Positions 1 to 64,000 of a DNA stretch of 64,000 nucleotides are shown here, piece after piece. Location of the stretch: NCBI GenBank assembly GCA_002928965.1, contig PERU01000019.1, positions 1 to 64,000 of the forward strand, given 5' to 3'. Under the pieces are notes generated by a model, which saw nothing but the letters and a program-made list of their open reading frames with translations, did not search any database and was not told the DNA's origin. The first letter of the stretch is position 1, and each line of letters starts with the position of its first letter. This stretch comes from Methylomonas sp. Lineage in GTDB: Bacteria > Pseudomonadota > Gammaproteobacteria > Methylococcales > Methylomonadaceae. Both the position numbers and the translations under genes were made by a program.

Positions 1-311
1 ACAAAAAGGATTTTCCGCAGCAGGTTCTCTATTCTCGGACAGGCTCCTAGGGATTTTCACCTACAAGACAAAAGCTTTATTCAACAACTCAATGAGGCTT
101 AAGTTGTTAGATCTCCAAAGTGTCAGCGTTAATGAATATTACGTTAGTTTTTGAACTACCAAAGAATACTGACACTATTTGTTCCGTCAAATACCCGTTA
201 TCGGTCAATCAGCCCGAGCAAAATCAGGCGTAAAAAACCATTAAATGTAATTAAATACCTACATTTATATTGAAGTATACTCAGCTGATTACGATCAGCT
301 CAATTTAGCAT
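1..311. other. Intergenic start of window with an IS-end-like 18-mer
   Basis: No gene is supported here. Positions 33-50 read TCTCGGACAGGCTCCTAG, an 18-mer that recurs identically at 12325-12342 and in shortened inverted form at 15683-15698 and 49055-49067. It is probably a remnant insertion-sequence end or a dispersed repeat end. The remaining AT-rich stretch presumably holds the promoter of the sensor gene that follows. Confidence 0.5.
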
Positions 312-2600
312 TTGAAAAACTCGCTTACTTCCTATTTGCTTGGCAAGCAAAAATGGCATATCTGGCTTGTAGCAGTTGTATGTGCAACATTACTGACCTT
401 GCCCATTGTGGCTGGCATGAATTTCATGCTGGAAGGAACGGTATCGTCGAATTACCTGCTCACAGGCTTGGTTGCTTCTTTGATCGTGGCCGCCATTGTC
501 AGTGCATTAATCATTTACTTTCTGGGACAGTTATCAAACGCTGCGGAAGATAATCATCTGCTTAACAACATTATCAATAGCTGCCCAGTACCTATTGCTT
601 TATGCAAAGATCAATCAATTTTAATGCTCAACCCGGAGTTTTCCAAAGTATTTGGCTACACACGGGAAGACGTACCCACCATGCAGGATTGGTGGCCCAA
701 AGCATATCCTGATGTCAATTATCGACAATCGGTTGAGCAAACCTGGGAAACACGCATCAGCAATTTGACTGCCAACACAGGCCCATTTGAACAATTGGAA
801 GTCAAAATCCACTGCAAGAATGACGCCATCAAAACCATTCTGGCCACAGCCGCGCCCTTGGAAGCCAACTCGACTGCCGGACATTTGGTTGTATTTTACG
901 ACATCAGCGAAAAGGCCAGAATGTCCGAAGCGTTAGTCGAGTCGCGCAATATTCTGGAATCCATCATAGAAACCATTCCTTTGCGGGTATTCTGGAAAGA
1001 TCAGGATTCACGGTATTTAGGCTGTAATACAGTTTTTGCAATTGATGCCGGCAAATCAACCCCGAGCGACATCATTGGCAAACTGGATACCCAACTCGGC
1101 TGGAAACAGCACGCCGCAAGCTATCGCACCGATGACCAAACCGTCATGCAAACGGGCACGGCTAAGCTGGGCTATGACGAGCCGCAAACCACACCGGACG
1201 GCCAACTTATCTGTGTACATACATCAAAGCTGCCCTTACGCAATCAAAAAGGCGAAGTAGTAGGAGTTTTGGGTATCTACGAAGACACGTCCGAACGCAA
1301 ACAGATAGAGCAGGAGCTTTGGTTAAACAAAATCATGCTGGACAAGTGTAAAACGGCTATTTATAAACTTGACCCGCAGGGTAAATTTTTATACGTCAAT
1401 GATTACGCCTGCCAATCATTAGGATATAGCCGAGAAGAATTGATTGGCATGTATCCCTGGAATATAGACCCTGATTTTCAGGCCGCGTATTGGCCAGACT
1501 GTTGGCAACAACTGCTTACCGAACAAATTTTTAGTATCGAAAGCCGTCACCAAAGAAAAGATGGCAGCTTGTTTAACGTTGATATCTTCGGCCATTACAT
1601 CAACTATCAAGGCACAGAATTTAGCTTCACCTTTGTGCAAGACATCACTGAACGCAAGCGTCTGGAAACGCAATTGCGTATTGCCGCAACAGCCTTTGAA
1701 TCTCAGGAAGGCATTGTCATCACGGATGCCAGCCATGTGATACTAAAAATAAACCAGTCGTTCACCCAAATCACCGGTTTTACCTCTAACGAAGTGATAG
1801 GGCATAAGATGGATATTTTAAAATCCGAGATTCACGATGCCCGTTTTTACTCAGACATGTGGTGTTCGATTCACCAAAATGGTTGCTGGCAGGGAGAAAT
1901 ATGGAATCGCCGCAAAAACGGGGAACTGTATCCTGAATGGTTGACTATTACCGCCGTAAAAGACGAGTCAGGAACCGTCAGTCATTATGTCGGCACCATG
2001 CTTGATATTACTGACCGTAAGGCCATTGAAGATGAAGTTCGCCATATGGCGCATTACGACGTATTAACCGATCTGCCTAATCGCACCTTGCTCAGAGATC
2101 GTCTACATCAGGCTTTGGCTCAAGTACGCAGAGAACAAGCCAAACTGGCCTTGATGTTTCTGGATTTGGACAAATTCAAGCCCGTCAACGATAGCCTGGG
2201 ACATGCGGTGGGTGACTTGCTGTTACGGGAAGTGGCCTATCGTTTACAGAATTGCATGAAACGCGAATCCGATACCGTAGCCCGGCTCGGCGGCGATGAG
2301 TTTGTCATTTTGCTGTCCCACATCGATGATGAGCAGGAAGCTAGAACGATAGCCGAAAAAGTGGTGCAGATGATTAACCTACCGTTTGAAATAGAGCATC
2401 ATACCGTCCATATATCCACCAGCATTGGCATTGCCATTTATCCGAACCATGGCATGGACGTCAAAGCGCTGATGAAAAATGCTGATGACGCCATGTACCA
2501 AGCCAAACATGCGGGCCGCGGCTGTTTAAGATTTTTTAGCCCGACCAATTCGTTGACAGTGAATCCAAAACACGCTGTCATCAGAAATGACGATTGCTAA
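312..2600 (+). CDS. Membrane-bound multi-PAS diguanylate cyclase
   Basis: A probable c-di-GMP synthase at the inner membrane. Two hydrophobic segments (about residues 16-36 and 49-71) are followed by four PAS/PAC-type sensor modules (about 80-575), each ending in the usual D-I-(T/S)-E/D-R-K or S-E linker, and a C-terminal GGDEF domain. The catalytic GGDEF signature is intact at residues 660-664. An RESD inhibitory-site motif sits five residues before it, so product feedback is expected. There is no EAL domain. The reading frame opens with TTG; no ATG precedes the first membrane segment, so this start is plausible but unproven. The input signal is unknown; tandem PAS domains could bind haem, flavin or small ligands. 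The gene is monocistronic and converges on the response regulator downstream. Confidence 0.9.
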   Translation: MKNSLTSYLLGKQKWHIWLVAVVCATLLTLPIVAGMNFMLEGTVSSNYLLTGLVASLIVAAIVSALIIYFLGQLSNAAEDNHLLNNIINSCPVPIALCKDQSILMLNPEFSKVFGYTREDVPTMQDWWPKAYPDVNYRQSVEQTWETRISNLTANTGPFEQLEVKIHCKNDAIKTILATAAPLEANSTAGHLVVFYDISEKARMSEALVESRNILESIIETIPLRVFWKDQDSRYLGCNTVFAIDAGKSTPSDIIGKLDTQLGWKQHAASYRTDDQTVMQTGTAKLGYDEPQTTPDGQLICVHTSKLPLRNQKGEVVGVLGIYEDTSERKQIEQELWLNKIMLDKCKTAIYKLDPQGKFLYVNDYACQSLGYSREELIGMYPWNIDPDFQAAYWPDCWQQLLTEQIFSIESRHQRKDGSLFNVDIFGHYINYQGTEFSFTFVQDITERKRLETQLRIAATAFESQEGIVITDASHVILKINQSFTQITGFTSNEVIGHKMDILKSEIHDARFYSDMWCSIHQNGCWQGEIWNRRKNGELYPEWLTITAVKDESGTVSHYVGTMLDITDRKAIEDEVRHMAHYDVLTDLPNRTLLRDRLHQALAQVRREQAKLALMFLDLDKFKPVNDSLGHAVGDLLLREVAYRLQNCMKRESDTVARLGGDEFVILLSHIDDEQEARTIAEKVVQMINLPFEIEHHTVHISTSIGIAIYPNHGMDVKALMKNADDAMYQAKHAGRGCLRFFSPTNSLTVNPKHAVIRNDDC

Positions 2601-2627
2601 AACCCATGCTGATCCGGCTGTGTCCCG

Positions 2628-3272
2628 TCAAAGCACCATGATACCCAAGTTAACCGCAATGCGCGCCAATTCGGCGGTAGTATCAACCTGGAGCTTTTTC
2701 TTGATTTGAGTGGCGTAATTAGCCACTGTTTTATGCCCCAGACATAACTGATCGGCAATTTTGTGCACCGTCAAGCCCTGCGCCAGCAAATTAAACACAT
2801 CGAATTCACGTGCAGAAAATTCGGCGACAATGTGCTGATGGTCGTTTTTAGGTGACGGCTCCACCGCTCCCTTCAATAAACCGCTTTCAACATAAATTTC
2901 GCCCTGCATGATGGCATTAATGGCTTTGGTCAAAATGTCAGGTGCGCTGTTTTTGGTGATATAACCTTTAGCACCTGCATTCAACGCGCGATTGATATAA
3001 ACCTGCTCATGATGAACGCTAAACACCAGGATCAACGCATTAGTATCGCGCTGAATGATACGGCGAATGGTTTCCAACCCACCAATCCCCGGCATGGATA
3101 AATCCATTACCACCAAATCCGGTTTTAACTCCAGATAAAGCTGAATAGCTTGTTCACCCCGCGCAGCTTCACCAATCACATCAATACTGTCACCTGCAGC
3201 CAATAACATTTTAAATCCGGCCCGCACCACAACATGATCGTCCACCAAAATGATTTTGATTTTATTGTTCAT
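2628..3272 (-). CDS. NarL/LuxR-type response regulator
   Basis: A two-component transcription factor of 214 residues. The receiver domain (about 1-120) has the acidic pair in LVDDH and the phospho-acceptor D57 in VVMDLSMPG. The LuxR/GerE helix-turn-helix (about 148-205) contains FSAREFDVFNLLAQGLTVHKI. Its start overlaps the end of the histidine kinase gene by 4 bp, so the two are translationally coupled and surely cognate. The methanotroph MoxX and other NarL-family regulators have this layout, but the target genes cannot be read from this window. Confidence 0.92.
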   Translation of the reverse strand: MNNKIKIILVDDHVVVRAGFKMLLAAGDSIDVIGEAARGEQAIQLYLELKPDLVVMDLSMPGIGGLETIRRIIQRDTNALILVFSVHHEQVYINRALNAGAKGYITKNSAPDILTKAINAIMQGEIYVESGLLKGAVEPSPKNDHQHIVAEFSAREFDVFNLLAQGLTVHKIADQLCLGHKTVANYATQIKKKLQVDTTAELARIAVNLGIMVL

Positions 3273-4579
3273 ACCAAAGGTATCCAGGCCGAAATGCTCA
3301 TGCCTGCTCCCGGCTTTGAATCTAACAACACTTCCCCCTCCAAAGATTTAATCCGTTCTTTGATACCTCGCAAACCAAAACCACGGCTCAGGCTTTGCAG
3401 GTCGCAACCCTGACCATCGTCGACCACCTGTAGTAATAATGTTTTTTCAGCGTTTTGCATGCGTAAATCTATCACTACTTGGCGAGCCTGGGCATGTCGA
3501 ACCACATTGGTCAGACATTCCTGAATCACCCGGAAAAGTTGTCGGGTAATATTTTTATCCAGTCCATCCACTTCATCACTGCAATAAATACTCAAATTCA
3601 GCTCCGGGTTGCGTTCTGACCAATGATTGACCATGTCTTCCAAAGTAGCTTTCAAGCCCAATTCGGTTAAGACCAAAGGATGCAATTGCTGCATCATCGA
3701 GCGCACTACCGTCATCAAATGATCACAAATCTCGCTAATGGTGGCAGTGATTTTAGCCGTATCGGATTTTTGCTGCCCGGCAGTGACCGCCATGACTTTG
3801 ATAGCTGTCAGAGATTGCCCCAATTCGTCATGCAATTCTTGAGATAACCGCTGCCGTTCTTCTTCTTGAATAGCCAATGAATGCTGTGTCAAAGCCCGAT
3901 TTTCCTGTTGGGTTTTTTCCAGCTCGACCGTCATATGATTAATCGCGTTGGCAATGCTGTCGAACTCTTTGCTGGAGAAGGTCGGCAATTGGTGTTTGTA
4001 TTGACCGGTTTCAATCACCCGCAATGCATCGACAATCACATTAATGGCTTTTAGGGATTTGTTCAGCACCAAATTGACTATCAAAAACGTCAAAAACGTC
4101 AGTACTGACAGTGAAGTAAAGAAACCTAGACTTTCTTTCCAGACTTCGGTGATTTCATCCAGTGGTTGAGCATTAATGATGAAAACCAAGGTTTCCCCGT
4201 CTTGAGTTTTAGTTTCATGCTTAACTTCCGGGTAATCACCCTTCACCCAGTGTATGAACCAGGCCGGCGGCATGTTTTCCGAATGACTGGGTTGCTGTTC
4301 ACCAACAAAATCTATGAGTTGTCCATTGGGTTTTTGCAACTGAATGCTTAAGTGGCGGGTCTCTCGCAACGCGCTTAAACGTGATAAATGGTCAACATGC
4401 TGAAAAGAAGGTGTATTGGCAACACCCAAGGTAATCAACTGCAAACTCAGCTGAATCGAAGCATCGACTTCTCTTGCCACCGACCGCCGAGCCTGCCAAA
4501 TAGCAATCGCCCCACCCAGTACCAAAATAAACAATGTAGACAGCAGAATACGTAAAATAATCTGATAACGCAGACTCAT
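3269..4579 (-). CDS. HisKA_3 sensor histidine kinase, MoxY/LapD-type sensor
   Basis: A membrane sensor kinase of 436 residues. The first transmembrane helix is at about 9-28, followed by a periplasmic domain of the LapD/MoxY type, a second helix at about 152-172 and a HAMP-like linker. A HisKA_3 dimerisation helix has the phospho-acceptor H250 in QELHDELGQSL, and a GHKL ATPase carries DDGQGCD and the glycine-rich GFGLRGIKERI. It is the first gene of a two-gene operon with the NarL-type regulator (4-bp overlap). MoxY-like kinases are known from methylotrophs, where some control methanol oxidation; here that is only a family-level hint. Confidence 0.88.
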   Translation of the reverse strand: MSLRYQIILRILLSTLFILVLGGAIAIWQARRSVAREVDASIQLSLQLITLGVANTPSFQHVDHLSRLSALRETRHLSIQLQKPNGQLIDFVGEQQPSHSENMPPAWFIHWVKGDYPEVKHETKTQDGETLVFIINAQPLDEITEVWKESLGFFTSLSVLTFLTFLIVNLVLNKSLKAINVIVDALRVIETGQYKHQLPTFSSKEFDSIANAINHMTVELEKTQQENRALTQHSLAIQEEERQRLSQELHDELGQSLTAIKVMAVTAGQQKSDTAKITATISEICDHLMTVVRSMMQQLHPLVLTELGLKATLEDMVNHWSERNPELNLSIYCSDEVDGLDKNITRQLFRVIQECLTNVVRHAQARQVVIDLRMQNAEKTLLLQVVDDGQGCDLQSLSRGFGLRGIKERIKSLEGEVLLDSKPGAGMSISAWIPLV

Positions 4580-4707
4580 AAGGGCCGAGATAATAACAAA
4601 CCGGCCATTATCGTCGTGTCACGGTCAGACGACTATAGGAAAAAATCTTTTTTAAAAAACCAGGTTAAATGGATACCGGCAGGATTACCGGTATCCCTGA
4701 GATGAGA

Positions 4708-5589
4708 TCAGATTTTGCTGACGCGTTGTTTCAGATAATCCGCAAACTCGGCTTTGATTTCCTGGTGCAGCAAGCCGTATTCCACGTTGGCCAACAGGAA
4801 GCCAAATTTGGAACCGCAATCGTAACGGTTGCCTGAAAATTCGTAGGACAACACTTGTTCATCGCTCATTAACGCAGCAATAGCGTCGGTCAACTGAATT
4901 TCTCCACCAGCACCGCGACCAGTATTTTCGATTTTTTCAAAAATGGCCGGCGTCAAAATGTAACGGCCCACAACCGCGATATTGGAGGGTGCCACTTCGG
5001 GCTTGGGCTTTTCGACGATCGATTTCAAACGACCTACGCCCGGCGCGGTTTCAGTGTGTTCGACAATCCCGTATTTATGGGTTTCTTTGGGATCGACGCG
5101 CTCCACACCCAAAATGCTGCTTTGTTCTTGATTGAACAACTCCACCATTTGCTTCATACAGCCGCGTGTGCCGTCTTCAATCAAATCGTCCGGTAAAATA
5201 ACCGCAAATGGCTCGTCACCAACAATCGGTTTTGCGCAATGCACGGCATGCCCCAAGCCCAGCGCTTCGGCCTGACGCACAAACACGCAAGACACATGCG
5301 GCGGCAACAATTCGCGCAGCATTTTCAACAACTCGGTTTTACCGCTCTTCTCGAGTTCTTTTTCCAGTTCGTAAGACTTATCAAAATGATTAGGGATCGA
5401 ATCCTTGTTGCGTCCGGTCACAAAAATCATGGTATCGATACCGGCAGCAATAGCTTCTTCAACAGCGTATTGGATCAGTGGTTTATCCACTACTGGCAGC
5501 ATTTCTTTGGCAACCGCTTTGGTAGCGGGCAGTGAACGCGTGCCTAAACCGGCGACAGGAAAAACAGCTTTGGTAACTTTTTTTGTCAT
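4708..5589 (-). CDS. galU: UTP-glucose-1-phosphate uridylyltransferase
   Basis: Makes UDP-glucose from UTP and glucose 1-phosphate for envelope polysaccharides and sugar-nucleotide interconversion. The protein has 293 residues, the normal bacterial GalU length. The nucleotide-binding signature FPVAGLGTRSLPATK is at the N terminus, with the usual LPDDLI metal site, the VEKPKPE segment and a GGEIQLTDAI motif. It stands alone, transcribed towards the histidine kinase gene and divergent from the tolC-like gene. A UgpA/CugP-type enzyme would look different, so the call is firm. Confidence 0.95.
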   Translation of the reverse strand: MTKKVTKAVFPVAGLGTRSLPATKAVAKEMLPVVDKPLIQYAVEEAIAAGIDTMIFVTGRNKDSIPNHFDKSYELEKELEKSGKTELLKMLRELLPPHVSCVFVRQAEALGLGHAVHCAKPIVGDEPFAVILPDDLIEDGTRGCMKQMVELFNQEQSSILGVERVDPKETHKYGIVEHTETAPGVGRLKSIVEKPKPEVAPSNIAVVGRYILTPAIFEKIENTGRGAGGEIQLTDAIAALMSDEQVLSYEFSGNRYDCGSKFGFLLANVEYGLLHQEIKAEFADYLKQRVSKI

Positions 5590-5733
5590 AGTAGCTCTAA
5601 AAGGTTGGTTTTTATTTTGACGAATTCATAATGAAGGCCTAACCTTATGCATAACTTAAATTAAGCTGCAGAAGTAATTGTATTTTAGGCGATAATGCAA
5701 ATTATTTTTCACACCTCCGCACGAGAAATTGCA

Positions 5734-7044
5734 ATGAAGAACTTGTTGGCGATGCTTTTTATGGCATCGATACCATATAACACAGCTTTTGCCGACGATT
5801 TGATGGAAATCTATCAGCAAGCGTTGCAAAATGACCCCGAATTTAAAATCAGCGACATTAATCAATCCGCTGCCGGCGAAATCAAGTCACAAAGCATTGC
5901 TCAAATGCTGCCTAAAGTGGGTGTTTCTGCCAGCAGCACCTGGAACCGTTTGAACAATGAAAAACAAAGTTTCCTGGGTACCGGTTTACAACACTATTTG
6001 GATAATCTGCTGAGTGTCAACATCACCCAGCCGGTTTTTAACTGGGGACATTGGATACAACTGGATCAATCCGAAAACAAAATCGCCCAGGCAGAAGCTC
6101 AATTTCAAGCTAAACAACAAGATTTGATGACGCGTACCGTAGAGGCCTATTTCAATGTATTGGCCGCACAGGATAATCTGGAATTCATTGTTGCAGAAAA
6201 AAAAGCCATTGAAAAACAACTGGAGCAAGCCAAACAACGTTTTGATGTAGGCATCATTGCCATTACCGATGTCTACGAAGCCCAGGCCGGTTTTGATCGC
6301 GCCCATGCCGCTGTCATCGAGGCAGAAAATCAGCTGGACAACCGTAAGGAAGCCTTACGGGAAATTATCGGTAACAATGAAGCGAATTTAAAAAAATTAC
6401 CCGAAGATATTCCGCTCTCCCCACCGGCACCTGCTGACATTGCCGCATGGTCCAATACCGCTGAGAGCAATAACTTTTCGATTGTCGCACAAGTCAATCA
6501 GGCCGAGTTCATTCGAAAAAACATCGAATTGCAACAATCCAAACACTTACCCACCCTGGATATTGTGGCGCAATACCGTCAATCGGATAACGGCAACCAG
6601 TTTGGCTTCCGTGGTGATAATGAAAGTGTCGGCTTGCAATTCAATCTGCCGCTTTATGAAGGCGGCGGCATCGTCTCGCGCACTCGTCAGGCCCAGTTCG
6701 AATACGAAGCTGCCAAGGAAGAGCTGACGAAAGTTAAACGTAGCGTCATTCGTGGCGTCAAAGATGCCTTTCGTGGGGTACTTTCCAGTATCGACCAAGT
6801 GAAAGCACTCAAGTCGAATACTGAATCGGGTCAATTAGCCGTGGAAGCTGCCGAAGCCGGTTTAGAAGTTGGCACCCGAACCATGGTGGATTTGCTGGCT
6901 ATCCAACGCAACCTGTTTAAAGCCAAGAGCGATTATGCTCAGGGCCGCTACAACTATTTGATCAATGGCGTGAAACTCAAACAGGCTGCGGGCAGTTTAA
7001 GCGACCAGGATTTACTACAAATTAACGAATATCTGCGAAATTAG
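5734..7044 (+). CDS. tolC: TolC-family outer-membrane channel protein
   Basis: Outer-membrane exit duct for tripartite efflux or type I secretion. A reading frame is open from 5695, but the ATG at 5734 gives a proper signal peptide (MKNLLAMLFM...NTAFA) with cleavage before DDLMEIYQQAL, so this start is preferred. The mature protein shows the duplicated outer-membrane efflux protein domain: each half starts with an 'AL..NP'-type helix, and long coiled-coil helices are rich in Gln, Glu and Ala. The length of about 436 residues is typical. No membrane-fusion or transporter gene is adjacent, as with many stand-alone tolC genes. Confidence 0.9.
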   Translation: MKNLLAMLFMASIPYNTAFADDLMEIYQQALQNDPEFKISDINQSAAGEIKSQSIAQMLPKVGVSASSTWNRLNNEKQSFLGTGLQHYLDNLLSVNITQPVFNWGHWIQLDQSENKIAQAEAQFQAKQQDLMTRTVEAYFNVLAAQDNLEFIVAEKKAIEKQLEQAKQRFDVGIIAITDVYEAQAGFDRAHAAVIEAENQLDNRKEALREIIGNNEANLKKLPEDIPLSPPAPADIAAWSNTAESNNFSIVAQVNQAEFIRKNIELQQSKHLPTLDIVAQYRQSDNGNQFGFRGDNESVGLQFNLPLYEGGGIVSRTRQAQFEYEAAKEELTKVKRSVIRGVKDAFRGVLSSIDQVKALKSNTESGQLAVEAAEAGLEVGTRTMVDLLAIQRNLFKAKSDYAQGRYNYLINGVKLKQAAGSLSDQDLLQINEYLRN

Positions 7045-7183
7045 GCCTTTAACCCTGCAATGGTCGGGCTAGAAAGTAGCGCAGCGAAACACCCAACATT
7101 GTTCGTATCTTGGGTCATTAACTGTCGCTATCCGAGTTTTGCAATGCCGCCATTTTGGGGGTGCTACCGCCCGGATCTGGCAA

Positions 7184-8743
7184 TTATCTGGCGACGCTTT
7201 CATGCAACTGAATATTGATCAATTTAATTGCGGCCAGTATAGAGGCAAATACCTGATTGACATGCACGCCGCGGGTTTTACGTAATTCGTTGCCACAATC
7301 CCAGGTAATCACACATTCGGTCAGGGCGTTGGTGTGGCCGCCTTTGGGAATGCGGATTTCATAATCAGCCAGGGTGGGCAATTGGTAGCCATAGTTTTTC
7401 AGCACTTTGCCAATGGCGTTGATAAAGGCGTCAAAGCCACCGTTACCAGCACCGGTGGCTTGGTGTTTTTCACCTTTGACTTCCACCCGAATGCTGACGG
7501 TGGATTGTAAATCCAGGCCGCTGTTGACGGAGCAGTCCAGCAGTTTGATGTGCTGATAGTTTTTGCTTTCCAGGACATCGGCGATGATGAACGGCAGATC
7601 GTCGGTGGTGATGGTTTGTTTGGAATCGCCTATACTGACGATGCGGGCCAGCACTTTTTTCTGATCATCCTCTGAAAGCTCCACTTCCAGCAATTCCAGA
7701 TTTTTCTTCAAGGACGCCTTACCGCTCATCTTGCCCAGCGCATAACTACGGGTGCGGGAAAAACGTTCAGGTCCCAGCTTGGTTTTATACAACCCCCCCT
7801 TCTGGTCGCCATCGGCATGAATACCAGCGGTTTGGGTAAATACGTCGGCACCGACAATCGGCGCATTGGCAGCCACCCGTTTGCCGGAAAAGTTTTCAAC
7901 CATCTCACTGATGCGCACTAAATGGGTTTCGTCGATGGATACCTGCAACCCCATTTTGTCGCGCAATACCACTGCCACTTCCGCCAGCGAAGCGTTACCG
8001 GCCCGCTCACCCAGACAATTGATGGTGCAATGCACGGCGCTGACGCCTGCCCGTACCGCAGCCATGACATTGGCAGTCGCCAAGCCGTAATCGTTGTGCG
8101 GATGAAAATCAAATTTTAAATGCGGATAGCGTTGGCACATATCGCCGAGACTGTTAAACACCTCATCCGGTGCCATCACCCCCAAGGTATCCGGCAGCAT
8201 GAAATGGCTGATCGGGCTGTTCTGCAAGGCTTGCACCAAACCATACACGTAATCACGACTATCTTTGTAGCCGTTGGACCAGTCTTCCAGATACAGATTG
8301 ATTTTCAGGCCTTGCTGATGAGCGTAATCGATGGTTTGCAATACATCTGCAGCGTGTTGCTCCAGCGTCTTGCCAAGTTGCTCACGGCAGTGTTTTTCGC
8401 TACCTTTTGCCAACAGATTGATCACCCGGCCACCGGTGGATTTGATCCAGTCCACGCTGCGGGTATGATCGACAAACCCCAGTACTTCCACTCGATCGGC
8501 AAACCCCTCCTGTTGCGCCCATTGATTGATCTGGCTGACCGCTTCTTTCTCACCTTCCGAAACTCGGGCCGAGGCCACTTCAATGCGATCCACCCGCAAA
8601 AACTGCAGCAAGGCTTTGGCGATGCTGACTTTTTCCATCGGCGTAAAGGCCACGCCTTGAGTCTGTTCACCATCCCGCAAAGTGGTGTCCATCAATTCGA
8701 TGTTTCTAGAATGCGTGGCGACTGGCTGAGATTGAGTATTCAT
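7184..8743 (-). CDS. cimA: (R)-citramalate synthase of the Leptospira CimA type
   Basis: Condenses pyruvate with acetyl-CoA to (R)-citramalate, the first step of threonine-independent isoleucine synthesis. The TIM-barrel has the catalytic motif DTTLRDGEQTQGV (residues 19-31), metal-binding FHPHNDYG and the CINCLGERAGN segment; a C-terminal LeuA-type allosteric domain ends the 519-residue protein. From memory of the family, the blocks INLYLEDWSNG, RIEVASARVS and GKRVAANAPIVGADVFTQTAGIHADG resemble Leptospira citramalate synthase more than E. coli LeuA. A second isopropylmalate synthase is the main alternative. A divergent isopropylmalate-dehydrogenase-like gene 174 bp away supports a branched-chain role. 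Confidence 0.75.
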   Translation of the reverse strand: MNTQSQPVATHSRNIELMDTTLRDGEQTQGVAFTPMEKVSIAKALLQFLRVDRIEVASARVSEGEKEAVSQINQWAQQEGFADRVEVLGFVDHTRSVDWIKSTGGRVINLLAKGSEKHCREQLGKTLEQHAADVLQTIDYAHQQGLKINLYLEDWSNGYKDSRDYVYGLVQALQNSPISHFMLPDTLGVMAPDEVFNSLGDMCQRYPHLKFDFHPHNDYGLATANVMAAVRAGVSAVHCTINCLGERAGNASLAEVAVVLRDKMGLQVSIDETHLVRISEMVENFSGKRVAANAPIVGADVFTQTAGIHADGDQKGGLYKTKLGPERFSRTRSYALGKMSGKASLKKNLELLEVELSEDDQKKVLARIVSIGDSKQTITTDDLPFIIADVLESKNYQHIKLLDCSVNSGLDLQSTVSIRVEVKGEKHQATGAGNGGFDAFINAIGKVLKNYGYQLPTLADYEIRIPKGGHTNALTECVITWDCGNELRKTRGVHVNQVFASILAAIKLINIQLHESVAR

Positions 8744-8917
8744 TGCTGATCAAAAATTTAAGCTAAGCTGCCATTTTCCCTTAAATGACGGGCGCTTGGC
8801 AACGCGAGGGCATTTCCGTGCCAACCGCCCGGCGAATTTCCGGCAGCGTAATTTCAGCAAACTGACGTAAAATAACGGTTTTTGTAATTTTCACTTCATT
8901 TATAAACAAGCAAAATC

Positions 8918-10024
8918 ATGAAGCATTATAAAGTCGCAGTATTAGCCGGCGACGGCATTGGTCCAGAAATCACCGCAGAAGCCCTGAAAGTCCTGAAAGT
9001 GGTCGAAGAACGTAATGACGTAACCTTCGAATTATTACCTGCCGCTTTCGGTGCTTGCGCCTATTTTGAATCCGGCTCAGCCTTCCCACATCAAACCAAA
9101 GCCATTTGCGATGAGGCCGACGCGATTTTGAAAGGCCCGATCGGCTTGAATCATGAAGACTCCAAACGCATTCCTATCGACGAGCAACCTGAGCGTGGCG
9201 CATTGCTACCACTGCGTCGCCGTTACAACACCTATGCCAACTTCCGCCCGGTGTCATTACCAAAATCATTGGCGCATTTCTCGCCTTTAAAAGCGGAAGT
9301 CATTTGCGAAGGCATAGATTTGGTCATAGTTCGCGAATTGGTCGGCGGCCTGTATTTCGGCGAGAAAGAAATGGGCGTCAACAATGCCGGTCTGCGTTAC
9401 GTCCGTGAAACCCTGGAATATGACGAAGCGCAAATTTTCCAGATCATGCAGCAAGCGTTCAAACTGGCCAGTAAACGCCGGAAATTACTGCACAACATTC
9501 ATAAAAGCAACGTATTGAAATCCAGTGTGTTATGGAATGAAGTGATGGAAGAAGTCGCGAAAGACTATCCTGAAGTGCAAGTCGTGAATATGTTGGTTGA
9601 TGCTGCTGCGACCGCGCTGTGTTTAAAACCTACTCAGTTCGACGTGATGGTGATGGAAAACATGTTCGGCGACATTCTCAGCGACCAAGGTGGCGGCATT
9701 CTTGGCTCGCTGGGCTTGATGCCATCTGCGTGTATCGGCCCGGATAAAGCTTACTACGAACCATCCCACGGCTCAGCGCCTGACATTGCCGGCAAAAACA
9801 TCGCCAACCCGTATTCGATGATCGGCTCAGTAGCAATGATGCTGGAAAACAGCTTTGATATGGAAGCCGAAGCCAAAAATGTCTGGGCAGCGATGCAGGG
9901 TGTATTTGCAGACGGCTTCTCCACGGCCGATCTGTCCAAACCAGGCAGCGGCGTCACCATGATCAGCACCGTAGAATTTGGCGATAAAGTAGTGGAAAAA
10001 CTGCGGCAGATGCCCAAGGTTTAA
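8918..10024 (+). CDS. leuB: Isopropylmalate/beta-methylmalate dehydrogenase family protein
   Basis: An NAD-dependent decarboxylating dehydrogenase of 368 residues. It shows AGDGIGPEI near the N terminus, LRRRYNTYANFRPV, the RELVGGLYFGE loop, catalytic Lys in HNIHKSNVLKSS, the metal-binding Asp cluster (LVDAAATALC, MENMFGDILSDQ) and the adenine-binding EPSHGSAPDIAGKNIANP. LeuB enzymes oxidise 3-isopropylmalate and also 3-methylmalate. Beside a citramalate synthase it could supply 2-oxobutyrate for isoleucine. It is transcribed divergently from that gene. A tartrate or isocitrate dehydrogenase is less likely given the EPSHGSAPDIAGK signature. No leuCD is in the window. Confidence 0.82.
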   Translation: MKHYKVAVLAGDGIGPEITAEALKVLKVVEERNDVTFELLPAAFGACAYFESGSAFPHQTKAICDEADAILKGPIGLNHEDSKRIPIDEQPERGALLPLRRRYNTYANFRPVSLPKSLAHFSPLKAEVICEGIDLVIVRELVGGLYFGEKEMGVNNAGLRYVRETLEYDEAQIFQIMQQAFKLASKRRKLLHNIHKSNVLKSSVLWNEVMEEVAKDYPEVQVVNMLVDAAATALCLKPTQFDVMVMENMFGDILSDQGGGILGSLGLMPSACIGPDKAYYEPSHGSAPDIAGKNIANPYSMIGSVAMMLENSFDMEAEAKNVWAAMQGVFADGFSTADLSKPGSGVTMISTVEFGDKVVEKLRQMPKV

Positions 10025-10044
10025 ACGACTTTTACGTCTAAAAC

Positions 10045-10101
10045 ACGGAGTGCACCAAGCGCCTGTAATTTGCAAACTCTGGCGCCCCTCATGCACTCCG
10101 T
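10045..10101 (+). terminator. Hairpin after the leuB-like gene
   Basis: A 10-bp perfect inverted repeat (ACGGAGTGCA / TGCACTCCGT) with a shorter inner GCGCC/GGCGC pairing lies 20 bp after the stop codon. There is no T-run, so it may be a terminator, an mRNA 3'-end stabiliser or a dispersed palindrome. Confidence 0.4.
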
Positions 10102-10672
10102 TGCTGAACGATATTCAGCGCTTTTAAAGCAAATAGCCTAACCTAACTTTGCCCCCAAATCGGATGCTGATAGCAAGCCTGACGAATATGCTTGGATTGT
10201 GAGAGTAAAGCGGACCACAATCTGGACCGTTTGTTGGACAAACCCGGTATTCACAGCGTTGACGCTATGCTTTATATCAAAAGTAATTCTGGTTTTATTT
10301 TAATTTCTCTGTAAATCGATTTATTTCAGAGAAACAACATCGAGCGTTACAGAACAATTACCAACCTCAAGTCATTTGAGGTGAACCACTGCAGGCTATA
10401 TCCCCAGGATTTCGCCAAAAAAACATCCGCCTTTGATAAAGGGGGATTCATTTGAAGCCCCCAGATCCTCTTTTCAAAGATGAGTGAATAAACCTTGTTT
10501 CGGTAACACCAGAATTTCTGGACGTTATTTGCAACCAAATTCTTAGCGCTCCGGCTACCCTATTTAACCCAAGCAGTGTAAGCTAACCCCGGCCAGCAAA
10601 CAGCGTATGTTTGAGTTTATTGGCATGGCGTCGCGAGCCGATAAAAATAAAACTTGTGTACCAGGAGACAAT
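10102..10672. other. Gene-free stretch holding a degraded miniature repeat
   Basis: No credible gene. Positions 10406-10546 are a diverged copy of the ~158-bp dispersed element found at 23966, 35155, 40862 and 63199. It keeps an AGGATTTCGCC end, a GATAAAGGGGGATTC core and a GACGTTATTTGCAACCAAATTCTTAG-like end, so both ends look like the same terminus in opposite directions. The ribosome-binding site for the next gene (AGGAGACA) is at its right edge. Confidence 0.5.
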
Positions 10673-11275
10673 ATGAAACAAAAACTACGTTCATTTATCG
10701 ACTATTTTCTATTAGGCGTATTTTCAGTATTACCCATATTGGTCGTCATTCAAATCGTAGTCATTATCGAACGCCTGTTGCGGGATACCTTTCTCAGTGT
10801 CCATGGTTATTACGAAAACTATTGGATGACGATATTACTTTTTAGCGTAACGATTTTTGGGTTGAGCTTTTTAGGGTTTCGGATTCGTAATGGTAAATCG
10901 CAGCTTTTTCATTTACTGGAAACTTATCTGGAGAAACTTCCAATTCTCAGCACTGTATACCGGGTCAGTAAAAAACTGATTGGCATATTTTCCGGCGAGG
11001 GCCAAGATAAACCGCGCGAAGTGGTTTATGTAGAGTACCCCAAAGATGGCGTATGGGTACCGGCTTATGTTACCAACCAACTTGGGGCACTATATGTATT
11101 ATACGTTCCAACATCACCCAATCCGACATCGGGATTCACAGTGATGGTAGAAGAGTCCAAAATAGTAAAATCCTCCCTGTCTTTTGAAGAGGCATCGAGT
11201 TTTGTCATTAGCGTAGGTGTGGATTTTGCCAAACTCGAAGATGCAGCCGAGAAGTTACTCCCAAAGAAAATTTAG
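10673..11275 (+). CDS. DUF502-family membrane protein
   Basis: A 200-residue protein with two N-terminal transmembrane helices (about residues 10-32 and 48-70) and a cytoplasmic domain with EKLPILSTVYRVSKKLI and YVEYPKDGVWVPAYVT, matching the DUF502 family of unknown function. The ATG at 10673 is preceded by AGGAGACA at good spacing; an upstream in-frame extension to 10607 lacks such a site. It is followed after 70 bp by a small membrane protein and then a DedA-like gene, all on the same strand, which suggests an envelope-related cluster. Confidence 0.75.
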   Translation: MKQKLRSFIDYFLLGVFSVLPILVVIQIVVIIERLLRDTFLSVHGYYENYWMTILLFSVTIFGLSFLGFRIRNGKSQLFHLLETYLEKLPILSTVYRVSKKLIGIFSGEGQDKPREVVYVEYPKDGVWVPAYVTNQLGALYVLYVPTSPNPTSGFTVMVEESKIVKSSLSFEEASSFVISVGVDFAKLEDAAEKLLPKKI

Positions 11276-11345
11276 TTATAAGCCTTTCTTGTCATAATAA
11301 ATGCGTAAATAATCCAAGCCATTATAAATTATCGACTGAATTACT

Positions 11346-11681
11346 ATGAAAACTATCGCCTTTACCTTTATTGTCGGATCTGTTTTGCTGTATTTCCTAA
11401 ATATGGCAATGCTTAAAACCCCTATACCTAATTTGGAATGGAGCATACATGCAGGAATACGATTTATAGTCGGCTTTTTTGTACTTGGTATTTTCCACTT
11501 CTACGGTAAAGCGTTCAGTTTTAAAAGCGCCTTGATATTGACATCGTTTATAGTCATTTTGGATTATCTGTATGACTATTACGTGGAAGCTTACCGCTTA
11601 AATTTAGAAATAATATTACACGGTATTTATATGTTGATTTGGGGTGCGTTGTTGGGTTATCTGACAGCGAAACGTATTTAA
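11346..11681 (+). CDS. Small polytopic membrane protein of unknown function
   Basis: A 111-residue protein that is almost entirely hydrophobic, with about four predicted membrane helices (residues 3-22, 34-56, 61-76, 88-107). I do not recognise a family. The ATG at 11346 gives a well-formed first helix. It lies between the DUF502 and DedA-like genes, spaced 70 bp on each side and on the same strand, so it may share their transcript. Confidence 0.6.
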   Translation: MKTIAFTFIVGSVLLYFLNMAMLKTPIPNLEWSIHAGIRFIVGFFVLGIFHFYGKAFSFKSALILTSFIVILDYLYDYYVEAYRLNLEIILHGIYMLIWGALLGYLTAKRI

Positions 11682-11751
11682 TTGTTAACTGCCGCACCGT
11701 CGAAACAGCCTGAATCAAGGCTTTGTTTTTATTTAAAAACTCATTTTTTAA

Positions 11752-12342
11752 ATGACCGATATTATCCAATACATCCAAAGTAATATTGAATATGCGCCAA
11801 TTTTAATATTTAGCTTATTATTATTGGCCGGCTTTATTATCCCAATACCAGAAGATGGCATGCTGTTTATCTCCGGCACATTGGCAGCTAAAAACCCACA
11901 TTTTTTGCTAGAACTTTTTTTAGCCGTCTACCTTGGTGCGTATTTCTCCGATTTGATTTGCTATAGCCTGGGCCGGTTTCTAGGCCCGAAAATACTGCAC
12001 ATGAAGTTTTTTGCACGCATGGTCAGACAAAACCAAATCGATAAAATCCACGACTATTATCAGCGTTACGGCATGCTCACATTGATATTAGGCCGTTTCA
12101 TTCCGTTTGGTGTACGTAATGGCTTATTTTTAACGGCGGACTTAGGCAAGATGAATGCCGCCAAATTTGCAGTTGCTGATTTATTAGCCTGCACAATTTC
12201 CACAGTCACTTTTTTTACTTTGTATTATCAATTCGGTTCAACGATGATCAACTACATTAAAGAGTTTAATATCGTCGTTTTTATTTTCGGTATAGGTATT
12301 TTCGGATACCTATACTTACGGAAATCTCGGACAGGCTCCTAG
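11752..12342 (+). CDS. DedA/SNARE-associated family membrane protein
   Basis: A 196-residue integral membrane protein of the DedA (VTT) superfamily, linked to lipid-carrier flipping and membrane homeostasis. Visible hallmarks are the N-terminal IIPIPEDGMLFISG segment, the YLGAYFSDLICYSLGRFLGPKI block (compare G-x-x-x-G-D in the family) and GMLTLILGRFIPFGVRNG. The last seven codons and the stop (RKSRTGS*) lie almost wholly inside the 18-mer TCTCGGACAGGCTCCTAG at 12325-12342, a dispersed IS-end-like sequence. The original C terminus may therefore have been replaced or trimmed. Confidence 0.82.
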   Translation: MTDIIQYIQSNIEYAPILIFSLLLLAGFIIPIPEDGMLFISGTLAAKNPHFLLELFLAVYLGAYFSDLICYSLGRFLGPKILHMKFFARMVRQNQIDKIHDYYQRYGMLTLILGRFIPFGVRNGLFLTADLGKMNAAKFAVADLLACTISTVTFFTLYYQFGSTMINYIKEFNIVVFIFGIGIFGYLYLRKSRTGS

Positions 12343-12490
12343 ACCTTAACCCTGCTAAAAAGCTGGCCTGTGGTGGTTTCGCCCTTTAAAATGTTTACAA
12401 AATCAGCATTGACGCTTTTTACCCCCAATGCTATTGAGTGATCAAAAATACGTCCTTCCCATCCCCCCCTGTTAGTTATGGAATATTCCG

Positions 12491-13264
12491 ATGAAAATCA
12501 TCTCCTGGAATGTCAATGGCATTCGTGCCGTGCAAGATAAAGGGTTTGCCGAGACACTGGCTAGCCTGGATGCCGACTGCCTGCTGTTGCAGGAAACCAA
12601 AGCTCAGGATGATCAAGTGCTTAAAGCCTTGGACCATGTAGATGGTTATCGCATTTTTTGCAATTCCGCCGAACGCAAGGGGTATTCCGGTGTGGCCTTG
12701 TTGACCCGGCAAGCGCCTATTCGAGTGATGTATGACCTAGGGATTGCAGAACACGATCAGGAAGGGCGCGTGCTGGTGGCTGAGTATGAACGGTTTTTTC
12801 TGTTGAACGTATACGTGCCCAATTCCGGAGATGGTTTGGCGCGTCTGGATTATCGGCAAAGCTGGGATTCGGATTTTTTAAAATATATGCAAACCTTGCA
12901 AGGTCAAAAGCCGCTGATTGCCTGCGGTGATTTTAATGTCGCTCACCAAGCCATCGACATTGCCCGCCCCAAGGCCAATTACAATAAATCCGCCGGCTAC
13001 ACCCAAACAGAAATCGATGGCTTTAGCCGGTTTGTGGAGGTCGGCTTGATCGACAGCTACCGGCATAAGCATCCTGACACAGTGGCTTACAGTTGGTGGA
13101 GTTATCGTGCCGGCGCCCGCGCGAAAAATATTGGTTGGCGAATAGATTATGTACTGACCAGCCAGCCGCTACTCGAGCAAATCCACAATGCGTTCATTCT
13201 GCCGGACATCATGGGTTCCGATCATTGTCCGGTGGGCATTGAGATAACCCTTCCAGACACCTGA
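12491..13264 (+). CDS. xthA: Exodeoxyribonuclease III
   Basis: An apurinic/apyrimidinic endonuclease and 3'-5' exonuclease of base-excision repair, 257 residues. The endonuclease/exonuclease/phosphatase fold signatures are complete: ISWNVNGIRA, LLLQETKAQD with metal ligand E35, LLNVYVPNSG, the catalytic GDFNVAHQAIDIARP, WRIDYVLTS and the terminal GSDHCPVGIEI. It is a single gene with its own upstream region. ExoA/XthA subfamilies are hard to separate by eye, so the symbol is by family. Confidence 0.92.
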   Translation: MKIISWNVNGIRAVQDKGFAETLASLDADCLLLQETKAQDDQVLKALDHVDGYRIFCNSAERKGYSGVALLTRQAPIRVMYDLGIAEHDQEGRVLVAEYERFFLLNVYVPNSGDGLARLDYRQSWDSDFLKYMQTLQGQKPLIACGDFNVAHQAIDIARPKANYNKSAGYTQTEIDGFSRFVEVGLIDSYRHKHPDTVAYSWWSYRAGARAKNIGWRIDYVLTSQPLLEQIHNAFILPDIMGSDHCPVGIEITLPDT

Positions 13265-13362
13265 ACATGACTTCAATTATGTCAAAACTCGTCATCGTCA
13301 CATCGATCGCCTGCCGACCTGGAATAGCCTGATTGTTAGCCTGAATGGCTGATGATTTTTAA

Positions 13363-15675
<2,313 letters not shown>

Positions 15676-15682
15676 TTCATCC

Positions 15683-15733
15683 AGGAGCCTGTCCGAGGCA
15701 CCCAATGTGACCCGAATAAAGTCACATTGGGTG
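15683..15733 (+). terminator. IS-end-like remnant and 13-bp hairpin after katG
   Basis: AGGAGCCTGTCCGAGG (15683-15698) is an inverted copy of the 18-mer seen at 33-50 and 12325-12342. It abuts a perfect 13-bp inverted repeat (CACCCAATGTGAC / GTCACATTGGGTG, loop of 9 nt). There is no T-run. It may end the katG transcript, or it may be part of a small mobile-element remnant. Confidence 0.5.
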
Positions 15734-16101
15734 TGCTTAAGGCCGATGCTGGCGGATTCGACCGTTAGTTGCCAGCGTATCTGTAGCGGTTATTTTTGCT
15801 GGCGTCGTTCCATACCAATTCAGATTGAACCAAAATTTAGAAAGAATTGGACTGCTCAAGATATCGGCAATGCCCTTCGCAGTTTGACCCAGACTGTCAC
15901 CTACCCATAAAGCAAACCGCCCGTGCGGTCGACAACAGGGTTGGTTTTATTGCTAGGAGCCAATATTTGCTTTCAATATTTAAGTCTGCTTGTTTTGCCG
16001 AGATGACGATTTTTGACTAAGCTGATTGATCTTTATAATCAGGTAGGGTTTTGATAAAACCGCCGCCGGATAGGTTGATTAGCTTCAAACATCGTAAATA
16101 C
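15734..16101. other. Gene-free stretch between katG and phoU
   Basis: Short frames exist but none has a plausible ribosome-binding site or a recognisable product. I see nothing else here. Confidence 0.4.
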
Positions 16102-16803
16102 TCAGTTTGTATGGCGTATATCGTTGCCCTCAATCATAAAGACGCAGTATTCAGCCAGATTTTTGCAATGTTTAGCGCAGGTTTCCATAGAGTGAACAAT
16201 TTGCAGCGTGGTCAATGCCGGTCTCATTTGGCGGCGATCCTGGGTAACAAACGCAATCTGGTGTTTAACCGCTTCCTGCACTTCAGAACCGGAAACATAA
16301 TTGTGCTGCAGCAGCATGTAAGCGGGGTTGGCTTGCAGATTCACCATTACCCATACCAGTTCATTCAACATGTGCAGAATATCCTGGCTAAGCTTGATAA
16401 CGTCATTGGTTAATTGGGCAGTGGGCGAGCCATTTCTTGGCTCATATAAAACCACAATCAATTTGGCAATCTCAGCCACTTCTTCGGCCATGTATTTCAT
16501 CGTCACTGATACTTTCATAACCGACAGCATCATCCTTAAGTCACTGGCGACGGGATTTTCTTTGGCCAGTAATTTTAAGATAGCCTGATAAATTTCATCC
16601 TCATATTCGCGTACATCATTGGTCATGGCGAATGCATTTAAAGCCGATTCCAGGTTGGCGTCATCCAATGCATCAATGGTCATTTCCCATTGATGTAATA
16701 CAAAATTCATCATTTCAACAGCCAAGCTATGAATACCCGCCAGCTCATGATCAAAATTCTGGAAAATGTGTGATTTGGTCAGTTCGTTCATGTTCAGTGT
16801 CAT
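16102..16803 (-). CDS. phoU: PhoU-family phosphate/polyphosphate regulator
   Basis: A 233-residue all-helical protein with the PhoU layout: two three-helix bundles. Conserved acidic segments are seen in NDVREYEDEIYQAILKLLA and, in the second repeat, ETCAKHCKNLAEYCVFMIEG. PhoU proteins bind metals through such motifs and repress the PhoR/PhoB response or modulate Pst transport. No pst or pho genes are adjacent, so this is an orphan copy and might act in another phosphate or polyphosphate context. It is transcribed in the same direction as, and downstream of, the GNAT-nitrilase gene (37 bp gap). Confidence 0.78.
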   Translation of the reverse strand: MTLNMNELTKSHIFQNFDHELAGIHSLAVEMMNFVLHQWEMTIDALDDANLESALNAFAMTNDVREYEDEIYQAILKLLAKENPVASDLRMMLSVMKVSVTMKYMAEEVAEIAKLIVVLYEPRNGSPTAQLTNDVIKLSQDILHMLNELVWVMVNLQANPAYMLLQHNYVSGSEVQEAVKHQIAFVTQDRRQMRPALTTLQIVHSMETCAKHCKNLAEYCVFMIEGNDIRHTN

Positions 16804-16840
16804 GGCTATCTATACAGCACCTTTGGTAGAGGAAAGCGAC

Positions 16841-18370
16841 TTAAATCCATTCCAGCCGATACAAGTCCAGACGCCGATGCGCCAGATTTCTCGCGGCCCC
16901 TTGACTGCGGGCCCGTTTAAGCAGATCCAGGTTAACATCGGCTATCAAAGTCATTTCGGTATTGGGCGTGGCTTCCGCCAGAATGGCATCATGCGGAAAG
17001 GCAAAATCGCTGGGACTGAAAATGGCAGCCTGGGCGTATTGAATGTCCATATTTTCCGCATGCGGCAAATTTCCGACACTGCCCCCAATCGCCACATAGC
17101 ATTCGTTTTCGATGGCGCGGGCTTGCGAGCAATAGCGCACGCGCTGATAGGCATTTTTAGTGTCAGTCCAGAATGGCACGAAAATAATCTGCGCGCCGTT
17201 CAAGGCGGCCAAACGGGCCAACTCAGGAAATTCCGAGTCATAACACACCAACACCGCAATCTTGCCGCAGTCGGTATCAAATACTTTCAAAGCATCGCCA
17301 CCCTTCATGCCCCAGTAGCTGACTTCATCGACCGTATTGTGGATTTTATATTGGGCTTCAAAAGTGCCGTCACGGCGTAACAACCAGGACACATTGTAAA
17401 GCTCCCGGTTACTATACTCCGGCATCGATCCGGCAATGATATTGATGTTGTAGGACATGGCCATATCCAGCAGGCCATTGCGGATTTCACGACTAAACCC
17501 CGCCAGGGCACGAATGGCATCGGCGGGATTTTTATCATTGAACAAGCCCATCAATGGGGCGCTGATATATTCCGGAAACAGCACGAAATCCGCGTTGTAA
17601 CCGGCGACCGCGTCGATAAAAAATTCTGCATGTTGCAACAATTCAGCGACGCTGGTCAGTCTGCGCATCTGCCATTGCACCACGCCCAGCCTTATCGTGC
17701 TTTTTTGATCGCCCAGTTGCGGGGTATTTTCGATATAGTCAAGATTGATCCATTCCAGCAATGTGGCGAAACCGTGAGAATCAGCATCCACCGGCAAATA
17801 GCCTGTCAACAACTTGCGTACATGAAAGCCATTGGCCAACTGAAACGACAGCACCGGATCAAAAATCTCTCGGCTTTTCACCTGCTCGATATACCTGACT
17901 GGCGTTAACGAATCAGCGTACTTTGCATAACCTGGAATACGACCACCGGCAATAAAACGGCGCAAATTGAAGGACCGACACAGTTCCTTGCGTGCCACGT
18001 ACAAACGCCGACCTAAACGCAGGCCCCGATATTTGGGATGCACAAAAATATCCACGCCGTATAAGGTGTCGCCGGTGAGTGTATGGTGAGTCAATAAGCC
18101 GTTGTCTGTGATTTGGGCATAGGTGTGATTATCGCCAAACTGACTGTAATCAACGATCATGCTAAAGCCGGCAGCCACCAAAATGCCGTTATCTTCTATG
18201 CCAATCTGACCTTCCGAGAAACGGCTGATTTGCGACAGGTATTGCTCCTTTTTCCAGGCACCCCCCAGATTGCCGTAAACCTGATCCATCAATTCGGCGA
18301 CTTGCGGATAGTCTTCTGCGGTGAGATGCCGGAGTAGTAACTTGTGTTTGTTGTTTTTGGATTTTTTCAT
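16841..18370 (-). CDS. Bifunctional GNAT acetyltransferase/nitrilase-family amidohydrolase
   Basis: A 509-residue fusion. The N-terminal GNAT domain (about 10-190) contains the acetyl-CoA loop in YRGLRLGRRLYVARKEL. The C-terminal carbon-nitrogen hydrolase domain (about 225-500) has the Glu-Lys-Cys triad in LFPEYISAP, AQYKIHNTVD and AVLVCYDSEFPEL. This fusion is widespread and annotated as 'GNAT/carbon-nitrogen hydrolase', but its substrate is not established. Downstream of it lies a phoU homologue and upstream a 94-residue protein, all on the minus strand. Confidence 0.85.
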   Translation of the reverse strand: MKKSKNNKHKLLLRHLTAEDYPQVAELMDQVYGNLGGAWKKEQYLSQISRFSEGQIGIEDNGILVAAGFSMIVDYSQFGDNHTYAQITDNGLLTHHTLTGDTLYGVDIFVHPKYRGLRLGRRLYVARKELCRSFNLRRFIAGGRIPGYAKYADSLTPVRYIEQVKSREIFDPVLSFQLANGFHVRKLLTGYLPVDADSHGFATLLEWINLDYIENTPQLGDQKSTIRLGVVQWQMRRLTSVAELLQHAEFFIDAVAGYNADFVLFPEYISAPLMGLFNDKNPADAIRALAGFSREIRNGLLDMAMSYNINIIAGSMPEYSNRELYNVSWLLRRDGTFEAQYKIHNTVDEVSYWGMKGGDALKVFDTDCGKIAVLVCYDSEFPELARLAALNGAQIIFVPFWTDTKNAYQRVRYCSQARAIENECYVAIGGSVGNLPHAENMDIQYAQAAIFSPSDFAFPHDAILAEATPNTEMTLIADVNLDLLKRARSQGAARNLAHRRLDLYRLEWI

Positions 18371-18402
18371 GTGCGGATTCGGGCCAGACCGTAATCCTTA
18401 AC

Positions 18403-18687
18403 TCAAGAGCCTTTACGCCCTAATGAATCAGGCTGAACGGCAGCGCTGGTTAAATGCGATAAAGCCGATTCGATATCGGTATAGGTATAGGTACCATTAT
18501 TGGAAAAAACTAAAAGCGAATCTTTTAACTGCATAATGCCAAACTGTGAACAACCAAGGTCTTCCTCATAAGGCCGAAACTCGGCATCAGCCAAGCAATT
18601 TAGCCGATGGTTGGCAACCAGCGTTTGTACCAATGCAGTCAGACCGTTACTTGCGACCATTTCAGTCATATCAGCGTTGAACGTCAT
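18403..18687 (-). CDS. Hypothetical protein, 94 residues
   Basis: I do not recognise a family. The product is soluble with no signal peptide or membrane segment; a Cys at LGCSQFGIMQLKDSLLVFSNNGTYTYTD is the only striking feature. It lies 32 bp upstream of the GNAT-nitrilase gene on the same strand, so the two probably share a transcript. Confidence 0.55.
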   Translation of the reverse strand: MTFNADMTEMVASNGLTALVQTLVANHRLNCLADAEFRPYEEDLGCSQFGIMQLKDSLLVFSNNGTYTYTDIESALSHLTSAAVQPDSLGRKGS

Positions 18688-18790
18688 AATCAGTCTTAAA
18701 ATCGGGTAGTTGCCGCTAGGTTAGCAACTGAATGTGACAGCTTTGTTAAATCAACATTATTGCTATTAGGGGTTTACTCTGAAAGTCATC

Positions 18791-18852
18791 AAGGAGCGAT
18801 TCCAGTCGCGAACCGAAGCTCATGGAATCGCGGCGGGCATCGCTCGCAACTT
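18791..18852. repeat. Dispersed palindromic element
   Basis: AGGAGCGATTCCAGTCGCGA followed by a partner arm ending in GGCATCGCTCGC. It is a diverged relative of the better palindrome at 34918-34976 and looks like a chromosomal REP-type repeat in the gap between two minus-strand genes. Confidence 0.5.
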
Positions 18853-18887
18853 TCATTAGGCGGGGTTATTTCGCGTTTTCATGATCG

Positions 18888-19655
18888 TTAGTGTCTCAGT
18901 GCTTGCCAGTCATGTAATTGTCTGATTACCCAGGCCCCATCGTCGTTAGGTAAATCGTGGCCTGCGGTTGGATGAGTGAACAGCGGCACACCATAACGCT
19001 GTTGTATCGTCTGGGAACAATTCGCAGATACTAGGCGATCACCCAAGCTATTAAGCAGCAATACAGGCTTACTGGGCGGTTGAAAACCCGGATTGAAGCG
19101 CGCCGCCGCTAAAATTTGCCTGATTTCGTTAAGTGCGGACATCGGTCGCTGCTGGCGAAGCTCAGTCCATCGGCGGCTAATCGCAGCTCGGGCTGGTTGA
19201 TCCTGATTACTGACCAAAGACACAATTAAACTCTCCCGCTGAGCATCTGATTGCGCTGCAATGATTCTGGCCATGTGTGAATAAGCTTGCCATCTTAATC
19301 GCCGATAAAATGGACTCAAATTGGCGAAACTACTGTTGATCAACACGGCCGCACTCACATCCTCAGGATATTGCGACAACCATTGCCAAGCCACCATGCC
19401 TCCTAACGACAAACCCAGCAACACTGCAGGTTGATTCAGCATGCCCTCAGTCAGCGCTTGCTGACGAACCATCTCAAGCATTGCTTCCACCGTCGCTGGG
19501 CTGGATTGCTTGTTAAACCGGCCACTGCCCGGCAAATCCAAAGTATGGATGGTCGCCAGCGGAAACGCCTGTTGTAACAACGTTGAAAACGCTCCCCAAT
19601 GCGCGGCTTCCCGACCTAATCCACGCAGCAATAGCCAATGTTGCGGGCTAGTCAT
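18888..19655 (-). CDS. Alpha/beta-hydrolase, BioH-like fold
   Basis: A 255-residue serine hydrolase. The nucleophile elbow is GLSLGG (Ser in LLGLSLGGMVAW), the oxyanion region is near LLLRGLGREAAHW, the acidic residue is near LLNSLGDRLVS, and the catalytic His is in PTAGHDLPNDDG. It overlaps the upstream M14 peptidase gene by 8 bp and so is translationally coupled to it. The natural substrate is unknown; BioH, lipases and C-C hydrolases share the fold, and no biotin genes are nearby. Confidence 0.72.
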   Translation of the reverse strand: MTSPQHWLLLRGLGREAAHWGAFSTLLQQAFPLATIHTLDLPGSGRFNKQSSPATVEAMLEMVRQQALTEGMLNQPAVLLGLSLGGMVAWQWLSQYPEDVSAAVLINSSFANLSPFYRRLRWQAYSHMARIIAAQSDAQRESLIVSLVSNQDQPARAAISRRWTELRQQRPMSALNEIRQILAAARFNPGFQPPSKPVLLLNSLGDRLVSANCSQTIQQRYGVPLFTHPTAGHDLPNDDGAWVIRQLHDWQALRH

Positions 19656-20664
19656 ACCAAGTTTTCATAGCGAGTTGCAGATGATGGATGCGCTCTGATT
19701 CAGGCAAGTGCGCCCAGTGATCAGGGTAAAGTGCGGCGCGACTCAGAAAATCAAATAGCGTCAGGTGTCGGCGCAGAATACGTTGCTGTCTGTGCGGTAA
19801 TAACGGATGAAACAGCCCGTGGCGCGAAAACAGATGCAATGGGCTTTTACGCAACCACGACCAGGATCCCATTTCCAAGGTCAATGGCATAAAAACGGCA
19901 TCGGCTTGGGCATTCTGCTGGAATTCGTCGTAAAGATAATCCCAAAGATCGCCATTTATTACGTATTCATGACTCATCGGCTCGATGGTATAAAAATGAT
20001 TGGGATAACTGCGATCAAACAATTGTTTCAAGGCATGCGCCTCCGGCAAGGCCGCAAACGGTTGCTGGCGTCCGGCATAGGGAAACCATAATCTGTCCTG
20101 TAAACCAAACCCCGAGTGTAAGTCCACGGCGATCACTAAAGGTGACTGCGCCAATTGTTCACGCACCACTCGACATAGGGCCTGCGCCTCCGCCTCCATG
20201 CTGGCTTCGTCACCCCGGAACCAGGGCAAGGAGGAACTGATACGATGACCGCTATACAATTTGGTTTTTCCAATGCCTTCGATCGGGGCATTGCGCATCA
20301 AATCCACACCGTTGCCATTACATCGCGAACCACGATACACGCCGACCGGATTGACGATAGGCATAAAAATCAGCCGTATGCGTTCCAGGCGGGAAATCCA
20401 TTCGCCATCCCAATTTAACAGCGCCAGCAAGATTTGCAGATAGGCCAAGATGACCTCCGTGCCGATTTTCTCCAGGCCATGTACCCCGCCAAAATAAGCA
20501 ATCACCGGTACATTGGGCGCTGTTGAGCCCAAGCTGATGCAATGGATAGGAAAGGTCAGTTCCTGGAAATCGATGTGTTCGATGATCTCGACTTTGGCGT
20601 GAGCGTCCAATTCACTAATCAAAGCCTGCAACTGAGTTAACTCGGGGAAATCCTGATAAATCAT
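19648..20664 (-). CDS. M14-family zinc carboxypeptidase/deacylase
   Basis: A 338-residue M14 metallopeptidase. Zinc ligands are visible as H-x-x-E in GGVHGLEKIG and the distal His in AVDLHSGFG; the catalytic Glu is probably in LTLEMGSW. There is no signal peptide, so it is cytoplasmic. M14 relatives include peptidoglycan-peptide carboxypeptidases (MpaA-like) and AstE-type desuccinylases. It sits 3 bp from the acyltransferase gene upstream and overlaps the hydrolase downstream, forming a tight three-gene operon whose joint function is not known. Confidence 0.75.
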   Translation of the reverse strand: MIYQDFPELTQLQALISELDAHAKVEIIEHIDFQELTFPIHCISLGSTAPNVPVIAYFGGVHGLEKIGTEVILAYLQILLALLNWDGEWISRLERIRLIFMPIVNPVGVYRGSRCNGNGVDLMRNAPIEGIGKTKLYSGHRISSSLPWFRGDEASMEAEAQALCRVVREQLAQSPLVIAVDLHSGFGLQDRLWFPYAGRQQPFAALPEAHALKQLFDRSYPNHFYTIEPMSHEYVINGDLWDYLYDEFQQNAQADAVFMPLTLEMGSWSWLRKSPLHLFSRHGLFHPLLPHRQQRILRRHLTLFDFLSRAALYPDHWAHLPESERIHHLQLAMKTWYD

Positions 20665-20667
20665 CGC

Positions 20668-22395
20668 CTATAAAGCCAGACCAAAGGATTGTTCGATGTA
20701 GCGCTGACGTTTTTTAGGCGTGATTTTATCGATCTCCACCATGATCAAACCGTCGATACAGTGATTGAAATCCGGATCGATATTGAAATCGATAAAATGA
20801 CAGCCATTATCGACACACAGCTCGACGTACTGTTTATATAAAGTAGGCACTTTTACACCGAGTTTTCTTAACTCGCTGTTGAGAATTTTGTAACTGGTCG
20901 AATAGTCTGCACTGAAAGATTCCACCGCAAATTGCTGACTCTGTGGCGAAATCACAAACGGCTCGCGCGCTTTAGCCTCAGGCGTCAAACTGCCAAATTG
21001 GCGTTGATAAAAGCTGACGATGAGCTCCTTGGCTTCGTCGGGATAAGCACTACTGATGCTTACCGGGCCAAACAGGTATTTGATTTCAGGATGCTGGCGA
21101 AGATACGCACCGATACCAAACCACAGATATTCCAGGCTGTGCTGCCCCCAATAGCGGGGTTGCACGAAACTGCGGCCTAGTTCGACACTGGCTGGCAGAT
21201 ACTCGGCAAAGTTGCCCTGTAAATCAAACAGAGAATGCGTATAAAAGCCTTCAACTCCCCGACTAGCCATAATGGCCGGACCATGCCCTACCCGGTAGGC
21301 GCCGACGATTTCCAGATCATGGTCATCCCACAACACAATATGGCTGTAGTACATATCAAACTTATCCAAATCCAGTGCCAGCCCCGTGCCTTCTTCAACC
21401 GTGCGGAAGGTGAGTTCGCGTAAGCGGGCAATTTCCTGCATCACCGGGCAGTCATCCTGACATTCGTAGAGAAAAATCTTTTTGCCATCGCGGGTCTCGC
21501 CCAACAGTTGCGATTGATATAGCGCCCTTTTGACTGCTTTGATATCAGTGGGATGGACCACGGTTTCCAGTGTCTCGAACAGCGCAGGCTTACCTTTCTT
21601 ATCCAGTTGCTGCACATGCTTGCGAAAACGTTGCGCCAGTTGCTTGTTATTCTCTACTGTTTCCGCAAAGGCGGATAACGGAATGGGTGCCCCTACCTTG
21701 AATTTAATTTCCTGGCCTTTTTTGTTGAACATTTCCTTGACCAGCAACATAGTGCCTAACGGCTTGTACAACGTGGACAGGCTATAAAATAAAGCCGAGT
21801 TTTTGGCTTTTATGAAAATGGGCAGGATCGGACAGCGGGCCTTTTTAGCCAGTTTGATAAAGCCGGTTTGCCATTTGCCATCACGGATACCTTTGGGCGT
21901 GATGCGCGACACCTCACCTGCCGGAAAAATGATCACCGCTTCTTCGTTATCCAACGCCGCCAGCATGGCCTGATAGCTATCTTTCAGCTGTTTTTTATCG
22001 GTCAACACATCCACCGGCAGAAAAATAGACTGTAACGGTTCCATATGCGATAGCACCCGATTAGCCACAATCCGCACATCGGGCCGTACCGAACGTATCA
22101 ATTTGACCAGCGCCAAACCATCCAGCGTACCAATCGGATGATTAGCCACGATCAACAACCGTCCTTCAGAGGGGATATTGTTGTAGGAGGCGTTACTGAC
22201 TTGGTAATTGAACCTGAAATAGCTCAACAGTTTGTCGAGAAACGCATAGCCGCGTAAATGCTGATTTTTATCAATCACTTCGTTAAAGTCATCTTCATGC
22301 AATAACTTTTTCAAGGCTTTGATAGCGAGTGGATTTTGGTGGGTTAATTTTAAATCGGGGTAGGTCTCTAGCAGGATGCGTTGGGCATCGATCAT
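20668..22395 (-). CDS. Bifunctional acyltransferase, OlsF-like
   Basis: A 575-residue two-domain protein. The N-terminal PlsC-type O-acyltransferase has the NHPIGTLDG motif (H86...D92) and an FPAGEVSR motif. The C-terminal domain (about 305-575) resembles the OlsB/hemolysin-type N-acyltransferase with LRELTFRTVEEGTGLALDLDKFD and ELGRSFVQPRYWG. This domain order matches OlsF, which makes ornithine lipid, a phosphorus-free membrane lipid, from ornithine by two acylations. That is a family inference; other aminolipids are possible. It is the first gene of the operon with the M14 peptidase and the hydrolase. Confidence 0.7.
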   Translation of the reverse strand: MIDAQRILLETYPDLKLTHQNPLAIKALKKLLHEDDFNEVIDKNQHLRGYAFLDKLLSYFRFNYQVSNASYNNIPSEGRLLIVANHPIGTLDGLALVKLIRSVRPDVRIVANRVLSHMEPLQSIFLPVDVLTDKKQLKDSYQAMLAALDNEEAVIIFPAGEVSRITPKGIRDGKWQTGFIKLAKKARCPILPIFIKAKNSALFYSLSTLYKPLGTMLLVKEMFNKKGQEIKFKVGAPIPLSAFAETVENNKQLAQRFRKHVQQLDKKGKPALFETLETVVHPTDIKAVKRALYQSQLLGETRDGKKIFLYECQDDCPVMQEIARLRELTFRTVEEGTGLALDLDKFDMYYSHIVLWDDHDLEIVGAYRVGHGPAIMASRGVEGFYTHSLFDLQGNFAEYLPASVELGRSFVQPRYWGQHSLEYLWFGIGAYLRQHPEIKYLFGPVSISSAYPDEAKELIVSFYQRQFGSLTPEAKAREPFVISPQSQQFAVESFSADYSTSYKILNSELRKLGVKVPTLYKQYVELCVDNGCHFIDFNIDPDFNHCIDGLIMVEIDKITPKKRQRYIEQSFGLAL

Positions 22396-22498
22396 AAACT
22401 TGTCCTAGCTGAAATAAGCAATACGCCAAAGTCTAAGTAGCCAATATTTCAGTAATATGACAAGCAGTTAACTTTGTGAGCCCGTCAGCATCGCCGTT

Positions 22499-22735
22499 TT
22501 AAAGCCACCACAAAGCCTGCCGCAGGTTGATGGTTTGCTTACTAAACGCGCAAACCTGCCCGAACATAGCTGGCAAATAATTTTTATTGATATTGCCTGC
22601 AAACTGCGCTTGATGCCCGGTGGCGTACGAGTGGTTATCGTAAGACTTACACGCCAAGGTCAAATCATCATTGATTTTGTGACCCGTGGTTTTGGCCTGG
22701 GTTTCTGAATCAACCAGGGCATTCAGCAGAAACAC
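22499..22735 (-). CDS. Hypothetical frame directly following an in-frame TAG
   Basis: Seventy-eight codons opening with GTG immediately after the stop codon of the small gene upstream and in the same frame. The product has no recognisable family. It may be the C-terminal half of a gene interrupted by a nonsense codon, a translationally coupled second gene, or non-coding sequence. Confidence 0.25.
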   Translation of the reverse strand: MFLLNALVDSETQAKTTGHKINDDLTLACKSYDNHSYATGHQAQFAGNINKNYLPAMFGQVCAFSKQTINLRQALWWL

Positions 22736-22924
22736 CTAATCGGATGCCCAATTTTGCGCCATGCTATCCGCGTAAGCCATCAAATCCTTGAATGCCCGAA
22801 TACTGTCCCTGTGATAAGGATGCCTGTTGTTATTGATGGGGTGTGTCAAGTCTTCAACTAAATCATTGATCACTCGTTCTATTTCCAAGAGTTCTCTTGG
22901 TTTCTTTTTGAAAAGTTCAGCCAT
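22736..22924 (-). CDS. Small hypothetical protein, 62 residues
   Basis: A charged, helical small protein (MAELFKKKPRELLEIERVIN...) with conserved-looking HPINNNRHPYHRDSIRAFKDL. No signal peptide or membrane segment, and I do not recognise the family. The composition and ATG start are gene-like. Its TAG stop is followed without a gap by another in-frame open frame of 78 codons. Confidence 0.5.
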   Translation of the reverse strand: MAELFKKKPRELLEIERVINDLVEDLTHPINNNRHPYHRDSIRAFKDLMAYADSMAQNWASD

Positions 22925-23305
22925 TGTTCTGCACTCATGATTTGATGTGTTTGAGTGCTTAGCTTACAAATTTTCTATTTCAAAAATGTGACAAAAAGAC
23001 TCTTGATAAACAAATTGCTTCCTGTAAACCAAAAAGCCATTCCATCCCAAGGTGCGAATTCATTCGCATTGTGCGGATAAATCCGCACCAATCTAATCAG
23101 GAAACATCAGAACAAGCCTTGAGCCTTTAACCTAAAAAAATCAGTTGGACGTGAAGAAACCCGTTGGTGCTGAGTCCAATCGAAGCATGAGCAGGGATCA
23201 TTGCGACGCGCGGCACAAATTGTTATTGTGTGACGGTGAAAATTAAAATACTTCTTACCTGATTAAAGCGTTCGCTCCCAATAGCGCAATAAAAACCGAA
23301 TTTCG
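22925..23305. other. Gene-free stretch with a REP-like palindrome
   Basis: No gene seen. Around 23050-23090 there is a nested palindromic element (GGTGCGAATTCATTCGCA then TGCGGATAAATCCGCACC) typical of dispersed chromosomal repeats. Confidence 0.45.
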
Positions 23306-23914
23306 ATGAAAATAGTCATTGTAGGTAATGCTTCGGTTAAAACCGATTTGTCCAATGAAATTAATTCGGCGGATTTAGTGGTGAGGTTTAATATTGCGAC
23401 CAAAAATAATTTTAATATCAATACCGGTGTAAAAACCGATATCTTGTGCGTCAGCAATATATCAGCGTTGGGTAGGGCAATTGCCAAATATAGACAACTG
23501 CTCAACTTGCCTTTTATTCCGGGCTTGAAACAAGTCTGGTTTCCTCGTCCAGCCAGTAAGCCAGCAAAACAGGTCTGGTTCAAGCCTTGGTCAAGACGAA
23601 AATTCAGACAAGCGGATTATTCCAAATTCATTATTTCCCGAAACGGTCTTGTAGATAAGGAAATTGTCTATTTCGGAGATGAACTCTTCAAAGAATGCTG
23701 CTTAACCTTGGGCATAGCCGCTGATTTTGGTATGCATGAACCCAGCAGCGGCTTTTTGGCTTTACAGTATATCCTGCGTAATTTCGATTTAACCGAACAC
23801 CAGTTGCTGATGACCGGTTTTACGTTTTCGGGCGTAGATACTCACCCTTGGCAGAAAGAGAAGGAAGAAGCACTAAGATTACAGAAGCTGGGTATGTTGA
23901 AATTGGTTTTTTAA
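23306..23914 (+). CDS. Glycosyltransferase family 29 (sialyltransferase-like) protein
   Basis: A 202-residue protein starting MKIVIVGNASV with the sialylmotif-like ADLVVRFNIA, as in family-29 glycosyltransferases and related bacterial proteins of unknown acceptor. A second conserved block is PSSGFLALQYIL followed by LLMTGFTF and a DTHPWQKEK segment with the late His. It is short for a catalytic sialyltransferase but close to the small bacterial members. No capsule or sialic-acid genes are nearby, so function is open. It sits just outside the repeat that borders the CRISPR locus and may be accessory DNA. Confidence 0.65.
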   Translation: MKIVIVGNASVKTDLSNEINSADLVVRFNIATKNNFNINTGVKTDILCVSNISALGRAIAKYRQLLNLPFIPGLKQVWFPRPASKPAKQVWFKPWSRRKFRQADYSKFIISRNGLVDKEIVYFGDELFKECCLTLGIAADFGMHEPSSGFLALQYILRNFDLTEHQLLMTGFTFSGVDTHPWQKEKEEALRLQKLGMLKLVF

Positions 23915-23965
23915 CTCCGGCTACTGCCCAGTAATTTAGAAATGATGGCTATCACGCTATCGGTA

Positions 23966-24123
23966 CTTAGGATTTCGCAACAAATAACGTCCCCCTTTGA
24001 AAAAGGGGGATCGAGGGGGATTTATTAAAAAATCTCCCCCAACCCCTCTTTATCAAAGAGGGAGGCAAGAATCGTGTGATTCGGAATAAGCAGAATTCCG
24101 GGAAGTTATTTATGACCATATCC
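23966..24123 (-). repeat. Miniature dispersed element, copy A (left border of CRISPR-cas locus)
   Basis: About 158 bp, nearly identical in reverse complement to the copies at 35155-35313, 40862-41017 and 63199-63356. The ends are imperfect inverted repeats (CTTAGGATTTCG...AAATAAC / ...GTTATTTATGACCATATCC). Internal GGGGGATCGAGGGGGAT and CTCTTTATCAAAGAGG hairpins could fold the whole unit. It carries no gene, so it looks MITE-like. It is inverted relative to copy B at the other side of the CRISPR-cas locus. Confidence 0.8.
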
Positions 24124-24270
24124 ATAATTTATCCAAACATTCACTATGGCTGGATCGTTTTTTCACAGCCTTCATTTTGGCAAAGCATGCAGCCTTTATC
24201 GGTCATATCCTGAATTAGCGATACAAGCTACGACGGACACAGCCGGTGGCTGAGCGGAGTCGAAGCCCAT

Positions 24271-25541
24271 TTTCTAAATCGCCTGTGCGGCGGCGGACCA
24301 AACTGTGACCAGCTATTGACGTTTTCAATTTTTCTAAGGACCGTAGGGCGGATCAGCCACGCGCCATCCGCCGTTTCTAAGCCGCCTGTGCGGCGGCGGA
24401 CCCGTACCCCATTGCACCAGTTTGTCGATCGCATTTCTAAGCCGCCTGTGCGGCGGCGGACTTTTCAAACCCGGCAGGCATACCGCGATGAGCTTTCTAA
24501 GCCGCCTGTGCGGCGGCGGACCGAGGCGTGTAGTGATTGCTTCGAGAGTGTATTTTCTAAGCCGCCTGTGCGGCGGCGGACGTTAAGAGACATGACTGAC
24601 TCCTGTGGCTTTATTTCTAAGCCGCCTGTGCGGCGGCGGACTATTTCCAAGGCCTTGGCGTATTTCGCCAGTCTTTCTAAGCCGCCTGTGCGGCGGCGGA
24701 CAGCTTCCGCTTTGCCCATCTGGAAGCCCAGCATTTCTAAGCCGCCTGTGCGGCGGCGGACGGCAATAATGCCACTACGGCAACGTCTAGCATTTTCTAA
24801 GCCGCCTGTGCGGCGGCGGACTTCGGTACTTTAGCGAAAATAGCAGGCTTTAATTTCTAAGCCGCCTGTGCGGCGGCGGACTCAAGCTATCGGTCGTCAG
24901 CGTTGCATAGAGATTTCTAAGCCGCCTGTGCGGCGGCGGACCGTGATGACCGCAAAGACAACGAGAGCGGTGATTTCTAAGCCGCCTGTGCGGCGGCGGA
25001 CCCACCCAGTTGACTTCTTCCCATGTTCTAGCTTTTCTAAGCCGCCTGTGCGGCGGCGGACTTTATGACTACATAGCATCAAAAAAATCGCTTTTTCTAA
25101 GCCGCCTGTGCGGCGGCGGACGTTGTTCAGTCGTATTTTACGGCCATGCATATTTTCTAAGCCGCCTGTGCGGCGGCGGACATCCCAAACCGGCACACCA
25201 CGCTCGACTAGCTTTTCTAAGCCGCCTGTGCGGCGGCGGACATCAATCCGTCGTTACATCGGTCGCATTGGCTTTTCTAAGCCGCCTGTGCGGCGGCGGA
25301 CACCCATACACAGAGATTAAGCGCAATATTGATTTTCTAAGCCGCCTGTGCGGCGGCGGACGACCGTAAAAAGATGGTGCTGGATGTGGTGGATTTCTAA
25401 GCCGCCTGTGCGGCGGCGGACTAGTTGGGCCGGTTATATGCGGCTGGCGTTAATTTCTAAGCCGCCTGTGCGGCGGCGGACTGTATATTCGCTGCCGCCC
25501 GCACCATGCGATATTTCTAAGCCGCCTGTGCGGCGGCGGAC
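24271..25541 (-). CRISPR. Type I-F CRISPR array, 20 intact repeats plus 2 defective ones
   Basis: Twenty identical 28-bp repeats start at 24374 and recur every 60 bp to 25514, giving 19 spacers of exactly 32 bp. In crRNA sense (minus strand) each repeat is GTCCG, a 5-bp stem CCGCC, loop GCACA, GGCGG and the 8-nt handle CTTAGAAA, the type I-F pattern. Leftwards follow a 32-bp spacer, an 11-bp repeat remnant (24331-24341), another 32-bp spacer and a degenerate repeat (24271-24298, two changes, one at the Cas6f cleavage pair). The decayed end is the trailer, so the leader is at the right, next to cas6f. Spacer sources cannot be identified by eye. Confidence 0.98.
24331..24341 (-). repeat. CRISPR repeat lacking exactly its Cas6f stem-loop
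   Basis: In crRNA sense this reads GTC directly joined to the intact handle CTTAGAAA. The 17 nt between them in a normal repeat, which form the whole hairpin, are missing. Both flanking spacers keep the standard 32 bp, so the unit is a deletion product of a former repeat and not random sequence. Confidence 0.85.
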
Positions 25542-25671
25542 TGATTATATAAAAACTGCAGGCCAGTTACGACAAGGCTTGGTGATGGTTTATGCCATTT
25601 TTACCTTCCGCAAAACCGTTGTTCGTAACCGGCTGATTTAGTTCACATTGTTAAAGAGCGGAAAATTTGGG
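25542..25671 (-). promoter_or_regulatory. CRISPR leader with boxA and IHF-type site
   Basis: The 130-bp gap between the first repeat and the cas6f stop codon. On the minus strand it contains GCTCTTTAACA (25649-25659), matching the rRNA antitermination boxA, which is known to protect CRISPR transcripts from Rho. It also has an AATCAGCCGGTTA site (25626-25638) that fits the IHF consensus WATCARNNNNTTR; IHF supports type I-F adaptation. An AT-rich TTTTTATATAATCA abuts the first repeat and includes a TATAAT hexamer. Confidence 0.75.
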
Positions 25672-26310
25672 TCAAAATTCCGGTACGGTGGCGACACTGC
25701 TCAAGCCGTAGGCACTGAAACTGCCTGATACCGGGGCGGCGGATGCAGTTTTGGCAATCCATAAACAAAACGTCTGTCCGCCGCTCAAGCTTTGCAAGCG
25801 TATGAACGGCAAAGCGACCGAAGGCTTGAGCATATCGCAATAGCGAAATGCCAGCGGATACGTCCCATTCTCAGCCGCTGCCCGCACTTCCACCGTCATG
25901 TTCAGCGCGGTCGCCAAATCCAGTCCGTGGCGTCTGGCATAGCGTCGCGCCAATCGTTCCGGGTTGGTTTTGGGTTGCGCGCGCCGATAAACCGCGTATC
26001 CCAGCAGTTTGTCCGGCACTGGCCGGATGCCAGTGCAATGCACATAATCACTTAACCGGGACAGACGTTGTGGCGCATTAAAACCTTGTAACGTTGATTC
26101 ATCTTCGGCAAACAAACGGCATTTGTCACCTAGCCTGAAACGTTTGGCTTCGGCCTGATATTTTGGAAAGCCGACACCGACAGGCACCCGCTTTTCGGCG
26201 TCCTGTGTTTCGACAAAGCCCAAGTGTAGTTGTTGAAACACTTTGGACCAGAGAAAATTCAGCCCAACCTCAGGATTAGGCAACAAGGTGATTTCCAGAT
26301 AAAAGCGCAT
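25672..26310 (-). CDS. cas6f: Type I-F crRNA endonuclease Cas6f (Csy4)
   Basis: Cuts the CRISPR transcript at the base of each repeat hairpin and stays bound to the crRNA 3' stem. The 212-residue protein begins MRFYLEITLLPNPEV and has catalytic H29 in FQQLHLGF, the same position as in Pseudomonas Csy4. The arginine-rich helix NPERLARRYARRH binds the stem major groove; QSLSGGQTFCLWI and the final SAYGLSSVATVPEF close the ferredoxin-like fold. It is about 25 residues longer than the Pseudomonas protein. It is last in the csy operon, 3 bp after csy3, and the array follows in the same direction. Confidence 0.95.
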   Translation of the reverse strand: MRFYLEITLLPNPEVGLNFLWSKVFQQLHLGFVETQDAEKRVPVGVGFPKYQAEAKRFRLGDKCRLFAEDESTLQGFNAPQRLSRLSDYVHCTGIRPVPDKLLGYAVYRRAQPKTNPERLARRYARRHGLDLATALNMTVEVRAAAENGTYPLAFRYCDMLKPSVALPFIRLQSLSGGQTFCLWIAKTASAAPVSGSFSAYGLSSVATVPEF

Positions 26311-26313
26311 GGC

Positions 26314-27351
26314 TCAATCCTTACCGCTTTCGCCGAACACGCCGCCGCGCACCAGCACGGCCATCACGTAATGTTGCTCAGTTTGGCTCAGTTCTCCGCC
26401 GCGCGCGAAGCGGTCGAACAGCGTATAAAAATCAGCCTTGGCTTTAGGCGTGCGGAAGGCTTTGCCCAGATTGGTGACTGCGCCGTAGGGTTCGACGGCA
26501 ATCGGACCGATGAACGGATTGTCTTCGTCGACCGGATACCAGGTATCGATGCTGCGCAGCGCGTTGCCGATTTTTTGCGAGTGCATGCCGGCCTGGCCGT
26601 CGATGTGGTAGAGAATTTTGCTTTTTTTGGTTTTGCTGTTGCCTTTGTCCAGCACCAGTTCCTCGCTGGGGTAGACATCCTGGGCCTGGCCGACTTGGGC
26701 GTAGGCATCGACGGTCAATAGCAAAAATTCGCTCTGACCGTTGAGGGCTGCGGCGATTTTATCGGCCAGCGCGGCGACATCCGGATGGACGTGGTCGAAA
26801 TTTTTCAAGTCGAAAGCTTTGGCGTCGAAAGTCCAAGCGCTTTGTTGGCCTTCGTTGCGGACGCTAACCACCACTTCGATACGTTCGGCTCCGACCCGGT
26901 TGCGCCACAGGAAGCGGGCATTGGCTAGGTTGGTGGCGTAGCGTTTGGCCAGTTCTTTAAAGCCTTCGGCCTGGATATAGCCGTCGGCGGCCTGTTGGTA
27001 ACTGGCGGCGAACTCGGCGCTGTTGCAGGCGGAAGGTTTCTCGACGCCACTCAGTACTTTTAGGCTGAAGCTGAGTTTTAAGGTGTCTTGTTCGCTGCCC
27101 AATGCGCAACTGTCCACGGTTTGCAGATTAGGCTTCTCGACTTCGGCGTCCAATTTGGCAGGGTCGTCTTGCAGAGCTTTTTTCAGGCGGTTGGAAATGG
27201 TCCCGCGCACCGATTTTTCTTGCAGTTTCAGCGCTTCCGCCGCTTCATGCCGTTTATCCCACTGCGCGCCGTAAAGCCGTCCATCCGACGGCACCAGTTT
27301 TTTTTCGAAGGCCAGTACGGTTGCAGCGGTGATTTTGTCTGTTTTTGCCAT
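26314..27351 (-). CDS. csy3: Type I-F Cascade backbone protein Csy3 (Cas7f)
   Basis: Six copies of this RAMP protein line the crRNA spacer in the Csy surveillance complex. At 345 residues it has the family length (342 in Pseudomonas). Recognisable blocks are SDGRLYGAQWDKRHEA near the N terminus, FLWRNRVGAERIEV, AYAQVGQAQDVYPSEEL, GNALRSIDTWYP and EPYGAVTNLGKAFR. No frameshift or gap is seen, so the backbone should assemble. The gene lies 16 bp after csy2 and 3 bp before cas6f. Confidence 0.95.
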   Translation of the reverse strand: MAKTDKITAATVLAFEKKLVPSDGRLYGAQWDKRHEAAEALKLQEKSVRGTISNRLKKALQDDPAKLDAEVEKPNLQTVDSCALGSEQDTLKLSFSLKVLSGVEKPSACNSAEFAASYQQAADGYIQAEGFKELAKRYATNLANARFLWRNRVGAERIEVVVSVRNEGQQSAWTFDAKAFDLKNFDHVHPDVAALADKIAAALNGQSEFLLLTVDAYAQVGQAQDVYPSEELVLDKGNSKTKKSKILYHIDGQAGMHSQKIGNALRSIDTWYPVDEDNPFIGPIAVEPYGAVTNLGKAFRTPKAKADFYTLFDRFARGGELSQTEQHYVMAVLVRGGVFGESGKD

Positions 27352-27367
27352 GATGTTTTCCTTGCCG

Positions 27368-28246
27368 TTAAGCGTTGCGGGGGTGTTGTTCGATGAGATA
27401 GCAGTTGTTGTCGGCGTCGTAGCGGCTGCGCCAAAGCAGGTCGTCCAAGAATTTCAGCCGATAGGGCATCACGAATTCACCCAAGGTGACTAGGCTTTCG
27501 GCGAAACGGTGCGGGATATTCGGGTCGCGCTGGTGTTCGGCAAAACCCAGCTCGCTGACACCGTGAAAGCCGATGGCAAACGGTACGATCCAGCCCTTGG
27601 TTTTACGCTCGGCAGTCCAGGTCACCTGGCCATCGACATCGATTTGGCTGCGGTGGTGGACGGTCAAATAGTCGAGCATGGTATCGATGGCATCTTGTCC
27701 ATCTTGCATGGCCTGGGCCATTAGCTCGCGGCGGTCCAGCAAGACGTAGCCGGGCATCAACTTACGGGTCAGTCTGCCGAGCTCGATGTCGCCGTCGATT
27801 TTCAGCAATTCCGGCTTCTTGAAAGACAGAATGTCGCCGCCGGCTAGTTTCATCGTTGTTAGTTGTTGCTGCACGGCGGCTAAAAAGGCATCGGTATCGC
27901 CCATACCCACGCCTTGATATTCGATAGCTAACGTGACATTCAGATGGCAGCGGGCTTCTTCGATGAAAGACGGCCGTTCGCCGGTTTTATCCAACGGATT
28001 GCCGGTGCCGACGATGGAATGCACGTAATCGCCCCGGCCTCGGTAGGTTTGCAAATCAATTTGATGGCAAGACACTGCGCAGGCGGTAAAGCGCAGTTCG
28101 GCGAACGGCCCAGCATTGAGTTTGCGCTGCAACGCATGCACACCGCCGAGCCAAGCCGTCATGGCCGGAAAGCCGATGGTGTAGGGGCTGGACAAGGCGT
28201 TGGCGTTGTGGATTTTCAGGCGCGGAACAATCAGGAAACGGTTCAT
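27368..28246 (-). CDS. csy2: Type I-F Cascade protein Csy2 (Cas5f)
   Basis: A Cas5-type RAMP protein that, with Csy1, caps the crRNA 5' handle and helps read the PAM. The 292-residue product has the starting block FLIVPRLKIHNANALSSPYTIGFPAMTAWLGGVHALQRK and the SELGFAEHQRDPNIPHRFAESLVTLGEFVMPYR block, both usual for Csy2. It overlaps csy1 by 4 bp (ATGA), indicating translational coupling. It is somewhat shorter than the Pseudomonas protein but has no obvious lesion. Confidence 0.93.
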   Translation of the reverse strand: MNRFLIVPRLKIHNANALSSPYTIGFPAMTAWLGGVHALQRKLNAGPFAELRFTACAVSCHQIDLQTYRGRGDYVHSIVGTGNPLDKTGERPSFIEEARCHLNVTLAIEYQGVGMGDTDAFLAAVQQQLTTMKLAGGDILSFKKPELLKIDGDIELGRLTRKLMPGYVLLDRRELMAQAMQDGQDAIDTMLDYLTVHHRSQIDVDGQVTWTAERKTKGWIVPFAIGFHGVSELGFAEHQRDPNIPHRFAESLVTLGEFVMPYRLKFLDDLLWRSRYDADNNCYLIEQHPRNA

Positions 28247-29490
28247 CGCAACACCTCCCGGTGTTCGGTGAGCAGTTGCCGAAACGCCCTGGATTCGGGG
28301 TCGCCGATAGGGATGGCTTTTTGCTCGCCAACGGCTTTTTTATAGGCGATGCCCAGCCATAACACTACGGCAACGATGATTTCGTCCAGCCATTCGTCCT
28401 CGCTGTCGCGCCGCTGAGCGTTTGCCGCGTCCAGCCAAAGTTTCTGTGCTGGCGGTAATGCGCTGGTTTCCGACCAGCCGCCGGGCAGTTCGCGAATCGC
28501 CCAAACCTTTTCCATCAGTTGTTCGACGATCTGCAAAATCCAGTAATCCCGGCCCTCACGCACGTCGATGTTGTTAGGCACCGTGTCGGCAAACAATTTA
28601 TGTAGGGCTTTGAATTTGTCCTGATAGTCCTTGAGATATAGGCTTTGCAGGAAGAAATTGGTTTTCGGCGCCTGCGCGGCGCGCAGTTCCAAAGTCGGCG
28701 GCAGGGAGGGCAATAGATAAGCGGTCCCGCCGTTTTGGCTATTCAACATGCTGATGTTTTGTTTGTTCGCACCGCCAAAACCGATTTCGGTCAGGTTGTA
28801 GAGTTCATCGAAACCTTGTTCATGATGGATTTGACTGCGGCGGTCGTTGCGGGCTTGCTTGGCGGCTTCGGAAAAACGCAGCACGTTGATGCGTTCCTTA
28901 AGCTTGAACATCAGCCCGGACGGTGTCAGCAGCGATAGCAAATGGTAGCCGTCGTCGACCGGAAAATAGACTTGTTTGATTTTTTCCGAAGTTTTGACCG
29001 TTTCCGCAGCGCCGGTTTTGATGCTCAGCAAGCCTTGCCGCAGTCCCTGGAAGGCTGTCGGTATATTGAATTGTTGTTTGATCAGCGGGGTATCCTGTTC
29101 AAGGTGCGCCAACACCGTTTGTCCGTCGCTCAGCGGCAAGGATAGAAACTTGTGGACGTCCAGCGCCGCGGCATCGCCGAATACGTCGAAATCGGCTGCA
29201 GCATTACCACTCCGTAAAAAACCATCTGGTTCAAATTTACAGAGTGCAATCACTGCACTGACATTTTTTTTCTTTATAAATGGGTTACTAAATTTAGGTG
29301 CATGGCTAGTGATGGCTAGACTTCCGGCTCGCTTGGCGGCATCCGGCAACCAATTCGCCAAGTCGAATTTATCAGAGGCTGTGCGTTCGATGTCTTGTTG
29401 CTCGGCTTCGGTTTTGGCAGATTTCAATTTTTCTTTAAGCCAGGCCGCTCGGCGTTCCGACAGGAAACTTTGTACTGAGGGTTCCAACAT
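28243..29490 (-). CDS. csy1: Type I-F Cascade large subunit Csy1 (Cas8f)
   Basis: The large subunit of the Csy complex, which contacts the CC PAM and the crRNA 5' end. The product has 415 residues (434 in Pseudomonas). Csy1-like blocks include the helical SFLSERRAAWLKEKLK start, GSLAITSHAPKFSNPF, GFGGANKQNISMLNSQNGG and the long C-terminal helical bundle with VEQLMEKVWAIRELPGGWS. It is the first gene of csy1-csy2-csy3-cas6f. Its promoter region (29491-29601) is shared head to head with the CRISPR-like RNA described separately and contains the sequence matched by that RNA. Confidence 0.94.
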   Translation of the reverse strand: MLEPSVQSFLSERRAAWLKEKLKSAKTEAEQQDIERTASDKFDLANWLPDAAKRAGSLAITSHAPKFSNPFIKKKNVSAVIALCKFEPDGFLRSGNAAADFDVFGDAAALDVHKFLSLPLSDGQTVLAHLEQDTPLIKQQFNIPTAFQGLRQGLLSIKTGAAETVKTSEKIKQVYFPVDDGYHLLSLLTPSGLMFKLKERINVLRFSEAAKQARNDRRSQIHHEQGFDELYNLTEIGFGGANKQNISMLNSQNGGTAYLLPSLPPTLELRAAQAPKTNFFLQSLYLKDYQDKFKALHKLFADTVPNNIDVREGRDYWILQIVEQLMEKVWAIRELPGGWSETSALPPAQKLWLDAANAQRRDSEDEWLDEIIVAVVLWLGIAYKKAVGEQKAIPIGDPESRAFRQLLTEHREVLR

Positions 29491-29554
29491 GTTTGCAGTC
29501 CTTGTTCAGTTTTTCGCGCCGTAGAGTGTAGGCTAGACCATTGTATTTATCAAT

Positions 29555-29582
29555 CCTGTTTTCTTATATTTGTATTATTAAA
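29555..29582 (+). promoter_or_regulatory. Pseudo-protospacer with CC PAM over the csy1 promoter
   Basis: CC at 29555-29556 is the type I-F PAM. The following 26 bp (29557-29582) match the pseudo-spacer at 29630-29655 in 20 positions. Positions 1-5, 7-9 and 11-19 are identical; mismatches are at 6, 10, 20, 21, 23 and 24. Position 6 does not pair in type I R-loops, and loss of the distal end favours binding without cleavage. The site covers the proposed csy1 -10 element. Confidence 0.8.
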
Positions 29583-29590
29583 CTTTTGAA
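29563..29590 (-). promoter_or_regulatory. Proposed csy operon promoter
   Basis: On the minus strand TTCAAA (29585-29590) and TATAAG (29563-29568) are 16 bp apart, about 75-90 bp before the csy1 start codon. A plus-strand promoter (TTGTAT at 29541, TATATT at 29565) may overlap it and drive the CRISPR-like RNA. Both are by eye only. Confidence 0.5.
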
Positions 29591-29601
29591 GTACACTGAC
29601 G

Positions 29602-29683
29602 AATGCCTGCCGCATAGGCAGCTTAGAAATGTTTGCTTGTATTTGTATCTTCCAAATTCACTGCCGCACAGGCAGCTTAAAAA
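29602..29683 (+). ncRNA. CRISPR-like cas-regulating RNA (CreR/CreA-type), two repeats and one pseudo-spacer
   Basis: Two solitary 28-nt I-F-type repeats lie at 29602-29629 and 29656-29683, opposite in strand to the cas genes. Each has stem CTGCC/GGCAG. The loops are GCATA and GCACA; the handles are CTTAGAAA (identical to the array handle) and CTTAAAAA. The stem differs from the array stem (CCGCC/GGCGG) by a compensated base-pair change, so Cas6f should still recognise it. Between them is a 26-nt pseudo-spacer starting TGTTTGCTTGTATTTGTAT that matches the csy1 promoter beside a CC PAM. This is the layout of CreR regulators and CreA antitoxin RNAs: the Csy complex would use it to repress its own operon. 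Expression is not shown. Confidence 0.82.
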
Positions 29684-29699
29684 TTCCCCGTTTGTTTAC

Positions 29700-29739
29700 G
29701 TACCCATAAACAGGAACAATGACCCCGATTTGTGGGTAC
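29700..29739. promoter_or_regulatory. Inverted repeat before the toxin-antitoxin genes
   Basis: GTACCCA (29700-29706) and TGGGTAC (29733-29739) form a perfect 7-bp inverted repeat spaced by 26 bp. The right arm overlaps TACAAT (29737-29742), a -10-like hexamer. This is a plausible operator for autoregulation by the ribbon-helix-helix antitoxin, 27 bp before its start codon. Confidence 0.45.
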
Positions 29740-29765
29740 AATGCTTCCCACTCAGGAGGTGCAAC

Positions 29766-30053
29766 ATGAAAATCGAAGCAAGTAAACAAGACGTTCTAAA
29801 AGTTCGTATGGACATAGCGACCATACAGCTGCTCGAGCAGGCCCGCAGCTATGTCGGCTTGGACAAAAGCAAATTCATCCGCCAAAGCATTAGGGAAAAA
29901 GCCAAAGCAGTAATAGCAGAGCACGAGCAAACCCGATTCAGCGCGGAAGACTGGCGGCTGTTTTTCGAGTTGCTGGATAACCCGCCGGAGCCAACCGAAC
30001 GCATGAAAAAAGCCTTGCAGACCTACAACAACATCGTCGCCGATGAAGTTTGA
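29766..30053 (+). CDS. DUF1778-family ribbon-helix-helix antitoxin
   Basis: A 95-residue antitoxin. The N-terminal ribbon-helix-helix (SKQDVLKVRMDIATIQLLEQARSYVGLDKSKFIRQSIREKA) binds operator DNA; the C-terminal tail (FSAEDWRLFFELLDNPPEPTERMKKAL) is the usual toxin-neutralising part of DUF1778 proteins. The ATG at 29766 follows AGGAGGTGCAAC, a strong ribosome-binding site; an upstream frame extension to 29541 would run through the CRISPR-like RNA and is rejected. It overlaps the toxin gene by 11 bp. The pair lies between csy1 and cas2-3, on the opposite strand. Confidence 0.9.
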   Translation: MKIEASKQDVLKVRMDIATIQLLEQARSYVGLDKSKFIRQSIREKAKAVIAEHEQTRFSAEDWRLFFELLDNPPEPTERMKKALQTYNNIVADEV

Positions 30054-30534
30054 GCGGCTACAACCCGACCTGCATGACCGAAAAACCTTCGATTGCGGCG
30101 ATCAGGCGCTCAATCTATATCTGCGGCAATTTGCCAATCAGGACCAAAACCGCGGCTTGTCCCGCGTTTACGTGCTGGCCGAGCAACGGCGAATCGTCGG
30201 ATATTACTCGCTCAGCGCGTATTCGGTGGCGACCGACGAATTAGCAGACCAAACCCGAACCGGCGCTTACCGCGAACTGCCTTTTTTGTTGTTGGGCCGT
30301 CTGGCCGTCGATCAAGCCTTTCAAGGCCAAGGTTTGGGCGACGCGTTGATTTTTCACGCGCTCAAAACCACGGTCGAAGCAGCCGAAAAAATCGGTATTT
30401 TCGGCATGATCGTCGATGCCAAAGACGATCGCGCCGCCGGTTTTTACCAGCGCTTTGGTTTTACACGCCTGATCGCCAGCAAAAATCGTTTGGTTCTGCC
30501 GTTTTCGGCTATCAAAAAGCTGGTTCAACCCTAA
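30043..30534 (+). CDS. GNAT-family toxin (TacT/AtaT-like)
   Basis: A 163-residue GNAT acetyltransferase that is the toxin half of a DUF1778-GNAT module. Toxins of this family acetylate the aminoacyl group of charged tRNAs and block translation. The acetyl-CoA pyrophosphate loop is in AVDQAFQGQGLGDALIFHAL, preceded by FLLLGRLAVD, and the late Tyr is in AAGFYQRFGFTRL. The start overlaps the antitoxin gene, as is typical. It converges on the cas2-3 remnant with a 3-bp gap. Its position inside a cas locus next to a CRISPR-like RNA recalls CRISPR-regulated toxins, but no guide match to this promoter is convincing. Confidence 0.88.
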   Translation: MKFERLQPDLHDRKTFDCGDQALNLYLRQFANQDQNRGLSRVYVLAEQRRIVGYYSLSAYSVATDELADQTRTGAYRELPFLLLGRLAVDQAFQGQGLGDALIFHALKTTVEAAEKIGIFGMIVDAKDDRAAGFYQRFGFTRLIASKNRLVLPFSAIKKLVQP

Positions 30535-30537
30535 AAC

Positions 30538-33500
30538 TCACTGCTTCCAAAATCCCAGTTGCTGACAATAGGCAAACACATAGCATTCGCCAGTCAGTAG
30601 ATCGTTATCGTCAATCCGCACATTGATTTCGCCGTAACGTAAAGCCGTGTCGGTTTGCGACCAGCCATTTTTCTCGGCGTGTCGTTCGAGTAGCTCGGCA
30701 TAATCCCGATACAGCCACCATCTTTCCCGTTCCAATTCGCTCAGTTCCACGCGCTCGATTTTGCAATTACTTTCAACTGTATTAGTACCGCCTTGGGGCA
30801 GTTTTTCAACGAATAGCCAATCGGCTTTTTCGTCCGGCAGGTCGAATAGGGTTCGCTGTTTATCCTGCCGGCGAAACGGGGTTAAATGTTGCGGCAAGGC
30901 CGTCAACCACCAACATTCAGTAAGCCAACCTTGCAAACTTTCCGGGCCTTGCTTGCCGTAGCTGGTCAGCAAATTTTGGATACAATGGTGTTCCAAATCG
31001 GCCAGATTCTCGGTCGGCCGTAGTTCAGCGTTGCTTTGAATACGCGGCGCGGCGGTGATGGCTTGCAACTGTTCTGTGGGGATCAGCCGTTTCAGATCAT
31101 GCGTTGCTAGCCGTTGGCGCGGGCTTTCGAAGCCCGGACGGCTGAAAGCCGGCTTATCTTCGCCTTGCAATAGCGCTTTCAAGTTGAATTGCAGCAAGCC
31201 GATATTCGGCGCTTTCGGCGTTTGTGACCGATGCCGCAACACGCGCCCGGCCAACTGGATGATGGAACGGTAAGAAGACGGCTCAACCACCGCCCAATCG
31301 AAATCGTGGTCGCGACCGACTTCCTCGACCGGCGTGGCCACCAGGATGAAAATCAGATTGTCGGGTTGGCAGCGGTCGATATGCCGGCGGATTAGAGGTT
31401 TGCCGAACACCGCAGTGGTTTGATCGCGTGTTAATACCTCATCGAGATGACGCTCCTGTTCATGGCGCAGCAATAAAACCTGCTGGCTATGGTAGGCCAT
31501 GACACGGATCTCGACATTGTCCGGCCAATCCTGCGATTGCGCCAGATAACGGGTCAATGCTATGCAGGGCGGGATATTAGCCATCCGCACCACGCCGAAC
31601 GAAACGTGTTTGCTACTATGTGGGTCCGGTTCGGCATGGCGTCGATGCTGCTCGAGGACAGCATCTTGAATCGTCTTAAAGTAGGCCTGCTCGACGGATT
31701 GGCGGTTATCCTCGGACGGACAAAAATCGACGATTTCGGCGATGCGCTTGGCTGGGTTTTGGCGGACGTTTTGCAGCTTGGCGCTACGCTTTTCGACGAA
31801 GCCCGAATGAGTTTGCCGGTATGCTTCGATGCCGGCGTTTTGCAGTGTGGCGATTTCGCAGTCCGATTCGTCGATCCAGGCGCAGCCGATTTGGCTGTTC
31901 AAGCCGCGAGCCTGAGCAAACAAGCGCCAACCTTCCCGGTAGGCGTTGAAATAACCTTCGGCTAATGCCGGTGGTATCGTCGCCGTCGAAATCGTCGATT
32001 TCGTCGATGACCAAATCCGACGACATCAGCCGCAAACTGGGCAGAATATAACGCCCACCGCGCCGGGTTTCGGTGGCCGCCATCAAATGATCAATGGTGC
32101 AAGCCAGCACCGGGGCATAGAGGAGTTTTTGCTTGCGCTGGTCAATTTGGCCGGCCTTATCCGTCCATAGCGTGCTTAAGGCGCTGAGTGCTTGGTCGGG
32201 AATGTCGAAATCGACGTCGTTGTCATCCCACCATTCTTCGGCCGATTCCGAGCCGCTTTTCTCGTCAGTCCCGATGGCTTCCGTGTTTTGCCGGGCTTGA
32301 TTATGCAGTTCCAGTACCGCGCGGGAACCGATTAGTACCGCCAATTCGCTGTTATCCAGGCCGATGCGCGTCCGATATTCATCGCCGGTTTGCAGTGTCA
32401 AAGTCCGCAAACCCAAGGCTAAAGCATAACGCAAACTTTCGCCGTCCTTGGACAAAGCTTGCATGATTTTGGCATTGGCTAAGGTTTTGCCGCAGCCGGT
32501 GCTGGCCATGTTGACCGCAAAGAAACCAAAACGGGTTTCCGCTAAATTCCGGGCGGTTTTCCAGGTCTTGATGGCCGCCACTGCTTGGTCTTGCCAGCGG
32601 AATCGGGCATCGGCGCTTTTTTGTTTCAGCCGCTTTACGTCGTAAACCGGTGGCGGCTCGGATTCGAATAAAGGCAAGCGTCGAGCGACGGTCGCGGCCT
32701 GTTTGGCAACCCGCACCAAATGCTCATCCAACAATTGCTTGAGTTCTCCATGTTTATTGGTATTGGCATAAAGCGGTACGACTTTTTGCCAGTTTTTATC
32801 GGCGTCTTGCGAGGAATAGTAGTGGTCGCCCAGCATCAGACTCAATCGGCAATAATGCAACACCAGCCGATAGCTGCCGTCGGCCATCGCTTGTTCCAGC
32901 ATGGTCAGGCACGCTTGCAATTTGACCGCCGCCGTTTTTAGTTGCGTTAGCCAAGGCGCGGACTGGCTGAGCAGACCGTGGGGAAATTCGAAGCATTGCT
33001 TCAGTCGGTCGGCGTCGGCCTCGTTTCGGTAGCCCCAGTCGGCCGTGATGTAGGCCAAGGTTTTGCGTAGATTCAGCGCGGGTTCGTCTTGCCATGCTTT
33101 GGCGGCGTCCTTAGTTCCAAAATCTGGCAGTTTGTGGTGCGTAACAACTAACCAGGCGATCAAACCGGCGGCATCCGGCAGATCGTCCATCGGACGTTTA
33201 CCGATTTGGCGGACGGCTTGTTGGATTGTGTGTTCATCGATCACGCCGTCTGCCAAACGCTTTAACCATTCTGCGTCGCCGGTTGTGCCGTTGACGAGCG
33301 CTTTCAACAACAATAACGACAACCACTCGTGGCGCAAGGGGTCGGGCGGTTGCTTGGACGAGAGTTTATTTTGAAAACACAGCGAGGCCTTGCCCCAGTC
33401 GTGAAATAGCGCTGCCAGAGTAGTCAGGGTTTTGATCAAGGGCAAATAGTGCCAGTCACTTTCCCATTGGCCATTGGCGATGGTTTTTTGCGTACTATTG

Positions 33501-33769
33501 ACCGGCACGATGCCTTCCGAGTTGAAACGCCTGCGATTGCCGACTATCCAGACCAACTCGCTGCGGCTGCGCGACCTAAGCCAGTGGCAAGACACAGCAG
33601 TTCTTTTCGTCGCCGTCTTGCGCAGTAATTTTTTCACCGCTTGCAAACCTTCTTCGGTAATCACGGTTTGCCAAGTGTTGTCGCCGATGCGGTTGGCGAA
33701 GGCGTCGAGGACACGACGGGTGCGGGCCAGGGCTTTTTTTTGGCATTGGCTGATGAAGGTGACCATCAT
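30538..33769 (-). pseudogene. cas3: Type I-F cas2-3, broken by an internal out-of-frame deletion
   Basis: Encodes the I-F nuclease-helicase with an N-terminal Cas2 domain. Residues 1-95 are Cas2-like (FISQCQKKALARTRRVLDAFA...), the HD nuclease has H123-D124 in ALFHDWGKA, Walker A is ASTGCGKTLA, and the DExD box is VIDEIDDFDGDD. At 31976-31984 the frame shifts: the expected ~24 residues ending in helicase motif III (SAT) are missing, and coding resumes in another frame with IPPALAEGYFNAYREG. The C-terminal half keeps the motif VI sequence QLAGRVLRHR. Total coding length is otherwise that of an intact protein of roughly 1100 residues. Interference should be lost unless the lesion is a sequencing error. 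It starts 2 bp after cas1. Confidence 0.88.
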
Positions 33770-33771
33770 GG

Positions 33772-34776
33772 CTAACTGCCCTGGTTGGTAGTTTGTGGTT
33801 CGACAGGCTCACCACGAACGGTATTGTTCGTTTCGTCACTTTCTCGTAAGGCGGCTCGCTTGACCTGCTCGAACATGAAATCCAATGCTTTGTGGTCGGT
33901 GAATTTTTGCAGGATTTGCTGGCGAAACTCCTGTTCGCTCATCTTTTCCTTGGCACAGACAAAGGCCCAGGGCAGGACGATGGCGTCTTTGATCAGGTCA
34001 GCGACGTCAAACACCAGCGCGCCACGGCGGGTTTTGCCGTGCATCACCGCAAAGCCGTGGGGGATGCCGAGCACCCATAACGTGGTGGCGGCGAGGCCGT
34101 AAGCCAGATAGTTGCCGTGGTTCAAAAAGCCATTGGCTAGGTCAGTGGCGTCGTGGTTTCGGCTAAAGTCAGTGTGCTTGGTGGCTTGGGCGGCGTAGCG
34201 ATAAAGTTGTTTGGTCAGCAGCGCTTCGCGTTGCAGCAGGTCGCCAACCTTTGTGGCTTGTTCGACTTGTATGGCGTAACTATCCAGCGCGCTGGCTATG
34301 GCGCTGTCGTCAGCAAAGAGATTTTCGGCTTGTAGCTCGCGGTCTTTGCGCCAAACGCGGCGCAGGTAATCGACTCGGGCTTGTTGAAAGGCTTTGGCGA
34401 CCGTCAAGCGTTGGGCGTCATCAAACCAGAATTTCAGCCAGCCTTGCACATATTCGGTGGGGCGGTATTCGCTTTGCGGGGTGAGCCATTCGATTTCGCA
34501 GCCGCTGAATAAGGGCGTACCGCCGCCACCGCAAAACCCCACCAGCACGCCGGCGCTGGCCAGCATGCGCATCGCCGCCTGGGTAATGGAGGTGCCGGTG
34601 CCAAGCAAAATGACAGTGGTATTGGCGATGGGGATGTTCCAGTAATAGTTTTCGTCCTTGGCTTCGGTCAGATACAGTACCCGGCCATCTTTTTGCATTA
34701 CTCGGCATTTTTCCAGGTAATAGATGTTGGCGCGTTTGGAGTGGAGGATGGCTTTTAAATCAGTCAACTGGTCCAT
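33772..34776 (-). CDS. cas1: CRISPR integrase Cas1, type I-F
   Basis: The metal-dependent integrase that inserts spacers with the Cas2 domain of Cas2-3. The protein has 334 residues; catalytic residues are present as E184 in LLQREALLTKQLYRYAA, H246 in VMHGKTRRG and D257/D260 in LVFDVADLIKD. The core I-F Cas1 ends near FMFEQVKRAAL. The last ~20 residues (TNNTVRGEPVEPQTTNQGS) translate a dispersed palindromic repeat at about 33788-33822; VRGEPVEP is a well-known translation of such elements. It is the first gene of a cas1-cas2-3 unit, so adaptation would also depend on the damaged neighbour. Confidence 0.95.
   Translation of the reverse strand: MDQLTDLKAILHSKRANIYYLEKCRVMQKDGRVLYLTEAKDENYYWNIPIANTTVILLGTGTSITQAAMRMLASAGVLVGFCGGGGTPLFSGCEIEWLTPQSEYRPTEYVQGWLKFWFDDAQRLTVAKAFQQARVDYLRRVWRKDRELQAENLFADDSAIASALDSYAIQVEQATKVGDLLQREALLTKQLYRYAAQATKHTDFSRNHDATDLANGFLNHGNYLAYGLAATTLWVLGIPHGFAVMHGKTRRGALVFDVADLIKDAIVLPWAFVCAKEKMSEQEFRQQILQKFTDHKALDFMFEQVKRAALRESDETNNTVRGEPVEPQTTNQGS
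33788..33822. repeat. Dispersed palindromic element inside the cas1 3' end
   Basis: TGGTTCGACAGGCTCACCAC followed by GAACGG is a widespread intergenic repeat whose two-strand translations (VRGEPVEP / PFVVSLSNH) recur in bacterial proteins. Here it supplies the C-terminal codons of cas1. Confidence 0.7.
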
Positions 34777-35154
34777 TGTTTGTATGTCCTTAGGTATGCC
34801 CTGCCCAAAGGCTTTGTGAAAAATTGATTTGGATTTTTAGCGTGCTTTCAAGGAACAACGAGGAGATCAGTGGCTAATTCTAGCGGTTGTGGGGTTTTTT
34901 GCTACTGTGCAAGTGATCGTAGGAGCGATGCCAGTCGCGACTTAAAAACCCTATCGCGACTGGCATCGCTTCTACGCTATATATCCCCCTCACCCCAGCC
35001 CTCTCCCGCGAGGAGAGGGGGCTTTTACGACAGCCTCATCAGGAGAGGGGACTTTTCCATAACGTAACGGCATTACTCAAAGGGGGACGTTATTTTGGCG
35101 AAATCGTAAGCAGGTGGGCCTTCCAGATTGACCATGTGGCCACTGCAACGTTAA
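34777..35154. other. Repeat-rich gap upstream of cas1
   Basis: No gene. It contains a long palindrome (34918-34976, two 23-bp arms with one mismatch, in which AGGAGCGATGCCAGTCGCGA is part of one arm), a CTTTTACGACA terminus at 35022-35032 like that of the element at 41123-41225, and a truncated miniature-repeat end (35078-35109). The cas1 promoter must lie in its left part. Confidence 0.55.
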
Positions 35155-35313
35155 GGATGTGGTCATAAATAACTTCCCGGAATTCTGCTTATTCCGAATC
35201 ACACGATTCTTGCTCCCCTCTTTGACAAAGAGGGGTTGGGGGGAGATTTTTTAATAAATCCCCCTCGATCCCCCTTTTTCAAAGGAGGAAGTTATTTGTA
35301 ACGAAATCCTAAG
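35155..35313 (+). repeat. Miniature dispersed element, copy B (right border of CRISPR-cas locus)
   Basis: Almost identical to copy A at 23966-24123 but inverted, so the two bracket the whole CRISPR-cas locus. Its right end (AACGAAATCCTAAG) contains the reverse complement of the parC stop codon, so the element's insertion defines the last codon of parC. Confidence 0.8.
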
Positions 35314-37540
35314 CACTCTCCAGTCCATCGACCTTTTGAAAGCCTCTGGGCAGTGCGTTACCGCGATTGGCTCGATGGCCGGAGTATTGTTCGATGTCTA
35401 CGCCTTTGAGGGTGACATGGCGCTTGCCGGAAAACACTTTCAATTCGCTGCCGACAGATAAGGCCGTGATCGCCACCACCGCATCTTTACCGGAAGCAAT
35501 ATCGGCTCCCGGAATCTGGATCAGCTTGTTGCCCTTGCCTTTCGCCAATTCTGGCAAATCCTGCGCGGCGAAAATCAATAACCGGCCTTGCAAGGTTGCC
35601 ACTGCCAGTAAATCCGCGCCTTGCGGAATTAAAGTAGGTGTCATGACTTTTGCGCCTTGTGGCAGACTCAGCACTGCCTTGCCGGCCTTGTTTTTGCTCA
35701 ACAGTTCTTTAAATTGCACCCGAAAGCCATAACCGGCATTGCTGGACATTAACAGCCAGTCCTCGGCCTGACCGGTAAAGACATCGGTAAACAAACTGCC
35801 GGGCGGCGGATTCAGGCGCCCGGTCAGTGGTTCGCCCTGACTGCGCGCCGACGGCAAATCGTGGGTGGTGATGGTATAGACCCGACCAGTGGAGTCCAGT
35901 ACATAAGCCGGCTGAGTGGTTCGACCTTTGGCAGACGACAGGTAAGCGTCGCCGGCTCGATAATTCAGGCTTTCCACTTCGATGTCATAGCCTTTGGCCG
36001 CGCGTATCCAGCCTTTTTCCGAAAGGATGATCGTTACCGGCTCATTGGCGACCAGCTCGGTACTATCCAGTGCTTGTGCGGCATCACGGGCTACGATGGG
36101 CGAACGGCGTGGGTCGCCGTATTTTTCGGCATCGCGTTCGATTTCCTTGCGGATCAAGCGATTTAGCAAACGCTCGGACCCCAGGGTTTTCTCCAAGGCC
36201 TGCCGCTCCTGTTCCAGTTCGTCTTGTTCGCCACGGATTTTCATTTCTTCCAGTTTGGCCAAGTGGCGCAATTTTAATTCCAGAATCGCTTCCGCCTGCA
36301 AGTCGCTGAGTCCAAAGCGCTCCATCAATACCGGCTTGGGGTGATCTTCGGCGCGAATGATAGCAATCACCTCATCGATATTCAGGTAGGCAATCAATAA
36401 ACCTTCCAGAATATGTAACCGCGCCAGCACTTTATCCAGTCGATACTGCAAGCGGCGACGCACGGTTTCGGTTCTAAAACTGATCCACTCGGTCAGGATT
36501 TGCCGCAGATTTTTGACCTGCGGCTTACCGTTCAGACCAATCATGTTCATGTTGACCCGGTAGTTTTTCTCCAGATCGGTGGTGGCAAATAAATGCGACA
36601 TCACCGCATCGACATCGATGCGTTTGGTTTTGGGGATGACCAATAAACGGGTGGGATTTTCGTGATCGGATTCGTCGCGCAAATCCTCGATCATCGGCAG
36701 TTTTTTGGCCAGCATCTGCGCGGCGATCTGTTCCAGCAACTTGGCGCCGGACACCTGATGCGGCAAGGCAGTGATGACGATATTGCCGTCTTCCAGTTCG
36801 TATTTGGCACGCATTTTCACCGAGCCGTTACCGGTGGTGTACAGCTTTTGAATGTCGGCTGCAGAGGTGATGATCTCGGCGTCAGTCGGATAATCCGGGC
36901 CTTTGACATGTTCCAGCAAGCCTTCCAGCGGCGTTTGCGGATCATCCAGTAGTTGCAGACAGGCGTTAGCCACTTCGCGCAGATTGTGCGGCGGAATATC
37001 GGTGGCCATGCCCACGGCAATCCCCATGGTGCCGTTCAGCAACACATTCGGCAGGCGGGCCGGCAGCAATTTGGGTTCTTTTAAGGTGCCATCGAAATTG
37101 TCCGTCCAGTCGACCGTGCCCTGCCCCAACTCGCTAAGCAAAGTTTGCGCGTAGGCGGTCAACCGCGATTCGGTGTAACGCATGGCCGCAAAGGATTTGG
37201 GGTCGTCCGGCGACCCCCAGTTACCCTGACCGTCGATCAATGGATAACGATAGGAAAAATCCTGCGCCATCAATACCATCGCCTCATAGCAAGCCGAGTC
37301 GCCATGCGGGTGATATTTACCCAATACATCACCGACGGTACGTGCCGATTTTTTGTATTTGGCTAGCGCCGTCAACCCCAGTTCCGACATGGCATAGACG
37401 ATGCGCCGCTGCACCGGTTTCAAGCCATCGCCGATATGTGGCAATGCCCTATCCAGAATCACGTACATGGAATAATCCAGGTAGGCTTTTTCGGTGAATT
37501 CCTTTAACGGCAGTTGTTCAAAGTTTTCCTGTACGCCCAT
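35309..37540 (-). CDS. parC: DNA topoisomerase IV subunit A
   Basis: The DNA-cleaving subunit of topoisomerase IV, which decatenates chromosomes. The preferred start is the ATG at 37540 ([20 protein letters not shown]); a TTG start nine bases earlier is possible. The 743-residue product has the active-site Y122 in [11 protein letters not shown], the quinolone region [12 protein letters not shown], and a five-to-six-blade C-terminal domain. That domain is of ParC and not GyrA type, as it lacks the GyrA-box QRRGGKG. The TAG stop falls inside the end of a miniature repeat, so the final residues (GLESA) may differ from relatives. No parE is adjacent. Confidence 0.93.
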
Positions 37541-38044
37541 TTTTATCAATATATAGAATTGTGATGTCGCTGCAGACGACCAAGTGAGGGGCGCTAAAAT
37601 ACCACAGCTAGACCTTGCTGGCTTATCTGAAATGTCATGTGATTGGTTTTATACTTTTCTCACTACAAATTTCGGCGCATCTGTTCCCTTGCTCGCAGGG
37701 TGAGAGCAGGGATGAAGCAATTAAAAATCCAAAATTTGAAGTGCGAAGGCAATAGATGCGTTTAACACAATGTAAACCCAATCATCGCTAATCTTTTTTA
37801 TTAATGGTCTACGCTTTTTATAAGCGCTACTTCAACGGGTTAGCTGGAATTGGGTTTTCGGGATGGCACGATTTTGTGTTGTTCGAGTTCATTTGTTGGG
37901 TTTGCAGCATGAGGTTGCGACGGGGTGTGGTGCGGCTATTTGGAAACCAACTCAGATAACCTAACCCGACGCATGATATTCATTGATATCTGAAATAGGG
38001 CGCGCCTATTTTTGAATGCTTTTGCACTAACGGAGATGGTAACT
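37541..38044. other. Gene-free stretch between parC and the Cache-CheW gene
   Basis: A divergent intergenic region of about 500 bp. It is AT-rich towards the right, with no open frame or repeat that I can support. Promoters for both flanking genes are expected. GGAG at 38032-38035 is the ribosome-binding site of the next gene. Confidence 0.4.
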
Positions 38045-40651
38045 ATGAGAAAGCGTAAAAAATCGTCGGACAAGGCCGATATTGCTTATTTGTCACGATT
38101 TATGGGGGCGATTTCTCCAGATCAGAGCCGCTTAAATGAGATACAAGCGGTCTACGATAACCTGACGCTGCTGGGACAGCTATTGGGCGCGGGAACCGAC
38201 ATCACCAGTATGCGCCAGGATTTTCAGGAACTGGCAGCGGTATTGTTAGAACAGTTGGCCAAAGAGCATTATAAAAAAGCGACCCTGAATTTGGGTTCTT
38301 GTGCTCGAGTTGCGATTGATATTTTAACTAGAAATTTATACGAACGAACTGCCGATATTGGCTTTTTGGCGACAGATATTGAGGTCTGCGAGTTTGCGGA
38401 AGCCGTAGAAAGCAATCCTGAGATTAAATCCGATCCCGATTGGTTAGTAAGACTGTCAAACCATTTTTCCGAATACGTTGCCAAATATTCGGTGTATCAC
38501 AATATTATTTTACTTGCGCCGGATGGTGAAATTTTGGTGCAACTGGACCCTAAAAATCCGGTCACCAAATCAACCGACACGTTGATTGATGAAGCGTTAA
38601 CGACCAATTGCGGGTTTGTCGAGGTTTTTCGCCAATCCGATTTATTACCCCAGGAATCCAGCCCGTTAATTTACGCCTATCGGGTGATGTCAAAAGACGG
38701 TTCGCATCCAGTTGGCGTTTTGTGCCTGTGTTTTCGTTTTGAAGACGAGTGCAAGCTAATTTTTGATAGCCTGTTGTCGCAAGATGACTGGCTCGTCATT
38801 ACCTTGCTGGATAATACCGGCAAAATCATTGCGACCAGTGACGTTTATCAATTTCCAATTGGTGCTTATCTTGAACCGGTTGAGAATAATCAGTGCAGTA
38901 TCCGGCGTTTTAATGGCCGGGAATATTTGACCACTACCCACCAAGCAACGTCTTACCAGGGGTATAGCGGTCCCGGCTGGGTAGGTCATGCCATGGCGCC
39001 GCTCAATCATGCCTTTGAAATGGCTGAAGCGCTTGAACTGCGGGATGTACCGGAGGACTTTCTTGCTGGGGTGTTAAATGTAGCCACGCTGTTCAGCGAT
39101 ACCTTGAGAGGAATACCCATTAGCGCCTCCAGTATTCAGCAAGAGTTGAATCGCGCCGTATGGAACGGCAACATATGGCTGGCCAGGGAACATAATTCGC
39201 ATAATTCTGCATTTGCCAAAGTCTTGTTGCGTGAAATCGGCCGCACTGGCGTGCGCACCAGAAACGTTTTCAGCGAATCGACCACCAATTTGTATAAAAC
39301 AGTGGTTTCGTCGGTTTTATTTGATTGCAGTGCACAGGCTTCTTTGGCGATTGACATAATGGATCGCAATCTATACGAACGAGCCAATGACTGCCGCTGG
39401 TGGGCGTTGACCCGGTTTTTCAGGGAGGAACTGGAACCCGGCAATGCTTCGATCAACACCGCCAAATTAACCGAGGTGTTACGCTATATCAACGGCTTGT
39501 ATACGGTCTACACCAATTTAATTTTGTTCGATACTTCTGGAAAAGTGATTGCGGTATCCAACCCAGCCTATAACGACCTGCTGAGCCAGATTATTTCCGA
39601 GCCTTGGGTTAGGCCCACGTTGGCACTGAGCAATCCTCAACGTTATTGTGTATCTGATTTTGCTAAAACCAATTTGTATATTAACCAGCCGACCTATATT
39701 TACACCTCAGCCATTCGCTCGATTAACAGTGCCGAGCCTGTCGGCGGCATTGCGATTGTGTTTGACTCGACTCAGCAATTGAAAGCGATGCTGAACGATG
39801 CATTGCCGAGAGATGAAAATGGTCGCTTGGTTAACGGTGCATTTGCGGTATTCGTCGAAACCGACGGTAAAATTATATCCACTACCTGTGAAGATCTGAC
39901 CAATGGTCAGAAACTCGATGTCAATTCAGGGTTTTTAAGTTTGCAACGCGGTGATTCGGTTTCGGGCATTATTGCCTATAACGAAATTTACTATGCTGTG
40001 GGTTCCTGCAAAAGTAACGGCTATCGCGAGTACAAGTCGTATGGCGATTCTTACCAAAACGAAGTGGTTGCTTTAGTGTTTACACCGCTGTCTCAAAGCG
40101 TGGTCGAAGACGGTTTTTACGAACGATACAATACTCCCGCCGAAAATTACGCACTCAGAAAACCCAGAACCACTGAAACATGTGATGTAGCGACATTTTA
40201 CATCGGTAATTCGCTGTACGGTCTATTCCCCGGCTCGGTTATCGCCGCCATCGACACGGACCGGTTAACTCATATGCCGGGTAGTTCGGAGTGGGTTGCC
40301 GGTTGTTTGATGTACGAGGATGAAGCGCTGTCGGTAGTTGATATTTCATCGTTATTGGCTGTCAATCTGGTCGAAGGCGAGCGACGCAAAGTGCGTGCCG
40401 AAAACGGTGTAAAAAAACAGGTACTTTTGCTACGGTCAGAAGAAAAAGACATTTCGTTTGGTGTATTGATTGACAACTTGGGTGAAATTTCGGAAATCGA
40501 AACAAACCGGTTCGAGGCCGTTCCATTCACCATTAACAGCAACTCGATCATCCATAGTCTGGTGAAGCCAGAAAACATGGAAAGCGCGCGCAGGATGCTG
40601 GTGATTTTGTCGATTGAAAAAATGCTTGAGCGCTTCAATCTGCAACCTTGA
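38045..40651 (+). CDS. Cytoplasmic double-Cache protein with C-terminal CheW domain
   Basis: An 868-residue protein without signal peptide or membrane helices. Two similar modules each begin with a helix carrying a NLYER(T/A)xD signature (DILTRNLYERTADIGFLATD at about residues 89-108; DIMDRNLYERANDCRWWALT at about 437-456) and continue into a Cache/PAS-like sensor fold. A CheW-like domain follows (about 710-850; ATFYIGNSLYGLFPGSVIAA ... VLIDNLGEISEIE). CheW domains dock to CheA kinases and chemoreceptors, so this may be a soluble coupling or adaptor sensor. The ATG at 38045 follows GGAG; earlier in-frame starts lack one. No che genes are nearby. Confidence 0.72.
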   Translation: MRKRKKSSDKADIAYLSRFMGAISPDQSRLNEIQAVYDNLTLLGQLLGAGTDITSMRQDFQELAAVLLEQLAKEHYKKATLNLGSCARVAIDILTRNLYERTADIGFLATDIEVCEFAEAVESNPEIKSDPDWLVRLSNHFSEYVAKYSVYHNIILLAPDGEILVQLDPKNPVTKSTDTLIDEALTTNCGFVEVFRQSDLLPQESSPLIYAYRVMSKDGSHPVGVLCLCFRFEDECKLIFDSLLSQDDWLVITLLDNTGKIIATSDVYQFPIGAYLEPVENNQCSIRRFNGREYLTTTHQATSYQGYSGPGWVGHAMAPLNHAFEMAEALELRDVPEDFLAGVLNVATLFSDTLRGIPISASSIQQELNRAVWNGNIWLAREHNSHNSAFAKVLLREIGRTGVRTRNVFSESTTNLYKTVVSSVLFDCSAQASLAIDIMDRNLYERANDCRWWALTRFFREELEPGNASINTAKLTEVLRYINGLYTVYTNLILFDTSGKVIAVSNPAYNDLLSQIISEPWVRPTLALSNPQRYCVSDFAKTNLYINQPTYIYTSAIRSINSAEPVGGIAIVFDSTQQLKAMLNDALPRDENGRLVNGAFAVFVETDGKIISTTCEDLTNGQKLDVNSGFLSLQRGDSVSGIIAYNEIYYAVGSCKSNGYREYKSYGDSYQNEVVALVFTPLSQSVVEDGFYERYNTPAENYALRKPRTTETCDVATFYIGNSLYGLFPGSVIAAIDTDRLTHMPGSSEWVAGCLMYEDEALSVVDISSLLAVNLVEGERRKVRAENGVKKQVLLLRSEEKDISFGVLIDNLGEISEIETNRFEAVPFTINSNSIIHSLVKPENMESARRMLVILSIEKMLERFNLQP

Positions 40652-40861
40652 TTTTGTGTTGTATGGCGAATGGAAGCTAAGGATATGAGTGTAGATAGTT
40701 TCCCTGTTACGGCTGATAAGGATTTTACCGTTCGTCCTGTCGAAGTATGGACGCAGAAATACGGGCACTCGCCGCGTCAAACCGTTCATGCTTCGACGTT
40801 GCTCTGCACGAACGGTTTGGCGTGAACAGTTGATCGGGACGTTATTTTTGACGAAGTCCTT
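40652..40861. repeat. Repeat remnants after the Cache-CheW gene
   Basis: No gene. 40730-40830 carries a palindrome-type dispersed repeat (CGTTCGTCCTGTCGAAG ... CTGCACGAACGG). It is followed by GGGACGTTATTTTTGACGAA (about 40829-40848), which also occurs at about 49342 before the lipoprotein gene and looks like one terminus of the miniature element family. Confidence 0.55.
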
Positions 40862-41017
40862 AGGATATGGTCATAAATAACTTCCCGGAATTCTGCTTAT
40901 TCCGAATCACACGCTTCTTGCTCCCCTCTTTGATAAAGAGGGGTTGGGGGAGATTTTTTAATAAATCCCCCTCGATCCCCCTTTTTCAAAGGGGGAAGTT
41001 ATTTGTAGCGAAATCCT
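40862..41017 (+). repeat. Miniature dispersed element, copy C
   Basis: About 156 bp, same orientation as copy B, with the same inverted ends and the internal GATAAAGAGGGG and CCCCCTCGATCCCCC segments. Non-coding. Confidence 0.8.
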
Positions 41018-41047
41018 TATCTTCCGTAAGCTTATCGAAGAGTACGG

Positions 41048-41240
41048 GATGTGGTAATAAATAACGTCCCCGAATTCGGCTTGTTCGGAATCACTCGAAA
41101 ACTTCCCCCTTTGTCAAAGAGGTTGTCGTAAAAGTTAAATGTAGGTTGGACTGAGCACGGCGAAGCCCAACAAAATCATACTGTTGGGCTTCATTAAGCT
41201 CAGCCCAACCTACCTTTTACGACAGCCCCCAAAGAGCGAG
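41048..41240. repeat. Truncated miniature element interrupted by a 102-bp hairpin element
   Basis: A partial copy of the miniature repeat (41048-41122) breaks off inside its CAAAGAGG segment. It is followed by a unit with inverted ends TTGTCGTAAAAG (41123-41134) and CTTTTACGACAG (41214-41225) and an inner GTAGGTTGG / CCAACCTAC pairing, after which CCCCAAAGAG resumes. This looks like one small element inserted into another. The CTTTTACGACA end recurs at 35022. Confidence 0.65.
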
Positions 41241-41321
41241 AGAATAGATGGGCCGAAAGCGGATGATATGTCCAACTAATTGAAGTTTAAGGAAACTTAG
41301 TTCATTAGTTACGACGTTAGG

Positions 41322-42125
41322 CTAAGGTTTAACGCCGTAATAGTGGGATAACACGCTATAAGCGCCCTGCATGCCTTCCACCATCGCTGCTTTCAACGGC
41401 AGACAGGCGCTGCTCCACTGCTTGATTTTGCCATCAAAATAAAACGCCCACTCGCCTTGCCAGCAAGCGTCTTTCTGTAGCAGTCTACCCGCCATCACTG
41501 CCGGGACTTCGTAGCGGGCAGACACGTTTAACAAGTTTCTGGAATCGGCACTTAACACTTCGCTAACCGAGATACGTTGCTGCTCTTCCAGATCCAGCAT
41601 GGGAAATATTACCGGCAAGCCTTTCAATTTGGCGGCAAACGTCACTGCGCTATCAAAATCCGGCATGCTGTCGGCATTGAAAAACTGCCGGCTGCCGTCC
41701 TTATCCACCACCAGCCACAACAACGTTTGCGGACGGATTTCGGACCAGATGCCCACCTTGCTCTGTCGCATCACTTCCATCAACTGACTTTCATCGAACA
41801 CCACCCGCATCAGACGAGCATCGCTGTCGGAATATTCGTCTGCGGCAATTAAAGAATATTGAAATTGCTTGACGTAGTGTTGAGCGGCATTCAGAGCTTG
41901 CTGAACAGGCGGGAGTTTGGATATGTCATCTGCCACCAACACCCGGCTTAACACAGCGTACAAGGCTTGTTTGAGGGCTATTTCTCTATCGGCTGCAGAT
42001 TGACTGTTGGCGACCAGTTCAATTTCATACAGCCCTTGCACTTCCACTGCCTGCGCAGTAGCCGTCGGTAGTAGTACCGAGCTTAAGATCAGTAGACCCA
42101 AGAGTTTTCCCTTTGTATATATCAT
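41322..42125 (-). CDS. DUF2066-family exported protein
   Basis: A 267-residue protein with a signal peptide (MIYTKGKLLGLLILSSVLLP...AQA|VEVQGLYEIE) that matches the DUF2066 family of gammaproteobacteria. Characteristic segments are DREIALKQALYAVLSRV, VVFDESQLMEVMRQSKVGIW and PQTLLWLVVDKDGSR. Function is unknown. It is divergent from purM, a neighbourhood that recurs in gammaproteobacteria. No enzymatic motif is visible. Confidence 0.82.
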   Translation of the reverse strand: MIYTKGKLLGLLILSSVLLPTATAQAVEVQGLYEIELVANSQSAADREIALKQALYAVLSRVLVADDISKLPPVQQALNAAQHYVKQFQYSLIAADEYSDSDARLMRVVFDESQLMEVMRQSKVGIWSEIRPQTLLWLVVDKDGSRQFFNADSMPDFDSAVTFAAKLKGLPVIFPMLDLEEQQRISVSEVLSADSRNLLNVSARYEVPAVMAGRLLQKDACWQGEWAFYFDGKIKQWSSACLPLKAAMVEGMQGAYSVLSHYYGVKP

Positions 42126-42212
42126 TGCTTGCAGCCTACCCTGACGGTGTATGAATTTGGAATATAGTACAATATCGGTTGTTTCAATCTTAACTTTAGT
42201 AAGAGGCCCCCA

Positions 42213-43256
42213 TTGAGCTCACAACAGCAAGATCGCCTGAATTATAAGAGTGCGGGCGTGGACATTGAAGCCGGCAATGCTTTGGTCGACCGCATCAAAC
42301 CTATCGCGGCCAAAACCCGCAATGCCGGCGTGATGGCCGGACTCGGCGGTTTTGGCTCGCTGTTTGAGTTGCCGCTGGACCGCTACAAACAACCGGTGTT
42401 GGTTTCCGGCACTGATGGCGTCGGCACCAAACTGAAACTGGCGCTGGATTTGAATTTACACAACACGGTCGGCATCGATCTGGTGGCCATGTGTGTCAAC
42501 GATATTATCGTGCAAGGCGCCGAACCGCTGTTTTTTCTGGATTATTTCGCCACCGGCAAGCTGGATGTCGATACGGCAGCTTCGGTCATCGAAGGCATCG
42601 GTCAAGGTTGCGAGCAATCCGGCGCGGCCTTGGTTGGCGGCGAAACCGCAGAAATGCCCGGCATGTACAGTGATGGCGATTACGATTTGGCCGGTTTTTG
42701 CGTAGGCATTGTTGAAAAGGATCGCATCATCGACGGCAGTAAAGTCAAAGCCGGCGACAAACTGATCGGTATCGCTTCGTCCGGTCCGCATTCCAATGGG
42801 TATTCATTGATTCGTAAAATCATCGAGCGCAGTGGCCTGTCGTTGACCGACCATGTCAACGGCAAACCGCTCGGGGAAACCTTGCTGACGCCTACCCGTA
42901 TTTACGTCAAACCGCTATTGGAATTATTGAAAAGCGTCGATGTACACGCCATGGCTCATATCACCGGCGGCGGCATCACTGAAAACCTGCCTCGCGTGTT
43001 ACCAAACGATTTGAGCGCCAAAATCGATTTATCCACCTGGCAACTGCCGGAGATTTTCGTCTGGCTGCAACAACAAGGCAATGTCGAACTGGCTGATATG
43101 CTGGTGACCTTTAATTGCGGCGTGGGCATGATTGTTTGCGTCGATGCAGCCGATGAAGCGACCACCTTGGCCAGTTTGAATCAACAAGGCGAAACAGCAT
43201 TCAGCATGGGCGAAATCGTGCCGGCAACGGACGATAAACGCGTCATTTATTGCTGA
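42213..43256 (+). CDS. purM: Phosphoribosylformylglycinamidine cyclo-ligase
   Basis: Catalyses the fifth step of purine synthesis, ATP-dependent ring closure to aminoimidazole ribonucleotide. The 347-residue protein starts from TTG at 42213 after AAGAGG ([22 protein letters not shown]). The AIR-synthase signatures are clear: [34 protein letters not shown]-type segment, [29 protein letters not shown] and [16 protein letters not shown]. No purN follows. A 16-bp perfect inverted repeat follows the stop codon. Confidence 0.96.
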
Positions 43257-43264
43257 TAGCGCTT

Positions 43265-43303
43265 GATACCACCCAACAACGTCAACGGTTGTTGGGTGGT
43301 ATC
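43265..43303 (+). terminator. 16-bp perfect hairpin after purM
   Basis: GATACCACCCAACAAC and its exact complement GTTGTTGGGTGGTATC are separated by 7 nt, starting 8 bp after the purM stop. There is no T-run, so it is an atypical terminator or an mRNA-stabilising hairpin. Confidence 0.6.
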
Positions 43304-43323
43304 AATACAAACCAACAGACATA

Positions 43324-43367
43324 AAAAAGCCGCTTATCCTAATACAGGAAAAGCGGCTTTTTATTTT
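43324..43367. terminator. Bidirectional terminator between purM and tRNA genes
   Basis: AAAAAAGCCGCTT and AAGCGGCTTTTT pair as a stem with A- and T-rich flanks on both sides. It can end the tRNA transcript (minus strand) and any purM read-through. Confidence 0.8.
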
Positions 43368-43443
43368 TGGCGTCCCCACGGGGGTTCGAACCCCGGTTAC
43401 CGCCGTGAAAGGGCGGTGTCCTAGGCCACTAGACGATGGGGAC
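43368..43443 (-). tRNA. tRNA-Glu (TTC), copy 1
   Basis: A 76-nt cloverleaf on the minus strand, GTCCCCATCGTCTAG... with anticodon TTC in CCCTTTCACGG and encoded CCA (TGG at 43368-43370). Identical to copy 2 and in tandem with it. Confidence 0.96.
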
Positions 43444-43492
43444 TAAGACTGCTGCAGTAAACTGCGTTTTATTGTTTAAAGCTTGCCAAAAG

Positions 43493-43568
43493 TGGCGTCC
43501 CCACGGGGGTTCGAACCCCGGTTACCGCCGTGAAAGGGCGGTGTCCTAGGCCACTAGACGATGGGGAC
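43493..43568 (-). tRNA. tRNA-Glu (TTC), copy 2
   Basis: Identical 76-nt copy of the tRNA-Glu gene, anticodon TTC, encoded CCA. It is 49 bp upstream of copy 1 and 29 bp downstream of tRNA-Ala. Confidence 0.96.
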
Positions 43569-43597
43569 TAAGACTTTAAACACATCAACAACTAACT

Positions 43598-43673
<76 letters not shown>

Positions 43674-43714
43674 GTAGTTGAGACCGCGCATTATACGGAT
43701 ATTATCAGGCTTGT

Positions 43715-45109
43715 CTAGCTATTTTTAATCAACGCTATGGCTCTGGCAATGCGATCCAGGGTTTTCTGTTTGCCCAACAACGCCAAAGTCACATCAATGG
43801 CAGGCGATACGCCACAGCCACAAACCGCAACTCGCAGCGGCTGAGCAACCTTACCCAGATTCAATTGCAAATGCTCGGCACTATCCAGCACGACCTGATG
43901 TAACGCTTCGGCTTCCCACTCAATCATCGCATCGAACCGATCCCACACATGCTGCAAGATATCATCCACTCCGGCTTTGAAATTTTTCTTGACCGCCTTT
44001 TCATCGTAGGTTTCAAACTCACGGTAAAAATACAGACTATCTTCCGCCATATCGACCAGATTTTTACAACGTTCCCGTTGCGCCTTTACGACGTCTGTCA
44101 AAGACGGCCCGGTGGTGGGATCAATGCCCCGCTCCCCCAGATGCCAGCTCAAATGGTGCGCCACATGCGCAGGATCGCTGCTCATGATGTATTGATGATT
44201 CAACCACAACAGCTTTTCGGTATTGAAAGTCGATGCGGAGACATTGACTTTTTCCAGTTCAAATAACTGAATCATTTCATCAATGCTGAACAGCTCCTGA
44301 TCGCCGTGCGACCAACCCAGCCTTACCAAATAATTCAACAAAGCTTCCGGCAAATACCCGTCATTGCGATACTGCATCACACTGACCGCACCGTGCCGTT
44401 TGGACAAACGCGCGCCATCGGAACCCAAAATCATCGGCACGTGCGCATAAACCGGCAACTGTGCGCCCAGGGCTTTCAGAATATTGATTTGTCTTGGCGT
44501 GTTGTTGACATGGTCGTCACCACGAATCACATGCGTAACGCCCATATCCATGTCGTCTACCACCACCGTCAGGTTGTAAGTCGGCGTACCATCAGAACGG
44601 GCGATGATCAAATCATCCAGTTCTTTATTGGCGACCACGATCCGGCCTTTGACCAAATCATCGATGACTACCTCACCCTGCTCGGGATTTTTGAAGCGTA
44701 CTACTCGCTCGCCGGTTTGTGCGGAACCATGCCGGCATTTACCGTTGTAACGTGGCTTTTCTTTATCCGCCATTTGCTGTTCACGCAAGGCATCCAGCTC
44801 TTCGCGACTGCAGTAGCAGTAATAAGCATCACCCTGGTCGAGTAATTGCTGAATCACTTCTTTGTAGCGATCAAAACGGTGGGTTTGATAAAACGGCCCT
44901 TCGTCGTATTCCAATCCCAGCCAAGTCATGCCTTCCAAAATCGCATTCACGGATTCCTGACTGGAACGCTCCAGATCGGTATCTTCAATACGCAAAATAA
45001 ATTTGCCGCCGTGTTTGCGGGCATATAGCCAGGAAAACAGCGCTGTTCTGGCGCCACCTACGTGCAAATAACCGGTGGGACTGGGGGCAAAGCGGGTTCT
45101 GATACTCAT
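43715..45109 (-). CDS. gltX: Glutamyl-tRNA synthetase
   Basis: Charges tRNA-Glu. The 464-residue class I synthetase has the HIGH-type motif HVGG in [16 protein letters not shown], the Cys-rich zinc module ([10 protein letters not shown]...GKCRHG) and the KMSKS-type motif [14 protein letters not shown]-terminal anticodon-binding helical domain ends in [15 protein letters not shown]. It is followed by tRNA-Ala and two tRNA-Glu genes, its own substrates, in the same direction. The discriminating GluRS (not GluQ-RS) length supports gltX. Confidence 0.95.
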
Positions 45110-45115
45110 TGTTTA

Positions 45116-45592
45116 TTATTTACCTGTTAAAAATCGTTTTGCATATTCTGTTGGAATGGAGCGGGCGGCGCTCAAACGCATGGCCTGATAATTAAACTGC
45201 ACACTACCCGCTGCAGCCTCGTTTTTACCGAGAATGGCCAACGATGTGCCATGCCCCTTAGAGGCAGCCTTTTCGTACCATTTTGTAGCCTTATCACGAT
45301 CAGCCATGACACCGATACCTCTATCATACAAAGCCCCCATCACTACTTGTGCATCGACAACCCCTTGATTAGCGGACTTTTCCATCCATTCGGCGGCCAA
45401 GGCTTCGTCTTTCTCAACGCCTTCTCTGCCCAATAAATACAGTGCCGCCAACTTGGCTTGTGCCTGTGGACTACCTTGTGCAGCTTCCTGGCGAATCGAT
45501 TCCGCGGACTCCGCCAAAACAACCTGGGCGGACAACGCCAGCAAACTAAAACAGATGATTCGGACTATCGACAGCATGGCAGCACTCCTCAA
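45116..45592 (-). CDS. Exported Sel1-repeat protein
   Basis: A 158-residue protein with a signal peptide (MRSAAMLSIVRIICFSLLAL...VVLA|ESAES) and three Sel1-type helical repeats (AQAKLAALYLLGREGVEKDEALAAEWMEKSA; VDAQVVMGALYDRGIGVMADRDKATKWYEKAA), probably a periplasmic scaffold. It ends 6 bp before gltX in the same direction, so the two are likely co-transcribed. Confidence 0.85.
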   Translation of the reverse strand: MRSAAMLSIVRIICFSLLALSAQVVLAESAESIRQEAAQGSPQAQAKLAALYLLGREGVEKDEALAAEWMEKSANQGVVDAQVVMGALYDRGIGVMADRDKATKWYEKAASKGHGTSLAILGKNEAAAGSVQFNYQAMRLSAARSIPTEYAKRFLTGK

Positions 45593-46050
45593 ATAAAAGA
45601 TTATTATTTCATGCTAAGCATTTAAGGTGAATGTAATTCTTGCCAGCAAGGGATTGCCCAACATAGATACAAAGAAACCTGAATGAACGAGATCCTTCAG
45701 CAAAACCAAAACCTCCGCCGTGCTGGCAGAGATGCGGTGACAACGTGCCAGGGAGGATATGCCGAAACGACGATTTGCGGTGCTTACCTTTGAATTAGTT
45801 AAAGACGCTTGTCAATCAAGAAAATATAGCGGGAAGCAGCGCAATCCAATAGCCAAATACCAGCAACAATTGACTTGCTAACCCCATGAATTCCCCTTAC
45901 AAAGCCCAAACAATTGCAGCCAAGGCAATTTACCCAAAAATGCAATGTGACAAACTGCACATAAGCATTAAAAAATCTGTTTTTTAATGCTAGACTCACA
46001 CCTTAGGTTTCAGTGCCTGCATATTTTAATAACAAATTAGGAGACGACAA
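45593..46050. other. Intergenic region before the OmpA-like gene
   Basis: No gene supported. GCATTAAAAAA (45965-45975) and TTTTTTAATGC (45980-45990) form an 11-bp perfect inverted repeat with a 4-nt loop, 61 bp before the next start codon; it may be an operator or an upstream terminator. AGGAGACGAC is the ribosome-binding site of the following gene. Confidence 0.5.
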
Positions 46051-47235
46051 ATGCGTAAAACTCTCGCCCTTTCTGCAGCGCTGACCGCTGCCTTGGTATC
46101 GGGTTGCGCAACGCAATCGACCAACAGCTTCCAGGCATTTCAAGCTGATGACTTAAATGCACAAGTGAAAGCAGGCATGTTGGTACAAAAAACCGATAGT
46201 TTCTTTGTACTTAACGACTCATCATTTTCAATGGGTAAAACCTACTTAGGTTCAGCAGATTACAGCGGCAACAAGCTGGATGTTGAAAAAAACCTGTTAA
46301 ACAAATTCAACCAAACCATCCCGGAAATTACGTTAACATCCGGTTTGCGCAGCTTTGGTTTTGGTCCTTGCCTGAACTGGAGCCAAACCAAACTCAATCA
46401 ACCACTGCAAAACTACTCCACCAGCGGCTTTGAAAGCGCAATTACCTCCCTGCAATGCGCCAGTGGTGGCACACCTTTAGCCGACGCACTGGCTGTCAGC
46501 AATCCGGATTTAAGCTCAGCTCCAGGCAACATTGCGTTGATCGTCTTTAGTGATGGTATGGATGAAATCTCCCCTGTGCCCGCTGCTGAAGCGTTGAAAG
46601 CCCAATATGGTGACAGACTGTGTATTTATACAGTTTGGGTTGGCAACGAAGGCGACACCCAAGGCCAAGAAAGCCTGCAACAAATTGTTAACGCTGCCAG
46701 CTGCGGCTTTGCAACCGAAGCCAGCGCTATTTCCAATGCTGCAGGCATGAGCGATTTCGTTAAACAAGTGTTCTTTAAACCGGGCTCACCTAAAAAACCG
46801 GATTGTTCACAACTGGATGACGACCATGACGGCGTCAACAATTGTGCTGACAAATGCCCCGACACGCCAAAAGGCGCCATCGTTGATAAAGAAGGCTGCT
46901 GGGCGTTCCATGGTGTGTTATTTGATTTTGACAGCGATAAAGTCAAATCAAAATACGCGCCTTTGATCAAAAACGCCGTTGATGTTATGAAAATCAACCC
47001 AGGCCTGACCGTTGAAATTCAAGGCCATACCGACAGTTACGGTAGCGATTCTTATAATCAGGACTTGTCAGAACGCAGAGCAAAATCGGTTAAAAACGAA
47101 CTAGTCAACCAAGGTGTTACCGGCAGTCGCCTGACCACCAAAGGTTTTGGCGAATCGCAACCGGTTGAGTCGAACGACACAGACGAAGGTCGCGCATACA
47201 ACCGTCGCGTGATGTACAAACGGACCGATAAATAA
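46051..47235 (+). CDS. OmpA-family lipoprotein with von Willebrand A-like domain
   Basis: A 394-residue envelope protein. The N terminus is a lipoprotein signal (LTAALVSGC lipobox, Cys19 or so). A VWA-like domain (about 45-245) follows, with FFVLNDSSFSMGKTY as a degenerate DxSxS metal site and ALIVFSDGMDEI. Next comes a thrombospondin-type-3-like Asp/Cys-rich linker (DDDHDGVNNCADKCPDTPKGA) and the OmpA C-terminal peptidoglycan-binding domain with QGHTDSYGSDSYNQDLSERRA. It probably ties the outer membrane to the wall. A strong terminator follows. Confidence 0.9.
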   Translation: MRKTLALSAALTAALVSGCATQSTNSFQAFQADDLNAQVKAGMLVQKTDSFFVLNDSSFSMGKTYLGSADYSGNKLDVEKNLLNKFNQTIPEITLTSGLRSFGFGPCLNWSQTKLNQPLQNYSTSGFESAITSLQCASGGTPLADALAVSNPDLSSAPGNIALIVFSDGMDEISPVPAAEALKAQYGDRLCIYTVWVGNEGDTQGQESLQQIVNAASCGFATEASAISNAAGMSDFVKQVFFKPGSPKKPDCSQLDDDHDGVNNCADKCPDTPKGAIVDKEGCWAFHGVLFDFDSDKVKSKYAPLIKNAVDVMKINPGLTVEIQGHTDSYGSDSYNQDLSERRAKSVKNELVNQGVTGSRLTTKGFGESQPVESNDTDEGRAYNRRVMYKRTDK

Positions 47236-47255
47236 TCCGTTACACAGTAATAGGG

Positions 47256-47283
47256 AAAGGGGGCAATTTGCCCCCTTTTTTTT
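47256..47283 (+). terminator. Rho-independent terminator of the OmpA-like gene
   Basis: GGGGGC, a 5-nt loop AATTT, GCCCCC and a run of eight or more T, 20 bp after the stop codon. Confidence 0.92.
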
Positions 47284-47358
47284 GCCTGCAATCAATTCTT
47301 TGTCATAGTTAAAATCTGCCGGAATGGCGAGCACCTGCACCCATCTGACAAAGTAAAA

Positions 47359-48195
47359 TCAACGCCTGGATACTTTCAATTCGCCGGGATGGCGGATTTG
47401 CACAACAAACCGTCCAGCATGTTTATTGACCCAGCCACGCGCCTCGATGAATTTACCCACGTAGCTCTGCAAATCCGGAAAACTGCTCAGCCCTTCGCCA
47501 TTCTCAATCCGCACCGATACCCGATCAGAAAATTGTAAATAACTGTATTTACTAGTTTTTTTTAATGCCCGCACCGTACCGGTTATCCGTTTCCAACCCC
47601 GATAATTTTCGTCATCCAGAATTTCAAAAGATTGAGGTGCGTATTCGGGCCTGCCCCAAATCCCCAATCCTGCCGACTCTGCAGCTTGCTGCGCATCCAA
47701 TAAAACAGCCACATATTTTAAATTGGGCGGGTAGATATTAACTGCCGCCAAGCCCTGCTTAACCAATTCCAGATTCATGTGCCGCTTGTCTTCAGTAAAC
47801 ACATACGCCAAGCTACGTTGATATTTATCCTGTTTTTCCACATCACCCTCCAACCTGACTTTACGTCCTGCCAATTGCTGGTGCAGCCAGTCTTTTGCTT
47901 GTGCGCCGCCTGCTTCGGCATTTTTATAGCGCCCAGCCACTTCCGGCGTGTTGATACCCAGTAAACGCACCTTTTGGCCATCGCTTAACAAAAGCGTGTC
48001 CCCATCAAATACCTTTTCTACGACATAGTAGGTCGCACCGGGTGCAAGCTTTAAAACTTTGGCGTCAGACTTTGATCGATCGGAATAATGACGACGTCCC
48101 TGGTTATCAATCCATTGAAACACGTCAATCTCAGCCAACAACGGCTTAGCTGCCAATAAACAAATGCCGGCGGCTATTAGGGTCTTTTTAATCAT
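47359..48195 (-). CDS. Exported thermonuclease-family protein with DUF4124 domain
   Basis: A secreted or periplasmic staphylococcal-nuclease-like protein of about 278 residues. The ATG at 48195 gives a signal peptide (MIKKTLIAAGICLLAAKPLLA|EIDVFQW); longer frames upstream are rejected. A DUF4124 segment (DVFQWIDNQGRRHYSDR) precedes the SNase fold: VFDGDTLLLSDGQKVRLLGINTPEV (first Asp and Arg of the active site), RKVRLEGDVEKQDKYQRSLAYVF (second Arg region) and YLD-like alpha-helices. A C-terminal OB-like extension follows. It may degrade extracellular nucleic acid. Confidence 0.85.
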   Translation of the reverse strand: MIKKTLIAAGICLLAAKPLLAEIDVFQWIDNQGRRHYSDRSKSDAKVLKLAPGATYYVVEKVFDGDTLLLSDGQKVRLLGINTPEVAGRYKNAEAGGAQAKDWLHQQLAGRKVRLEGDVEKQDKYQRSLAYVFTEDKRHMNLELVKQGLAAVNIYPPNLKYVAVLLDAQQAAESAGLGIWGRPEYAPQSFEILDDENYRGWKRITGTVRALKKTSKYSYLQFSDRVSVRIENGEGLSSFPDLQSYVGKFIEARGWVNKHAGRFVVQIRHPGELKVSRR

Positions 48196-49086
48196 TTTTG
48201 ATACCTTATGCTCGATGACCACAGTGTTAGGATCCTGAAATTTTGAGGGTTTAGTGTGTGCGGCAAAGAAAAAGTCGCTAGTATATTTTCCATCATCTGC
48301 GCGACACACATCTTCACAAAATTGCTAAAGCTATTTCCTGACTATAAAGATCAATCAGCTCAGTCAAAAATCGTCATCTCGGCATACCCTCTGGGGCACA
48401 AGTGGATTGCCGAGATCCAGAAGTCATGGATGGCGATCGGCGAACACATCCTTCTGGATTGGATTGGATTCGCTTCGCGGTCTTCGGCTCCGGCAATCTC
48501 CAGAAAGACGATGTTGCTGGAGCATCTTTATAATCAGGAGCTATTTTGACGGTGTTGATTCTTTGCCATATTTTAAAAATGCACGCATGCTCGCCGGAAA
48601 GCGGACATTCAGTGCCACGGACGGTATATTTCAATCCATCCAGCCTGATTTCCTGCAATCCCCTTGCACCCACCGAGGACCCCAGCGCAACATCAACCCG
48701 TAACTGGGTAGAAGCGTCGCATAGTGCGATTAGAAAACTATTAGCAACTGTGCCTCCCTCCTTGTATGATCAATTTTAAAGACAGGCAGCTCAGAAAAAC
48801 CGATTAAGCTGCCATCGTTGATTGGGAGACCTTTCGCCTGAAGACTGCGTATTGATCAGAGCCAGTGATGTAGATTGGCCCTGACCCATTCACTGGACTG
48901 GCGTTCATAGTCTTTAAAGTGATGAATTCGGATTGATATTTTTATCGAGCCTTTCTTTTTTCCAGGCTAAGATGCAGCGATAATGGGCTACATGACATCA
49001 ACTCCATAATCAAGGACAAGTCGGGCGAAATGGGCAGCGAATTACACTCACTATCTAGGAGCCTGTCGCGTTCTGATTCAATCAAT
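48196..49086. other. Long gene-free stretch with dispersed repeats
   Basis: Nearly 900 bp without a credible gene. The part 48380-48520 is built from REP-like units (GTCATCTCGGCATACC ... GGATTGCCGAGATCCAGAAG; TTCGCTTCGCGGTCTTCGG). An IS-end-like CTAGGAGCCTGTC is at 49055-49067, directly before the HsdR-like fragment. The region looks like decayed accessory DNA. Confidence 0.5.
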
Positions 49087-49359
49087 ATGACTAAATGGAC
49101 GCGATGCAATTTCGCCGCTTTACAACACCAAGTCCCTCTGCGCTTGCATTTGGGCATGTTGGCGGAAAAATACTTCGCTGATGATCCCAACACCGGTCTG
49201 CTAAAGCTACGCCAGTTAACCGAACTGCTTGCCGCCCTTACCGGCCAATATCGCCTCAAACAGCGTCTGTTTCTTGTTAACGCCATCCGCCCGAAGATGG
49301 CTTACTTTACTCAGCACGAGCGGTTTGATGAGAGCAGTTGTTCGGGACGTTATTTTTGA
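49087..49359 (+). pseudogene. N-terminal fragment of a type I restriction HsdR-like protein
   Basis: The first ~55 residues (NFAALQHQVPLRLHLGMLAEKYFADDPNTGLLKLRQLTELLAAL) resemble the DUF4145-type N-terminal segment of HsdR-related restriction or helicase proteins. The rest (RLKQRLFLVNAIRPKMAYF...) is unrelated and ends inside a dispersed repeat terminus (GGACGTTATTTTTGACGAAG). No hsdM or hsdS is nearby. It is most likely the 5' remnant of a gene truncated by repeat or IS activity; the IS-end-like sequence lies 20 bp upstream. Confidence 0.5.
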
Positions 49360-49376
49360 CGAAGTCCAAAACAAAA

Positions 49377-49655
49377 ATGACCGCTTTCAAGAAAATGGTA
49401 CTCGGCGCTTTGTGCATCATCGCCCAGTCCGGCTGTGCTACGTTCAAAAGCCTGGATGCCGACGTGCCCCTGGCTCAGCGGATTTTCATTTACAGCGGCA
49501 CCCGACTGGATTGGGCGGCATTGGAAAATAATGACGTTGCCATCCGGAAATTTAATACCACGCCACCGAGCTTGCCACTAATTGATCTGCCGTTCAGTTT
49601 CGCATTGGATACCTTGTTTTTGCCTCTTGCGGTTAGCGCTGAAATTTTTCACTGA
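49377..49655 (+). CDS. YceK/YidQ-family lipoprotein
   Basis: A 92-residue lipoprotein. The ATG at 49377 gives MTAFKKMVLGALCIIAQSGC with a lipobox Cys20. The mature part contains IYSGTRLDWAALE and the LIDLPFSFALDTLFLPLAV signature of the YceK/YidQ (DUF1375) family, whose function is unknown. It begins right after a dispersed repeat terminus, which may carry its promoter. Confidence 0.82.
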   Translation: MTAFKKMVLGALCIIAQSGCATFKSLDADVPLAQRIFIYSGTRLDWAALENNDVAIRKFNTTPPSLPLIDLPFSFALDTLFLPLAVSAEIFH

Positions 49656-49997
49656 TCACCTGTCCCCACCATCACGCAGTTAAATACAGCATGCGTTATT
49701 AATCTCCAAATCTCTTCCCACCGCCTCGACACCCCGCCAGTCCTCGCGGTATTTTTGGCCCCATCCCCAACAGAAGATTTATGTCCAAACACCTATCCGC
49801 ATCCCCGCTAATCCATGCCGTGATCGTCGTCATCGGCTTCAACATCTTGCCAGGACTGGGCCGGGAAGCTGCCGTTGCAGTCACGATTTTGCTGGAACTG
49901 GTGCTGATCTTGGGTTTTATATTGCCGATTTCGTGTGTTTTGATAGAAAAGTCATTATCGAACTGGACAGCCGCCAATACCAGGGCACCCAACTCAC
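49656..49997. other. Gap between the lipoprotein gene and radC
   Basis: Short frames occur on both strands (for example 49781-50050 plus, with one hydrophobic stretch), but they overlap the radC end and have no family support. I do not call a gene here. Confidence 0.35.
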
Positions 49998-50672
49998 TCA
50001 AATCAGCCCATGCTCGGCAAAGGAATACGGCTGGCCGTCACCGACAATAAAATGATCCAGCACCCGAATATCAAACAATGCCAAGGCTTGTTTGAGTTTA
50101 TCGGTAATCTGCTTGTCTGCCTGACTGGGTTCGTTGATACCAGATGGATGATTATGCGCAAAGATGACTGCGGCGGCGTGATGAAACAATGCCCGTTTGG
50201 CGACTTCTCTGGGATACACACTGGCACCGTCGATAGTACCGCGAAATAATTCTTCCCACTGAATCACCCTGTGTTGATTATCCAGAAACAAACAGGCAAA
50301 CACTTCATAGCTATAACTACGTAATTGGGCGCTTAAATAGGCTCGGGTCATATCCGGGCTGGTCAGCGCATTGCCACGTCGCAGACTTTCTTCAAAATAG
50401 CGTCTGGCCATTTCCATCACGGCCTGTAACTGGGCATATTTGGCATCGCCCAGCCCATGACTTTGACAAAAACGTTCATGTTCAGCGGCCAATAGTGCTT
50501 GCAGCGAGCCGTATTCATTCAATAAATCTCTAGCCATATCCACTGCTGTTTTGCCTTGCGTCCCTACACGCAGGAAAATGGCCAGTAACTCGGCATCGGT
50601 CAAAGCGGCTACGCCGCGTTGTAATAATTTCTCGCGTGGACGCTCGTCGGCGGGCCAATCCTTGATGCTCAT
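49998..50672 (-). CDS. radC: RadC/YicR-family JAB-domain protein
   Basis: A 224-residue RadC protein. An N-terminal helix-hairpin-helix-like part ([40 protein letters not shown]) leads into a JAB/MPN metal-binding domain with the motif [14 protein letters not shown]. The family was once linked to DNA repair, but the role is unproven. It is divergent from coaBC, the usual gammaproteobacterial order (radC-coaBC-dut). Confidence 0.93.
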
Positions 50673-50763
50673 CTGTTGCTCCCTGTGTTTAAAACCATTT
50701 TAAGCATAGAAGAATCAAGCCGAGTTTGCCATAATTCACCCCTGATCATGATTTAGAGATGCC

Positions 50764-51972
50764 ATCATCGAAAAGCGAATTTTATTAGGCGTTTGCGGCG
50801 GTATTGCCGCTTACAAATCCGCAGAACTGGTGCGACTGTTGCGCAAACAAGGCTGCCAGATACGGGTGGTCATGACGACCTCAGCGCAGCAATTTGTAAC
50901 GCCATTGACTTTTCAAGCCTTGAGCGGTCACCCGGTGCACACAGCATTATTCGATGCCGCGCAAGAACAAGCCATGGGGCATATTCATCTGGCACGCTGG
51001 GCCGATTTGCTGCTAATTGCGCCAGCCAGCGCCAATACCCTAGCCAAAATGGCCAACGGCTTGGCTGACGACTTGTTGTCCACACTGTATCTGGCCAGCG
51101 AATGCCCGGTGTATGTCGCACCAGCCATGAATCAAGCGATGTGGCATAAGGCTGCAACTCAGGACAATATGCGCCGATTACAGCAACATAACGTTAGCGT
51201 GATTGGTCCGGCAATTGGGCAGCAGGCTTGCGGCGAACAGGGTTTCGGTCGGATGAGTGAACCCGCAGATATTTGCCAACACCTGCTAGCCGATCACAAA
51301 CCGAAACCCATGCAGGGCATCAAACTACTGATTAGCGCCGGCCCAACCCGCGAGCCACTTGATCCGGTTCGTTACATTACCAACCGCAGCTCCGGCAAAA
51401 TGGGCTATGCAATTGCCACTGCGGCCAAGCAGGCGGGTGCTCTGGTAACCTTGGTAAGCGGACCGGTCAACATTCCCGAACCGGCCGAGGTGAATATTGT
51501 TAAGGTAGAAACGGCAGATCAAATGTATTCGGCAGTTATGCAGCGCGCCGAGCAGCATGACATTTATATTGGGGCGGCGGCCGTAGCCGATTATCGTCCT
51601 GCAGTGTTGCAAGATCATAAAATCAAAAAGCAACACGATCACAGCGTGATTGAATTAACTAAAAACCCGGACATTATTGGCAGCGTTGCCAGCTTACCCT
51701 CCAAGCCCTTCGTGGTGGGTTTTGCTGCAGAAACTAACGATCTGGAAAATTACGCCATACTTAAACTGCAAACCAAAAATCTGGACATAATTGCCGCCAA
51801 TTGGGTGGGGCAAACCGAAGGCGGTTTCGATAGCGAGCGTAATGCCTTACAGGTGTTTTGGCCCGATGGTAATAAACAATTTGCCATGACCGACAAATCA
51901 ACATTGGCTCAACAACTATTGAGTTTAATCACCGAGAAATTCCATGAAAAAAATCCAGCTAAAAATTCTTGA
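50764..51972 (+). CDS. coaBC: Bifunctional phosphopantothenoylcysteine synthetase/decarboxylase
   Basis: Two steps of coenzyme A synthesis. The N-terminal flavoprotein CoaC (about 1-185) has [16 protein letters not shown], the PAMNQAMW substrate motif and the catalytic Cys in [10 protein letters not shown]. The CoaB part has [25 protein letters not shown] and AAVADYRP. The coding homology begins at [12 protein letters not shown] (from about 50767), but the frame contains no ATG, GTG or TTG between the TGA at 50749 and there. The ATG at 50759 is in another frame. Either a non-canonical ATC start or a 1-nt error is implied; the ATG at 50830 would remove the nucleotide-binding loop. It overlaps dut by 29 bp. 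Confidence 0.85.
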
Positions 51973-52399
51973 TCCGCGACTTGGGAACGAGATTGCCTTA
52001 CCCAGCTATGCGACTGACGGTTCGGCAGGACTGGATTTGCGAGCTTGTCTGGACCAAGCCATAACGTTACAACCGGGTGAATCGCAGCTGATTCCCACTG
52101 GCTTGGCCATTCACATCGCTGATCCGCATCTGGCTGCGGTATTGTTACCTCGCTCCGGCCTCGGTCACAAACATGGGATTGTCTTAGGCAATCTGGTGGG
52201 GCTGATAGACTCGGATTATCAAGGCCAAGTGTTTGTTTCCTGCTGGAATCGCAGCGATAACGCCTTTACCATCGAAATTGGTGAACGTATCGCACAAATG
52301 GTGTTCGTACCGGTGGTACAGGCCGAATTTGAATGTGTGACTGAATTTGATCAATCTCAGCGTGGTAGCGGTGGCTTTGGTCACAGCGGACGCCATTAA
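51944..52399 (+). CDS. dut: dUTP diphosphatase
   Basis: Hydrolyses dUTP to dUMP, keeping uracil out of DNA and feeding thymidylate synthesis. The 151-residue trimeric enzyme shows all five motifs: [35 protein letters not shown], [16 protein letters not shown] [11 protein letters not shown] and the terminal [10 protein letters not shown]. It overlaps coaBC by 29 bp and precedes the PMM/PGM-like gene by 19 bp, the common coaBC-dut-algC order. Confidence 0.96.
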
Positions 52400-52418
52400 C
52401 TAGCAGGAGAACAATAGC

Positions 52419-55049
52419 ATGGGACGTATTTTTGCCATCATAGCGGCAATTTCGGCCAGCATGGTTTTTCTGGCAGGCGGCAGCGCTTACTGGTTTTCTG
52501 CTGCCGACGCCAAAAGTGCCAAACAGGAAGCTATCACGCTGATTGCAAACAACCTTGCCGCCAATTTGTCCATGCAATTGAGTACGCTGCAGACCAGCGT
52601 CGACGGCTTGGCACAATCACCTGATGTGATAGCCGCTTTAACTTCCGGCAATCCGGAACTGATCAAAGCAACTGCTGCAAAATTACAAACACTGGTACCC
52701 CATAGTTTAAGGATACGTCTGTTGCTACCTGATGTGAACGATCTCGACCAGTCGCAAGCCCCTCACATGGGCTTTGGCGATTTGGAAATGATCAAAACCA
52801 CCTTAACCGGCAAGCCTCAGCCAGTCATTCAAGGAGATGCTGAGCATAGGCATCTGGCCATTACCAGTGCGGTGTTGCTCGATCAAAAAGTCATTGGCGT
52901 GGTTTTGGCCAGCCTAAAACCCAATCTGTTACAGCCAATTATCAGCAATACCCCCATTCAAAACGGCTTTATCGAACTTAAACAAGACCAATTGTCGTTG
53001 GCAAGTGCGGGACAAGCTGAACATGGCTCCGATGAGCCAATCTCCGTTCCGGTGCAAAACAGTCGCTGGCAACTCAATGTGTGGGCAAATGTTGGAACCA
53101 GCATGATGGATATGGGGATTTTGCTGGCGTTGATTGTGATTCCAGCCTTGCTTGCCTGTCTGGCGTTTTTTGTCGGCTACCGTAAATTCAGTGACTTTTT
53201 CCGCCAAGATCAAAGCGGCATTCTGAAAGCCGCCAAAGACATGTTGCAAGGTAAAACCATGGGCAGCTATCCCATGCAACTGCCCGAGATGCAACCGATT
53301 ATTGCGGCCATGGTGCAATTCAAGCGGGTTATGGACAAATCGGGGGCGCCGTCTGCTGAAAGTCATCAAGATGATGGCCACGACTTTTTTGAAGAATCGT
53401 TTGACATCGATTTCCTGGAAGACACCTCGCCAGTCCATACCGAAAGTTTTCAAACCAGTTCCATCAGCATCCCCAGTACAGCGGTCTCTATGCCTAGTTT
53501 TGCTGACATGGAAACCGTTTTACAAGAACCGGGACACAATAGCAGCAGTGACTGGCAAACCGATGATTTGGCAGAAACCATTCAAATCGGCTCCCCCACG
53601 TCGAATAATTGGAGCCATGACAGTGGCTCACATGCCATTTCAACGCCGACTGTGCCACCCGTTAACCAACAACCCCCAGCAGTTTCGATATTTCGGGAAT
53701 TCGACATTCTGGGTGTGGCCGGCAGCAACCTGACTGACCAGATCATGGCAAATATCGGCCGGGCGTTTGCCAGTGAGGCGCGGCAACAGCAGATCAAAAC
53801 CATTGTGGTCGCGCGCGATGGCCGCTTATCCAGCCCTGCATTAGCAGAGGCACTGATTAAAGGCATTATCTCGACCGGCTGCGATGTGTTGGATATTGGC
53901 TTGGTGCCAACCCCGGTGCTGTATTTTGTCAGCCATCACAGTGAAGGCCGCACCGGTGTTATGGTGACAGGCGGCAACCAGCCTGCCGAGTTTAACGGTT
54001 TAAAATTCATTTTGAATGATGACATGTTGTCGAGCACGCAGATTCAACACCTGAAAACTCGCGTTGACGAGCAGTTTTACACGCAAGAGCAAAGCGGCTC
54101 CATCGACCGTAATACATTATTCAGTAATGAATATATCGGCATCATTTCCGAAGACATCCACATTGTGCGCCCGATGACGGTGGTCATCGACAGTAGTAAC
54201 GGCGCGACCGGTCAATTGGGGCCGATGCTGTTAAAAACCATCGGTTGCGACGTGGTGGAATTAAATTGCGAGATTGATGGCCGCTTTCCAAACCATCCCC
54301 CCGAACTCAGTCACCCTGGTAACCTTGAGGCTCTGATTAAGGCCGTTAAATTGAATAATGCCGACTTAGGCATGGCTTTTGACGGTGATGGGGAACGCCT
54401 GCTGCTGGTAGACTCCAGTGGTCGGATAGTTTTGGCTGATAAACAAATGATGCTGTTTGCCCGTGATGTGCTGGCCATCAAACCCGGCACCGAAGTGATT
54501 TATGACGCGGCCTGTTCCAGCCATCTCCCGGAACAAATCAAAAAACGTGGCGGCTTTCCGGTGTTATGTAAAAGTGGTGTCACGCCACTGCACAGTCGGC
54601 TACGGGAAACCGGCGCAACATTGGCTTGCGATTTAAGCGGGCACTTTTTGTTTAATGATCGCTGGTTAGGATTTAATGATGCCTTGTATGCAGCCGTGCG
54701 CATGATCGAAATTCTTTCAGCAGATATGCGCTCCAGCAGCGCTTTGTTTGATGAATTGCCGGACAGCATCAATACTCCCGAGTTGCGCATCCCCATGAAC
54801 GACAGCGAAAGTCGCCGCTTTATAGAACAATTTTTTAGCCTGGCCGACTTCCCCGATGGCGATAGCGTCAATGTGGACGGCATGCGCGTGGAGTTTCCGG
54901 ATGGCTGGGGACTGATCAAAGCGTCCAATGCCCTGGCGGGCCTGAGCATGCGTTTTGAGGCTGACACGCCCGAAGCACTAAGCCGTATCCAGACACAATT
55001 CAAACAGCTTATGCTGCAAATCAATCCAGAGCTATCCATTCCTTTTTAA
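52419..55049 (+). CDS. Membrane-anchored phosphomannomutase/phosphoglucomutase-like protein lacking the catalytic serine
   Basis: An 876-residue protein in the position of algC. The N terminus has two membrane helices (about 4-24 and 229-253) flanking an extracytoplasmic sensor-like domain, then a Ser/Pro-rich linker to about 420. The mutase body follows. The phosphoserine loop TGSHNP is replaced by T517-G-G-N-Q-P, so the phospho-acceptor Ser is Gly519. The metal loop is DGDGER (655-660), the sugar loop CDLSGH (737-742) in place of GEMSGH, and the phosphate loop KASN (834-837) in place of RASN. It may be a pseudoenzyme with a sensory or scaffolding role. argB follows 12 bp later. Confidence 0.82.
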   Translation: MGRIFAIIAAISASMVFLAGGSAYWFSAADAKSAKQEAITLIANNLAANLSMQLSTLQTSVDGLAQSPDVIAALTSGNPELIKATAAKLQTLVPHSLRIRLLLPDVNDLDQSQAPHMGFGDLEMIKTTLTGKPQPVIQGDAEHRHLAITSAVLLDQKVIGVVLASLKPNLLQPIISNTPIQNGFIELKQDQLSLASAGQAEHGSDEPISVPVQNSRWQLNVWANVGTSMMDMGILLALIVIPALLACLAFFVGYRKFSDFFRQDQSGILKAAKDMLQGKTMGSYPMQLPEMQPIIAAMVQFKRVMDKSGAPSAESHQDDGHDFFEESFDIDFLEDTSPVHTESFQTSSISIPSTAVSMPSFADMETVLQEPGHNSSSDWQTDDLAETIQIGSPTSNNWSHDSGSHAISTPTVPPVNQQPPAVSIFREFDILGVAGSNLTDQIMANIGRAFASEARQQQIKTIVVARDGRLSSPALAEALIKGIISTGCDVLDIGLVPTPVLYFVSHHSEGRTGVMVTGGNQPAEFNGLKFILNDDMLSSTQIQHLKTRVDEQFYTQEQSGSIDRNTLFSNEYIGIISEDIHIVRPMTVVIDSSNGATGQLGPMLLKTIGCDVVELNCEIDGRFPNHPPELSHPGNLEALIKAVKLNNADLGMAFDGDGERLLLVDSSGRIVLADKQMMLFARDVLAIKPGTEVIYDAACSSHLPEQIKKRGGFPVLCKSGVTPLHSRLRETGATLACDLSGHFLFNDRWLGFNDALYAAVRMIEILSADMRSSSALFDELPDSINTPELRIPMNDSESRRFIEQFFSLADFPDGDSVNVDGMRVEFPDGWGLIKASNALAGLSMRFEADTPEALSRIQTQFKQLMLQINPELSIPF

Positions 55050-56936
<1,887 letters not shown>

Positions 56937-56947
56937 TATCAGATCGG

Positions 56948-57523
56948 TTAGCTTAATAGGGCCGCTAGTTCATGCAATGGCGGCAAAATCATCATTTTTG
57001 CCAATTGCAGCAAAACCAGCGCAACCAACGGTGACAGATCGATGCCGCCCAAATCAGGAATTACCCGGCGACAAACACTTAACAAGGGGTCGGTCAAGCT
57101 ATACAGCAAAGAAGATGCGCCACCATAGGCACCCGGAGCAAACCAACTGAGAATGGCTCCCGCAAAAATGGCGTAAACGAAAATATCCAGCAACATTTTC
57201 AGCAAATCAGTAAACGATAAAACGCCTAATGCCAAAATATCAATACTTACGCCTTTAATGGCCAAAATGGCGAAATTAGCCAGAATTTGTAATAACAAAG
57301 CCAATACCAGCGATGAGGTATCAATCCTGCCCATTGCAGGGATAAAACGCCGCAAAATCCGCAAGGGCGGATGGGTGATTTTTACCAGAAATTGCGATAC
57401 AGGGTTATAAAAATCGGCCTGAGTCCATTGCAATAAAAACCGCAAAGCCACTGCCAGAATGTACAACGAAAACAGGGTGTCTATCAAAAACACCACTGGA
57501 TCGGTTACATAATTTGAATCCAT
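56948..57523 (-). CDS. YggT-family membrane protein
   Basis: A 191-residue protein with two tandem YGGT units. Each has a pair of helices and the P-[LIV]-[LR]-x-[LICV]-R-R-[IV]-[IV]-P signature: PPLRILRRFIPAMGRID and PLLSVCRRVIPDLGGIDLSP. YggT proteins are linked to cell-division or osmotic-stress functions. The start overlaps the proC stop by 1 bp, giving the conserved proC-yggT pair. Confidence 0.9.
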   Translation of the reverse strand: MDSNYVTDPVVFLIDTLFSLYILAVALRFLLQWTQADFYNPVSQFLVKITHPPLRILRRFIPAMGRIDTSSLVLALLLQILANFAILAIKGVSIDILALGVLSFTDLLKMLLDIFVYAIFAGAILSWFAPGAYGGASSLLYSLTDPLLSVCRRVIPDLGGIDLSPLVALVLLQLAKMMILPPLHELAALLS

Positions 57524-58350
57524 TAGTCCGCTCCCAGTTGTTTGGACATTTCGATAGAGCGGTCTTTTGCCGCTGTCAAGGCTTTAGCCACCAGTTCAGT
57601 AAAGCCATTTTGTTGAAAGGTTTCAATGGCCTTTTGGGTAGTACCGCCGGGGGATGTTACACGCTCCCTTAATTGGGTGGGTGATTCAGCTGATTCCAGA
57701 GCGATTTTGGCAGCGCCCAAAGCGGTTTGTTGCACCAACAAGCGAGCAGTATGTTCATCCAGACCCATATCAAGTGCCACTTTTTCCATGGCTTCCATCA
57801 TCAGAAAAAAGTAGGCGGGTCCACTGCCTGATACCGCGGTTACGGCATCCAGATCACGTTCACTGTTTACCCACAGGGAAATGCCGACAGCTCTTAAAAT
57901 ATTTTCAGCCAGGTCTTTTTGCTCTTCATTGACATTACTGTTTGCATGCAATGCGGTTGCCCCGGTCAAAACCAAGGCTGGCGTATTAGGCATACAACGA
58001 ACGATCGCGACATCACCTCCCAACCACAAAGCCAAGCTGGTTTGGGAGATACCGGCCGCAATAGATACTACCAGAGCATGTTTTTGCTGGATCAGGGGCG
58101 CAATTTGCAGAGCCACTTCACGCAAAATCTGGGGCTTGACCGCCAACACAACCACATCAACTTCCTGAACTGTTTTAAGGTTGTCCGTGGAGACGTTGAC
58201 ATTCAAATTATCACGATGCGACTGCAATAGGGCTGAGGCTGTATCTGACACCCAAATTTGTTGCGGCGAGTGTCCGCTGGCGATCAAACCACTCATCAAA
58301 CTGGTTGCCATATTGCCGCCGCCAATAAAACCGATAGTTCTTGTTTTCAT
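57523..58350 (-). CDS. proC: Pyrroline-5-carboxylate reductase
   Basis: The last step of proline synthesis. The 275-residue protein has the Rossmann motif FIGGGNMATSLMSGLI, VVLAVKPQ, the conserved RCMPNTPA block and the C-terminal catalytic SGSGPAYFFLMMEAM ... LVQQTALGAA ... RERVTSPGGTTQKAIETF. No yggS is seen upstream. It is translationally linked to yggT. Confidence 0.96.
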   Translation of the reverse strand: MKTRTIGFIGGGNMATSLMSGLIASGHSPQQIWVSDTASALLQSHRDNLNVNVSTDNLKTVQEVDVVVLAVKPQILREVALQIAPLIQQKHALVVSIAAGISQTSLALWLGGDVAIVRCMPNTPALVLTGATALHANSNVNEEQKDLAENILRAVGISLWVNSERDLDAVTAVSGSGPAYFFLMMEAMEKVALDMGLDEHTARLLVQQTALGAAKIALESAESPTQLRERVTSPGGTTQKAIETFQQNGFTELVAKALTAAKDRSIEMSKQLGAD

Positions 58351-58435
58351 AACCTACTGTGTATTAAGGAATTCCAATGATCGAAAAAAATGAATGCATG
58401 CATTCTACATGACTATGGAGTCACTATAGCAAATC

Positions 58436-59980
58436 TCAAGAGCGGAACTCATGCTCATGCAAATGGCGAACTCTTAGACCCGAGACAGCTAAACCGATCA
58501 AATAAATCAGCATGGACAAGCCAATCACCATCACCAAATGCAGGCCGCGTTGAGACACATTCCAAACCAACCAAAGCTGCTGATCGACAAAATAGGTCAA
58601 AAATATCGACATCACGCAACTGGCAAACAGTACCCGCAGCATAAATACCCACCAACCATCGCCGGGCTGATAGACCTGTTGTTTTAGCAGATTGATCAAC
58701 AACAACCCGGCATTCAGATACGCTGCCAAACTGGTGGCCAATGCGATACCTGCATGCGCCAGAGGAAACACCAACGCGATACTCAACACCATGTTGCAAA
58801 CAATGGCGTACAGGCCAAATCTGACAGGTGTTCGGGTGTCCATTCTGGAAGTGAAGGCAGGTACCAACACTTTAATCAGCACGAATGCCAACAACCCTAG
58901 TGCAAAAGCCATCAGACTTTTACCGGCCATGGCGACATCGTCAGCACCAAATTCGTTGTACTGAAATAAAGTGGCCAATAATGGCTGTGAGAGCAGCACC
59001 AAGCCCAAAGTGGCCGGCATACCGATCAGGATCACCAGTTTTAATCCCCAATCCAGGGATTTGGAAAAGGCCATCGTATCTTCTGCTGCGTAATTTTTCG
59101 CAAGGTTCGGCAAAATCACGCTGGAAACCGCCACACCCAAAATGCCTAACGGAAATTCAACCAGTCGATCAGAGTAATACAACCAGGAAACGCTGCCTGA
59201 AGCCAGAAATGATGCCATCAAAGTACCGAACAGTAAGTTGATCTGCACTACTGATACCCCAAAAATAGCCGGCAGCATTAATTTGATCACCCGCCTCACG
59301 CCACTGTCTCGCCAACCCCAACGCAGCCTTGACAACACGCCCAAGCGAAACAGAACCGGGAGTTGAAACAGCAGCTGCACAACACCGGCAATAAACACGC
59401 CCCAGGCCAATGCAACAATTGGCTCCGCGAAGACAGGCGCCAGCCAAATTGCCGTAACTATCATGCAAATATTCAGAAATATGGGGGTAATGGCAGGTAT
59501 CGCAAACATGCCATGCGCGTTTAAAATCGAGCCGGCAAAGGCAGTCAGAGAAATGAACAGTAAATAAGGGAAAGTGATTTGCACTAGTTGCACAGCCAAA
59601 TCGTATTGGCTACCTTCCCACAAAAATCCGGGGGCAAAAAATATAATCAGCAGGGGAGCCGCAATCACGCCTGCCAGCGTTATCAAACCCAGTAAACCGG
59701 CCAATGTACCCGCGGTCTTTTCGATAAACGACTTTAAGTCTGCTTTGCTGCCGTTGTGTTTGTAATCGGACAACACAGGCACAAATGCATGCGCAAAAGC
59801 CCCTTCGGCAAACAGGCGACGTAGAAAATTCGGAATCTTGAAGGCAACGAAAAACGCGTCGGTAGCAGGACTGACGCCAAATAAATTGGCAATCAGCATG
59901 TCACGAACAAAGCCCATCACCCGCGAAATAAGCGTCATACCACTGACAATCGCCGTAGATTTATAAAGCTGCTTGGTCAA
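58436..59980 (-). CDS. murJ: Lipid II flippase MurJ
   Basis: Flips lipid II across the inner membrane for peptidoglycan synthesis. The 514-residue MVF-family protein has 14 predicted helices. The N-terminal signature RVMGFVRDMLIANLFGVSPATDAFFVAFKIPNFLRRLFAEGAFAHAFVPVLSDY contains the essential Arg and Asp residues of the cavity. It is divergent from rpsT, the usual gammaproteobacterial arrangement. Confidence 0.96.
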   Translation of the reverse strand: MTKQLYKSTAIVSGMTLISRVMGFVRDMLIANLFGVSPATDAFFVAFKIPNFLRRLFAEGAFAHAFVPVLSDYKHNGSKADLKSFIEKTAGTLAGLLGLITLAGVIAAPLLIIFFAPGFLWEGSQYDLAVQLVQITFPYLLFISLTAFAGSILNAHGMFAIPAITPIFLNICMIVTAIWLAPVFAEPIVALAWGVFIAGVVQLLFQLPVLFRLGVLSRLRWGWRDSGVRRVIKLMLPAIFGVSVVQINLLFGTLMASFLASGSVSWLYYSDRLVEFPLGILGVAVSSVILPNLAKNYAAEDTMAFSKSLDWGLKLVILIGMPATLGLVLLSQPLLATLFQYNEFGADDVAMAGKSLMAFALGLLAFVLIKVLVPAFTSRMDTRTPVRFGLYAIVCNMVLSIALVFPLAHAGIALATSLAAYLNAGLLLINLLKQQVYQPGDGWWVFMLRVLFASCVMSIFLTYFVDQQLWLVWNVSQRGLHLVMVIGLSMLIYLIGLAVSGLRVRHLHEHEFRS

Positions 59981-60092
59981 TGTCGGCCTCTACCCTGACA
60001 AAACTGGTTTCAACACATTAATTAAGTTGACAATCATAGCATCCAAAAAGATAATGCACGGTTTCTAATTAACTCGAATGAACTGATACTTT

Positions 60093-60356
60093 ATGGCTAA
60101 TTCACCACAAGCTAAAAAAAGAGCGCGTCAGGCAGAGAAAAGCCGTATTCGCAATGCTGGACAACGTAGTAACCTTCGCACTTTCATCAAGAAAGTGATT
60201 GCTGCAGTAAGAGCAGGCGATAAAGAGCAAGCCACCGCCGCATTTAGAACCGCAGTCCCTGTGATCGATTCTGCTGTAACCAAAGGCATTATCCACAAAA
60301 ACAAAGCCGCTCGCAGCAAAAGCAGACTAAACGACAGATTGCGCAACATGGCTTAA
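60093..60356 (+). CDS. rpsT: 30S ribosomal protein S20
   Basis: An 87-residue basic helical protein that binds 16S rRNA ([30 protein letters not shown]...[18 protein letters not shown]). It is divergent from murJ and followed by a strong terminator. Confidence 0.97.
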
Positions 60357-60381
60357 ATTGCAGCCTTTGCACGATCATTAA

Positions 60382-60413
60382 AAGGCTGATGCCAAAAGGC
60401 ATCGGCCTTTTTT
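60382..60413 (+). terminator. Rho-independent terminator of rpsT
   Basis: AAGGCTGATGCC, loop AAAA, GGCATCGGCCTT with T-run, 26 bp after the stop codon. Its left flank may also serve the convergent L,D-transpeptidase gene. Confidence 0.9.
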
Positions 60414-60424
60414 ATGCTTGTTGT

Positions 60425-61786
60425 TTAGCGCTTCTGCGGTTTTACGGTTGTCACATCGAGATCAAAGTCGTTCTGAATTCGCTTCGCGGCCAAATTGGTT
60501 TCCTTCTTGTTTTTAAAAGGCCCAACCACAACCTGAAAAACACCGTCTTTTTCAACCTTGCGGGCCGGCATTTGCGGACCTTGATGATTCAGCATCGCAG
60601 CCAGCTTTTGCGCGTCGATTTCACTGCTAAAGCCAGCCGTAACGATTGACCAATCAGCTTCTGTCAACTCACGCACGGACGGCTGCCCAAATAACTGCTG
60701 AGGCCGCTGAATCTTGATTGCTTGTGCAACCAAGGCAGACGCGTCTAATGACGCCTGTAAAACCGGAGTTGGCACACCATCTGCGCGCTGCAAAACATCT
60801 TCAACTCTGTGCCAATCCACCACTGCATTTTTCTCTGCGGCAAGTTTTTCCAACCTGTTGAGAAGCGCTTTTTGCAATTGCTTGGTTTGTTTTGCCCACT
60901 TTTGCAGCGGTTGATGAGCCTCGACATACAATTCCCCCTCATCCCAACCCGCTAAATACGGTTGATGCACAATGCGAACATCTGTACCGACATTGACCTG
61001 ATCAAACAAAACTTCAACATCTTCCGGATATAGCTGCACGCAACCATGACTGACCTGCATTCCAATCCCATAAGGCTTATTGGTGCCGTGAATCAAATAG
61101 CCACTAAAACCCAAAGGCATCGCATAATAGCCCAGCGGATTATCGGGGCCGGAAGGCATGATCTTTGGCAGGGGATCACCTGACAAATGATGCTCACGGT
61201 GAATCGATTCAGGGACTGTCCAGGCGGGATTGACTTTTTTTGCGACAATTTTTGTTGCGCCTAACGGCGTATTCCAACCATCGCGACCAATCCCCACCGG
61301 GTAGGTCAACACCCTATGTTCAGCTTTTGGGTAATAAAACATCCGCATATTGGCTAAATTCAACACAATGCCATTGCGAGGCGCTTCCGGCAGAATAAAC
61401 TGCAATGGCAATAATACCTGCTGATTATCATCCAAGGCCCACGCGTCCAATTCAGGATTGGCGATGGTTATGTCTGTGTAACCCAAGCCAAAATGTCTTG
61501 CTAAATCAGACAACGTATCATTTTGCCGGCTTTCTACTGTGGCTAATACACCAACAACCTCGCGTTGGCCGGCAATCGAAAACACATGACTTTCAATGGT
61601 CTCTGCCCTGCCTTCAAAAACCAAGTTTTCAGGATGTTCTGTGGTAAATGATAACGTTTGGCAGCCACTTAACAGCCAAGCACCACACACAAAAAGCAAC
61701 CCCAAAAAAGTAACCTTGTGCAAACTGTAATCAATCCGACTCTTTGCAAAAAACACTATACTTCCTTCAAAATCAATAATAACCAA
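60425..61786 (-). CDS. L,D-transpeptidase lipoprotein with LysM and SPOR domains
   Basis: A peptidoglycan-modifying enzyme. The lipobox is in GAWLLSGCQT. The ATG at 61786 gives a long pre-signal; an in-frame TTG 23 codons in (LHKVTFLGLL) would give a tighter lipoprotein signal. A LysM-type segment (ESRQNDTLSDLARHFGLGYTDITIANP) is followed by the YkuD catalytic domain with HGTNKPYGIGMQVSHGCVQLYPEDVE (His and Cys nucleophile) and a C-terminal SPOR domain (SIVTAGFSSEIDAQKL ... VVVGPFKNKKE) that targets denuded glycan at septa. It is close to the ErfK/YbiS type. Confidence 0.9.
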   Translation of the reverse strand: MVIIDFEGSIVFFAKSRIDYSLHKVTFLGLLFVCGAWLLSGCQTLSFTTEHPENLVFEGRAETIESHVFSIAGQREVVGVLATVESRQNDTLSDLARHFGLGYTDITIANPELDAWALDDNQQVLLPLQFILPEAPRNGIVLNLANMRMFYYPKAEHRVLTYPVGIGRDGWNTPLGATKIVAKKVNPAWTVPESIHREHHLSGDPLPKIMPSGPDNPLGYYAMPLGFSGYLIHGTNKPYGIGMQVSHGCVQLYPEDVEVLFDQVNVGTDVRIVHQPYLAGWDEGELYVEAHQPLQKWAKQTKQLQKALLNRLEKLAAEKNAVVDWHRVEDVLQRADGVPTPVLQASLDASALVAQAIKIQRPQQLFGQPSVRELTEADWSIVTAGFSSEIDAQKLAAMLNHQGPQMPARKVEKDGVFQVVVGPFKNKKETNLAAKRIQNDFDLDVTTVKPQKR

Positions 61787-61981
61787 TGCTTAAAATAGCC
61801 GCTTTTTGCCATGCACGATTGATTTTAACGAAACCTTCATATTCAAAAGCGTCGCATTCAAGCCACTTGATTCAGAGAAAAGCCTCTGTGCGTTTAGCCT
61901 TCATTAGCAAGCCTTAAAATGATACGATATTCCCAGTATTTAACTCAGGTATTCACTTTCACCCACTCTATGGAGTTTCCC

Positions 61982-63073
61982 ATGCCCAGCATTGACAAGG
62001 CTGCTGTCGAAAATCTGCTCAGAGCATTTATCGACCCCAACCTCGCCACAGACTTAGTCTCCGCCAAATCGGTTAAAAACATCACGGTCAATGGCGATGA
62101 TGTCAGTATTACTATTGAGCTGGGCTACCCCGCCAAAAGCTACCTACCGGAACTCAAGCAACAACTGCAACAAAAACTGGCGACGCTTCCTGGTATTGGC
62201 AATATCACACTGGAACTGGGCAGCAACATCACCGCACACTCTGTGCAAAAAACCTTAAAGCCGTTGCCAAACGTCAAAAACATCATTGCCGTAGCTTCCG
62301 GAAAAGGCGGTGTTGGCAAGTCAACCACCTCGGTCAATCTGGCCCTGGCGCTGGCGGCAGAAGGCGCCAATGTCGGCATTCTGGATGCCGATATCTACGG
62401 TCCCAGCATTCCGACCATGTTGGGTTTGTCCGGACAACCCGAAACCATAGACGGCAAATTCATGTTGCCTAAAATCTCCTTTGGCATCCAGACCATCTCT
62501 ATCGGTTACCTGGTTGATCCAGATCAACCCATGATCTGGCGCGGCCCGATGGTTACAGGCGCCTTACAGCAACTACTGACCCAAACTCGCTGGGATAATC
62601 TGGATTATTTGATTATCGATCTCCCCCCCGGTACCGGTGACATCCAACTGACCTTGGCGCAGCAAATCCCGGTCAGCGGCGCCATCATCGTCACTACGCC
62701 ACAAGATATTGCCCTGATTGACGCTCAGCGCGGCCTGGGTATGTTCGAGAAAGTGAATGTGCCGATTTTAGGTTTGGTAGAAAACATGAGCATCCACATT
62801 TGCAGCAACTGCGGTCATGAAGAAGCCATTTTCGGCCAAGGTGGCGGCTTATCCATGGCATCGAAAAACAAAGTCGAACTATTAGGTTCATTACCCCTTG
62901 ATATAGAAATCCGCAAACTGGCTGACAGTGGCAGACCAACCGTTGCAGCCGACCCCAATAGCCGTTCTGCGGAAATGTACAAAGCCATTGCCCGAAAAAT
63001 GGCCGCCAAGCTGGCTTTACGCAACCGCGACTACAGCAACAAATTCCCTAATATAGTTATTCAAAATACTTAA
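61982..63073 (+). CDS. apbC: Iron-sulfur cluster carrier protein ApbC/Mrp
   Basis: A P-loop ATPase that carries Fe-S clusters to apoproteins. The ATG at 61982 follows GGAG by 7 bp and gives MPSIDKAAVENLLRAF; in-frame ATGs further upstream lack a site. The 363-residue protein has an N-terminal MIP18/DUF59 domain (1-90), the deviant Walker A GKGGVGKSTTSVNLA, Walker B YLIIDLPPGTGD and the cluster-binding CxxC in HICSNCGHEEAIFG. It is monocistronic, with a terminator 30 bp downstream. Confidence 0.94.
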   Translation: MPSIDKAAVENLLRAFIDPNLATDLVSAKSVKNITVNGDDVSITIELGYPAKSYLPELKQQLQQKLATLPGIGNITLELGSNITAHSVQKTLKPLPNVKNIIAVASGKGGVGKSTTSVNLALALAAEGANVGILDADIYGPSIPTMLGLSGQPETIDGKFMLPKISFGIQTISIGYLVDPDQPMIWRGPMVTGALQQLLTQTRWDNLDYLIIDLPPGTGDIQLTLAQQIPVSGAIIVTTPQDIALIDAQRGLGMFEKVNVPILGLVENMSIHICSNCGHEEAIFGQGGGLSMASKNKVELLGSLPLDIEIRKLADSGRPTVAADPNSRSAEMYKAIARKMAAKLALRNRDYSNKFPNIVIQNT

Positions 63074-63101
63074 CACTGTTTCAGACATTCCCAGCTAATT
63101 T

Positions 63102-63136
63102 CAAAGCCCGCAATTCAGATGAGTTAGCGGGCTTTT
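63102..63136 (+). terminator. Rho-independent terminator of apbC
   Basis: AAAGCCCGC and GCGGGCTTTTT form the stem and T-run, starting 29 bp after the stop codon. Confidence 0.9.
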
Positions 63137-63198
63137 TAATGCCCTTGCTGGGATATATAAGTAGCTTGCTGAATCCAGACTTGCATGGATAGCCCTAA

Positions 63199-63356
63199 GG
63201 ATAGGGTCATAAATAACTTCCCGGAATTCTGCTTATTCCGAATCACACGATTCTTGCCCCCTCTTTAATAAAGAGGGGTTGGGGGGAGATTTTTTTAAAA
63301 ATCCCTCTCGATCCCCCTTTTTCAAAGGGGGAAGTTATTTGTAGCGAAATCCTAAG
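63199..63356 (+). repeat. Miniature dispersed element, copy D
   Basis: About 158 bp, same orientation as copies B and C, with a GGATAGGGTCATAAATAAC left end and a GTAGCGAAATCCTAAG right end, and the same GAGGGGTTGGGGGG core. It lies in the 495-bp gap between apbC and the last gene; nothing else is seen in that gap. Confidence 0.8.
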
Positions 63357-63568
63357 TCTATCGGCATAGCTCCGGCAACCCAAATCCCTCCACTCAAGTC
63401 GATGGCAAGCTCTGTGAATGTGACAGAATTTTTAGATTTTGCCGAGCCGTCTGCTAATCAACAAAATAGTTAGATGATTTTTTGCAAAACGGTCAATTTG
63501 CCTGTACGTCTTTGCGTAAGCTGGCTATTATTCATAGAAACTTTGAGGTATTGATCGGGGGATAAACA

Positions 63569-64000
63569 TTGAGTCCACGATACCGAATAGACCAACGCTT
63601 ACGCAGACGATTGTTGCCACTCATTTTAATCATCGTCACTGCCCTGCTGGGTTTATCGTTATATTTACGTGTAGCCAGTATTGAAAAACACGCCTATCAA
63701 TTGGCATCCGAGAGTGCGCGTAATATTTTCCGGATGGTGGTTTTAATCCGGCAATGGAGTGCAGAGCATGGCGGATCTTATGTCTTTACCTCCGCTTCAT
63801 CCCCTAGCAACCCCTATCTTGATCTGCCGCTGCGTGATATTCCGTTACCCGATGGCCGCAGTTTGACCTTGATTAATCCTGCCTACATGACCAGGCAAAT
63901 TGCCGAATTGGCCGAAACCGATCCCCAGTTACGCATCCGCTTACACATTACCAGCCTCAAGCCGATCCGACCGGAAAACAGCCCCGACGACTGGGAAACC
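63569..64000 (+). CDS. Partial membrane sensor protein with DUF3365-like periplasmic domain
   Basis: A reading frame open to the window edge, 144 codons without a stop. It starts at TTG 63569 after GGGGGATAAACA. The product begins MSPRYRIDQRLRRRLLPL with one membrane helix (about 15-37), then SARNIFRMVVLIRQWSAEHGGSYVF and PYLDLPLRDIPLPDGRSLTLINPAYMTRQI. This last block resembles the Tll0287-like (DUF3365) sensor domain found ahead of histidine kinase or GGDEF outputs. The output domain lies beyond the window. Confidence 0.7.
   Translation, partial: MSPRYRIDQRLRRRLLPLILIIVTALLGLSLYLRVASIEKHAYQLASESARNIFRMVVLIRQWSAEHGGSYVFTSASSPSNPYLDLPLRDIPLPDGRSLTLINPAYMTRQIAELAETDPQLRIRLHITSLKPIRPENSPDDWET

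Follow-up and report, generated by a model that had tools for sequence, protein, structure and literature searches.

Locus and domain organization

The window (the whole 64,000-nucleotide stretch of Methylomonas DNA that was analysed) encodes an 876-aa protein as one open frame in the ORF list and its translation (Table 1). The preliminary description had placed this gene in the algC position and noted its fusion to a two-helix membrane region. Both points agree with what we find: the ORF sits between dut and argB, as named from sequence and conserved order, and two hydrophobic stretches visible by eye fall within long helices of the structural model. By its sequence a coaBC gene precedes dut. 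In Pseudomonas, too, algC lies beside argB and dut. The membrane half, the mutase half and the dut-argB slot, which together define the long-AlgC orthologue group by descent, are all present in the window gene, which is this genome's orthologue of the membrane-anchored "long" AlgC. Long AlgC of Gammaproteobacteria has the same architecture and length; the loci read from other families are intact at the active-site residues they cover, whereas the active site of the window protein is broken.

Table 1. Features of the window protein and its neighbours, in window positions
Feature	Position	Strand	Basis
dut, upstream neighbour	51944..52399	+	name assigned from sequence and conserved order
Whole ORF: membrane sensor domain, linker, pseudo-phosphomutase, 876 aa	52419..55049	+	translation, alignments, AlphaFold2 model
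First membrane helix, about aa 4-26	52428..52496	+	hydrophobic stretch by eye; model helix 2-65
Predicted periplasmic dCache-type sensor domain, aa 28-227	52500..53099	+	VIA-align to KinD; Pfam dCache_1 E 2.6e-5, below cut-off
Second membrane helix, about aa 230-254	53106..53180	+	hydrophobic stretch by eye; model helix 229-276
Disordered acidic linker, aa 307-421	53337..53681	+	pLDDT <50 at 307-421
Linker motif DFFEESFDIDF, aa 322-332	53382..53414	+	loose-pattern match in genus
Pseudo-phosphomutase domain, aa 423-876	53685..55046	+	Foldseek to 2fkm; PDB sequence match
L431 at Arg20	53709..53711	+	alignment
TGGNQP, residues 517-522, former phosphoserine loop TGSHNP	53967..53984	+	alignment
DGDGER, altered Mg loop (most relatives DGDGDR)	54381..54398	+	alignment
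A698 at Lys285 (Ala in 10/10 broken members)	54510..54512	+	alignment
V721 at His308 (lost in 10/10 broken members)	54579..54581	+	alignment
D738 at Glu325 (lost in 10/10 broken members; Asp in 8)	54630..54632	+	alignment
K834 at Arg421 (Lys in window only; other nine broken members Arg)	54918..54920	+	alignment
argB, downstream neighbour	55062..55955	+	name assigned from sequence and conserved order

An AlphaFold2 model generated from 28 family sequences (pLDDT 80.9) leaves the linker at aa 307 to 421 disordered. The modelled mutase half matches AlgC, the phosphomannomutase/phosphoglucomutase (PMM/PGM) of Pseudomonas aeruginosa, in Foldseek searches (PDB code 2fkm; TM-score 0.97 on the target, rmsd 1.3, 43% identity), and the likeness to this enzyme (PDB codes 1k35 and 2fkm) extends over the whole C-terminal half, so that an intact four-domain phosphohexomutase fold is predicted. 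Mutase domains I to III score above the Pfam cut-offs in the window protein; domain IV, which matches 26 of the 28 family members, is not listed for it. The solved P. aeruginosa chains (lengths 455 to 463) are without an N-terminal membrane half, whereas the window protein has one. Modelled alone (pLDDT 85.9), this sensor half matches the KinD sensor domain (4jgq_A; VIA-align Z 16.2 over 184 residues, rmsd 3.2) and also DctB and PctA-type chemoreceptors, and a dCache fold is predicted for the periplasmic domain. At the profile level, Pfam dCache_1 gives 24.3 bits against a gathering cut-off of 45, and 11 of the 28 family members match at E 0.001. Residues invariant in 16 sensor halves include Pro94, Pro115, Met117, Asp121, Gln138, Gly139, Arg144 and His145, which may line a ligand pocket. 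The DFFEESFDIDF motif of the linker is a candidate docking site: a loose pattern recovers forms of it in each of the 29 fused genus proteins, whether their active site is intact or broken, with L032 the weakest case, and in none of 22 outside the genus, and several proteins consisting of the sensor half alone end in acidic Phe-containing tails.

Active-site residues across the family

Residues were numbered by P. aeruginosa PMM/PGM, to which window residues 421 to 876 align with E = 5.4e-126 (PDB sequence match). The alignment confirms three replacements that had been read from the sequence alone, with Gly519 at the position of the catalytic Ser108 within TGGNQP, Asp738 at that of Glu325 in the sugar loop and Lys834 at that of Arg421 in the phosphate loop. 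The accompanying claim that the Mg loop is kept is not confirmed, because Glu659 of DGDGER replaces the third Asp (D246); the pattern D-x-D-x-D-R is shared by P. aeruginosa PMM/PGM and all but one of the 41 intact relatives. Further replacements had been missed, namely, R20 to L431, Y17 to F428, H109 to N520, N110 to Q521, K285 to A698, H308 to V721 and T425 to A838, and the sugar loop GEMSGH reads CDLSGH. Set against the P. aeruginosa enzyme, the Ser, His109, Arg20, Lys285, His308, Glu325 and the third Mg-loop Asp have all been exchanged, and the features that mark AlgC/PMM-PGM (the catalytic phosphoserine, the three-Asp Mg loop and the sugar loop together with K285/H308) are absent without exception. 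Judging by these residues, the window protein has almost certainly lost phosphomutase activity. It scores 378.7 bits with NCBIfam PgmG (cut-off 600), a miss that by itself says little. Annotation by overall similarity could label it a working phosphomannomutase.

The fused gene was found in 29 of 37 genus genomes searched, all of which were read, and a search of 201 genomes of the family contributed 22 further fused loci that were read for residues among the matches listed (the family total is larger), giving 51 proteins for comparison (29 from the genus and 22 from outside it). The active site is intact in 19 of the 29 genus proteins and broken in ten. The 41 non-broken long AlgCs compared all keep the Ser, and 40 of them keep every listed active-site residue, the exception being L054 with an Mg loop two residues shorter. 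Eighteen loci from other gammaproteobacterial families (L075-L092) are likewise intact at the active-site residues covered, four of them (L081, L086, L088 and L092) ending before the last loops. Across the class, the N-terminal profile matches 78 of 274 genomes, and 66 of 81 matches lie in open frames of >800 aa.

Among the ten broken members, Lys285 is Ala in every case and His308, Glu325 and Asn110 are replaced in every case, while at Ser108 six members have Gly, one has Glu (L033) and three retain the Ser (L007, L010 and L011). Gly at this site, for which a survey of relatives had been proposed, is therefore found in a part of the broken genus members, with Ser in the other 41 proteins compared as well as in those three; loss of the ligand and sugar-loop residues is common to the ten, and loss of the Ser is not. 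A sequencing or assembly error could be suspected in a draft genome of 85 contigs, the source of the window, but is very unlikely, to the point of being negligible, because nine further genomes of the genus, grouped in the protein trees, have broken active sites. Five of the broken members apparently recur with the same residues in a second collection (Methylomonas sp. SURF-2, BC.006, WSC-6 and STC_4 and M. lenta R-45370, the named records on which the genus assignment is based), and the changes comprise many different substitutions in open frames.

We also considered an enzyme whose chemistry or specificity has shifted, or one with residual activity in the absence of the phosphoserine. Such an enzyme would be consistent with the retention of Lys529 (K118) in nine and of His742 (H329) in eight of the ten and with the exchanges that recur among them (Ala698 for Lys285 in all ten, Asp738 for Glu325 in eight and further ones at 724, 727, 744 and 760); in P. 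aeruginosa, K285A retains 10% of kcat/Km according to an excerpt of PMC3369874. However, members of the group differ from one another at the Ser, at His109 and in the Mg and phosphate loops, the substitutions changing from genome to genome, and we found no new active-site pattern beyond Ala698 and Asp738, which makes a changed enzyme highly improbable.

A profile search of the window's genome with PF02878 recovered four members. Besides the window gene, L001 is a GlmM whose gene follows an ftsH-like one and whose score exceeds the NCBIfam glmM cut-off; L002 is a PGM of 546 aa that likewise passes its NCBIfam cut-off (PRK07564); and L004 is a 481-aa CpsG-like PMM with TGSH and DGDGDR. The superfamily thus has other members elsewhere in the genome, in line with the earlier expectation of a PMM/PGM outside this locus. 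L004 reaches no NCBIfam cut-off and matches a solved Brucella protein (4hjh; E 2.3e-120) that is titled phosphomannomutase in one search and phosphoglucomutase in another. Because no mannose or exopolysaccharide gene was recognized on reading its neighbourhood by eye, we infer, rather than observe, that L004 is the working PMM. Frames of the size of PGM and of the CpsG-like PMM are present in all ten broken genomes and of GlmM size in nine; the one without the latter (G027) is 78% complete. Strong L004-type matches confirm the PMM in all six broken genomes covered by that search. Since the CpsG-like frame is also found in 19 intact genus genomes, the redundancy probably predates the loss of the active site. 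A Methylomonas pmmM gene is named in the portion of PMC10355033 that we consulted, which does not say which PMM is meant.

Descent and selection on the two halves

In protein trees of the N-terminal and C-terminal halves, the ten broken members lie on one side of a branch (supports of 99/98 and 100/100, respectively). L015 and L033 are very divergent and form long branches; because of these two, the midpoint root of the C-terminal tree falls inside the broken ten. With other families as the outgroup, the seven broken members included form one group (98/92). A tree of ArgB, available for 32 of the 37 genus genomes, groups the broken ten together with two genomes that lack the gene (G023 and G032) with moderate support (90/89), and the broken ten alone would need two changes on it. 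The whole gene is absent from eight of the 37 genus genomes, three of which are only 81 to 83% complete, and dut adjoins argB in the four of these eight that were looked at (G023, G032, G033 and G035). We considered gene transfer and rejected it: the same dut-argB slot holds the gene in all ten broken genomes, and the ArgB tree groups them with the two gene-less ones. A blastn search for a plasmid match found none.

Elsewhere in the family the two halves have come apart. The sensor half matches in 138 of the 201 family genomes, and in 28 of these, from six other genera, it occurs with no strong match for the mutase (hand count among the matches listed). These are open frames of 244 to 408 aa in genomes where no match to the window protein has an E-value below 1e-74, a criterion that would still admit a weaker free-standing mutase. 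The least certain is G177, with a partial sensor match; G121 has a stop where the match ends. Omitted from the count were G142 (fragments), G124, G085, G106, G143 and G066 (gene split or interrupted), G053, G078, G117, G130, G150 and G158 (duplicates) and G054, G131 and G154, which carry a piece of the mutase, or a sensor that is interrupted, at another place. Seven of eight sensor-only loci read lie between a dut homologue and argB; at the eighth (L061) dut also lies upstream, and the stretch read showed no argB. As L061 groups with the fused L035 (93/58) and L045 (100/99), mutase loss there is probably derived. Sensor and mutase are separate ORFs at L064, and a sensor-only copy precedes the fused gene at L065. 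A strong L004-type PMM occurs in only three of the 28 sensor-only genomes (G134, G180 and G200), and for the remaining 25 PMM redundancy thus fails to account for the lost mutase.

None of the ten broken ORFs contains a stop or a frameshift, and by a crude count about 23 nonsense changes would be expected between L006 and L007 under neutrality. Synonymous divergence is saturated in most pairs, with only two broken pairs unsaturated; in these the mutase-half dN/dS is 0.15 to 0.19 (0.090/0.590 for L006-L007 and 0.129/0.697 for L006-L009), about three to eight times the 0.02 to 0.05 of two unsaturated intact pairs (0.045/0.864 and 0.019/0.881). The corresponding sensor-half values are 0.061/0.704 and 0.147/0.829 in broken versus 0.060/0.887 and 0.027/0.546 in intact pairs. 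In saturated pairs the mutase-half ratios overlap (about 0.05 to 0.13 in intact versus 0.07 to 0.27 in broken ones). By these substitution rates, the mutase half of the broken group is under purifying selection.

The main rival to a retained function treats the mutase half as a relic in decay that persists only through its fusion to a sensor half still under selection. The raised mutase-half dN/dS relative to the unsaturated intact pairs would fit such decay, as would the different substitutions of each broken genome, the two very divergent members (L015 and L033), the sensor-only forms of other genera and the complete loss of the gene in relatives. Conservation also differs between the halves: of the sites invariant in the intact proteins, 65 of 175 in the mutase half are kept in all ten broken members versus 26 of 31 in the N-terminal half, where none is lost in more than three of the ten. 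On the other side stand the uninterrupted ORFs and the low dN/dS of the unsaturated pairs. Moreover, sensor-only forms elsewhere are evidence that a mutase half can be shed, yet all ten broken members retain it. Invariant sites outside the active site also remain largely kept: the 156 such sites of the mutase half (at most one exception among the 41 intact proteins) are preserved in 1271 of 1560 cells (one site in one of the ten genomes), versus 91 of 190 for the 19 catalytic or ligand sites. We regard the relic as a serious but rather unlikely explanation, and the mutase half is probably kept for use rather than in slow decay.

When 19 sites were drawn at random 20000 times, only two draws scored as low as the catalytic/ligand set, a figure that measures the concentration of loss at the active site because the ten were chosen for their broken active sites. 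At the nine sites taken as ligand contacts, to sugar or to phosphate, 35 of 90 cells are preserved, with six of 20000 draws as low, and at the nine chemistry sites 56 of 90, with 1413 of 20000 draws as low, which is not unusual; each count was compared with random draws. The site lists (catalytic, chemistry and ligand contact) are our own, after the P. aeruginosa literature and partly backed by the papers cited here.

These counts bear on the proposal of the preliminary description that the protein is a pseudoenzyme sensing cytoplasmic sugar phosphates. Its first part stands, in that the protein is almost certainly inactive and paralogues lie elsewhere, but loss is clearest in the ligand contacts, which speaks against sensing. 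The vertebrate protein PGM5 (aciculin), which is not known to carry a membrane sensor domain, offers a comparison. As described in an excerpt of PMC7761743, it is likewise an inactive member of the superfamily and a structural muscle protein, and it keeps the Ser and binds substrate. Together with PMM/PGM S108C, which is inactivated yet binds G6P, G1P and X1P according to part of PMC5509744, and with the predicted intactness of the mutase fold, PGM5 counts in favour of sugar-phosphate sensing. Such a sensor should keep its contacts, as PGM5 does in that account (PMC7761743), but the broken group does not present the combination of lost activity and kept substrate-binding residues, and the window protein has lost both the Ser and the ligand contacts. 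Lys285, His308 and Glu325 are gone from all ten, and the phosphate loop differs from member to member. Sugar-phosphate sensing is therefore not supported, and we consider it improbable. If the protein senses a small molecule, the predicted dCache-type domain in the periplasm is a likelier site for this than the mutase half.

A probably non-catalytic mutase fold at the membrane

On balance, we lean towards the view that a membrane-anchored AlgC became a pseudoenzyme in one group of Methylomonas and that its mutase half has been retained on the membrane sensor to contact other proteins or to serve as a scaffold. Selection on catalysis and on sugar-phosphate binding would have ceased because a second PMM covered the reaction. 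The mutase fold would have been retained as a cytoplasmic module held at the membrane and touching a partner protein, with the mutase surface and the linker motif DFFEESFDIDF as possible contact sites, and would act by this contact under a periplasmic domain that supplies the signal.

GlmM provides a precedent for a phosphosugar mutase that works by touching a signalling protein of the membrane: according to PMC8573169, it inhibits the membrane c-di-AMP cyclase CdaA/DacA by binding CdaA. GlmM is a separate protein and an enzyme, whereas the mutase fold of the window protein appears dead and is fused to the membrane protein itself. The dCache sensors KinD, DctB and PctA share the predicted periplasmic fold, but their output is a kinase or chemoreceptor domain, whereas here it would be a dead metabolic enzyme fold. 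We found no description of this protein in the open-licence PMC literature, a scope outside which most subscription papers fall.

More tentatively, and as a doubtful extension of the contact-module view, the protein might be a transmembrane receptor in which the dCache domain shifts the position or shape of the pseudo-phosphomutase and so controls a partner by direct contact, for example, an exopolysaccharide or cyclic-dinucleotide enzyme. If this were true, the ancestral state would be a sensor-coupled enzyme, as represented by the intact long AlgCs that other Gammaproteobacteria have.

Within one bacterial family, a single locus thus presents a sensor-fused enzyme in many states: apparently active, dead, split off, sensor-only and fully deleted. 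It offers a natural experiment on metabolic enzymes becoming signalling parts, and it raises for AlgC itself the question of what the membrane sensor half senses and whether the enzyme is controlled by it.

Linker and active site of the fused protein

DFFEESFDIDF, a linear motif within a disordered linker, is common to the proteins of the genus with kept and with replaced active-site residues. The fused relative at locus L054 has an Mg loop that is two residues shorter in the alignment, its active site being otherwise intact.

Sensor-only genes

By hand count, the membrane sensor half of the long AlgC occurs without the mutase half (no match to the window protein better than 1e-74) in 28 of the 201 family genomes. 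Examples in the dut-argB slot include loci L057-L063 and L066, a group in which several proteins carry an acidic, Phe-containing tail at the C-terminus. In six genomes, all of genus g18, a sensor-only copy adjoins the fused sensor-mutase gene.

Linker motif and adjoining sensor-only copies
Feature	Locus or genome	Window position	Basis
DFFEESFDIDF, linear motif		53382-53414	
Sensor-only copy beside fused gene	L065 (G078)		
Sensor-only copy beside fused gene	G053, G117, G130, G150, G158		coordinates

Gene loss and apparent fission

The entire algC-slot gene is absent from four genomes of the genus, where dut lies directly beside argB (L118, L123, L124, and L125); the ArgB tree places these genomes in two distinct regions. 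Separate, adjoining sensor and mutase ORFs in L064 (genome G106) and in genomes G085 and G124 (the latter two judged by coordinates) represent an apparent fission of the fused gene.
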